This document shows, piece after piece, positions 1 to 33,346 of a stretch of DNA of 33,346 nucleotides. The stretch covers positions 1 to 33,346 of the forward strand of contig JAGWOC010000032.1 in NCBI GenBank assembly GCA_028872875.1. Reading direction: 5' to 3'. Position 1 is the stretch's first letter. Every line of letters starts with the position of its first letter. The DNA is from Chloroflexota bacterium (lineage in GTDB: Bacteria; Chloroflexota; Dehalococcoidia; DSTF01; JACRBR01). Both the position numbers and the translations under genes were made by a program. The notes beneath the pieces are model-generated. The model saw only the letters and a program-made list of their open reading frames with translations, made no database searches and had not been told where the DNA came from.

Positions 1-783
1 ATCCGGGTGGTTTATCCACCGCTCTAGGAACTCGTCGATGTTCTCTTTCACGCGACTCATCGCTTGGGCATTGAACTTCGGGTTGCCTGCGAGGAGCGAA
101 TACGGCAGGCCGGTTCGGACAGAGAGAGCACGAAGCTGGGGAACCGAGTAGAACTCAGACGGCCACTTCTGGTGTTTGCTGTTGTTGCATGCGTGACAGA
201 GAAGGGTCGGCCCGATCTGGAGCGGCCAAAGATAGTAAGCCGGCAACGTGTGGTCGATCGCGAATCCGTTGGGAGGACGCGAGTGTCGCTCCAGCGCCTT
301 GCCGCACTTGAAGCACTTTCCGTCGAACCGCTCATAGAGGCGAGATGTGTCAATGCGCCGATCTCCGGCGAGGAGGTCATAGAAACGCCGTCGTTCGGAG
401 GCCTCGCGATGCTGATCAGGAGTGCGGAGGGGATTCAGCACGGGGTTGATCTTGGTGTTCTTGCACTCGATGCACTCGAACTGCCGCCCGGATCGCCATG
501 AGCGGCTCGCGGGCGCGTGCTTGTGGAAGTTCCCGATCGGTTGTAGCTGTTCGCAGACCTTGCAGTATTTGAATTGCGCGGACTTCAGAATAATCTGAGC
601 TGTGTTCTCGAAAGTGCAAAGGTCGCAGATGACGGGCTGTTGGCTGTCCCAGTCGTCTTCGCCCAGCTTGAGCAGCCGCTCACAACTTGGCCTTCCGCAT
701 TCGAACACGCGGAAGACCTGCTGATAGTCGACCACGCCGGAGCCCCGGAGTCCGGTTCGGTTCGTTGTGGGACGCCTTGGCAT
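1..783 (-). CDS. HNH endonuclease, C-terminally cut by window edge
   Basis: An open frame of 261 codons runs without a stop from the ATG at 783 to base 1 and continues beyond the window. Three Cys-pair units are visible: C29/C34 with C53/C56; C74/C77 with C104/C107; and C157/C160 with C196/C199. The last encloses an HNH-type core: Asp-His at 177-178, then CHACNN at 196-201 and a KWPSEFY stretch near 206-212. This suits a metal-dependent DNA nuclease with structural zinc sites, and the layout resembles HNH-type restriction enzymes, but no methyltransferase partner lies in the window. The ATG is the first start after the in-frame ilvD stop, nine bases away, and has no clear Shine-Dalgarno. Third codon positions are often A or T (for example att, aaa, ttt), unlike the rest of the window, which suggests recent transfer. 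The nuclease call is fairly sure; the restriction role is inference. Confidence 0.8.
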   Translation of the reverse strand, partial: MPRRPTTNRTGLRGSGVVDYQQVFRVFECGRPSCERLLKLGEDDWDSQQPVICDLCTFENTAQIILKSAQFKYCKVCEQLQPIGNFHKHAPASRSWRSGRQFECIECKNTKINPVLNPLRTPDQHREASERRRFYDLLAGDRRIDTSRLYERFDGKCFKCGKALERHSRPPNGFAIDHTLPAYYLWPLQIGPTLLCHACNNSKHQKWPSEFYSVPQLRALSVRTGLPYSLLAGNPKFNAQAMSRVKENIDEFLERWINHPD

Positions 784-792
784 GACATAAGC

Positions 793-2481
793 TTAGCGGA
801 TCCACACTCCCGCGCGCGTGATCGCGCCTTCGCTGGCGCTCGAGACCTGGGCGGCGTACTTGGCCATGACGCCGGTCTTGTAGCGCGGCGCCGGGGCGCG
901 CCAGTCGCGCAGGCGGGCCGCGATCTCGTCGTCGCTCAGCAGGACATCGAGGCGGCGGTCCGGGATGTCGAAGCTGATCGTGTCGCCGTCGCGCAGGGCG
1001 GCGATCGGGCCGCCGACGAAGGCCTCGGGCGCGACGTGGCCCGCCATCAGGCCGCGCGTCGCGCCACTGAAGCGGCCGTCGGTCAGCAGCGCCACCGTCT
1101 CGCCCATGCCTTCCCCGACGATCGCCGAGGTGACGCCGAGCATCTCGCGCATGCCGGGGCCGCCCTTCGGGCCCTCGTAGCGGATGACGACGACATCGCC
1201 GGGCTGGATGCGGTGGCCGGTGACGGCGGCCATCGCCTCTTCCTCGCGGTCGAAGACGCGCGCCGGGCCGCGATGCGTCAGCCGCTCGTGGCCGGCGACC
1301 TTGACGACGCAGCCCTCCGGCGCCAGGTTGCCGTGGAGGATGACGAGGCCGCCCGTCGCCTTCAGCGGGTTGGCGAGCGGGCGGACGACGTCCTGCCCCG
1401 GCGTCTCGACGGCCGTGCGGGACGCCTCTGCGAAGCTGCCCGTGGGCGTCGCCTGGGCGCCATCTGCGTAGCCGCCCTCGACGAGGCGGCGGGCGACGAG
1501 CTGGACGCCGCCCGCGCGGTCGAGGTCGGCGGCGACGTAGCGTCCGCCCGGCTTCAGGTCGGCGAGCAGCGGCGTGCGGTCGCTGACGGCATCGAAGTCG
1601 TCGATGGTGAGCGGCACGCCCGCCTCGCGGGCGATGGCGAGCAGGTGCAGCACGGCGTTCGTCGAGCCGCCCGTCGCGGCGACGCCGGCGATGGCGTTCT
1701 CGAACGCCCCGCGCGTCAGGATGTCCAGCGGGCGCTGGTTGCGCCGCAGGACGTCCATGACGACCTCGCCCGCGCGTGCGCCCACATCGTCCTTGCGGGG
1801 GTCGACGGCGGGCACGCTGGCGCTGCCCATCGGCGAGAGGCCGATGAACTCCATCGCGAGTGCCATCGTGTTCGCCGTGAACTGGCCGCCGCAGGCCCCG
1901 GCGCCCGGGCACGCCGCATGCTCGAGGCGGTCGAGGTCCGCGTCGGAGAGGAGCCCGGCGGCGTTCTGGCCGACGCCCTCGAAGACGTCCTGGATGTTCA
2001 CATCGCGGCCGTCGAAGGTGCCGGGCAGGATCGAGCCGCCGTAGAGGATGATGCCGGGGACGTTGAGCCGCGCCAGCGCCATCGCCGCCGCCGGGATGGT
2101 CTTGTCGCAGCCGACAAGGCAGACGAGCGCATCGAACATGTAGCCGCGCGCGCAGAGCTCGATGGAGTCGGCGATCAGCTCGCGGGAGACGAGCGAGGTC
2201 TTCATGCCCTCGGTGCCCATCGTGATGCCGTCGCTGATGGCGATGGTGTTGAACTCCATCGGCGTGCCGCCGGCCTTGCGGACGCCGTCGGCCACCTTCA
2301 CCGCGAGCGCGCGCAGGTTGAAGTTGCACGGCATGGTGCCGATCCAGGTGTTGGCGATGCCGACGAACGGTCGTTCGATGTCCTCGCGCGTCAGGCCGAT
2401 GCTGTAGAAGTACGAGCGGGCGGCTGCGCGGTCGCGGCCGTCGGTGATGGTGCGCGAGTTCCACTTGGGGTCGAAGCTCAT
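793..2481 (-). CDS. ilvD: Dihydroxy-acid dehydratase
   Basis: This 562-residue protein matches IlvD over its full length. IlvD dehydrates 2,3-dihydroxy-3-methylbutanoate and its isoleucine-pathway analogue to 2-keto acids in cytosolic branched-chain amino acid synthesis. The three Fe-S-ligating cysteines are at C52 (TMPCNFN), C125 (GCDKTIP) and C197 (ACGGQF). The SDGI motif near 83-86 and the DK pair at 126-127 belong to the metal-binding active site. The ATG at 2481 follows an AGGAGG Shine-Dalgarno at good spacing. No other ilv gene is in the window, so it is an isolated pathway gene here. The HNH nuclease gene begins nine bases after its stop and may share its transcript. A long frame antisense to it is a high-GC shadow. 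Confidence 0.97.
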
Positions 2482-2547
2482 GGTGTCCTCCTGCTGGGCT
2501 CAGGGTAGCGAGACGGCTTGCGTCGGAATAGTGTGCGGCAGGCATAC

Positions 2548-2576
2548 TTGACTCTTGCGCGACGGTCGGCCATCGT
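2548..2576 (+). promoter_or_regulatory. Putative sigma-70 promoter for the lipoprotein gene
   Basis: TTGACT at 2548-2553 (five of six matches to the -35 consensus) is followed after 17 bases by CATCGT at 2571-2576, a weak -10. It lies just upstream of the ATG at 2606, in the divergent gap next to ilvD. The -35 and the spacing are good; the -10 is poor. Confidence 0.4.
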
Positions 2577-2605
2577 AGCGGTCTGTACAGGAGACGTGGG
2601 GAGCC

Positions 2606-3340
2606 ATGCGACGGACGGTCCTGCCCGGCGTCCTCGTGCTGGCCGCTTTGCTGGCGACTGCTGCCTGCGGCGGCTCGAAGAAGAGCGGCGCCACGGCGAT
2701 CGCACCGATTGCCGGCGCGACGGCGGCGGCCGCGGCGGCGACGCCGATGACCATCGACCAGGCGCGCGCGCTGCTGGCGCGCGCGTCACTGGAGCCCGCC
2801 GACCTGCCGGCCGGCTGGAAGGTGATGTCCGACACGACGACCGACAACGCCGCCGCCGCCGCGGCGGACCCGTCGAGCGCGGCATCGAACACGCGCTGCG
2901 GCCGGCTGCTGGGGCGCACGGTGGCGGACCAGCCAGCGGATCCGGTGCCCGCGTTCATCAGCGGGCAGACGGTCTCGTACTTCTCGAGCCTGACGGTGTA
3001 CGCGACGGCGGCGGGCGCGACCGACTGCTCGAACGAAGCCGCCGCGCGCTACCAGCAGCCGGGGGAGCTGGCCAAGGCGTTCGGCACGCTGTTCACCGAC
3101 CCGAAGGCCGTCGTCGTGAAGCCGGTGACGTTTCCCGCCACGGGCGACGGGTCGTTCGCGGCGACGCTGGCCGGCAAGGTCAACGTTTCTGGCACGATCA
3201 TCGACCTGACGGTGCTCGTCGTCGGCTTCCGGAAGGGGAACGTGACGGCCGTTGTTGGCTCCGCGGCGAACGAGGCGCCGCCGATGGCGGACCTGACGCC
3301 GCTGGTCAACCTGGTGCTGCGCCGGATTTCCGCGGAGTAG
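2606..3340 (+). CDS. Putative secreted lipoprotein, unknown function
   Basis: The 244-residue product starts with two Arg, a hydrophobic stretch and a cysteine at position 21 (LATAAC followed by GGS). This looks like a type II signal peptide, although the lipobox is not ideal (Thr at -3). An Ala-rich linker follows, then a soluble domain from about residue 48 with three further Cys (near 98, 141 and nearby) and alternating hydrophobic strands to the C-terminus. I do not recognise the soluble domain. A GGGGAG Shine-Dalgarno precedes the ATG. It sits 17 bases ahead of the alpha/beta hydrolase gene, so the two are probably co-transcribed. Expected location is the outer face of the cytoplasmic membrane; the function is unknown. 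Confidence 0.75.
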   Translation: MRRTVLPGVLVLAALLATAACGGSKKSGATAIAPIAGATAAAAAATPMTIDQARALLARASLEPADLPAGWKVMSDTTTDNAAAAAADPSSAASNTRCGRLLGRTVADQPADPVPAFISGQTVSYFSSLTVYATAAGATDCSNEAAARYQQPGELAKAFGTLFTDPKAVVVKPVTFPATGDGSFAATLAGKVNVSGTIIDLTVLVVGFRKGNVTAVVGSAANEAPPMADLTPLVNLVLRRISAE

Positions 3341-3357
3341 CGCGTCGACGAGGATAA

Positions 3358-4014
3358 ATGCCGGATACGATGCTCCGCGTGCAGGTGACGGCAGGGACGC
3401 CGGTCAGCGCCGTGCGCACGGCGGCGCGCGGTGGGGCGGCTCAGTGGACGCTCGTGTACGCGCCCGGCGCCGGCTCCAACATCGACGACCCGTTCGGGCG
3501 TCGGCTGGCGGACGTCCTGCCGGCGCGCGGCGTCAGCGTCGTCCGGTTCCAGTTCCCGTACATGGAGGCGCACCGCCGCACACCCGACCGGACGCCCGCG
3601 CTGGAGGCGACGTGGCGGGCCGTCATCGACGCCGTGCGGGCGCCGGGCGAAAAGCTGTGCGCCGGCGGCCGGTCGATGGGCGGGCGCATCGCCTCGCAGG
3701 TGGTGGCCGAGCGGGTGGTGGTGGACGCGCTGGTGCTCTTCGCCTACCCCCTGCACCCGCCCGGGCTGCCCGAGCGGTCCCGCGATGCGCACCTGGCGTC
3801 CGTACGGGTCCGGACGCTGTTCTGCAGCGGCACGCGCGATGCCTTCGCGACGCCCGATGAGCTGCACGCGGTGGCGGCGACGATGAGGCGCGCGAAGGTG
3901 CACCTGCTCGAGAAGGCCGACCACAGCTTCGCGCCGCCGAGGGCGAGCGGAAGGACGCGCGACGACGTGTTCGCCGAGGCGACGGCGGCGCTCGCGCGCT
4001 GGCTGCGGGTCTGA
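3358..4014 (+). CDS. Alpha/beta hydrolase, KANL3/Tex30-like
   Basis: The 218-residue protein has the short-form alpha/beta hydrolase layout of the KANL3/Tex30-like (dienelactone-hydrolase-related) group. An oxyanion-side YAPGAGSN segment lies at 34-41. The nucleophile elbow is GRSMGG with Ser106. A candidate acid is Asp161 in SGTRDAF and a candidate base is His189 in ADHSF. No signal peptide is visible, so it is cytosolic. A GAGG-type ribosome site precedes the ATG, and the gene starts 17 bases after the lipoprotein stop, suggesting one operon. The natural substrate cannot be read from sequence; ester or thioester hydrolysis is the family expectation. Confidence 0.85.
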   Translation: MPDTMLRVQVTAGTPVSAVRTAARGGAAQWTLVYAPGAGSNIDDPFGRRLADVLPARGVSVVRFQFPYMEAHRRTPDRTPALEATWRAVIDAVRAPGEKLCAGGRSMGGRIASQVVAERVVVDALVLFAYPLHPPGLPERSRDAHLASVRVRTLFCSGTRDAFATPDELHAVAATMRRAKVHLLEKADHSFAPPRASGRTRDDVFAEATAALARWLRV

Positions 4015-4063
4015 GGGAGCGCCGGCCCGGCGGCCGGCGATGGCCCGTCGCACGGGCGCGCGC

Positions 4064-4069
4064 TACCAT
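4064..4069 (+). promoter_or_regulatory. Possible -10 element (TACCAT)
   Basis: TACCAT lies 39 bases before the ATG at 4109 in the gap after the hydrolase gene. It matches the TANNNT boxes found before other genes in this window, but no -35 is visible. Confidence 0.3.
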
Positions 4070-4108
4070 GATCTCCGTGGGAGTGCGGATGCGGCCTGAC
4101 GAGACGCG

Positions 4109-4867
4109 ATGCTGAGCGGCGCCCTTCTGCTGGGATCGTCGTTCCTCGCCTCCGCCGTCGAGATGGTGGAGGCGCTGACCATCGTGCTCGCGGTGGGGCT
4201 GACGCACAACTGGCGCACGGCGCTGCTCGGCGTCCTCGCCGGCTTCGTGGCGCTGGCGGCCGTCGTGGCGGCGCTCGGGCCGTCGCTCGTGCACTATGTG
4301 CCGCTGAATGGCCTGCGCGTGGGCGTCGGGGTGCTGCTGCTGATCTTCGGGCTGCAGTGGCTGCGGAAGGCGATCCTGCGTGCGGCGGGGCTGAAGGCAC
4401 CGCACGACGAGGCGCAGATCTTCGAGCGCGAACTCGCCGAACTACGGGGTGGCGCGGCGGGCGGCCAGGCGGTCGACTGGACGGGCTTCGTTGTGTCCTT
4501 CAAGGGCGTCTTCCTCGAGGGGCTCGAGGTGGCGTTCATCGTGCTGACGTTCGGGACGAACTCGGGGCGTTTCGACCTCGCTGCGGCGGGCGCGTTGCTG
4601 GCGTTCGTGATCGTCGGCGCGACGGGCGCCGTGGTGCACCGGCCGCTCGCGCGGGTGCCGGAGAACGCGATCAAGTTCACGGTGGGGCTGGCGCTCGTGT
4701 CCTTCGGCACGTTCTGGGGCGGCGAGGGCATCGGCGTGAAGTGGGCGGCGGGGGATGCCACGATCGTGATCCTGGCGGCGATCTACGCACTGTCCGCCGC
4801 GGCGATCATCAACCTGCTGCAGCGTAGCGTGCCGCCACTGCCGGCGGTTGGCGGGGGCAGCGACTGA
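4109..4867 (+). CDS. FTR1-like integral membrane protein (COG4280 type)
   Basis: The 252-residue protein has about seven hydrophobic segments (roughly 2-30, 35-58, 67-86, 127-149, 155-176, 183-205, 213-236). Segments one and four carry matching acidic motifs, VEMVEA with E18/E21 and LEGLEV with E137/E140. The surrounding stretches 14-30 and 131-149 resemble each other, indicating an internal duplication. ExxE motifs in helices one and four are the hallmark of FTR1/EfeU iron permeases. Here the Arg before the first Glu is absent, so metal transport is an inference. A charged loop (about 97-120) separates the halves. Its TGA overlaps the ATG of the next small gene by one base, so the two are translationally coupled. 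Confidence 0.75.
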   Translation: MLSGALLLGSSFLASAVEMVEALTIVLAVGLTHNWRTALLGVLAGFVALAAVVAALGPSLVHYVPLNGLRVGVGVLLLIFGLQWLRKAILRAAGLKAPHDEAQIFERELAELRGGAAGGQAVDWTGFVVSFKGVFLEGLEVAFIVLTFGTNSGRFDLAAAGALLAFVIVGATGAVVHRPLARVPENAIKFTVGLALVSFGTFWGGEGIGVKWAAGDATIVILAAIYALSAAAIINLLQRSVPPLPAVGGGSD

Positions 4868-5061
4868 TGCGCTGGGTCATCGGCTTCGGGCGCTTCTGGT
4901 GGGACTTCATCGTCGGCGACTCGATCATCCTCGCGGTGGGCGGCATCGCCGTCCTGGTGCTTGGGCTGGCGCTGGCGCGCGCGGGCGACGGCTCGGCCGC
5001 GCAGTTCGTGTTGCCAGCGACGGTCGTCGGCACGCTCGGCGTGAGCCTGCGTCTGCGCTGA
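4867..5061 (+). CDS. Small two-helix membrane protein
   Basis: This 64-residue protein starts at an ATG sharing a base with the preceding TGA, an arrangement typical of coupled translation. It has a Trp/Phe-rich start (FGRFWWDFIVGD), one clear hydrophobic helix (about 20-39) and a weaker second one (about 46-60), ending in basic residues. It has no recognisable family. The coupling to the FTR1-like protein suggests an accessory subunit or stabiliser of that membrane protein. Confidence 0.65.
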   Translation: MRWVIGFGRFWWDFIVGDSIILAVGGIAVLVLGLALARAGDGSAAQFVLPATVVGTLGVSLRLR

Positions 5062-5141
5062 CGCGGCATCGTCCCGTCGGCTCCGTCGGCGCCGCGAGCG
5101 TCGGCGCTTGCATCCTGACTGCCTGACGAGGCGGGGGGCCA

Positions 5142-6365
5142 TTGCTCGAGACTGACGCCTCAGCCGACCTCGCGAAGCCCGCCGTTGCCGGCGTCTCGCG
5201 CAACGTCGTCCTGCTCGGCCTGGTCAGCTTCTTCGCGGACATCAGTAGCGAGATGGCGTACCCGCTCGTGCCGCTCTTCTTGCGCAGCACGCTCGGCGCG
5301 CCGGTGATCGCCGTTGGGGTGATCGAGGGCATCGCTGAGAGCACGGCGAGCCTGATGAAGTTCGTGTTCGGCTGGATGTCGGACAAGTTCAGCCGGCGCC
5401 GCCCGTTCACCGTCGTAGGCTATGCGCTGGCGGCGGTCGCGAAGCCGGGACTCGCGCTCGCCAGCGCGTGGCCGTGGGTGCTGCTGGCGCGCTTCGTTGA
5501 CCGCACGGGCAAGGGCGTGCGGACGGCCCCGCGCGACGCGCTCATCGCGGCATCGACGAGCCCGCGGACGCGCGGGCGTGCGTTCGGCCTGCACCGTTCG
5601 CTGGACACGAGCGGGGCGATCCTGGGCCCGCTGACTGCCATCGGGTTGCTGGCGTGGTTCGGCGGGCAGAACTACCGGCTGGTCTTTGCCCTCGCCGTCA
5701 TTCCTGGCGTGATCTCGGTGGCGCTGCTGGCCTTCGTGCGCGAAGCGAGGCAGCGCCCGAGGAGCGGGCCGCTGCCGCCGCTGCTCTCGCTGCGCGGCTA
5801 CGACCGCCGCTTCCTGACGTTCGTCGGGGTGACGCTGCTCTTCTCGTTCGGCAACTCGAGCGACGCCTTCCTCGTGCTGCGGGCGCGCAACCTTGGGCTC
5901 GGTGCGACGGCGGTGGTGTTCGCGTACGTGCTGTACAACATCTCGTACGCGCTGCTGGCGTTCCCGGCGGGCCGGCGGTCGGACACGGTCGGCCGGCGGC
6001 CGCTGCTGGTCGCCGGCTTCGCGATCTTCGCGCTGGTGTACGCCGGCTTTGCGGCGGCGCGCGGAACGTGGAGCGTGTGGCTGCTGTTTATCGTCTACGG
6101 CGCCTACATCGCCTTTACCGATGGCGTGGGGAAGGCGTATGTGGCGGACATGGCGCCGGCCGAACGCCGGGGCAGCGCGCTCGGGCTGTACACGGCGAGC
6201 ACCGGGGTGATGCTGCTGTTTTCGAGCATCGTCGGCGGTGCGCTGTGGGACCTCTTCGGGCCGGCGGCGACGTTCCTGTTCGGTGCGTCGACGGCGGGGC
6301 TGGCGGCGGTGCTGCTGCTCGTGCTGCCGTCAGCGGGGCGACCTACCCCGCAGCCCCTTCCCTGA
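5142..6365 (+). CDS. MFS transporter
   Basis: The 407-residue protein has the twelve-helix hydrophobic pattern of the major facilitator superfamily. The loop 2/3 signature reads GWMSDKFSRRRPF, and a second copy in the C-terminal half reads PAGRRSDTVGRRP. A conserved DRTGKGVRTAPRDAL stretch follows helix four. The start is assigned to TTG at 5142 after a G-rich ribosome site; no ATG fits better. It follows the small membrane protein gene by 80 bases and may belong to the same operon. The substrate is not deducible; the family exports drugs or metabolites by proton antiport. It converges on dnaJ. Confidence 0.88.
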   Translation: MLETDASADLAKPAVAGVSRNVVLLGLVSFFADISSEMAYPLVPLFLRSTLGAPVIAVGVIEGIAESTASLMKFVFGWMSDKFSRRRPFTVVGYALAAVAKPGLALASAWPWVLLARFVDRTGKGVRTAPRDALIAASTSPRTRGRAFGLHRSLDTSGAILGPLTAIGLLAWFGGQNYRLVFALAVIPGVISVALLAFVREARQRPRSGPLPPLLSLRGYDRRFLTFVGVTLLFSFGNSSDAFLVLRARNLGLGATAVVFAYVLYNISYALLAFPAGRRSDTVGRRPLLVAGFAIFALVYAGFAAARGTWSVWLLFIVYGAYIAFTDGVGKAYVADMAPAERRGSALGLYTASTGVMLLFSSIVGGALWDLFGPAATFLFGASTAGLAAVLLLVLPSAGRPTPQPLP

Positions 6366-6384
6366 GGGGACGGAGAGCCTGGTA

Positions 6385-6400
6385 CCGGCCACCCCGCCGG
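6385..6400. terminator. Small hairpin between convergent genes
   Basis: CCGGC at 6385-6389 can pair with GCCGG at 6396-6400 around a six-base loop, in the 99-base gap where the MFS gene and dnaJ converge. There is no T tract, so termination here is only suggested by position. Confidence 0.3.
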
Positions 6401-6464
6401 CCGAGGACGGGCGGAGCTACGTGGCGCTCGACGCGCACGCGTCCTTCATTACGCTAGAAGGGCA

Positions 6465-7598
6465 TTACCCGAGCGCGCCCTTGATCTTGCCCATCAGGCC
6501 GCGGTCCTCTTGGGGCTTGACGTCGTGGCCCATCGAGGCGGCGAGGCGGCGCAGCAGCTCCTTCTGCTCCTTCGACAGGTCCTTCGGCGTCACGACGTTG
6601 GCGCGCACGATCATGTCGCCGCGGCCGCCGCCGCGCAGGTGGGGGACGCCCTTGCCGCGCACGACGAAGAGCTCGCCGGTCTGCGTCCCGGCGGGGATGC
6701 GCAGCTCGTGCGGCTGGCCGTCGACGGTCGGCACTTCGACGACGTCGCCGAGCGCGACCTGCGCGAAGTGGAGGTCGAGGTCAAGGAGGATGTCGTCCTC
6801 GTCGCGGCGGAAGACCTCGTGCGGCTTGACGTTGATCGCAAGATAGAGGTTGCCGCGCGGGCCGCCCTGCGCGCCCACCTCGCCCTCGCCGGTGAGGCGC
6901 ATCTGCGAGCCGTTATCGACGCCGCCAGGGATCTTGACGGAGAGCGTGCGCTTGCGCTTCTCCCGCCCCGTCCCGCGGCAGTGCCTGCACGGCGTGTTGA
7001 CGACCCGGCCCTCGCCGTGGCAGCGGTCGCACATCGTCACGTTGACGAACTGGCCGAAGATGCTCTGCTGCGTGCGGCGGATCTCGCCGCTGCCGCCGCA
7101 CTGGGGACAGCGCTCGGGCTGGGTGCCGGGCTCCGCGCGCAGGCCGTTGCAGGTGCCGCAGACCTCGGCGGTGGTGACGTCGAACGTCTTCTCGGCGCCG
7201 AAGACCGCCTCTTCGAAGCTGATGGTGATGGAGCGCCGGAGGTCGGCGCCGCGCACGGGTCCGCGCTGGGAGCGGCCGTTGGCACCGCCGAAGAAGGCGT
7301 CGAAGATGTCGCCGAGGCCGCCGAAGCCAAAACCCTCGAAGCCGCGCGCGAAGGGGTTGTCGCCGGCCTGGGCCGCGGCGTGGCCGAAGCGGTCGTACAT
7401 GGCCCGGCGCTCGGGGTCCGAGAGGACCTCATAGGCCTCGTTGACCTCTTTGAAGCGCGCCTCGGCCCCGTGGTCGGCGTTGCGGTCGGGGTGGTACTGC
7501 ATCGCCAGGCGGCGGAAGGCCTTCTTGATCGCGTCCGCCGACGCGTTGCGGGGCACGCCGAGAAGGTCGTAGTAGTCCTGCTTGCTCTCTGTTGCCAT
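6465..7598 (-). CDS. dnaJ: Chaperone DnaJ (Hsp40)
   Basis: The 377-residue product is a full-length type I Hsp40 co-chaperone that stimulates DnaK ATPase and delivers unfolded clients. The J domain covers about 1-72 with HPD at 36-38. A Gly/Phe-rich linker ([15 protein letters not shown]) follows. Next is the zinc region with four CxxC units: CGTC, CPQC, CDRC and CRHC. The first repeat is degenerate after CNG. The C-terminal substrate-binding domains complete the protein. I chose ATG 7598 because the frame upstream reads through tandem-repeat DNA and lacks J-domain similarity; an AGGGA-like ribosome site precedes this ATG. No dnaK or grpE is adjacent. The -10 box TACAAT at 7649-7644 probably drives it. 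Confidence 0.97.
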
Positions 7599-7643
7599 GT
7601 TCCCTGTATCGCCCGACGTATGCGGATGGCGTATCGGTGTTCC

Positions 7644-7649
7644 ATTGTA
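7644..7649 (-). promoter_or_regulatory. -10 box (TACAAT) for dnaJ
   Basis: On the minus strand GCTACAATGG lies 45 bases before the dnaJ ATG. Nearly the same decamer precedes phhB, and close relatives precede lepB and greA. No CIRCE-type inverted repeat is seen near dnaJ. Confidence 0.5.
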
Positions 7650-7691
7650 GCGGCAGGAGGCGGGACGCGGGAATGGCAGGAGGCCGGAGGC

Positions 7692-7726
7692 GGGACGTGG
7701 GACGTGGGACGTGGGACGTGGGAGGA
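7692..7726. repeat. Tandem heptamer repeat GGGACGT
   Basis: Four perfect copies of GGGACGT (7692-7719) are followed by the variant GGGAGGA. Degenerate heptamers extend to the left from about 7655. The array lies in the 167-base gap between the SIMPL-protein gene and dnaJ and overlaps the left arm of the inverted repeat at 7711-7753. Confidence 0.85.
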
Positions 7727-7753
7727 GGCCTCCCCCCACCTCCCACGTCCCAC
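7711..7753. repeat. 15-bp perfect inverted repeat (hairpin)
   Basis: Bases 7711-7725 (GTGGGACGTGGGAGG) are exactly complementary to 7739-7753, with a 13-base loop. The hairpin begins just after the stop of the SIMPL gene on the minus strand, so it could protect or end that transcript. There is no T tract. Its arms are made of the heptamer repeat units, so it may have arisen from the repeat. Confidence 0.8.
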
Positions 7754-7765
7754 CTCCGATCGCCC

Positions 7766-8515
7766 CTACCTGATCGCCCAGGTGACGTTGACGTTGACGC
7801 TGACGTCCAGCTCGCCGGGCTGGATCGGCGTGGCAGGCGCGGCGCCGGCCCTTGCGGCCAGATCCGCGCCGGAGTACTGGACCGGCTTCACCCCGCCGGA
7901 CTCGCTGATCGCCGTCACACTGCCCAGGCTGACGCCGCTGGCCGACGCCAGCGTCTGCGCCTTCGCCTTCGCGTCGGCGACGGCGGCCTCGCGCGCCTGG
8001 CGCTGGAGGTCGGCGGGCTTGTCGATGGTGAAGGCGATGCTCTGGATCTGCGTGTCGTTGCCGCCGGCGTTCACCGCGTCGTCGACGACCTTGCTGGTGT
8101 TGTTGATGTCGCGCACCTTGACCGAGAGGACGTTCGTCACGCGGAAACCCTTGAGGAGCTGGCGGCCGTTCGTGTAGTCGTACTCCGGCGAGATGTTGAG
8201 CTGCAGCGTCTGGATGTCCTTGTCGGCGACGCCGTCGGCCCTCAGCGCCTTCGTGATGGCGGTCAGCGAGGTCGCGGCCTGATCGCGCGCCGCCGCCACC
8301 GTATCGCGCAGCACCGACACGCCCAGTTGCAGCCGCGCGAGGTCCGGCTTGCCGGTGACCTTGCCCTCGCCGGAGACGGAGATGCCGCTCGGCTGGTTCG
8401 GGGTCGTCTGCACGGTCGTGGTCGTCGAGCCGAAGGCGCCGCAGGTCGCTGCGCCGAAGGTCAGGAACGCGGCGGCGCCCAGCACGCCGATGATCGCCAG
8501 TCTGCCTCGCTTCAT
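7766..8515 (-). CDS. SIMPL-domain secreted protein
   Basis: The 249-residue protein has an N-terminal hydrophobic export segment (about 5-25, ending TFGAATCG; the Cys at 25 lacks a good lipobox). A Thr-rich spacer follows, then a SIMPL (DUF541, BP26/OMP28-like) domain from about 45. Diagnostic stretches are [16 protein letters not shown] at its start, the [14 protein letters not shown] region, and [28 protein letters not shown]. These proteins act in the periplasm or at the cell surface; their biochemical role is not settled. ATG 8515 is preferred because GGAGG lies seven bases upstream, inside the end of the anti-sigma gene four bases away, so translation is coupled. It is the third gene of the sigma operon, which suggests an envelope-stress effector or sensor. 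Confidence 0.88.
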
Positions 8516-8519
8516 CTGA

Positions 8520-9308
8520 CTACCTCCCATGTCTCACCCATGTGCGGATGCTCGCCGCACCCGCGCTGAGCGCGACCAGCGCGGCGGCGACTGCCGCCCA
8601 GCGCAGCCAGTCCGTACCCCCGCCGGCTGCCCTCTGGGCCTTCGCCGCCCCTTGCGGGCCGGCAGTGGGCGCCGCAGGCGCGGCGGGCCGGCGTACGTTG
8701 TCTGTCCCGCCGGGCGCCCCCGTCGTAGGAGTAGACGCCGCGGTGCCCGCGGGAGTTCCCGGTGTGGCAGGCGGCTCTGCGGCCGCGGCGGCCGCCTCCG
8801 GCGTCGCCGCGAGTCCGGGGGCAGAGCTCTCGGCGGCGGTTGTCCCCGGGGTGGGCGCCTGGGGCGCCGTCTGGCGCGGCGCGAAGGCGCCGGCCGGAGG
8901 CGATGCGGCGCCCGCCGCCGCGAGCTGCGCCCGCGGTGCCGCCCCCGGCTGCGCGCCGCCACCGCCGCCGAGCGTGTCGAGGGCGATGAGCACGACGAAG
9001 GCGACGGCGGCCGCGCCCGCCGTCGCCGGCAGTACGCGCAGCGCGAAGGATGGAGCTGGGCGGGGGCGGCTGGCCGTGACGTCGCGCGGGTGGAGGCGGA
9101 ACGAGCGCGGTGCGTCCTCGTCGGGGAGAGCTGCCAGCATCCCGCGCAATGCGCGCAGCTCGTCGACGCGCGCGGCGCAGCGGGGGCACGCCGCGATGTG
9201 TTGTGCGGCGCGCGCGGCTTCGCGGGTGCCGAGGCTGTCGTCGGCGAACGACGACAGCCTGGCATCCGGCTGGTGAGCCCGGCCCAGGACCGCGAACAGC
9301 TTCTTCAT
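8520..9308 (-). CDS. Zinc-finger transmembrane anti-sigma factor
   Basis: The 262-residue protein begins with a ZAS-type anti-sigma domain carrying HxxxCxxC (His37, Cys41, Cys44; HIAACPRC). A transmembrane helix lies at about 90-112. A long Ala/Pro/Thr-rich low-complexity segment (about 115-230) follows, and then a second hydrophobic helix near the C-terminus. The family holds its cognate ECF sigma factor at the membrane until stress. It lies 43 bases downstream of the sigma gene on the same strand, so the pairing is clear. An AAGGG ribosome site precedes ATG 9308. The second C-terminal helix is unusual; it would bring the C-terminus back to the cytoplasm if both helices span the membrane. 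Confidence 0.88.
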   Translation of the reverse strand: MKKLFAVLGRAHQPDARLSSFADDSLGTREAARAAQHIAACPRCAARVDELRALRGMLAALPDEDAPRSFRLHPRDVTASRPRPAPSFALRVLPATAGAAAVAFVVLIALDTLGGGGGAQPGAAPRAQLAAAGAASPPAGAFAPRQTAPQAPTPGTTAAESSAPGLAATPEAAAAAAEPPATPGTPAGTAASTPTTGAPGGTDNVRRPAAPAAPTAGPQGAAKAQRAAGGGTDWLRWAAVAAALVALSAGAASIRTWVRHGR

Positions 9309-9351
9309 ACCCGTGCCACCCTTCCCGGCGCATGATGGCCGGGCCCATGAT

Positions 9352-9966
9352 CTACGACGCCGGCTCCCCGCCGATCGTTCCCGCCGCGGTCAGTGCGCGG
9401 CGCAGCTTCTCGCGGCCGCGCGCGATGCGCGATTTCACGGTGCCGAGCGATGCGCGCGTGGTCTCGGCGATCTCGTCGTAGGAGCAGCCCTGCACGTCGC
9501 AGAGGATGACGGCGAGCCGCTGGTCTTCGGGCAGCCGCAGCAGGGCAGCGGCGATCAGGCGGCGCTGCTCCGCGCGCAGCGTCTCGGACTCGGGACCGGG
9601 CGCCGGGTCGGCGGGGTCCAGCAGGGGCTCGTCCGGGCGCGGAGGCTCGTCGAGCGAGAGCGCGGGCCGCCGGCGCCGGCGACGGAGCTCGTCGGTGCAG
9701 GCGTTGGCGGCGATGCGCAGCATCCAGGGCCGGAAGCGGTCACCCTTGCACGCCGCGATGTGACGAAAGGCCGAGAGGAACGCCTCCTGCGCGGCATCTT
9801 CGGCGAGCGCGGCGTTGCCGAGCATCCGCAGGCAGAGGTTGTAGACAGCGCGCTGGTGAAGGTCGACGAGCGAGTTGAACGCGTCGAAGTCGCCGAGACG
9901 GGCGCGGCGCAGGGCCGCCGCCTCCTGGGCCTGAGCCTGCGACGAGGAGCCGGCCGACACGTTCAT
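9352..9966 (-). CDS. ECF RNA polymerase sigma factor (RpoE-like)
   Basis: The 204-residue protein has a sigma-70 region 2 (about 28-98, including AEDAAQEAFLSAF and the WMLRIAANACTDELRR stretch). An acidic Pro-rich linker separates it from region 4 (about 137-190, with YDEIAETTRASLGTVKSRIARGR). It would direct polymerase to a stress regulon and is controlled by the adjacent anti-sigma factor. Two ATGs are possible. The upstream one (9978) overlaps a TAGAAT -10 box at 9982-9977, so I chose 9966. That start lies ten bases after the box with no Shine-Dalgarno, implying a leaderless or nearly leaderless message. The gene is divergent from lepB. Confidence 0.93.
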   Translation of the reverse strand: MNVSAGSSSQAQAQEAAALRRARLGDFDAFNSLVDLHQRAVYNLCLRMLGNAALAEDAAQEAFLSAFRHIAACKGDRFRPWMLRIAANACTDELRRRRRRPALSLDEPPRPDEPLLDPADPAPGPESETLRAEQRRLIAAALLRLPEDQRLAVILCDVQGCSYDEIAETTRASLGTVKSRIARGREKLRRALTAAGTIGGEPAS

Positions 9967-9976
9967 TGCGCGGCGC

Positions 9977-9982
9977 ATTCTA
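9977..9982 (-). promoter_or_regulatory. -10 box (TAGAAT) for the sigma operon
   Basis: TAGAAT on the minus strand ends ten bases before ATG 9966. No -35 of sigma-70 type is seen. Its position decides the start codon, because the other candidate ATG would lie inside the box. Confidence 0.5.
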
Positions 9983-10020
9983 ACAGAGCGGGGCCCCGGG
10001 GCGGCGATGGCGCGGCATGG

Positions 10021-10026
10021 TACAAT
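10021..10026 (+). promoter_or_regulatory. -10 box (TACAAT) for lepB
   Basis: GGTACAATGG ends nine bases before the lepB ATG at 10036. A transcript initiating seven or so bases after the box would have almost no 5' leader. No Shine-Dalgarno and no -35 hexamer are seen. Confidence 0.6.
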
Positions 10027-10035
10027 GGGCGGCTT

Positions 10036-11061
10036 ATGTCTGACGATCCCACTCGCCGGGAGCCGGAGACCGACCCCTCATCTGCCCCGGCTGAGCGCAG
10101 GCTCGACCGCCCTGAAACGCACCTGAACGACGGCGCAGCGCCCGGGCCGGGCGACATGGCGGCCGCGACCGATACCGACCGCTGGCGGCGGCCTGGCGAC
10201 GGCGACGCTGAGGTCCGGGCGCCGTCGGCGGAGGCGCCCGCGCCCGCCGCGGCCACCGCTGGGCAGCCGCGCGCCGCGGCGGATCAGGCGGGCGTCCAGG
10301 CTGACCCGTACGGTGACGTGCCTGCTGCCCTCGAGCTGTCGTACGGGAACACCGACCTGGGGCTGAGCGAGCGGGCGTTCGAGCGCACCTTCCCCTACGA
10401 AGGTGCGGAAGGGCGCCGCCGGCGCGCGAAGGCCCGCCGGTTCGGCCGCGAGCTGGTCGAGACGCTGATCCTGGCTGTCCTGATCTTCTTCGCGGTGAAG
10501 GCGGTCGTGCAGAACTTCCGCGTCGAGGGGTCGAGCATGCTGCCCTCGCTCACGAACAACGAGTACCTGCTGGTGAACAAGGCGATCTACTACCGGGTCG
10601 ATACGCACGAGCTGCACAAGTTCCTGCCCTTCATCCCGGACACTGGTGCAAAGAAGTTTCTGTTCCGGGCGCCGCAGCGGGGTGACGTGATCGTCTTCAA
10701 GTTCCCGCTCGACCCGAGCCGCGACTTCATCAAGCGGGTGATCGGCGTGCCCGGGGACACGGTGCAAGTGAAGGACGCGAAGGTGTTCATCAACGGTTCG
10801 CCGCTGGTCGAGCCGTACGAGCTGTCGGCGCCGAACTACACCTACGGTCCGAAGACGGTGCCGCCGGGGGAGTACTTCGTGCTCGGCGATAACCGCAACA
10901 ACAGCTACGACTCGCACGCGTGGCAGGCGGCGTGCAGCCCGCAGCAGACGTGCGACTTCGTGCCGGAAGCGAACATCATCGGCCAGGCGTGGGTCACGTA
11001 CTGGCCGTTCAGCGAGTTCGGCTTCGTGAACAACACATCGCTCAAGCCGCAGGCGCCGTAG
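10036..11061 (+). CDS. lepB: Signal peptidase I
   Basis: The 341-residue protein is a type I signal peptidase that cleaves signal peptides at the outer membrane face. The transmembrane helix is at about 142-160. It is followed by the nucleophile motif EGSSMLPS (Ser167), the lysine motif RDFIKRVIGVPGD (Lys233) and box E GDNRNNSYDSHAW (286-296). Two features are odd. A 130-residue hydrophilic, Pro/Ala/Asp-rich cytoplasmic extension precedes the membrane helix. A Cys pair (C300, C306) sits in a short insert right after box E. The TACAAT box nine bases before ATG 10036 supports this start and thus the extension. It is divergent from the ECF sigma operon. Confidence 0.95.
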   Translation: MSDDPTRREPETDPSSAPAERRLDRPETHLNDGAAPGPGDMAAATDTDRWRRPGDGDAEVRAPSAEAPAPAAATAGQPRAAADQAGVQADPYGDVPAALELSYGNTDLGLSERAFERTFPYEGAEGRRRRAKARRFGRELVETLILAVLIFFAVKAVVQNFRVEGSSMLPSLTNNEYLLVNKAIYYRVDTHELHKFLPFIPDTGAKKFLFRAPQRGDVIVFKFPLDPSRDFIKRVIGVPGDTVQVKDAKVFINGSPLVEPYELSAPNYTYGPKTVPPGEYFVLGDNRNNSYDSHAWQAACSPQQTCDFVPEANIIGQAWVTYWPFSEFGFVNNTSLKPQAP

Positions 11062-11072
11062 GGCCCGACGCG

Positions 11073-12149
11073 CTACTTCCGCGCGATGAAGGCAGCGTAG
11101 AGCGGCTGCTCCAGGTCGAGCTCGCGGAGGTCGCGCAGGCCCGCTTCGGCCGCCATCTCGCGGATCTCGCGCGCGGTGAAGAAGCCCACGGCAGGGCCGC
11201 CCTTGGCGATCGCCTGGGGGATCTCGTACGACAGGTCGATGTGCGCGAGGACGGCGTTGTAGTCGCCGACGGCGTCCTCGATGCGCTCCGCGCCGCGAAT
11301 CTCGGTGATCAGGAGCACGCCGTCGTCCTTCAGCGCGCGGCGGACGTTCGCGAGGACGAGGCGCGCATCGTCCATCTCGTGCAGGGAGATCTGCGTGTAG
11401 ATGAAGTCGAAGGCGTCCTCGCTGGTTAGGTCTTCGGCGCGCATCTCTTCGGCGTGGACGTGCTCGCCCAGGCCCGCCTCTTCGATGCGCGCGCGGGCGA
11501 GCTCGATGGACGTCGGGTCGGAGTCGAGTCCGGTAACGGTGCAGTTCGGGAACGTGCGGGCGAGCGCGACGAGGCCGGCGCCGGCGCCGCAGCCGAGCTC
11601 AAGGATGGTGCCGGATTCGGCGAGGGCGCGGCCGAGCTGCGGGAGTTCCGGCAGGAGCACGCTCGGGAGGAACATCTCGTACGCTGCCTTGCTGAAGGCG
11701 TGGATCGTCTCGACCATCTCGCGCCCGAACTCGGCGAAGGGGATGCCCTCGCCGGTGCGGAAGCAGGCTTCGACACGGTCCGCGAGCCGCGATTCGACGC
11801 CGAAGTTGGTGACGAGGCCGGCGCTGTACTGGAAGTCCGCGTCGTCGAGGAGGAGTGCGTCCATGTGGGGCGCCAGGCGCAGGCGTGCGGACCCCGCGTC
11901 GTAGGCGACGAGCTCGCAGGCCGCCGCGATCTTCGCCCAGGCGCGCAGGTAGCGCCCATCGACGCCGCACTGCGTGCAGAGATCCTCGACGGTGAGGCCG
12001 GCGGGAGCGTCGGCGAGCGCGCGCAGGAGCCCGAGCCTCAGTCCGTAGTACGAGGCGCGGAGCGCGGCGGCGCCGGCGGCCCACGAGAAGATCCGGAGGG
12101 CCTGCTCGTCCTTTGTTACGTAGGATCGTTCGATCACGTCGGACTCCAT
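11073..12149 (-). CDS. SAM-dependent methyltransferase with winged-helix N-domain
   Basis: The 358-residue protein has an N-terminal helical/winged-helix region (about 20-95), as in dimerising small-molecule methyltransferases of the Rv2258c-like type. It is followed by a Rossmann-fold domain with motif I ILELGCGAGAG at 182-192 and an acidic residue after strand two (GLDSDP). A later stretch, FDFIYTQISLHEMDD, fits motif IV and post-motif. The upstream frame is open but has no homologous content, so I chose ATG 12149. There is no obvious ribosome site. It is convergent with lepB (11-base gap) and divergent from phhB. The substrate is unknown; the CHLHE-like stretch is not of a nucleic-acid type. 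Confidence 0.85.
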   Translation of the reverse strand: MESDVIERSYVTKDEQALRIFSWAAGAAALRASYYGLRLGLLRALADAPAGLTVEDLCTQCGVDGRYLRAWAKIAAACELVAYDAGSARLRLAPHMDALLLDDADFQYSAGLVTNFGVESRLADRVEACFRTGEGIPFAEFGREMVETIHAFSKAAYEMFLPSVLLPELPQLGRALAESGTILELGCGAGAGLVALARTFPNCTVTGLDSDPTSIELARARIEEAGLGEHVHAEEMRAEDLTSEDAFDFIYTQISLHEMDDARLVLANVRRALKDDGVLLITEIRGAERIEDAVGDYNAVLAHIDLSYEIPQAIAKGGPAVGFFTAREIREMAAEAGLRDLRELDLEQPLYAAFIARK

Positions 12150-12320
12150 TGTCGCACAGGCGAAGCCGCGGGCCTCGCCCGGAAGCATGCGGGGGCGGGC
12201 GTGCGTGGCCACACGGCCCTTGGCACACGCGGGGCACCCGCTATTACACCCGATCGGCCGCTCCGGCGACAGCAAGGCGGCCGCCGCGCCCGGGACGCGC
12301 GGCCGTGCGCCACGTCCCGC

Positions 12321-12326
12321 TACAAT
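12321..12326 (+). promoter_or_regulatory. -10 box (TACAAT) for phhB-dedA
   Basis: GCTACAATGG is identical over ten bases to the element upstream of dnaJ. It lies 38 bases before the phhB ATG, leaving room for the GGGAGAG ribosome site. No -35 is visible. Confidence 0.5.
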
Positions 12327-12364
12327 GGTCGCAGCGGCCGGCGGGAACCGGGAGAGGCACTCCG

Positions 12365-12643
12365 ATGGCACACCTGGACGCGAGCGAGGTCGATGGGCGT
12401 CTCGGGGCACACCCGGGGTGGGAGCGCCGCGGTGACGAGATCCGCAAGGAGTTCGCGTTCGCCGACTTCCGGAAGGCGATGGCATTCGTCAACCGGGTGG
12501 CGGACGCGGCGAACGCCGCGGACCATCATCCCGACATCACGATCCGTTACAACCGGGTGACGATGATGCTCTCGACGCACAGCGAGGGCGGCGTGACAGA
12601 GAAAGACTTCGACATGGCGGCGCGCATCGACGCCGTCATCTGA
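12365..12643 (+). CDS. phhB: Pterin-4a-carbinolamine dehydratase family protein
   Basis: The 92-residue protein matches 4a-hydroxytetrahydrobiopterin dehydratase in length and motif. The signature ADHHPDI (52-58), followed by a Tyr at 62, holds the catalytic His pair. In the classical role it recycles pterin after aromatic amino acid hydroxylation. No hydroxylase gene is near, so another pterin-linked role is possible. A GGGAGAGG ribosome site precedes the ATG. It leads a two-gene unit with dedA, 12 bases downstream. Confidence 0.92.
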   Translation: MAHLDASEVDGRLGAHPGWERRGDEIRKEFAFADFRKAMAFVNRVADAANAADHHPDITIRYNRVTMMLSTHSEGGVTEKDFDMAARIDAVI

Positions 12644-12655
12644 CGGGCGCGTGCC

Positions 12656-13486
12656 ATGAGCGGGGGATTCGTGGACGAAGCCAGGGACGAAGAGAGCGCG
12701 GCGGCCGACTGGATCCAGCGCAATTTCAGTTGGCTGGTGCTCGTGGGCGCGCTGGTGATCATCGTGTTGCCGCGCCTCTCGCCGTTCCAGCCGGTGAACG
12801 ACTATCTCAACGTCTTCCAGCGCCTCAGCGAGTGGATCCTCGGAAAGCTCCAGTCGCTCTTCAAGGACTACGGGTACTACGTCGTGTTTTTCGGGGTGCT
12901 TGCCGAGAACACGCTGCTGCTGGGCCTGCTCGTGCCGGGCACGATCATCCTGATCCTCGCGGGGCTCTCGGCGCAGAACGGCACGATCAACTTGCCACTG
13001 GTGATCGCGCTGGGCGTCAGCGCCGCGCTCATCGGCGACACGGTCAGCTATCACATTGGCCGCATGGGCTGGACGCGCCTGTTCGAGCGCATGGGCATGA
13101 ACCCGATGATCGAGAAGGTGCGCGGGCCGATGGAGTCGAACCGGCGCTGGATCATCCTCGCGTATCACTTCGCGGGCTACTCCCGGGCCGTGGGGCCGGC
13201 GGCCGCCGGCATCTTCAAGATCCCGTACCGGAGCTGGGCGCCGCTCGACTACATCGGCGCGACCGTCTGGGCGCTGGCGTACGTGGCGGTCGGCGTGATC
13301 GTCGGGCTGTTCGGGGTGCAGTTCGGCGACACGAAGCGGATGGCGCGGCTGATCGAGGTGGCGTTCACGGGCATCCTCGTCGTGGCGCTTGCGGTCACGA
13401 TCTGGCGGTCGGCGCGCAGGGCGCGTGCAGCCGCGGCGGTCGATGACGATGCGATCGCGCTCGCAGTGCCCGCGGAGGACGAGTAG
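12656..13486 (+). CDS. DedA-family membrane protein
   Basis: The 276-residue protein has the DedA/VTT hydrophobic profile with a hydrophilic Asp/Glu-rich start. Conserved elements are ENTLLLGLLVPGTIILILAG, with the acidic residue and Pro-Gly, then GDTVSYHIGRMGW. The HFAGYSRAVGPAAAGIFKIP stretch holds the conserved Arg and Gly-Pro. The family includes lipid scramblases and flippases acting on undecaprenyl phosphate or phosphatidylethanolamine and supports envelope integrity. An acidic C-terminal tail is present. It is probably co-transcribed with phhB, though no functional link is known to me. Confidence 0.9.
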   Translation: MSGGFVDEARDEESAAADWIQRNFSWLVLVGALVIIVLPRLSPFQPVNDYLNVFQRLSEWILGKLQSLFKDYGYYVVFFGVLAENTLLLGLLVPGTIILILAGLSAQNGTINLPLVIALGVSAALIGDTVSYHIGRMGWTRLFERMGMNPMIEKVRGPMESNRRWIILAYHFAGYSRAVGPAAAGIFKIPYRSWAPLDYIGATVWALAYVAVGVIVGLFGVQFGDTKRMARLIEVAFTGILVVALAVTIWRSARRARAAAAVDDDAIALAVPAEDE

Positions 13487-13538
13487 CCGCAGGCCGCTGG
13501 CTGCCGGGCGCGGCGCCGGCACAGCCCGCGCGATTTGC

Positions 13539-13544
13539 TACCAT
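13539..13544 (+). promoter_or_regulatory. Possible -10 box (TACCAT) for the mug operon
   Basis: TGCTACCATG lies 77 bases before the mug ATG at 13622 in the 135-base gap after dedA. The form TACCAT also precedes dinB and the FTR1-like gene. No -35 is recognisable. Confidence 0.3.
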
Positions 13545-13621
13545 GTTGCTGGCCGGCCGGCGACCCGCCGGCGGCGGCACCGCGACGCGCGTAGCGACAG
13601 ACTGGCCCGCAATCCGACTCC

Positions 13622-14152
13622 ATGCCCAGACCGCTCCCCGATTACCTGCGCCCCGGGCTCGACCTCGTGGTTGTCGGGATCAATCCCGGCATGAGGTCCG
13701 CCGCGGCGGGCCACCACTACGCCGGCCCGGGTAACCACTTCTGGCCGCTGCTGTTCGCGTGCGGGCTCGTCGATGAGCCGCTGACGTGTACGCAGGACGC
13801 GCGCGTGCTGGAGTGGGATATCGGGCTCACGAACATGGTGGATCGCGCGTCCCCTTCCGTCCGCGACCTCTCGCCGAGTGAGCTGCGCGCGGGCGCTGCT
13901 ATTCTACGCCGGAAGCTGCTGCGCGCCGCGCCGCGCGTCGTCTGCTTCAACGGCAAGCGGATCTACGAGGTCTTCGCCGGTCATCCGTGCGTGTTCGGCC
14001 TGCAGCCGGAGCGCATCGGCGCGTCCGCCGTGTTCGTGATGCCGTCGACGAGCGCGCGCACGGCGGCGTACCAGCGCGCGGACAAGCTCCGCTTCTTCCG
14101 TGAGCTGCGGGCGATTGTCGATGCGGCGCGCACGCAGGAGGTCATGGCATGA
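13622..14152 (+). CDS. mug: G/U mismatch-specific uracil-DNA glycosylase
   Basis: The 176-residue protein is a Mug/TDG-type glycosylase that removes uracil or thymine opposite guanine in base excision repair. Motif one, GINPGMRSAAAGHHYAGPGN (19-38), holds the Asn that positions the attacking water, and the downstream MPSTSARTAAY loop is the intercalation motif. Length is typical for the family. No strong ribosome site precedes the ATG. Its TGA overlaps the ATG of the following zinc-ribbon gene (ATGA), starting a four-gene overlapping unit with prmA and rsmE. Confidence 0.93.
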   Translation: MPRPLPDYLRPGLDLVVVGINPGMRSAAAGHHYAGPGNHFWPLLFACGLVDEPLTCTQDARVLEWDIGLTNMVDRASPSVRDLSPSELRAGAAILRRKLLRAAPRVVCFNGKRIYEVFAGHPCVFGLQPERIGASAVFVMPSTSARTAAYQRADKLRFFRELRAIVDAARTQEVMA

Positions 14153-14730
14153 GCGGCGCCTCCGCCGGCGGCGACCTGCCGGTGTTTTCGAAGCGGCTCG
14201 ACGAGCTGATGGCGAGCATGCTCGCGGGGGAGGCGCCGAACGTCGGCCGCTTCTGCGGCTACTGCTACACGCCGCTTGGCAAGCACGCGGACGCGTGCGC
14301 GCACTGCGCGCGCACGACGGCGCAGTACGCGCCGGTCGCGAAGATCCCGGCGGAGTTCTTCGCGCTCTACAAGCGGATGCGCCACCGCGAGAGCGTGATC
14401 GTCAATTCGTTCGCGTTTGCGGGCCTGGGCCTGGGGCTGCTGTTGTTCATCGTCATCGTGGCCATCGCCGTGTACCGCTTCAACGCGTCGCTGTGGTGGA
14501 TGGCCGGCGCGACGGCGGTGCTGATCGTCGGTGGCCGAGTGTTCGCGGGGATCCTCGGCGGCTGGATCGGCGACTCGATCGGCTACGACGTGGCGCGCCG
14601 CAAGCTCGCCGTCGAGTGGCAGGCCTACGAGCACGAACGGGAGGCGCGCCTGCGCCCGCCGGCGGCACCCGAGCGGAGCGAGGCCGGCGCAGCGCCCGCC
14701 GGCACCTCCCAGACGGGCCGTACGGCCTGA
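14149..14730 (+). CDS. Zinc-ribbon membrane protein, unknown function
   Basis: The 193-residue protein starts within the mug stop (ATGA overlap). It has a zinc-ribbon CxxC-CxxC (C36/C39 and C50/C53; FCGYCYTPLGKHADACAHC). Two transmembrane helices follow at about 88-110 and 115-145, then a charged, Pro/Ala-rich C-terminal tail. I do not recognise a family beyond the zinc ribbon. Its position between a repair glycosylase and two ribosome/rRNA methylases gives no firm role. The ribbon is predicted to face the cytoplasm. Confidence 0.75.
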   Translation: MSGASAGGDLPVFSKRLDELMASMLAGEAPNVGRFCGYCYTPLGKHADACAHCARTTAQYAPVAKIPAEFFALYKRMRHRESVIVNSFAFAGLGLGLLLFIVIVAIAVYRFNASLWWMAGATAVLIVGGRVFAGILGGWIGDSIGYDVARRKLAVEWQAYEHEREARLRPPAAPERSEAGAAPAGTSQTGRTA

Positions 14731-14738
14731 CCGGCCCG

Positions 14739-15647
14739 GTGCGCTACATCGAGCTGTCCGCCGCCGTCGACCCTGCGTGCGCCGAAGCCGCGGCCGATGT
14801 GCTGCGCGCACTCACAGGCGGCGGTGTTGCGATCGAAGCGCCGTTCACGCAACAAGACCTGGAAGCGGGCGCCGTGCGCAGCGCTGATGGCGCGGCGTTG
14901 GTGCGCGCGTACGTCGCGGACGGCGCGCGGAGCGCCTCGCTGGTGCGCACCGCCGCAGACGCGCTGCGCGCCGCGGGGATCCGCGCGGAGGTCACCGCGG
15001 GTGCGGTCGACGAGCAGGACTGGGCGGAGGCGTGGAAGGAGCACTTCCATATCGAGCGCTTCGGGCGGGTGGTCGTCGTGCCGTCGTGGCGCGCGTACGA
15101 CGCGTCGCCGAGCGACATCGTGCTGACGCTCGACCCCGGCATGGCGTTCGGCACCGGGCAGCACGAGACGACGCGCATGTGCATGGAGGCGCTCGGCCAC
15201 TGTGTGCGGCCGGGCGCGCGGGTGCTCGACGCCGGCTGCGGCTCCGGCATCCTCGCCATCGCGGCGGCGAAGCTGGGCGCGGCCGGCGTGCTGGCGGTGG
15301 ACATCGACCCGGATTGCGTGCGGATCACGGGCGAGAACGCGCGCGCCAATGGCGTGGACGCGTCCGTGCGCGCGGAGCTGGCGCGTCCGGGCGACGCGGC
15401 GTGGGCGGCGGCGGGGATGTTCGACGTGGTCGTCGCGAACATCATCGCGGCGACCATCATCGATCTCGCGCCGTCGCTCGTGGGTGCGCTGGCGGCGGAC
15501 GGCCGGCTGATCGTGTCGGGGATCATCGCCGCGCGGGAGGCGGAGGTGTGCGCTGCGCTCGCCGGCGCAGGCGCGCGCCTCGACGGTGTGCGGGCGATGG
15601 GCGCCTGGCGGTGCATCGAGGCTGTGCGCGCGGACCGGGTGACATGA
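14739..15647 (+). CDS. prmA: Ribosomal protein L11 methyltransferase
   Basis: The 302-residue product methylates L11 of the large ribosomal subunit using SAM. The substrate-recognition domain covers about 1-95. The linker and catalytic domain begin with EEDW-like DEQDWAEAWKEHF. Diagnostic motifs are LDPGMAFGTGQHETTR, SAM motif I VLDAGCGSGILAIAAAKLGA, and VVANIIAATIIDLAP in place of the NPP(Y/F) motif. I assigned GTG 14739, eight bases after the previous stop, since it places the normal PrmA N-terminus; no Shine-Dalgarno is obvious, so coupling is likely. Its TGA overlaps the rsmE ATG (ATGA). The frame continues far upstream but over another gene. Confidence 0.93.
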   Translation: MRYIELSAAVDPACAEAAADVLRALTGGGVAIEAPFTQQDLEAGAVRSADGAALVRAYVADGARSASLVRTAADALRAAGIRAEVTAGAVDEQDWAEAWKEHFHIERFGRVVVVPSWRAYDASPSDIVLTLDPGMAFGTGQHETTRMCMEALGHCVRPGARVLDAGCGSGILAIAAAKLGAAGVLAVDIDPDCVRITGENARANGVDASVRAELARPGDAAWAAAGMFDVVVANIIAATIIDLAPSLVGALAADGRLIVSGIIAAREAEVCAALAGAGARLDGVRAMGAWRCIEAVRADRVT

Positions 15648-16393
15648 CGCGGAGATTCTACGTCGAGCGCATCGCGGCGGACCATGGCGCCGTGACGCTC
15701 GAAGGCGCGCTGGCGCAGCGCATCGCGAAGGTGCTCCGGCTGCGTGCCGGCGATGAGGTGGTGCTGTTCGACGGCGGCGGCGACGACGTGCGGGTGCGAC
15801 TCGATCAGGTCGGGCCGCGAGGCGTGAGCGGGCGCGTGGTCGAGCGGGTTGCCGGGCCGCCGGAGCCGCATGTGAAGGTGCACCTGTACCAGTCGATCAC
15901 GAAGGGCGAGCGTTTCGCCTGGCTGCTCGAGAAGGGGACGGAGATCGGCGTGGCACGCTTCGTGCCGCTGATCGCCGCCCGCGCCGTCGTGCGGCCGGGC
16001 GCGGGCAGCCCGAAGGCCGGGCGGTGGCGCCGGATCGTCGCCGAGGCGGCGGAGCAGTGCGGGCGCAGCGCGGTCCCGGCGGTGGAGGCGCCGCAGCGGT
16101 TCGACGACGCGCTTGCGTCCGCCCCCGGCGTCCTCGTGCTGCCGTACGAGAGCGCGGACGAGGGCGAGCGCAACATGCGGGCCGCGCTCGATGGCGAGAT
16201 CGACGCGTTGTTCGCGCTCGGCGCGGTCAGCATCTTCATCGGCCCGGAGGGCGGGTTCGAACCGGCGGAGGTGGAGCGCGCGAAGGAAGCGGGCGCATCG
16301 ATCGTGACGCTCGGGCGGCGCGTCCTCCGGTCCGAGACGGCTGGGCTGGTGGCCGCGACGCTGGCGCTGCACGCGACGGGTGAGCTCGGCTGA
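15644..16393 (+). CDS. rsmE: 16S rRNA (uracil1498-N3)-methyltransferase
   Basis: The 249-residue protein is a SPOUT-class RsmE that methylates N3 of U1498 in 16S rRNA. The N-terminal PUA-like domain starts RRFYVERI and includes KVLRLRAGDEVVLFDG. The C-terminal knotted domain has KGERFAWLLEKGTEIGVARF, SIFIGPEGGFEPAE and the SAM-loop LGRRVLRSETAGLVA. The start overlaps the prmA stop by four bases. prmA followed by rsmE is a widely conserved pair. Confidence 0.96.
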   Translation: MTRRFYVERIAADHGAVTLEGALAQRIAKVLRLRAGDEVVLFDGGGDDVRVRLDQVGPRGVSGRVVERVAGPPEPHVKVHLYQSITKGERFAWLLEKGTEIGVARFVPLIAARAVVRPGAGSPKAGRWRRIVAEAAEQCGRSAVPAVEAPQRFDDALASAPGVLVLPYESADEGERNMRAALDGEIDALFALGAVSIFIGPEGGFEPAEVERAKEAGASIVTLGRRVLRSETAGLVAATLALHATGELG

Positions 16394-16419
16394 GCGGGCC
16401 GATGGCGGCGGAAGGCGTC

Positions 16420-17256
16420 CTAATCCATCGGCGTGCCGCCGTTGACGTTGAGCGTCTGTCCGGTGATCCACGACGCCTCGTGCGAGGCGAAGAAGGCCAC
16501 GGCCGCGGCGATGTCCGCCGGCCGCCCCTGCCGGCCCAGCGGGATGGTGCGCAGGGCGGCCTGCTTGACGGCGTCCGGCTGCGCGCCGAAGCGCGCCGCC
16601 ATGCGGGCGAAGGTGCCGTCCATCATGTCGGTATCGACGGAACCCGGTGCGACGCAGTTGACGGTGATCTGGTGCGGCGCAGCCTCGAGCGCCAGCATCT
16701 GCGTGAGGCCGATGATGCCGGACTTCGTTGCGCAGTACGCGCCGTACTGGGGTATGCCCATGCGCCCGGCCGTCGACGAGATGTTGACGATACGGCCGCC
16801 GCGCTTCGCCTCCACCATCCGGCGAAGTACGCCGCTCGTCAGCAGGTAGACGCCGTTGAGGTTGACGTCGATCACCTCGTACCACTCGCGGTCTTCGATC
16901 TCCCACAGGTTCTTCTCGCCGCAGTAGCCGAGTCCGGCGTTGTTCACCAGGATGTCGATCCGCCCGAGCGTCCGTACGGTCTCCTCGACGATGCGGTCGG
17001 CCTCCGCGCGTTGCGTCAGGTCGGCGTCGATGGCCAGCGCGCGGCGCCCGAGGCGGCGCACCTCCTCGGCGACGGAGCGCACGCCGTCCCATGCGAGCGC
17101 CTTCTCGTCGTCCGGGTAGGACTCCGGCGGCCGCGGCGAGCCGACGGCGACGACGTCGGCCCCGCGGTCGGCGAGTTCAACGGCGATCGCGCGGCCGATG
17201 CCGCGGTGGCGCGCCGCGCCGCTGACGATGGCGACCTTTCCTTCGAGCCCTGACAT
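16420..17256 (-). CDS. Short-chain dehydrogenase/reductase
   Basis: The 278-residue protein is a classical SDR oxidoreductase. The Gly-rich cofactor loop GAARHRGIG spans about 13-21. NNAG is at 105-108, the catalytic Ser is at about 160-161, and YxxxK is at Y174/K178 (YCATK). The C-terminal ASWITGQTLNVNGGTPMD is typical. An insert after strand two (SPRPPESYPDDEKA) may shape a cofactor or substrate pocket. A GGAG ribosome site precedes ATG 17256. The substrate is unknown. It lies downstream of cofD on the same strand. Confidence 0.9.
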   Translation of the reverse strand: MSGLEGKVAIVSGAARHRGIGRAIAVELADRGADVVAVGSPRPPESYPDDEKALAWDGVRSVAEEVRRLGRRALAIDADLTQRAEADRIVEETVRTLGRIDILVNNAGLGYCGEKNLWEIEDREWYEVIDVNLNGVYLLTSGVLRRMVEAKRGGRIVNISSTAGRMGIPQYGAYCATKSGIIGLTQMLALEAAPHQITVNCVAPGSVDTDMMDGTFARMAARFGAQPDAVKQAALRTIPLGRQGRPADIAAAVAFFASHEASWITGQTLNVNGGTPMD

Positions 17257-17291
17257 CTCTGCACGCTCCTGTCCTGCGATCCGGCAACCCC

Positions 17292-17297
17292 AGTGTA
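17292..17297 (-). promoter_or_regulatory. Possible -10 box (TACACT) for the SDR gene
   Basis: TACACT on the minus strand lies 35 bases before ATG 17256 in the gap after cofD. No -35 is seen. Confidence 0.3.
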
Positions 17298-17338
17298 GTG
17301 GTTCCCGGGGCTCCGCCCCTTACCATCCGGAGACCGTG

Positions 17339-18271
17339 TCAGCGTGTGACGCCCGCCGCGTGCAGGGCCGTCGCGGCGAGCGACCGGCGCGCCGCGTCGT
17401 CGCGCATGACGGTCTGTGCCACGACCGGCCGCGGGCCGCGCGCTGCGACGGCGCCCGCGCGCGCGCCGTCCGTCTCGTCGATGATCAACGCGTCCGCCAG
17501 CTCCGCGTAGAACGTCGCGACGCCGGCGGCGTCGACCGCGTAGCCGAGTCCGGCCATCATCTCCGCCGCCGGTGGCTGTAGCGAGCGGCCGCCGACGATC
17601 GGGCTGACCGCGACGCGGCGCACACGCGCGGCGGCGATGGCATCGCGGACGCCGGGGACGGCGAGGATCGGCGCGATGCTGCCGATCGGGTTGCTGGGGG
17701 CGAAGAAGATCGCCTCGGCGTCGCGGACCGCTTCGACGACGCCGGGAGCGGGCCGCGCCTGGCCTGCGCCTTCGAAGCGCACGGCGCGCACGGCGTCGCG
17801 TGCGTGGCGCTGCACGAGGTAGCGCTGGAAGGCCAGGTCGCCGTCGTCCGTCTCGACCACGGTGCGGACGCGGTCGTCGGACATTGGCAGGAGCCGCGCC
17901 TTCACGCCGAACGCGCTGGCGATATCGGCCGTGACGCGCGAGAGCGGCCATCCCTCGTGCAGCAGCCGGGTGCGGTGCAGGTGCGTCGCCAGGTCGCGGT
18001 CGCCGATCTGGAACCAAGTCTCTTCACCAAACCGGGCGAGTGATGCGAGCCAGCGGAAGCTGTCGCCGCGCAGCCCCCAGCCGCGCTCCTGGTCGACCTC
18101 GCCGGCGAGCGCGTAGGTCACAATGTCCGGGTCGGGCGAGACGTAGAGGCCATGGAACCACTCGTCGTCGCCGGTGTTGATGATGGCAGTGATCCGCGCC
18201 GGGTCGACGACGGCCGCGAGGGCGCAGAGGAAGCGCGAGCCGCCGACGCCGCCGCACAGCACGGCGATCAT
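17339..18271 (-). CDS. cofD: CofD/FbiA 2-phospho-L-lactate transferase
   Basis: The 310-residue enzyme transfers a phospholactate-type moiety to Fo in coenzyme F420 synthesis. The N-terminal GGVGGSRF (7-14), NTGDD (32-36) and FFAPSNPIGSIAPIL (189-203) identify the CofD family rather than YvcK. The start at ATG 18271 is chosen over an upstream extension (to 18346) that overlaps the neighbouring MFS gene and lacks homology. A GAGG site precedes it. It follows the MFS gene by 52 bases. F420 use is supported by the F420-type luciferase-like enzyme at 29993-30916. No cofC/cofE gene is in the window. Confidence 0.92.
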   Translation of the reverse strand: MIAVLCGGVGGSRFLCALAAVVDPARITAIINTGDDEWFHGLYVSPDPDIVTYALAGEVDQERGWGLRGDSFRWLASLARFGEETWFQIGDRDLATHLHRTRLLHEGWPLSRVTADIASAFGVKARLLPMSDDRVRTVVETDDGDLAFQRYLVQRHARDAVRAVRFEGAGQARPAPGVVEAVRDAEAIFFAPSNPIGSIAPILAVPGVRDAIAAARVRRVAVSPIVGGRSLQPPAAEMMAGLGYAVDAAGVATFYAELADALIIDETDGARAGAVAARGPRPVVAQTVMRDDAARRSLAATALHAAGVTR

Positions 18272-18323
18272 CGCGCCGGCCTCGCCGGCGCGCGCGTGCG
18301 GGCCGATGGTGCGCCGGGTGCGG

Positions 18324-19586
18324 TCAAGAGACCGGGACCGCCTCACTCGGGCGCTCGCCGGCGAGGCCGGCGGCGCTCAGCTCGCCGGTTTCGACGCGGT
18401 TCCAGAGCCAGAGCACGGCCGGTCCAACGGTGAGCACGAGGACGCCGAAGAGCAGGAACAGCGCCCGCAGGCCGAGCTGGTCGGCGACGAAGCCGCCCGT
18501 TGGCTCCATGGCGGCGAGCATCATGCTGCCGACGACGCTCTGCACGGAGAGGATGGTGGCGCGCCGCTCGCTGGGGATGCGCCGGTTCACGTAGCTGGAC
18601 AGCACGGGGTTCTGCATCCCCGCCACCATGCCCACAGGGAGGAACGCCGCGTACGCGTAGATGTGGTCCACTCCCGCGAGCGCGACGTAGCAGCCGCCGA
18701 GCGCGAGCGGCATCGCGAGGAACGCGGCCCGCTGCCCGGCGCGCGCGACGAAGCGCGCGGTGAGGAGCGCGGACACGATGCCAGCGGCGCGCACCGGCGC
18801 CTGCCACAGGCCGAGATCGCCGACGCTGACGCTGTGGTGCACGAGGAACGGCTGGAGGAAGATCAGCGGCGCGAAGGTGGCCATGAACAGGATGCCGCTG
18901 AAGAGGATGATGTAGCGAAGGGGCGGCGTGTGCCAGGCCTCTCGGATGCCGCGCGTCACCGTGCGGAAGTAGTTCTCCTCGTCCGGGTCGCGCTGGTGCC
19001 GCGGCTCGTGCATCGACGCCGCGACCGGCACGGCGGCGAGCCCGATCGCTGCGCTCAGCACGATCGGGAACGAGAGGCTCGTCGCGCTCGCGATCGGCGC
19101 GCCAATCAGCATCGCGATGAGCACAGCGAACGAGGTGACCGCCCAGAGCCGCCCGTTGATGCGCTGGAAGTCGTCCTCGCGGCCGATCTGCTTGAGGCTG
19201 TCGTAGAGGATGGCGGCGTCGGCGCCGGACTGGAACGTCTGCGCGAGCCCCCACGCGGTGTACGAGACCAGGATGACGAGGTAGTTCTGCGCGATGCCGA
19301 AGACGAAGACGGCGACAGCGAAGAGCGTACTCGCCAGCATGAGGGAGGTCTTGCGCCCGAAGCGGTCGGCGACGGCGCCGGTCGGTACCTCGGCGAGCAC
19401 GATGAGGATGAAGAACGGCGTGTCGAGCAGCGTGATCTGGGTGTAGGAGAGCCCGCGCTCCTTGAGCAGATAGATGACCCAGATCGGCCACCAGAGCTGG
19501 AAGTTCATCAGGAAGCGGTAAAGGTACGACTTCCTGATGTTGCCGGCGAAGGCCAACTCGTCGCGGATGCGTGGCAGCAGCTCCAT
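18324..19586 (-). CDS. MFS transporter
   Basis: The 420-residue protein has twelve predicted helices of the major facilitator superfamily, with the loop 2/3 motif GAVADRFGRKTS and a long central loop around 210-235 (ASMHEPRHQRDPDEENY). The family exports or imports small molecules; this one resembles the YbfB/bacilysin-exporter type in general layout only, and its substrate is unknown. The ATG at 19586 is six bases after a TATACT -10 box and has no Shine-Dalgarno, so the message is probably leaderless. cofD follows on the same strand and could be read from the same transcript. Confidence 0.9.
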   Translation of the reverse strand: MELLPRIRDELAFAGNIRKSYLYRFLMNFQLWWPIWVIYLLKERGLSYTQITLLDTPFFILIVLAEVPTGAVADRFGRKTSLMLASTLFAVAVFVFGIAQNYLVILVSYTAWGLAQTFQSGADAAILYDSLKQIGREDDFQRINGRLWAVTSFAVLIAMLIGAPIASATSLSFPIVLSAAIGLAAVPVAASMHEPRHQRDPDEENYFRTVTRGIREAWHTPPLRYIILFSGILFMATFAPLIFLQPFLVHHSVSVGDLGLWQAPVRAAGIVSALLTARFVARAGQRAAFLAMPLALGGCYVALAGVDHIYAYAAFLPVGMVAGMQNPVLSSYVNRRIPSERRATILSVQSVVGSMMLAAMEPTGGFVADQLGLRALFLLFGVLVLTVGPAVLWLWNRVETGELSAAGLAGERPSEAVPVS

Positions 19587-19592
19587 GCGGCG

Positions 19593-19598
19593 AGTATA
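19593..19598 (-). promoter_or_regulatory. -10 box (TATACT) for the MFS-cofD unit
   Basis: TATACT on the minus strand, five of six matches to TATAAT, ends six bases before ATG 19586. Initiation seven bases downstream would begin the RNA at the AUG. Confidence 0.6.
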
Positions 19599-19690
19599 GC
19601 CAGCCGGCGGCCTACATCAGTATCTCCGCCGCGTGCAGTACGCCCTCGGCGATGTCAAGCGCTGGGCGCCGCTGCCGCGCTCCGCCTCCG

Positions 19691-20341
19691 TCAGAACCCG
19701 ATGCTGCGGAACGAGGATGCGAACGACCTCATGATCTCGGCACCGTTGTCAAACACGAAGGGCCCCGGCGCCCAGACATGGCTGCTGGTGACGAGTAGCC
19801 CCAGCACGATCGCCCAGACCGCGAAGCCCGCTCCGGTCGCGGCCAGCGCCTGGCCAGCGGGCGCGTCCGTCGCGGTCTGCACGGCGATAGTGGTCAGGGC
19901 GAAGAGCACCGCCAGCGAGGTCATGCCGATGCCGTAGTCGATGCCCGGGATGAACATCAGCACGCTCAATGCCAGCGGCAGCATCGCGAAGCCCATCACC
20001 CGGCTCAGCTCGTTCACGTCGGCGCGCGCGCGGAACACCTGCGTGAGCATGACGTAGGTGATGGCGATCCAGACGCCCCAGAGCAGGAGGGCGAAGATGC
20101 TTCCCAGGATTACCGACTGAAAGAAGAGCTTGCCGCTTCCGCCGACGCCGGCGACCGACCACCAGAGCCAGCCGCCGATGGCGGCGAGCACCACCGAGGC
20201 GGCGGCGATGACGATCGCCGGCACGGTCGCGGCGGTATCGGTGCGGACTTCGTCGAAGACGCTGGTATCGAGCATGGCGAGGCGGCGGATGCGCTGCATC
20301 AGGGCGTTGACGTCCATGCCACCAGTCTGTGACATCGTCAT
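19691..20341 (-). CDS. Yip1-family membrane protein
   Basis: The 216-residue protein has a hydrophilic N-terminus (about 1-40) and about five hydrophobic helices arranged as in Yip1 (PF04893) bacterial members, with a Leu-rich FFQSVILGSIFALLLWGVW segment and LSRVMGFAMLPLALSVL. Such proteins are of unclear function in bacteria. ATG 20341 is chosen because AAGGAGGG lies eight bases upstream; the open frame extends further without similarity. It lies between rsmG and the MFS gene on the same strand, 139 bases after rsmG. Confidence 0.75.
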   Translation of the reverse strand: MTMSQTGGMDVNALMQRIRRLAMLDTSVFDEVRTDTAATVPAIVIAAASVVLAAIGGWLWWSVAGVGGSGKLFFQSVILGSIFALLLWGVWIAITYVMLTQVFRARADVNELSRVMGFAMLPLALSVLMFIPGIDYGIGMTSLAVLFALTTIAVQTATDAPAGQALAATGAGFAVWAIVLGLLVTSSHVWAPGPFVFDNGAEIMRSFASSFRSIGF

Positions 20342-20480
20342 GGCGGATCCCTCCTTGTATGGCCCGCTCGCGGGGCGGGCACCGGCCGATAACGGTTCAT
20401 TGGCATATCTCATACAGCAAATTTCGCAGGCTGTCTAGTGCCGATTCTCGGTGGTGCGCATGACATTGACATAACATCGG

Positions 20481-21197
20481 TCACAACGGGCGCTTGTTCG
20501 GGACGCCGGCGCGCCGTGGGTACACGTCGGGTGTCTGGCGCAGCTTGATGGCGACGACAACCTGCTGCCGCGGCCCGGGCACGTCGAGCGGGAACGTCAC
20601 ACAGCGCGCCCCGAGGACATCGAGCGCGTGTCGCGATGCCGCGACCTCGTCCTGCGTCCGCGACCCTTTGACCGTCGCCAGCCGGCCGCCGATCCGCGCG
20701 AAGGGCAGCGCCAGCTCGAGCAACACGGGGAGTGGCGCGACGGCGCGCGCGACGACGAGGTCGAAGGCGCCACGGAGCGTCGCGTCGCGCGCGAGCTCCT
20801 CGGCCCGGCCGGTGAGGACGCGCACGCCGCCCAGCCCGAGATCCTCGACCAGCGCCGCGAGGAACGCGGTTTTCTTCGCCGTGGCTTCGAGCAGCGTGAG
20901 CCGGAGCGCCGGCCAGGCGACCTTCAGCACCACGCCGGGCAAGCCCGCGCCGCTGCCGATGTCGATCAGCGTGCTGTCCGGGCGGAGGATCTCGCGCTCG
21001 CGCAGCGCGGCGCCGAAGGCGAGCGATTCCAGGAAGTGGCGCCGCTCGACGGCGGCGTCGCTGGCGTCGGCGACGAGGCCCGCGCGGTGCGACCATGCGC
21101 GCAGCAGGGCCGCATATCGCTCAAACTGCGCGGCCTGTGCGTCATCGAGCGTCACGCCGTGGTCGCGCGCGCCGCGGCGAAGATTGGAGAGGGCCAT
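20481..21197 (-). CDS. rsmG: 16S rRNA (guanine527-N7)-methyltransferase
   Basis: The 238-residue protein is RsmG (GidB), which makes m7G527 in 16S rRNA. Family motifs are ERYAALLRAWSHRAGLV near the start, the SAM-binding LIDIGSGAGLPGVVLK, LLEATAKKTAFL, and the VVARAVAPLPVLLELALP stretch. It lacks neighbouring mnmG. ATG 21197 follows a TACGAT -10 box by eight bases without a Shine-Dalgarno; the longer open frame up to 21302 overlaps the divergent greA and is not used. Confidence 0.95.
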   Translation of the reverse strand: MALSNLRRGARDHGVTLDDAQAAQFERYAALLRAWSHRAGLVADASDAAVERRHFLESLAFGAALREREILRPDSTLIDIGSGAGLPGVVLKVAWPALRLTLLEATAKKTAFLAALVEDLGLGGVRVLTGRAEELARDATLRGAFDLVVARAVAPLPVLLELALPFARIGGRLATVKGSRTQDEVAASRHALDVLGARCVTFPLDVPGPRQQVVVAIKLRQTPDVYPRRAGVPNKRPL

Positions 21198-21205
21198 GCG
21201 CGCGG

Positions 21206-21211
21206 ATCGTA
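21206..21211 (-). promoter_or_regulatory. -10 box (TACGAT) for rsmG
   Basis: TACGAT on the minus strand ends eight bases before ATG 21197. It sits back to back with the greA promoter at 21219-21247. Confidence 0.45.
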
Positions 21212-21218
21212 CCTTATG

Positions 21219-21247
21219 TTGACGCGGGTGGGGAGCGTCCGTACAAT
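21219..21247 (+). promoter_or_regulatory. Sigma-70 promoter for greA
   Basis: TTGACG at 21219-21224 and TACAAT at 21242-21247 are separated by exactly 17 bases. This is the best full promoter in the window. The AUG at 21274 and its GGAGGG ribosome site lie downstream of the expected start point. Confidence 0.75.
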
Positions 21248-21273
21248 CGAAGGGAAGGGCAGGAGGGTATTCT

Positions 21274-22089
21274 ATGGCCGGAGACGCGACGACCGAGCAC
21301 ACGACGCTGGACGAAATCGCGCACGCGTATCTCGCGTCGCTGAAGCAGACCCAGCGTCAGGTGGCGCAGCCAGAGGTGCTCAAGTTCGTCCGCTGGTCTG
21401 GCCCGGAGCGCAACCTCGCCACAATGCGAGGCCACGAGATCGCCCAGTACGCCGACAACTTTCCCCCGACCGTCTCTGACGCGGCCAAACGCGCGGATTC
21501 CGTCCGCGCGTTCTTGAAGTGGGCGAAGGAGAAGGGCATCACCGAGACCAACCTGGGCACACATCTCCGCGTGCGCAAGGCGAACAAGCCGAGCACGACG
21601 GCGGAGACGCTGGAAACCCAGCCGATCTACCTGACGCGCGAGGGGCACGAGAACCTGGTGCGGGAGATGGAGGAGCTGAAGCAGCGGCGTCCGATCATCC
21701 AGGCGGACCTCGCGCGGGCGATGGCCGACAAGGACTTCCGCGAGAACGCCCCGCTCGACGCCGCGCGCAACGAGCAGGGCCACCTGGAAGCGCGCATTCG
21801 CGAGCTCGACGCGACGCTGCGCCGCGCCGTCGTGCTCGAGAACGGTGTGGACGATCCGGGTGACATCGCGCGCATCGGCACGCAGGTGACGGTACGGGAC
21901 CTGCGGAACGGGCAGGAAAAGGCGTACATGCTCGTCAACTCCGACGAGGTGCGCTCGGGCCAGGGCAAAGTGTCCATCGCGTCGCCGCTGGGCCGCGCCG
22001 TCTACCAGCACCGGGCTGGCGAAGAGGTGGAGGTCGAGGCGCCCGCCGGCACCTTCCGCGTCCGCATCGAGGCGATCAAGGCGAACTGA
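21274..22089 (+). CDS. greA: GreA-type elongation factor with N-terminal integrase-like core-binding domain
   Basis: The 271-residue protein is about 110 residues longer than a standard GreA. Residues 117-271 form the Gre module: a coiled coil with the tip DFRENA (Asp154 and Glu157 correspond to the catalytic acids that promote RNA cleavage in backtracked polymerase), then the FKBP-like domain. The usual AEYHAA after the tip reads APLDAA. Residues 11-100 look like the SAM-like core-binding domain of tyrosine recombinases: a helix with YLASLKQTQRQV, KFVRW, then DAAKRADSVRAFLKWAKEKGI. A Thr/Lys linker (101-116) joins them. There is no recombinase catalytic domain. A strong promoter and a GGAGGG ribosome site precede the ATG. 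The fusion frame is continuous with no sign of error. Confidence 0.88.
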   Translation: MAGDATTEHTTLDEIAHAYLASLKQTQRQVAQPEVLKFVRWSGPERNLATMRGHEIAQYADNFPPTVSDAAKRADSVRAFLKWAKEKGITETNLGTHLRVRKANKPSTTAETLETQPIYLTREGHENLVREMEELKQRRPIIQADLARAMADKDFRENAPLDAARNEQGHLEARIRELDATLRRAVVLENGVDDPGDIARIGTQVTVRDLRNGQEKAYMLVNSDEVRSGQGKVSIASPLGRAVYQHRAGEEVEVEAPAGTFRVRIEAIKAN

Positions 22090-22114
22090 GCGCGGGCCGC
22101 CGCCAGGTGGCCGC

Positions 22115-22210
22115 TTACGCCGCGGTGGCCGTGTCGCTGACGACGTAGCGGTGGTTCGTCACGGTCACCCGCTCCTGCGACAGGAACGCGAGCTTCAGGC
22201 GGCACCGCAA
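22115..22210 (-). pseudogene. Possible remnant of an ERVTVT-type domain protein
   Basis: A 31-codon minus frame from a TTG at 22210 to TAA at 22115 reads LAFLSQERVTVTNHRYVVSD in its middle. This resembles the start of small DUF6232-like membrane proteins, which open with an ERVTVT..R..V strand. An in-frame stop lies seven codons upstream and the frame ends at once, so only a fragment remains. It could also be chance. Confidence 0.25.
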
Positions 22211-22254
22211 CGACCTTTGCGAAACTCACACGTTCGCGGGTGGCGCCGGGATGT

Positions 22255-23094
22255 TCATCCACCCGTGAAGGTCGGCTGGCGTTTCTCAACGAAGGCACGC
22301 GCCGCTTCGCGGTGGTCGTTGGTCATGCCGGAGAGCCGCATGTTGACCGCTTCCTGGTCGAGCAGCGTGAGCAGGTCGCAGGTCTCGGCGCGGTTCAGGT
22401 TCTCCTTCATGCGCGCGTAGGCAAGCGTCGGGCCAGTTGCGAGCTGTGTGGCGAGGGACATGGTCTCCTCTTCGAGCCGCTCGTGCTCGACCACCCTGTT
22501 CACCATACCGATGCGGTAGGCCTCGTCCGCCGGCAGGATCTCGCCCGTGAAGTAGAGCTCCCGCGCCTTACCCATGCCGACGAGGTGCTGGAGGAAGTAC
22601 GAGCCGCCGAAGTCGCCGCTGAAGCCGACGTTGCGGAACACGGTGCCGAGCTTCGCGCGGTCCGACGCGATGCGCATGTCGCAGGCGAGCGCGAGGCTCA
22701 GGCCGGCGCCGACGGCGTGGCCGTTGACCATCGCGATGGTCGGCTTCGGCATCGTGTGCAACAGGTAGCTCGTGTCGCGCTGCACCTGACGCAGCCCTTC
22801 GACGCCCCAGGTGAACTCGGAGGCAAGCGACCGCGTGCCGTCTGCCTCGCCGCCGCGCGCGAGGATGTCGCGCCCGGCCGCCATGCCTTTCACGTCGCCG
22901 CCGGCGCAGAACGCGCGGCCGGCGCCCGTCAGCACGACGCAGCGCACCGTGCGGTCGCTCGCGCAGTCGGCGAGGTACCGGGCGAGCAGCGGCATGAGCT
23001 GTCCGCCCATCGCGTTCAGGCTGTCGGGCCGGTTGAGCGTGATCCACGCGACGCCGGCGCGTTTCTCGATGAGGACGTCCTGTGCGTCAGACAT
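22255..23094 (-). CDS. Enoyl-CoA hydratase/isomerase family protein
   Basis: The 279-residue protein has the crotonase fold. The oxyanion-hole segments are AFCAGGDVKG (61-70) and GHAVGAGLSLALACD (125-139). At the catalytic site it has Asp161 in GFSGDFGGSYFL, as in PaaG-type isomerases/hydratases, rather than the two Glu of classical hydratases. It should act on an acyl-CoA made by the ligase encoded 76 bases upstream on the same strand. A AGGAAC-type ribosome site precedes ATG 23094. The exact substrate is unknown. Confidence 0.9.
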   Translation of the reverse strand: MSDAQDVLIEKRAGVAWITLNRPDSLNAMGGQLMPLLARYLADCASDRTVRCVVLTGAGRAFCAGGDVKGMAAGRDILARGGEADGTRSLASEFTWGVEGLRQVQRDTSYLLHTMPKPTIAMVNGHAVGAGLSLALACDMRIASDRAKLGTVFRNVGFSGDFGGSYFLQHLVGMGKARELYFTGEILPADEAYRIGMVNRVVEHERLEEETMSLATQLATGPTLAYARMKENLNRAETCDLLTLLDQEAVNMRLSGMTNDHREAARAFVEKRQPTFTGG

Positions 23095-23170
23095 GTTCCT
23101 GCCTTTCGATAGCTGGCGGCTCCGCCTGCCCCAGCGTCAGCTCTCAGTGTGCGGCGTGCGATGCCGGGAC

Positions 23171-24724
23171 TCAAGCACGGGTCGCGCGCGCCCGCTCCTG
23201 CTCGATGAGCTGCCGCCGCAGGATCTTGCCGGAAGGGTTCTTCGGGATCGCGTCGATCAGCTCCAGCTCGCGGATCTTCTTGTAGGGCGCCACGCGCGCG
23301 GCGATGAACGCCGCCACGTCCGCCAGGTCGAGGCCCGGCTCGCGGGCGACGATGAACGCCTTCGGGACCTCGCCTGCCTCCGCATCGGCCTTGGGGATGA
23401 CGGCGGCGTCGCGGACGCCGGGGTGCTCCATGAGCACCGCCTCGAGCTCAGCCGGCGCCACCTGGTAGCCCTTGTACTTGATCATCTCCTTCTTGCGGTC
23501 GTGGATGCGGATGTAGCCGTCGGGGTCGGCCGAGGCGATGTCGCCGGTGCGCAGCCAGCCATCGGGCGTCAGCGTCTCGTGGGTGGCCTCCGGGTTGTGC
23601 CAGTAGCCCTGCATGACCTGCGGCCCGCGCACGAGCAGCTCCCCGATCTCGCCGGGCGGCAGCTCGTCGTCCGTCTCCAGGCTGACGATCTTCGAGAGCG
23701 TGTCCGCGACGGCGGGCCCGATGGTGCCTTCGCGCGGGGCCGAGAGCGGGTTGACATGGGTGATCGGGCTCGACTCCGTGAGCCCGTAGCCCTGCATCAC
23801 CAGGCAGCCGAGCTTCGCCGCCGCCTGGCGGCCGACCTCCGCCGGCAGCGGCGCCGCGCCCGACATCAGGAAGCGCAGCGACGAGAGGTCGAACTCCGCG
23901 AGCCGCGGCTGGTTGACGAGCGCGAGCACGGCCGGCGGCACGCAGTACAGGTCGGTCACGCGGCGCTCCTGGATCAGGCGGAGCGCCGCTTCGGGGTCGA
24001 AGCGCGGCAGGATGATCTGGGTGGCGCCGCTGGCGAGCCCGGAGTTCAGGAGCACCATCATGCCGTAGATGTGGTAGAAGGGCAGGAAGTCCAGCACGAC
24101 CGCGCTCTCGGTCGTCATTTCGAGCGCGAGCGTCTGGCGGATGTTGGCCGTGAGGTTCTGGTGCGTCAGCATCACGCCCTTCGGCAGCCCCGTCGTGCCG
24201 CTGGAGTACGGCAGCACCGCGATATCCACCAGCGGGTCGATAGCGACGGGCGCTGGCGGGCCGGCCGCGCCGCGCGCCATGTCCCACGCGCCCTCCAGCT
24301 CGTAGACCGCTTCGATCGCCGGCAGGTGCGCCCGCGCCTCTTCGACGACGGAGGCGAGCGGTGTGATGGTGAAGACGAGCTTCGCGCCGGCGTCGGCGAG
24401 CTGGTGCTCGACCTCGCGCTCGCGGTAGAGCGGGTTGAGCGTCGTTACCGTCGTGCCCGCGATGAGCGCGCCGTGCAGCGCGACCGCGTACTCGACGGAG
24501 TTCGGGGCGTAGATGGCGACCATGTCGCCCTTCCGGATGCCCCTGTCCTGCAACGCCCGCGCCATGCCGCGGGCGGCCGCCCAGAACTCGGCGAAGGTGC
24601 GCGCCTCGCCCTCGGCGGTCGTCAGCGCCGGTTTGTCGGGCCGGCGCCGGACGCTGGCCTCGATGAGGTCGGGCACGCTCAGCGGGACGTAGGGTGCCAG
24701 GCTGGGCCGGGGGCTGGTGAACAT
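23171..24724 (-). CDS. AMP-forming acyl-CoA synthetase, 4-coumarate-CoA ligase-like
   Basis: The 517-residue enzyme belongs to the adenylate-forming ligases that activate a carboxylic acid with ATP and couple it to CoA. The P-loop-like YSSGTTGLPKG is at 173-183, GYGLTESSP mid-protein, GWLRTGDI before the hinge, KYKGYQVAPAELE after it, and the catalytic lysine is Lys500 in PKNPSGKILRR. The architecture matches 4-coumarate and medium-chain acyl-CoA ligases. A GGAGG ribosome site precedes ATG 24724. It forms a unit with the crotonase-fold gene, suggesting catabolism of an aromatic or fatty acid; the substrate is not deducible. Confidence 0.93.
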   Translation of the reverse strand: MFTSPRPSLAPYVPLSVPDLIEASVRRRPDKPALTTAEGEARTFAEFWAAARGMARALQDRGIRKGDMVAIYAPNSVEYAVALHGALIAGTTVTTLNPLYREREVEHQLADAGAKLVFTITPLASVVEEARAHLPAIEAVYELEGAWDMARGAAGPPAPVAIDPLVDIAVLPYSSGTTGLPKGVMLTHQNLTANIRQTLALEMTTESAVVLDFLPFYHIYGMMVLLNSGLASGATQIILPRFDPEAALRLIQERRVTDLYCVPPAVLALVNQPRLAEFDLSSLRFLMSGAAPLPAEVGRQAAAKLGCLVMQGYGLTESSPITHVNPLSAPREGTIGPAVADTLSKIVSLETDDELPPGEIGELLVRGPQVMQGYWHNPEATHETLTPDGWLRTGDIASADPDGYIRIHDRKKEMIKYKGYQVAPAELEAVLMEHPGVRDAAVIPKADAEAGEVPKAFIVAREPGLDLADVAAFIAARVAPYKKIRELELIDAIPKNPSGKILRRQLIEQERARATRA

Positions 24725-24754
24725 GGGGTTCCTCCGCGCGCTCCGTGGTGGTCT

Positions 24755-24783
24755 ACGCTACCAGAGGTTGGATTGGCCTTCAA
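24755..24783 (-). promoter_or_regulatory. Possible promoter for the ligase-hydratase unit
   Basis: On the minus strand TTGAAG (24783-24778) is followed after 17 bases by TAGCGT (24760-24755). The -35 fits better than the -10. It lies about 30 bases before ATG 24724. Confidence 0.35.
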
Positions 24784-24834
24784 TAGTGACGCGAAGAGGA
24801 CGGACCGCGGCGGCCGGGATCGGGGACGCGGAGG

Positions 24835-25428
24835 CTATCGTCGTACGACCTTGCGGCCCGTGGTCTCGAGGTGCTCCGCCCAGGCGGTGGCGGCGGCGGC
24901 GAAGGCCGCCTCCGCCTCCGCGTAGGCGTCGAGCAGCCACTGCGGCTCGTCGCCGTGCTCCGCCTTGCGCTTGTCGAGCGTCTTGCGGGCGTCGCGGAGC
25001 GCGTTCTGCGCCTCGCGGAAGCGGGCCCCCAGCTCGATGGAGCGCTCGTCCTGCGGCACCGGCGGCTCGAAGGAGCGCGGGGCGCGCTCGCGGTCGCGGC
25101 CCTTGCCGTCGCGCTCCCGCTTCCGTGGTTCGCGCGGTGCGGGCGCCTCGGGTGCGCGGCGATGGATGCGGCTCGGCGCGGGCGTGGCGCCATCCGCGGC
25201 GGGAGCTGGAGTGCCGGCTGCCCCGCGCCTGCTGCGGCGCGTGTCCTGGCGGCGGCGCGTGCCGTCCGCCGGTGCGGCGGCGTCCGATGCCGGGGCAGGG
25301 CCATCGGCGCCGGGCGGTCCGGGTGGGCCCGGCGGTGCGCTCGCCGGCCGCGTCTGCGCGTCGTCGCGGGGGCGTCCCTGGCCGCCGCGGCGTCCGCGCC
25401 GCCTGCGCCCCGGCCGTTGCTCGCTCAT
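24835..25428 (-). CDS. Arg/Pro-rich disordered protein with helical C-terminus
   Basis: The 197-residue protein starts with a strongly basic segment (RRRRGRRGGQGRPR near 8-21). A Pro/Ala/Gly-rich disordered stretch and further Arg/Lys clusters up to about residue 120 follow. Its last 70 residues are a charged helix (LGARFREAQNALRDARKTLDKRK and DAYAEAEAAFAAAATAW). No domain is recognised. The basic start suits nucleic-acid binding, by composition only. ATG 25428 lies six bases after TAGGCT, again without a Shine-Dalgarno. GC-rich composition makes a spurious frame possible, but the helical end and the promoter spacing favour a real gene. Confidence 0.6.
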   Translation of the reverse strand: MSEQRPGRRRRGRRGGQGRPRDDAQTRPASAPPGPPGPPGADGPAPASDAAAPADGTRRRQDTRRSRRGAAGTPAPAADGATPAPSRIHRRAPEAPAPREPRKRERDGKGRDRERAPRSFEPPVPQDERSIELGARFREAQNALRDARKTLDKRKAEHGDEPQWLLDAYAEAEAAFAAAATAWAEHLETTGRKVVRR

Positions 25429-25434
25429 ACGGGC

Positions 25435-25440
25435 AGCCTA
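25435..25440 (-). promoter_or_regulatory. Possible -10 box (TAGGCT) for the Arg-rich gene
   Basis: TAGGCT on the minus strand ends six bases before ATG 25428, the same spacing as TATACT before the MFS gene at 19586. Confidence 0.35.
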
Positions 25441-25521
25441 CGGAAGCGGCGGCGCGCGCACAACCGGAGCGGCAGCACGTCCCGTCGCCGCGCGGCCTTC
25501 GACGCGAGGCGCAGAGGGTGG

Positions 25522-25527
25522 TAGATT
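25522..25527 (+). promoter_or_regulatory. Possible -10 box (TAGATT) for the aldolase-like gene
   Basis: TAGATT lies 34 bases before GTG 25562, followed by an AGGAGGT ribosome site. No convincing -35 is visible. Confidence 0.35.
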
Positions 25528-25561
25528 CGACGCGCCCGCTAGCCCGACAGGAGGTCCCCGC

Positions 25562-26653
25562 GTGAAGCTGCACGAGATCCCGACCCCGGCGCTCGTCGTC
25601 GACGTGGCGGCGATGGAGCGGAACATCCGCCGCATGGCCGCGTTCTATGCCGGCGGCCCGTGCCTTGTGCGCCCGCACTTCAAGGCGCACAAGACGCCGG
25701 AGATCGCGCGGCGGCAGCTCGCCGCGGGCTCCTGCACCGGGCTGACCTGCGCCACTGTCGGCGAGGCCGAGGTCGTGGCCGCGGAGCGGCTCACCGGCGA
25801 CATCCTGATCGCCAACGAGGTGGTCGGCCCCGGCAAGGCAGCGCGCGTCGCGCGGCTGGCCGCGTCGGGCGCGGACGTGAAGGTCGCGGTCGACTCCGAG
25901 GCCGGCCTCGACGACATCGCGCGCGCGTCGCGCGCCGCCGGCGCCGAGGTCGGGGTGCTCGTCGATGTCGGCGTCGGCCTGCCGCGCTGCGGCGTCGCGC
26001 CGGGCGAGCCGGCGGTCGCGCTCGCGCGTCGCGTCGAAGCCACGGAGGGCGTGCGCCTGCGGGGCGTCATGGGCTACGAGGGCCACGTCGTCGGCATCGA
26101 GGACCGGGCCGAGCGGATGGCGCGCGCGACGAAGGCGGTCGAGCGCTTGCTCAGCACGGCGCGCATGGTGCGCGACGCCGGGCTGCCGTGCGAGATCGTC
26201 AGCGCCGGCGGCACGGGCACCTACGACATCACGGGCCGCATGGCGGGTGTGACCGAGATCCAGGCCGGATCCTACGTGCTCATGGACAGCGCCTACGCGA
26301 AGCTCGACGTCCCGTTCGAGCAGGCGTTCAGCGTGCTCGGCACGGTGCTCAGCCGCCCGCGGCCGGACCAGTGCGCGTCGGACAACGGCCACAAGGCCTG
26401 CTCGATGGATCACGGGAACCCGGCGGTAAAGGACATCGATGGAGCGAAGGTGCTCTTCCTCAGCGACGAGCACGCGACCATCGCGCTGCCGCCGGAATCG
26501 ACGCTCGCCGCCGGCGACCGCATCGAGCTGTGGCCGTCGCACATCGACCCGACGATCAACCTGCATGACGTGCTGTACGCGCTGGAGGGCGATGAGGTCG
26601 TGGGCGTCTGGCCGATCGCCGCGCGCGGCTACCCCGAGCAGCGCGCGCGCTGA
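25562..26653 (+). CDS. DSD1-family PLP enzyme (D-threonine aldolase / D-serine dehydratase-like)
   Basis: The 363-residue protein has the fold-III (alanine-racemase-like) PLP barrel of the D-threonine aldolase family. The N-terminal IPTPALVVDVAAMERNI is typical, and the PLP Lys is probably Lys41 in RPHFKAHK. The phosphate-binding region includes SAGGTGTYD. The C-terminal beta domain has LFLSDEHATI, whose His contributes to the metal site, and ends WPSHIDPTINLHD. The reaction is D-threonine cleavage to glycine and acetaldehyde, or D-serine dehydration; sequence alone does not decide. GTG 25562 is chosen because AGGAGGT lies eight bases before it. It converges on the surface-protein gene. Confidence 0.92.
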   Translation: MKLHEIPTPALVVDVAAMERNIRRMAAFYAGGPCLVRPHFKAHKTPEIARRQLAAGSCTGLTCATVGEAEVVAAERLTGDILIANEVVGPGKAARVARLAASGADVKVAVDSEAGLDDIARASRAAGAEVGVLVDVGVGLPRCGVAPGEPAVALARRVEATEGVRLRGVMGYEGHVVGIEDRAERMARATKAVERLLSTARMVRDAGLPCEIVSAGGTGTYDITGRMAGVTEIQAGSYVLMDSAYAKLDVPFEQAFSVLGTVLSRPRPDQCASDNGHKACSMDHGNPAVKDIDGAKVLFLSDEHATIALPPESTLAAGDRIELWPSHIDPTINLHDVLYALEGDEVVGVWPIAARGYPEQRAR

Positions 26654-26665
26654 CCTCACCCCCGG

Positions 26666-26690
26666 CCCCTCTCCACATTGTGAAGAGGGG
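26666..26690. terminator. Imperfect 25-base palindrome after the aldolase-like gene
   Basis: CCCCTCT at 26666-26672 pairs with AGAGGGG at 26684-26690; inside, CAC (26674-26676) pairs with GTG (26680-26682). It lies 12 bases after the stop of the plus gene. It follows a CTCACCCCCGGCCCCTCTCC-like start, which I recall as a common intergenic repeat in GC-rich bacteria. No T tract. Confidence 0.45.
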
Positions 26691-26782
26691 GAGCGCGGTG
26701 GGCACAACGCCTGGCGCGGCAGCCGGGGTGGCCCGCGCGCGGCTCCCTGACAGCGCTCGATGGCGATGGGCTGCAGACGGAC

Positions 26783-26808
26783 GGGGGTGGCCCTTGCAGA
26801 CCACCCCC
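26783..26808. terminator. 8-bp hairpin beside the surface-protein gene
   Basis: GGGGGTGG at 26783-26790 pairs with CCACCCCC at 26801-26808 around ten bases. It lies 32 bases beyond the stop of the minus-strand surface protein and may end its transcript. No T tract. Confidence 0.4.
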
Positions 26809-26840
26809 CCGAGTCGATGCGACGGACCCGGCTCCCGGGT

Positions 26841-27962
26841 CTACCGGCGCGCGCGCACGGCAATCGCGGCGCCAGCGCCCACCAACGCGATGCCCGCGGC
26901 CGCCAACAGCGCAAGCCAGCCGGACGACGTCGTGCGTTCGCTCGCCGCGGATGCGCCGGTGCCGGTGTTCGGCGCGGTGATCGCGGGCCCGCGTGCACCC
27001 GCGCCAACCACGCCAACGGGGGCCGGCGGCACCTGCGCGGGCACTACCGTGTTGGCCGCGGTCGGCGTGGCCGTGGCCGGCGGCGACGTGGGCGTCGCCT
27101 TGGGCGCCGGCGTCGAGGTCGGCGTCGCCGTGCGGATCGGCACACCGCTGCCGCCGGCGGCGCCGCCGCCGAACGTGCAGGTGCCGGCCGGGATCTCCCA
27201 GGCGTTCAGGATGCGGTCGTAGGCGTCATTGCTCCAGATCGCCCCCTTGGGCGCGAAGGTGACGTTATCGCATTCGAGATCCTCGAGGCGCCTCGGGAAG
27301 GTGGACATCAGGGTGCAGGTCACGAGATCCTTGGTGCACTGGTAGATCTGCGAGCCTCCGTTGTTCGCGAGATAGAGCATGTTGCCGCCGACGGCGATGC
27401 CGGAGTTCCCGTAGCCGCCCAGCTTTCCGGAGAGGTTGAAGGTGCCGAGGAGCGTCCCGTCCGCCTTGTAGTGATGGAGCGTGGTCGACGCGTCCGCGCT
27501 CGCCCAGAGCGTGCCGTCGGTCCCATCATACGCCAGGCCGTCGATGCAGCCGCCCGAGGAAAACTGGCTCGTGGCGGTCTGCGCGCTCGTGTCGACGAGG
27601 TAGACGCTGTTGCCCCCCTCGCAGACCCAGAGCTTTCCGCGCGAGCCGTCCCACGCCATCGCGCCGATGTCGCTCAGGCCGGCGATGGTCAGCGTGTCGA
27701 TGAGGGAGCCGTTGGCAGGGCTGACGCGCCAGAGCTGGTTGCTCCCCCAGCAACTCAAGATCAGGTGTGTACCATCGAACGCGAGTCCGGTGCCGACGCG
27801 GCAGGCTGGCGTCTGCGCGGTGATCTGCCCCAGAGGGTCGCCGGTTGCGGCGCGGGCGACACGGGCGCCCGGGAGCACAGCGAAAAGGGCCGCCGCCACC
27901 ACGACGGCCAGGATCGCCGCGTGTACCGGTGACCACTGCTTCCTGCGATGTGATGTGGCCAA
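26841..27962 (-). CDS. Secreted, membrane-anchored beta-propeller-like protein with APNTG motif
   Basis: The 373-residue protein has a signal peptide (basic start, hydrophobic 15-37, likely cut after ARA). Next is a domain with repeating propeller-like strands (GTGLAFDGTHLILSCWGSNQ, MAWDGSRGKLWVCEGGN, LAYDGTDGTLWAS, GIAVGGNMLYLANNGG). A Thr/Pro-rich stalk (about 277-305) follows. The C-terminus reads APNTG at 330-334, then a transmembrane helix and RARR. This copies an LPXTG-type sorting signal with Ala in place of Leu. TTG 27962 is the start because AAGGAGG lies eight bases before it. No sortase is in the window. A role in surface binding is inferred. Confidence 0.82.
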   Translation of the reverse strand: MATSHRRKQWSPVHAAILAVVVAAALFAVLPGARVARAATGDPLGQITAQTPACRVGTGLAFDGTHLILSCWGSNQLWRVSPANGSLIDTLTIAGLSDIGAMAWDGSRGKLWVCEGGNSVYLVDTSAQTATSQFSSGGCIDGLAYDGTDGTLWASADASTTLHHYKADGTLLGTFNLSGKLGGYGNSGIAVGGNMLYLANNGGSQIYQCTKDLVTCTLMSTFPRRLEDLECDNVTFAPKGAIWSNDAYDRILNAWEIPAGTCTFGGGAAGGSGVPIRTATPTSTPAPKATPTSPPATATPTAANTVVPAQVPPAPVGVVGAGARGPAITAPNTGTGASAASERTTSSGWLALLAAAGIALVGAGAAIAVRARR

Positions 27963-28002
27963 GCGAGCCCCCTCCTTTGCGCCTGTTGTGGCGCGCTAGT
28001 CA

Positions 28003-28015
28003 TGTGAATCTCACA
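28003..28015. promoter_or_regulatory. Short palindrome TGTGA-ATC-TCACA
   Basis: A perfect five-base inverted repeat with three central bases lies 40 bases upstream of the TTG of the surface-protein gene. The half-sites look like CRP/FNR-type TGTGA but the spacer is three, not six, so the regulator is unclear. The rest of the 225-base gap shows no gene. Confidence 0.3.
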
Positions 28016-28176
28016 GAAATGCCCACCATCCTGCAGAGCATCGGGGCCAGCATATGTGAGCGCCAACAGATACGACAAGGGCCATGCGGCCGCGTGCCAG
28101 GGCAAGTCTGCCCGGGACGTGACGGGGCGGGAGGCCCGCGGCCCTCCCCCCGGGGTGCCCCTGCCCGCCGGCGGCG

Positions 28177-28182
28177 TACCAT
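28177..28182 (+). promoter_or_regulatory. -10 box (TACCAT) for dinB
   Basis: TACCAT ends five bases before the dinB ATG at 28188. Initiation would place the RNA start at the AUG. No -35, ribosome site or LexA-type box was recognised. Confidence 0.45.
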
Positions 28183-28187
28183 CAAGC

Positions 28188-29261
28188 ATGGAGCGCACGA
28201 TCCTGCACGCCGACATGGACGCCTTCTACGCGTCGGTCGAGCAGCGTGACCGGCCGGAACTGCGCGGCCGGCCGGTCGTCGTCGGCGGCTCGCCGGAAGG
28301 GCGCGGCGTCGTCGCGGCGGCCTCGTACGAGGCGCGCGCGCACGGCGTGCGGTCGGCGATGCCGATGAGTCGTGCGCTGCGGCTGTGTCCCCAGGCGGTG
28401 CGCGTGCCGCCGCGCTTCGACCGCTACGGCGAGGTCTCGCGCCAGGTGATGGCGGTCTTCCGGGCGATGACGCCGCTCGTCGAGCCGCTCTCGCTCGACG
28501 AGGCTTTTCTCGACATCACGGCGCGGATGGACGTGTTCGGTGGCGCGGCGGCGGCCGGCCGCTGGCTGAAGGACCAGGTGCGGCGCGCGACCGCGCTCAA
28601 CGTTTCGGTCGGCGCTGGCACGAACAAGACCGTCGCCAAGATCGCCTCCGACGCCGGCAAACCGGACGGGCTCGTGGTGGTGCCGCCCGGCGGGGAGCGG
28701 GCGTTCCTCGCGCCGATGCCGATCCGCGCGCTCTGGGGCGTCGGGCCGAAGGCGGAGGCGGTGCTCGTCGCGGCGGGCATCCGCACGATCGGCGAGCTGG
28801 CGGAGGCGGACCGCGGGCGGCTCGATCGCCTCATCGGCTCGCGAGGGGCGCTGCTGCGCGATCTGGCGTGCGGGATCGATGAGCGGCCGGTGGAGCCGGT
28901 GCGCGCGCGCAAGTCCGTCGGCGCGGAGACGACCTTCGCGCGCGACCTCGCCGATGGCGGCGAGCTGCGCGCCGCACTCGCGCGCCTCGCCGAGGAGGTT
29001 GGCGTCCGGCTGCGCGAGAAGCGGCTGCGCGCGCGCACCGTCGTGCTGAAGCTGCGCTACGCCAACTTCCGCACGGTGACGCGGCGCACGACGCGCGCTG
29101 AGCCGACCGATGACACCGAGGTGATCCGGCAGGCGGCGTCGGCGCTGCTCGACGGTATCGTCGGGCCGGGCGAGCGCTTTCGCTTGCTGGGGGTCCAGTG
29201 CGGCCAGCTCGCCGGCCACGCGGAGGAGAGCCAGTTACGGCTCTGGCCGCGTGGCACGTAG
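28188..29261 (+). CDS. dinB: DNA polymerase IV (Y-family)
   Basis: The 357-residue translesion polymerase has the Y-family start HADMDAFYASVE with catalytic Asp9 and steric-gate Phe13, the second catalytic motif SLDEAFLD with Asp103/Glu104, the GTNKTVAKIASDAGKPDG thumb-proximal stretch, a helix-hairpin-helix (LWGVGPKAEAVL) and the little-finger domain. The C-terminal QLRLW (349-353) is a beta-clamp-binding motif. The ATG at 28188 is chosen by homology and by the TACCAT box five bases upstream; the longer open frame to 28056 is unrelated in content. Confidence 0.96.
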   Translation: MERTILHADMDAFYASVEQRDRPELRGRPVVVGGSPEGRGVVAAASYEARAHGVRSAMPMSRALRLCPQAVRVPPRFDRYGEVSRQVMAVFRAMTPLVEPLSLDEAFLDITARMDVFGGAAAAGRWLKDQVRRATALNVSVGAGTNKTVAKIASDAGKPDGLVVVPPGGERAFLAPMPIRALWGVGPKAEAVLVAAGIRTIGELAEADRGRLDRLIGSRGALLRDLACGIDERPVEPVRARKSVGAETTFARDLADGGELRAALARLAEEVGVRLREKRLRARTVVLKLRYANFRTVTRRTTRAEPTDDTEVIRQAASALLDGIVGPGERFRLLGVQCGQLAGHAEESQLRLWPRGT

Positions 29262-29299
29262 ACTAGGCTGGCGGTCCGGATGCTGGACGGTCACGGGCC

Positions 29300-29980
29300 G
29301 TGGGTGGAAGCTGGACGCTGCGGAGCGCGGCATGGGTATCGGTGATCTCTCTGGATAGGCGCCTGGTCGCCGCGTTCATCATCGTCGCGATGATCGCGAC
29401 CGCGCTATCCGTGCTCGCCGCGACGGGGTCGCTGCTGCCGGGCGACCTGCGCATCACGCACGACCTGCAGCGCACGCCGGGCGGCGCCGGCATCGAGTCG
29501 GCGTCGGAGCTCGTGTATGCGGCGCAGTTCTGGCTGTTCGGCGGCGCGGCGCTCGCGGCGGTGCTGTCGCGGCGCTTCGAGCTTGCCGTCGCGGCCGCGC
29601 TGGTGCTCGTGGGCCTGCTGGCCGATGTCGGGCTCAAGGACCTCATCCAGCGCGCGCGGCCGACCGCCGCCGCGCACGTGATCATCCGCGAGCACGCGCC
29701 GGGATACGGCTTCCCGAGCGGTCACTCGATGACCGCGATGCTCTTCTTCGGCTACGTGTCGGCCGTGGCGTGGCGCCTGCTGCCGCGCGCGGCGGCCGCG
29801 GCCTCGCTCGTGCTCAGCGTCGCGTCCGTGTTGCTGATCGGCTGGATGCGGGTGTACAACGGCGCCCACTGGCCGTCCGACGTCTTCGGCGGCTGGTCGA
29901 TCGGCTTTGTGCTGCTGCTGGCGGCGCTGTGGCTCGCGCCGCGCATCGCGCGCCGCGCTGCATCGCGCGCGCCCGCCTGA
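29300..29980 (+). CDS. PAP2-family membrane phosphatase
   Basis: The 226-residue protein has about six helices and the three phosphatase motifs in order: KDLIQRARP (K113 to RP 120-121), PSGHS (139-143) and RVYNGAHWPSDV (Arg184, His190, Asp194). Such enzymes dephosphorylate lipid phosphates such as phosphatidic acid or undecaprenyl pyrophosphate at the membrane. The start is uncertain. GTG 29300 is the longest; GTG 29342 would begin just before the first helix. Neither has a good ribosome site. A TAGACT box at 29259-29264, overlapping the dinB stop, could be its -10. Confidence 0.88.
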   Translation: MGGSWTLRSAAWVSVISLDRRLVAAFIIVAMIATALSVLAATGSLLPGDLRITHDLQRTPGGAGIESASELVYAAQFWLFGGAALAAVLSRRFELAVAAALVLVGLLADVGLKDLIQRARPTAAAHVIIREHAPGYGFPSGHSMTAMLFFGYVSAVAWRLLPRAAAAASLVLSVASVLLIGWMRVYNGAHWPSDVFGGWSIGFVLLLAALWLAPRIARRAASRAPA

Positions 29981-29992
29981 CCGCGCGCCGCG

Positions 29993-30916
29993 CTACGTCC
30001 CGGTGAGCTTCGCGACGACGGGCGCCATCGACTCCCAGGCGCCGCCGGAGATGACGACGTAGGAGAAGCCGTACTCCTCGCGCCGCCGCCGCAGGTCGTC
30101 GCAGATCTGGCCGACGCTGCCGACGAGCGCGTGCGGGACGTCGAGCACCTCCGCCGGCGTGACGCCGAATCCGCCGGCGAGGCGCTCGGCCATGCCGGCG
30201 CGGTCGTCGGTGACGACGGCGGCGAACACGGTGACATTGAGCTCGATCTGGTCGAAGCGCGGGCCCGCCGCCTCGCGGATCCAGCGGATCTTCTCCTTCG
30301 TCGCCTCGCCCGTACCCGTCTCCATCGCCGCGCGGCCCACGCGGCCCTCGGTGAGCGCGAAGTTGACGCCGACAATGTCCGCCTCGCGCGCGGCGAACGA
30401 GAGCACGCGCTTGCCGCCGCCGCCGATGAGGATCGGCGGACGCGGCTTCTGCACGGGCTTCGGCGTGCCATTGTGGTGCACGTGGTAGAACTCGCCGTCA
30501 AACTCGACCGGCGTGTCGGAGAAGAGCCCCTTGATGACGCGCACGCCCTCCCTCAGGCGGCGGATGCGCGTGCCGGGCGCATCGTAGATGATGCCCGACT
30601 GCTCGTAGTCGGTGGCCATCCAGCCGGCGCCGATGCCCAGCTCGACGCGGCCTCCTGAGAGCACGTCGAGCGTTGCCGCCTCTTTCGCCAGGATCAGCGG
30701 GTGCTTGTAGTCGTTGTCGAACACCAGGCTGCCGACGCGCAGCTTTGAAGTCACCGCCGCCGCGACGCTGAGCGCGGGCATCGGCGCGAGCTGGTCGTCG
30801 AAGTGGTCGGGCATGAACAGCGTCGAATAACCGAGATCCTCGCACTTGCGAGCGGTGTCGGACCAGCCCTCGCGCGAGCGCGCGATCTGGGCGCCGAAGC
30901 GGAATGGTCGTGGCAT
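29993..30916 (-). CDS. LLM-class F420-dependent oxidoreductase
   Basis: The 307-residue protein has the luciferase-like TIM barrel. It begins RPFRFGAQ, as in the MSMEG_2516-type F420 family, with MPDHFDDQLAPMPAL, SGGRVELGIGAGWMATDYEQSGI and RPPILIGGGGKRVL. The GAGW stretch and PDH region line the flavin/F420 site. A AAGGAC ribosome site lies upstream of ATG 30916 at a longish distance. F420 use is inferred from the subfamily and from cofD in the same window; FMN cannot be excluded. The substrate is unknown. It converges with the PAP2 gene (12-base gap). Confidence 0.9.
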   Translation of the reverse strand: MPRPFRFGAQIARSREGWSDTARKCEDLGYSTLFMPDHFDDQLAPMPALSVAAAVTSKLRVGSLVFDNDYKHPLILAKEAATLDVLSGGRVELGIGAGWMATDYEQSGIIYDAPGTRIRRLREGVRVIKGLFSDTPVEFDGEFYHVHHNGTPKPVQKPRPPILIGGGGKRVLSFAAREADIVGVNFALTEGRVGRAAMETGTGEATKEKIRWIREAAGPRFDQIELNVTVFAAVVTDDRAGMAERLAGGFGVTPAEVLDVPHALVGSVGQICDDLRRRREEYGFSYVVISGGAWESMAPVVAKLTGT

Positions 30917-30985
30917 GGGTGGGAGTCCTTCCAGGGTTGATGGCCCCTACGCTGAGCCTGTGGCTGTCTGGAAGGAGGGTGACAT

Positions 30986-31045
30986 ATGGAGAACCAAGAA
31001 CCAAGAACCGAGGACCAAGGGCTAAGAACCAGCACCGCCCGGTAG
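30986..31045 (+). other. Doubtful 19-residue ORF with strong ribosome site
   Basis: AAGGAGGG at 30972-30979 precedes an ATG at 30986 by seven bases; the frame MENQEPRTEDQGLRTSTAR ends at TAG 31043. Most of it is encoded by the heptamer repeat at 30991-31032. The palindrome AGCGGGCCCGCT overlaps the stop. Both neighbouring genes are on the minus strand. It may be a chance frame. Confidence 0.2.
30991..31032. repeat. Tandem heptamer repeat GAACCAA
   Basis: Six consecutive seven-base units read GAACCAA, GAACCAA, GAACCGA, GGACCAA, GGGCTAA, GAACCAG. The unit differs from the GGGACGT array near dnaJ but has the same period. It lies in the 199-base gap between the MoaD-like gene and the oxidoreductase gene, where I see no other element except short palindromes at 31040-31066. 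Confidence 0.8.
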
Positions 31046-31115
31046 CGGGCCCGCTGGCGCGTCTACCGGTGCGTCGGGCGGCTGGCCGGCCGGATGTGCG
31101 AGGCGCCGATGTCCG

Positions 31116-31394
31116 TCACCGCGCGCCGCCCGCGACCGCGGGCACGATGCTGACCTCCGCGCCGTCGGCGAGCGGCGTGCGCAGGCCGTCGAGGAAGCGG
31201 ACGTCTTCGCCGTTGACGTAGATGTTCACGAAGCGGCGGATCTCGCCCGACTCGTCGCAGATGCGCTCCTTGATGCCGGGGTACTGCCGTTCGAGCGCGT
31301 CGACGGCGGCGGCGAGCGTCGGCGCGTCCATGCGCACAATGTCCGTGTCGTTCGTGAGCTTGCGCAGCGGCATGGGGATGCGAATGTTGGCCAT
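31116..31394 (-). CDS. MoaD/ThiS-family ubiquitin-like sulfur carrier (proform ending GGAR)
   Basis: The 92-residue protein has the beta-grasp pattern of MoaD/ThiS small modifiers. It begins ANIRIPMPLRKLT. It has the FVNIYVNGEDVRFLDGLRTPLADG stretch and ends SIVPAVAGGAR. The Gly-Gly (89-90) is the thiocarboxylate attachment site of the family, but two residues (Ala-Arg) follow, so a protease would have to expose it. It is the last gene of the thrC-like / NIL / MoaD-like operon, 17 bases after the NIL gene, with a GGAG ribosome site. This context points to a sulfur carrier for amino acid synthesis rather than molybdopterin. No E1-like or JAMM protease gene is in the window. Confidence 0.85.
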   Translation of the reverse strand: MANIRIPMPLRKLTNDTDIVRMDAPTLAAAVDALERQYPGIKERICDESGEIRRFVNIYVNGEDVRFLDGLRTPLADGAEVSIVPAVAGGAR

Positions 31395-31411
31395 CGGTCA
31401 GGTCTCCGTCT

Positions 31412-31654
31412 TCATCCTTCGACGATATCGCCGGGCACGGGGTCGACGCGCACGCCCTTCGCGGTGACCCAGTCGAGCCCGCGCTCGATCTCGTCGATCG
31501 GGCCATCCATCTCGAGCACGACCCAGCCGCGGTCCTCGGTGACGTCGGCGCGGCGGACGTTGGTGACGATATCAAACTGCTTCCCGAGCTCGTAGATGAT
31601 CGGCAGGGTGATCAGCTCCTGCGGAAATGTGAACTTCACGCGTTGCCTGGCCAT
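31412..31654 (-). CDS. NIL-domain protein
   Basis: The 80-residue protein is a lone NIL domain (PF09383). It has the RVKFTFPQELITLPIIYELGK start, then NVRRADVTEDRGWVVLEMDG and a final helix (IDEIERGLDWV). NIL domains are ligand-sensing or regulatory modules in methionine-ABC transporters and in homocysteine/methionine-related enzymes. A GGGGAG ribosome site precedes the ATG. The gene follows the thrC-like gene by 67 bases and precedes the MoaD-like gene, so it likely regulates or couples that sulfur system. Binding of methionine is a reasonable guess from the family. Confidence 0.9.
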   Translation of the reverse strand: MARQRVKFTFPQELITLPIIYELGKQFDIVTNVRRADVTEDRGWVVLEMDGPIDEIERGLDWVTAKGVRVDPVPGDIVEG

Positions 31655-31721
31655 TGGTAGCTCCCCGATCTGCGCTGCCGGCGATGGGCCCGGGTGAGCC
31701 CCAGTCTATCGCCGCCGCGCG

Positions 31722-32990
31722 TCAACCGACAGACTGGCGCACGGGATCGCCGATCGACGCCTCGAACGACGCCATCGTCGGCTCGATGTGCAGCGGCTCG
31801 GCCAGCGCGCCCTCGATCGCCTCCTGGGTCTTCAGCCCCGCGCCGGTGATGTAGGCGACGGTCAGCTCGTCGGGCGCGATCTTGCCCTGGAGCGCGAGTT
31901 TCTTGAGGCCGGCGATGACGACGCCGCCCGCCGTCTCGGCGAAGATGCCCTCGCTCTCCGCCAGCAGCTTGATGCCCTCGACGATCTCCGCGTCGTCCGA
32001 TGCGACACCGAAGCCGCCCGATTCCTCCATCACCTTGAGCGCGTAGTAGCCGTCAGCGGGGTTGCCGATGGCGAGCGACTTGGCGATCGTGTTCGGCCGT
32101 ACCGGGCGGATGTTCGTGGTGCCGGCCTCGTACGCGGTGACGATCGGCGAGCAGCCGCGGGCCTGGGCGCCGGACATCTTCGTCTGCACGCTGTCGATGA
32201 GCCAGAGGCGCGACAGCTCCTGCAGCCCCTTCCAGATCTTGACGTACAGCGAGCCGGACGCCATGGGCGCGACGATGTGCTCGGGCGCGCGCCAGCCGAG
32301 CTGCTCGGCGACCTCGTACCCCAGCGTCTTGCTTCCTTCGGCGTAGTAGGGGCGCATGTTGATGTTGACGAAGGCCCAGCGGCGGCCGCCGGGCGTGCGC
32401 TCCTGGTACTTGTCCGCCAGCTCGGAGCAGAGGCGGTTGACGTCGTCGTAGTTGCCGTCGACGGCGACGAGCGTCGCGCCGTACACACTGGAGCCGACGA
32501 TCTTGCCGCGCTCGAGGTCGGACGGGATGAAGACATACGCATCGAGCCCGGCGCTCGCGGCGTGCGCGGCGACGCTGTTCGCGAGGTTGCCCGTCGAAGC
32601 GCAGGCCAGCGTATCAAAGCCGAACTCGCGCGCCTTTGTCGCGGCGACGGTGACGACGCGGTCCTTGAACGACCATGTTGGGTTCGCGCAGTCGTTCTTG
32701 ATGTACAGGTGCTTGAGACCGAGGTGCTCGCCGAGGTTCCTCGCGCGCACGAGCGGCGTGAACCCGGCGTGAATGTCGACGGCGTGCTCCGGATCGACGG
32801 GCAGCAGGTCGGCGTACCGCCAGGCCGTGTTGGGCCCGCGCTCGATCGACGCGCGGGTAACGGTGCGGTGCATCGCCTCGTAGTCATACGAGACTTCGAG
32901 CGGGCCAAAGCAGAATTCGCAGACGTGCAGCGGTTCGAGCGGGTATTCGCGCCCGCACTCGCGGCAGCGCAGGGATCTGGCGAACGGCAT
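31722..32990 (-). CDS. thrC: Threonine-synthase-like PLP enzyme
   Basis: The 422-residue protein has an N-terminal zinc ribbon (C9/C12 and C24/C27), then the fold-II PLP enzyme. The Schiff-base Lys is Lys109 in NPTWSFKDR, where typical threonine synthase has Gly before SFKDR. The Ser/Gly phosphate loop follows in STGNLANSVAA, and the later KSLAIGNPADG and TAGGVVIAG match threonine synthase. Classical activity converts O-phosphohomoserine to threonine. A GGAGGT ribosome site precedes ATG 32990. The operon partners (NIL and MoaD-like) raise the possibility that this variant instead uses a protein thiocarboxylate on an activated homoserine, making homocysteine. The fold is certain, the reaction is not. 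Confidence 0.88.
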   Translation of the reverse strand: MPFARSLRCRECGREYPLEPLHVCEFCFGPLEVSYDYEAMHRTVTRASIERGPNTAWRYADLLPVDPEHAVDIHAGFTPLVRARNLGEHLGLKHLYIKNDCANPTWSFKDRVVTVAATKAREFGFDTLACASTGNLANSVAAHAASAGLDAYVFIPSDLERGKIVGSSVYGATLVAVDGNYDDVNRLCSELADKYQERTPGGRRWAFVNINMRPYYAEGSKTLGYEVAEQLGWRAPEHIVAPMASGSLYVKIWKGLQELSRLWLIDSVQTKMSGAQARGCSPIVTAYEAGTTNIRPVRPNTIAKSLAIGNPADGYYALKVMEESGGFGVASDDAEIVEGIKLLAESEGIFAETAGGVVIAGLKKLALQGKIAPDELTVAYITGAGLKTQEAIEGALAEPLHIEPTMASFEASIGDPVRQSVG

Positions 32991-33036
32991 AACGGCGTAC
33001 CTCCGATGGGTCCGCGCCGACGGGCGGCGGCGGACG

Positions 33037-33055
33037 TGGGATGAGCGCTATCCCA
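33037..33055 (-). promoter_or_regulatory. Leader hairpin overlapping the uORF stop
   Basis: TGGGAT at 33037-33042 pairs with ATCCCA at 33050-33055 around a seven-base loop; a G-U and a C-G pair can extend it outward. It covers the end of the leader frame (TAG at 33050-33048), in the 5' leader of the thrC-like operon. Confidence 0.45.
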
Positions 33056-33110
33056 TGCGGGCGCCCCGGCTCTCCCGGGGCAGAGGCATCGCCATCGAGT
33101 GGAGGGTCAT
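33048..33110 (-). CDS. Met-rich leader peptide upstream of thrC-like operon
   Basis: A 20-residue frame, MTLHSMAMPLPRESRGARMG, lies between the predicted promoter and the thrC-like gene. Four of its residues are Met. It has no strong ribosome site. Two hairpins, at 33063-33081 (inside) and 33037-33055 (at its stop), could respond to ribosome position, as in attenuation. It is too short to judge by coding bias; placement and composition are the support. Confidence 0.35.
   Translation of the reverse strand: MTLHSMAMPLPRESRGARMG
33063..33081 (-). promoter_or_regulatory. Strong leader hairpin (7-bp GC stem)
   Basis: GCCCCGG at 33063-33069 pairs with CCGGGGC at 33075-33081 around a five-base loop. 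It lies within the leader frame of the thrC-like operon. No T tract follows. Confidence 0.5.
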
Positions 33111-33161
33111 GCGGTCCGTGCGCTCCGATCGCAGCATCCGCCACGCGGGCGGACGCCGGGA

Positions 33162-33190
33162 AGTGTACCAGCGGCGTCCGCGGCCAGCAA
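33162..33190 (-). promoter_or_regulatory. Putative promoter of the thrC-like operon
   Basis: On the minus strand TTGCTG (33190-33185) and TACACT (33167-33162) are 17 bases apart. Initiation near 33155 would give a leader of about 165 bases before ATG 32990. A 9-bp inverted repeat (33150-33158 with 33172-33180) spans the -10. Confidence 0.45.
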
Positions 33191-33203
33191 CGTACCAGCG
33201 GCG
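33165..33203. repeat. 12-base direct repeats at the thrC-like promoter
   Basis: GTACCAGCGGCG occurs exactly at 33165-33176 and again at 33192-33203, a spacing of 27 bases from start to start. One copy overlaps the -10 and the other abuts the -35, the placement expected of regulator sites. Confidence 0.6.
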
Positions 33204-33222
33204 CTGACGGTCCGGGCGTGTA

Positions 33223-33257
33223 CCGCGCTCCGCTCACAGCAGCGGAGCGGAGCGCGG
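33223..33257 (-). terminator. 12-bp hairpin after the right-edge gene
   Basis: CCGCGCTCCGCT at 33223-33234 is exactly complementary to 33246-33257 with an 11-base loop. It starts 14 bases after the stop of the right-edge minus gene and ends before the thrC-like promoter, so it probably separates the two transcripts. No T tract. Confidence 0.6.
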
Positions 33258-33271
33258 CACGACGATCCACG

Positions 33272-33346
33272 CTACGCCGGCGCGGCGACCTTCCGCGGCC
33301 TGCCGCGCCTCTTGGGCGCGGCGCCGAGCAGGTCCGGGTTCTTGCG
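33272..33346 (-). CDS. C-terminal end of a gene with AT-hook-like tail
   Basis: Only the last 24 codons are in the window, ending at TAG 33272. They read KNPDLLGAAPKRRGRPRKVA near the end; RRGRPRK is an AT-hook-type minor-groove binding motif. A strong hairpin follows the stop, which supports a real gene end. The family cannot be identified from this fragment; basic tails of this kind occur on several DNA-binding proteins. Confidence 0.5.
   Translation of the reverse strand, partial: RKNPDLLGAAPKRRGRPRKVAAPA

Follow-up and report, generated by a model that had tools for sequence, protein, structure and literature searches.

Gre factors are usually viewed as small, two-domain, freely diffusing proteins. 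The locus at positions 21274-22089 of the window (the whole stretch of DNA that was analysed, 33,346 nucleotides) raises the question of what an additional domain at the N-terminus of such a factor is, and what it may contribute to the rescue of stalled transcription. In the initial annotation, the gene was read as GreA fused to the core-binding domain of a tyrosine recombinase, possibly tethered to DNA through this domain. The features on which this evaluation is based are as follows (coordinates are those of the window).

19691-20413, minus strand: gene of a conserved hydrophobic (membrane-like) protein beyond rsmG
20481-21197, minus strand: rsmG (16S rRNA G527 methyltransferase), divergent neighbour (PF02527, E 1.4e-38)
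21219-21247, plus strand: sigma-70-type promoter TTGACG-17-TACAAT, between the divergent rsmG and the fusion gene
21261-21267, plus strand: Shine-Dalgarno-like AGGAGGG, 6 bases 5' of the fusion gene ATG, read from the sequence
21274-22089, plus strand: core-binding-domain/GreA fusion gene, an open reading frame of 271 aa with full-length relatives across Dehalococcoidia
21304-21585, plus strand: tyrosine-recombinase core-binding (SAM-like) domain, residues 11-104, assigned by profiles, AlphaFold2 and fold searches
21586-21624, plus strand: flexible, mostly basic linker, residues 105-117 (pLDDT under 50 at 105-112)
21625-21834, plus strand: Gre coiled coil (GreA_GreB_N), residues 118-187 (PF03449, E 8.9e-19; AlphaFold2 model)
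21733-21744, plus strand: coiled-coil tip with the catalytic acids Asp154 and Glu157 (E. coli D41 and E44), placed by alignment
21859-22080, plus strand: Gre C-terminal RNA-polymerase-binding domain, residues 196-269 (PF01272, E 1e-19; Foldseek matches to GreA, GreB and Gfh1)

Domain composition of the fusion protein

The C-terminal part of the protein was recognised by both Pfam families of Gre factors, PF03449 and PF01272, with 67.9 and 70.7 bits against gathering cut-offs of 24.5 and 26.9, respectively. These matches cover residues 118-269, in agreement with the initial reading of residues 117-271 as a complete GreA with both tip acids, and Asp154 and Glu157 are retained in all 135 of the 135 fused Gre sequences. 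The NCBIfam cut-offs for greA were missed (131.6 against 145 bits for NF001263, and 114.5 against 139 bits for TIGR01462), and the fusion protein is a member of the Gre family rather than a strict GreA by the NCBIfam rule. The fusion shares with E. coli GreA (1grj) the coiled coil, the tip acids and the C-terminal domain (fold match TM 0.9), while relative to GreA and GreB it is extended at the N-terminus by a domain of about 104 residues, followed by a linker; additionally, the fused Gre domains constitute a separate, deeply split group of the Gre tree.

Residues 11-100 had been proposed to represent the SAM-like N-terminal domain of phage integrases. In the AlphaFold2 model of the fusion, predicted from an alignment of 56 sequences (with a pLDDT of 89 for the whole chain and of about 95-98 for most of residues 11-100), this N-domain comprises five helices (12-22, 25-42, 53-60, 70-86 and 94-97); predicted alone, it was modelled with lower confidence (pLDDT 78). 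Single-sequence scans of Pfam, NCBIfam and PHROGs gave no significant match for the N-domain of the window protein, and a PF02899 search of the window's genome returned five matches elsewhere, the fusion gene not being among them. The lack of a single-sequence match in Pfam or NCBIfam, and the fact that helical domains in general match loosely, would be consistent with a chance similarity of small helical bundles to integrases. However, a profile built from 97 fused sequences was aligned by hhalign to a profile of 25 Xer/integrase core-binding domains from Dehalococcoidia genomes with a probability of 96.3 (E 1.7e-9, 83-84 columns), as compared with values of at most 1.8 for 30 column shuffles and 0.1 for the reversed profile. 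Furthermore, an hmmsearch of PDB sequences with the N-domain profile detected 3nrw, a phage-integrase N-terminal domain (E 8.2e-5), and Phage_int_SAM_4 was the commonest extra Pfam family when the relatives were scanned one by one (9 of 56, best E 0.002). Thus, the HMM search suggested at the outset gave no Pfam match to the window protein itself, while the profile-profile and PDB-profile comparisons did give matches.

The fold-search lists were headed by recombinases only. With the model of the N-domain alone, Foldseek placed tyrosine-recombinase core-binding domains (3nrw, lambda Int, XerD and Tn1549 among them) at all of ranks 1-16; 3nrw was matched at TM 0.76, and the E-values are weak (0.02 and above), so that the ranking is the informative part of this result. 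Similarly, ranks 1-26 of a VIA-align search were all occupied by recombinase-fold proteins, with Z values of 12.8 for 3nrw, 11.4 for lambda Int and 10.5 for XerD, while MrpR/YopR and SroF appeared lower in the list. The predicted N-domain therefore has the fold of the core-binding domains of lambda Int (1z19), XerD (1a0p) and 3nrw in addition to sequence homology to them, as the structure prediction and fold search proposed with the initial annotation were meant to evaluate. Chance similarity is regarded as refuted, its residual probability being minimal, and homology of the N-domain to the core-binding domains of tyrosine recombinases is considered established from sequence profiles and predicted structure. 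In contrast to the recombinases themselves, the fusion is joined to a polymerase factor and has no catalytic domain: neither the RKHRH pentad nor the Tyr nucleophile was found in the open reading frame, the remainder of which is GreA, as had been noted originally.

Distribution, descent and genomic setting

Of 40 close genomes, most encode a full-length relative of the fusion protein, with identities of 32-100%. Among Dehalococcoidia genomes that are at least 90% complete, the N-domain profile was matched in 274 of 294 (profile matches that were not individually inspected, a few of which could be other core-binding domains) and the Gre domain in 288 of 294; the survey of Chloroflexota GreA proteins that had been recommended thus identified a class-wide layout. 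In a sample of the phylum, the full-length layout occurred in some other Chloroflexota classes and was absent from many. Outside the phylum, coverage consisted of one scan of genome contigs for close relatives, in which the 76 loci among the matches listed all belonged to Chloroflexota. No Gre factor with this layout was found in the literature searched, which was covered in part, and to this extent the initial impression of an undescribed arrangement holds.

In a tree of 119 Gre domains, the fused copies form one group, separated by a split with SH-aLRT 93, into which three unfused sequences intrude, namely the long-branched GreA proteins of G534 and G542 and a Gre factor of G374 that lacks the N-domain. 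Since the fused copies come close to a single tree group, a single origin of the fusion is apparently the simplest reading, and the fusion is an old, class-wide family. Codon comparison with four relatives placed dN/dS between 0.12 and 0.31 in the N-domain and between 0.09 and 0.26 in the Gre part, indicating that both are under purifying selection. The loss of the N-domain in a few lineages that kept the Gre part could be taken to mean that this domain is a functionless relic of a gene-fusion accident; its presence in the great majority of near-complete Dehalococcoidia and in several other classes, and a dN/dS range similar to that of the Gre part, render this explanation very improbable.

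Within 1.3 kb, one promoter-like site was found as opposed to 0.1 expected. This is the TTGACG-17-TACAAT promoter of the initial annotation, and its hexamers are kept at the equivalent place in the related loci L033, L034, L035 and L036. The head-to-head pair of rsmG and the fusion gene, together with the gene of the conserved hydrophobic protein, recurs in about 25 related loci, in 24 of which the hydrophobic protein gene adjoins this pair; no Pfam family was matched by the hydrophobic protein encoded at 19691-20413. Other sub-groups of the fusion have different, ordinary housekeeping neighbours, of which rsmG is the commonest, and none of the conserved neighbours in the related loci compared indicates a functional partner. 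The role in repair or collision resolution raised in the initial annotation is conjectural. A housekeeping role, as suspected from the promoter in the first place, is supported.

That the present-day fusion gene might be of phage or mobile-element origin was also considered and was rejected on account of its housekeeping neighbours, its vertical spread and the lack of any relative among viral contigs. An integrase gene lies 3-7 kb from the fusion in G034 and G035 and is not a general neighbour. Unlike tyrosine recombinases, the fusion is vertically conserved and as a rule located away from mobile-element genes.

In its N-domain, the open reading frame homologous to greA of Dehalococcoides mccartyi reads ...LDEALNQYLNDNSNKK... 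GreA of D. mccartyi CBDB1 (cbdbA743) is present in the proteome and acetylated at K17 (PMC7918482). In the Dehalococcoides-like open reading frames (L135, L137 and L139), residue 17 is Lys if counted from an internal ATG (MTASGYKKLEDELSTLK) and Asn if counted from the full-length start. K17 therefore fits the internal-ATG numbering, and the public D. mccartyi gene model probably starts inside the open reading frame and omits the N-domain. A convincing Shine-Dalgarno sequence precedes neither the full-length nor the internal start of these open reading frames, and a genuine internal start may be used in vivo in Dehalococcoides.

Loss of the catalytic tip in stand-alone GreA

The genome from which the window derives also encodes a stand-alone GreA of 157 aa, located outside the window (G000:C213:54888-55340; L031/L134). 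The tip of this protein reads KELASTQNNAEYEDAK as opposed to REHGDLKENAEYHAAR in E. coli, Ser and Asn being found in place of D41 and E44, respectively. In E. coli, the double substitution D41A E44Y impairs GreA in the rescue of arrested complexes (PMC7527559). A stand-alone Gre without one or both tip acids was observed in 44 of the 47 Dehalococcoidia genomes that carry both a fusion and a stand-alone copy, with S/N, G/N and G/D as the usual replaced pairs; G024 and G380 are exceptions, as perhaps is G473, the tip of which has a one-residue deletion. Conversely, the acidic pair is kept in 24 of 25 sampled genomes of other Chloroflexota classes in which no fusion was detected. Comparison of tip loss between the fusion-bearing Dehalococcoidia and these genomes without a detected fusion gives a Fisher p of about 1e-14, which is not valid as a statement about independent events since the counts share descent among neighbouring lineages. 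In four genomes of other classes that do possess the fusion, the stand-alone copy keeps D/D, and the decay of the tip is thus mainly a feature of Dehalococcoidia. The new observation is that the tip acids are kept in all fused copies while stand-alone GreA has mostly lost them.

In the 11 surveyed f17 (Dehalococcoidaceae-like) genomes, which are 1.4-2.1 Mb in size and mostly single contigs, there is no Gre factor other than the fused protein. Dehalococcoidia without a fusion often possess another acid-bearing Gre. G374 and G486 encode a fused-type Gre that lacks the N-domain (L268:1609-2157 and L273, respectively), which in G374 is replaced by a short, Lys-rich N-terminal tail; G534 and G542 carry an acid-bearing GreA of foreign look, and other acid-bearing Gre proteins occur in G023, G366, G382, G427 and G021. 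Only a dead-tip copy was found in G004, G360, G414, G416 and G446, the assemblies of which are possibly incomplete. The invariance of the acids in the fused copies, the loss of the tips in the stand-alone copies and the status of the fusion as sole Gre in the f17 genomes together suggest, at the level of sequence, that the fused protein looks like the transcript-cleavage factor of Dehalococcoidia.

Two Gre paralogues per cell, as in the genomes carrying the fusion, are also known from Thermus, where GreA cleaves and Gfh1, a Gre homologue that inhibits RNA polymerase, does not (PMC4598747). The two cases differ in that Gfh1 keeps its tip acids while the non-cleaving candidate of Dehalococcoidia, the stand-alone GreA, has lost them, and in that the presumed active copy of Dehalococcoidia carries a new domain.

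Further Gre-like sequences were encountered in the course of this comparison. Two additional adjacent Gre-like open reading frames of G024 (L271, G024:C99:17500-20500) are strongly degenerate, with no recognisable tip. Short open reading frames of G212 and G556 (L275 and L276) combine a Cys-rich, zinc-ribbon-like N-terminus (CPGCGEV...GWC) with a Gre-type coiled coil, the tip of which is intact (SAREDGDLKENS); a Gre C-terminal domain is not visible in either.

A candidate role for the N-domain

The N-terminus of GreA is located at the base of its globular domain. As the globular domain of Gre remains outside the channel (PMC7527559), the N-domain should hang outside the polymerase, where the flexible, basic linker, some 15-20 residues long, would hold it. 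The Gre part would enter the secondary channel of RNA polymerase, and D154 and E157 would restart the backtracked enzyme, as may be expected from homology and strict conservation.

Helices B and D are on the DNA-facing side in Cre, Xer and lambda Int. The conserved basic positions of the fused N-domain are situated on helices B and D and on the tail that follows: in the main branch, to which 102 of the 129 fused members belong, Lys or Arg is kept at positions 28 (61%), 37 (87%), 40 (66%), 73 (93%), 78 (100%), 85 (77%), 99 (98%) and 102 (96%). The N-domain of the window protein carries a net charge of only +2, rising to +5 if the tail is included; across the family, the median is 0. The remaining 27 of the 129 members, to the extent that they were sampled in the tree, fall into one clade (SH-aLRT 97), with N-domain net charges of -4 to -17. 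In this acidic clade, R40, R73, K85 and K102 are lost, position 40 being mostly Asp or Glu, and positions 46 and 78 are retained, as is the fold core (F38, G43, Y59, F80, L81 and L94). A basic surface thus looks to be present in most members and to have been given up in one clade. The acidic-clade loci include L051, L053, L058, L070, L074, L076, L077, L079, L081, L084, L086, L089, L093 and L095, among others; many have a GGARGG-type linker, and many have heme o synthase and CcmC-like genes downstream.

The DNA tether of the initial annotation consequently remains plausible for the main branch, where Arg or Lys is found at 37, 73, 78, 99 and 102, and cannot hold for the whole family, since the acidic clade has lost most of its basic residues. 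Moreover, this clade and the loss of the N-domain in a few lineages indicate that the domain is accessory, and its absence from lineages that keep the Gre part implies that it is not needed for cleavage. A domain that retains its fold core while losing its basic surface, and the overall charge of which is near zero, could instead have given up DNA binding and act as an adaptor between proteins, with RNA polymerase itself or a partner protein, for example a repair helicase, as its docking site. A generic adaptor would have no need of the strongly conserved Lys and Arg at the positions concerned in the 102 main-branch members, and no conserved neighbour gene points to a partner; this explanation is considered rather unlikely.

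Alternatively, the N-domain may bind RNA, either the extruded 3' end of the backtracked transcript or nascent RNA, and in this manner sense the complexes that require cleavage. The domain is expected at the mouth of the channel, where backtracked RNA exits, the same conserved basic residues and the basic linker would serve this purpose, and in G374 it is a Lys-rich tail that replaces the domain. Against this, the fold family is known for binding duplex DNA and the fold searches returned no RNA-binding relative, so that RNA binding as the function of the domain is judged improbable, though a serious competitor of the DNA tether. Taken together, the function inferred with most support for the main branch, including the window protein, is binding of either DNA or RNA; this does not extend to the family as a whole.

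As regards duplex DNA, core-binding domains bind the recombination site in recombinases (PMC8138268), and MrpR is a DNA-binding regulator of recombinase fold that has no recombinase function (PMC10516654). The phage proteins MrpR/YopR and SroF resemble the fusion in that a recombinase fold is re-used for DNA binding (predicted in the case of the fusion), in MrpR without recombination; they differ from it in having about 320 residues and an overall recombinase fold, while the fusion carries the core-binding domain only, attached to a host Gre factor.

The preferred reading, in which the N-domain acts as a DNA tether, may be outlined as follows. Several Chloroflexota classes would have inherited the fusion from an ancestor in which, apparently on a single occasion, a core-binding domain without its catalytic partner was added in front of a Gre factor. 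Positioned outside the polymerase, this domain would most likely hold duplex DNA beside the stalled complex without strong sequence specificity, with helices B and D and the basic tail as its contact surface, and would thereby raise the local concentration or the residence time of the factor. In step with this, stand-alone GreA would have lost its cleavage acids and at most still bind the channel without cleaving, or its gene would have been lost. The proposal in its entirety, i.e. that the fusion is the cleavage factor of the class, that the N-domain tethers it to DNA and that stand-alone GreA has lost cleavage, is slightly favoured. The corresponding evolutionary scenario, whereby the class moved cleavage from free GreA to a version bearing a recombinase domain, so that rescue became coupled to DNA while the old GreA decayed to a non-cleaving factor, is put forward tentatively, at a little less than an even chance.

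The interest of this locus lies in the breadth of the fusion and in the coupled loss of the tip in ordinary GreA. A highly conserved bacterial elongation factor has gained the domain of a site-specific recombinase and has seemingly displaced classic GreA throughout a class that probably includes the dechlorinating Dehalococcoides, where, as the K17 numbering of D. mccartyi GreA illustrates, annotation may miss the extra N-domain. If the N-domain binds DNA, cleavage rescue in these bacteria would be tethered to the template, which would represent a new way of directing a secondary-channel factor.
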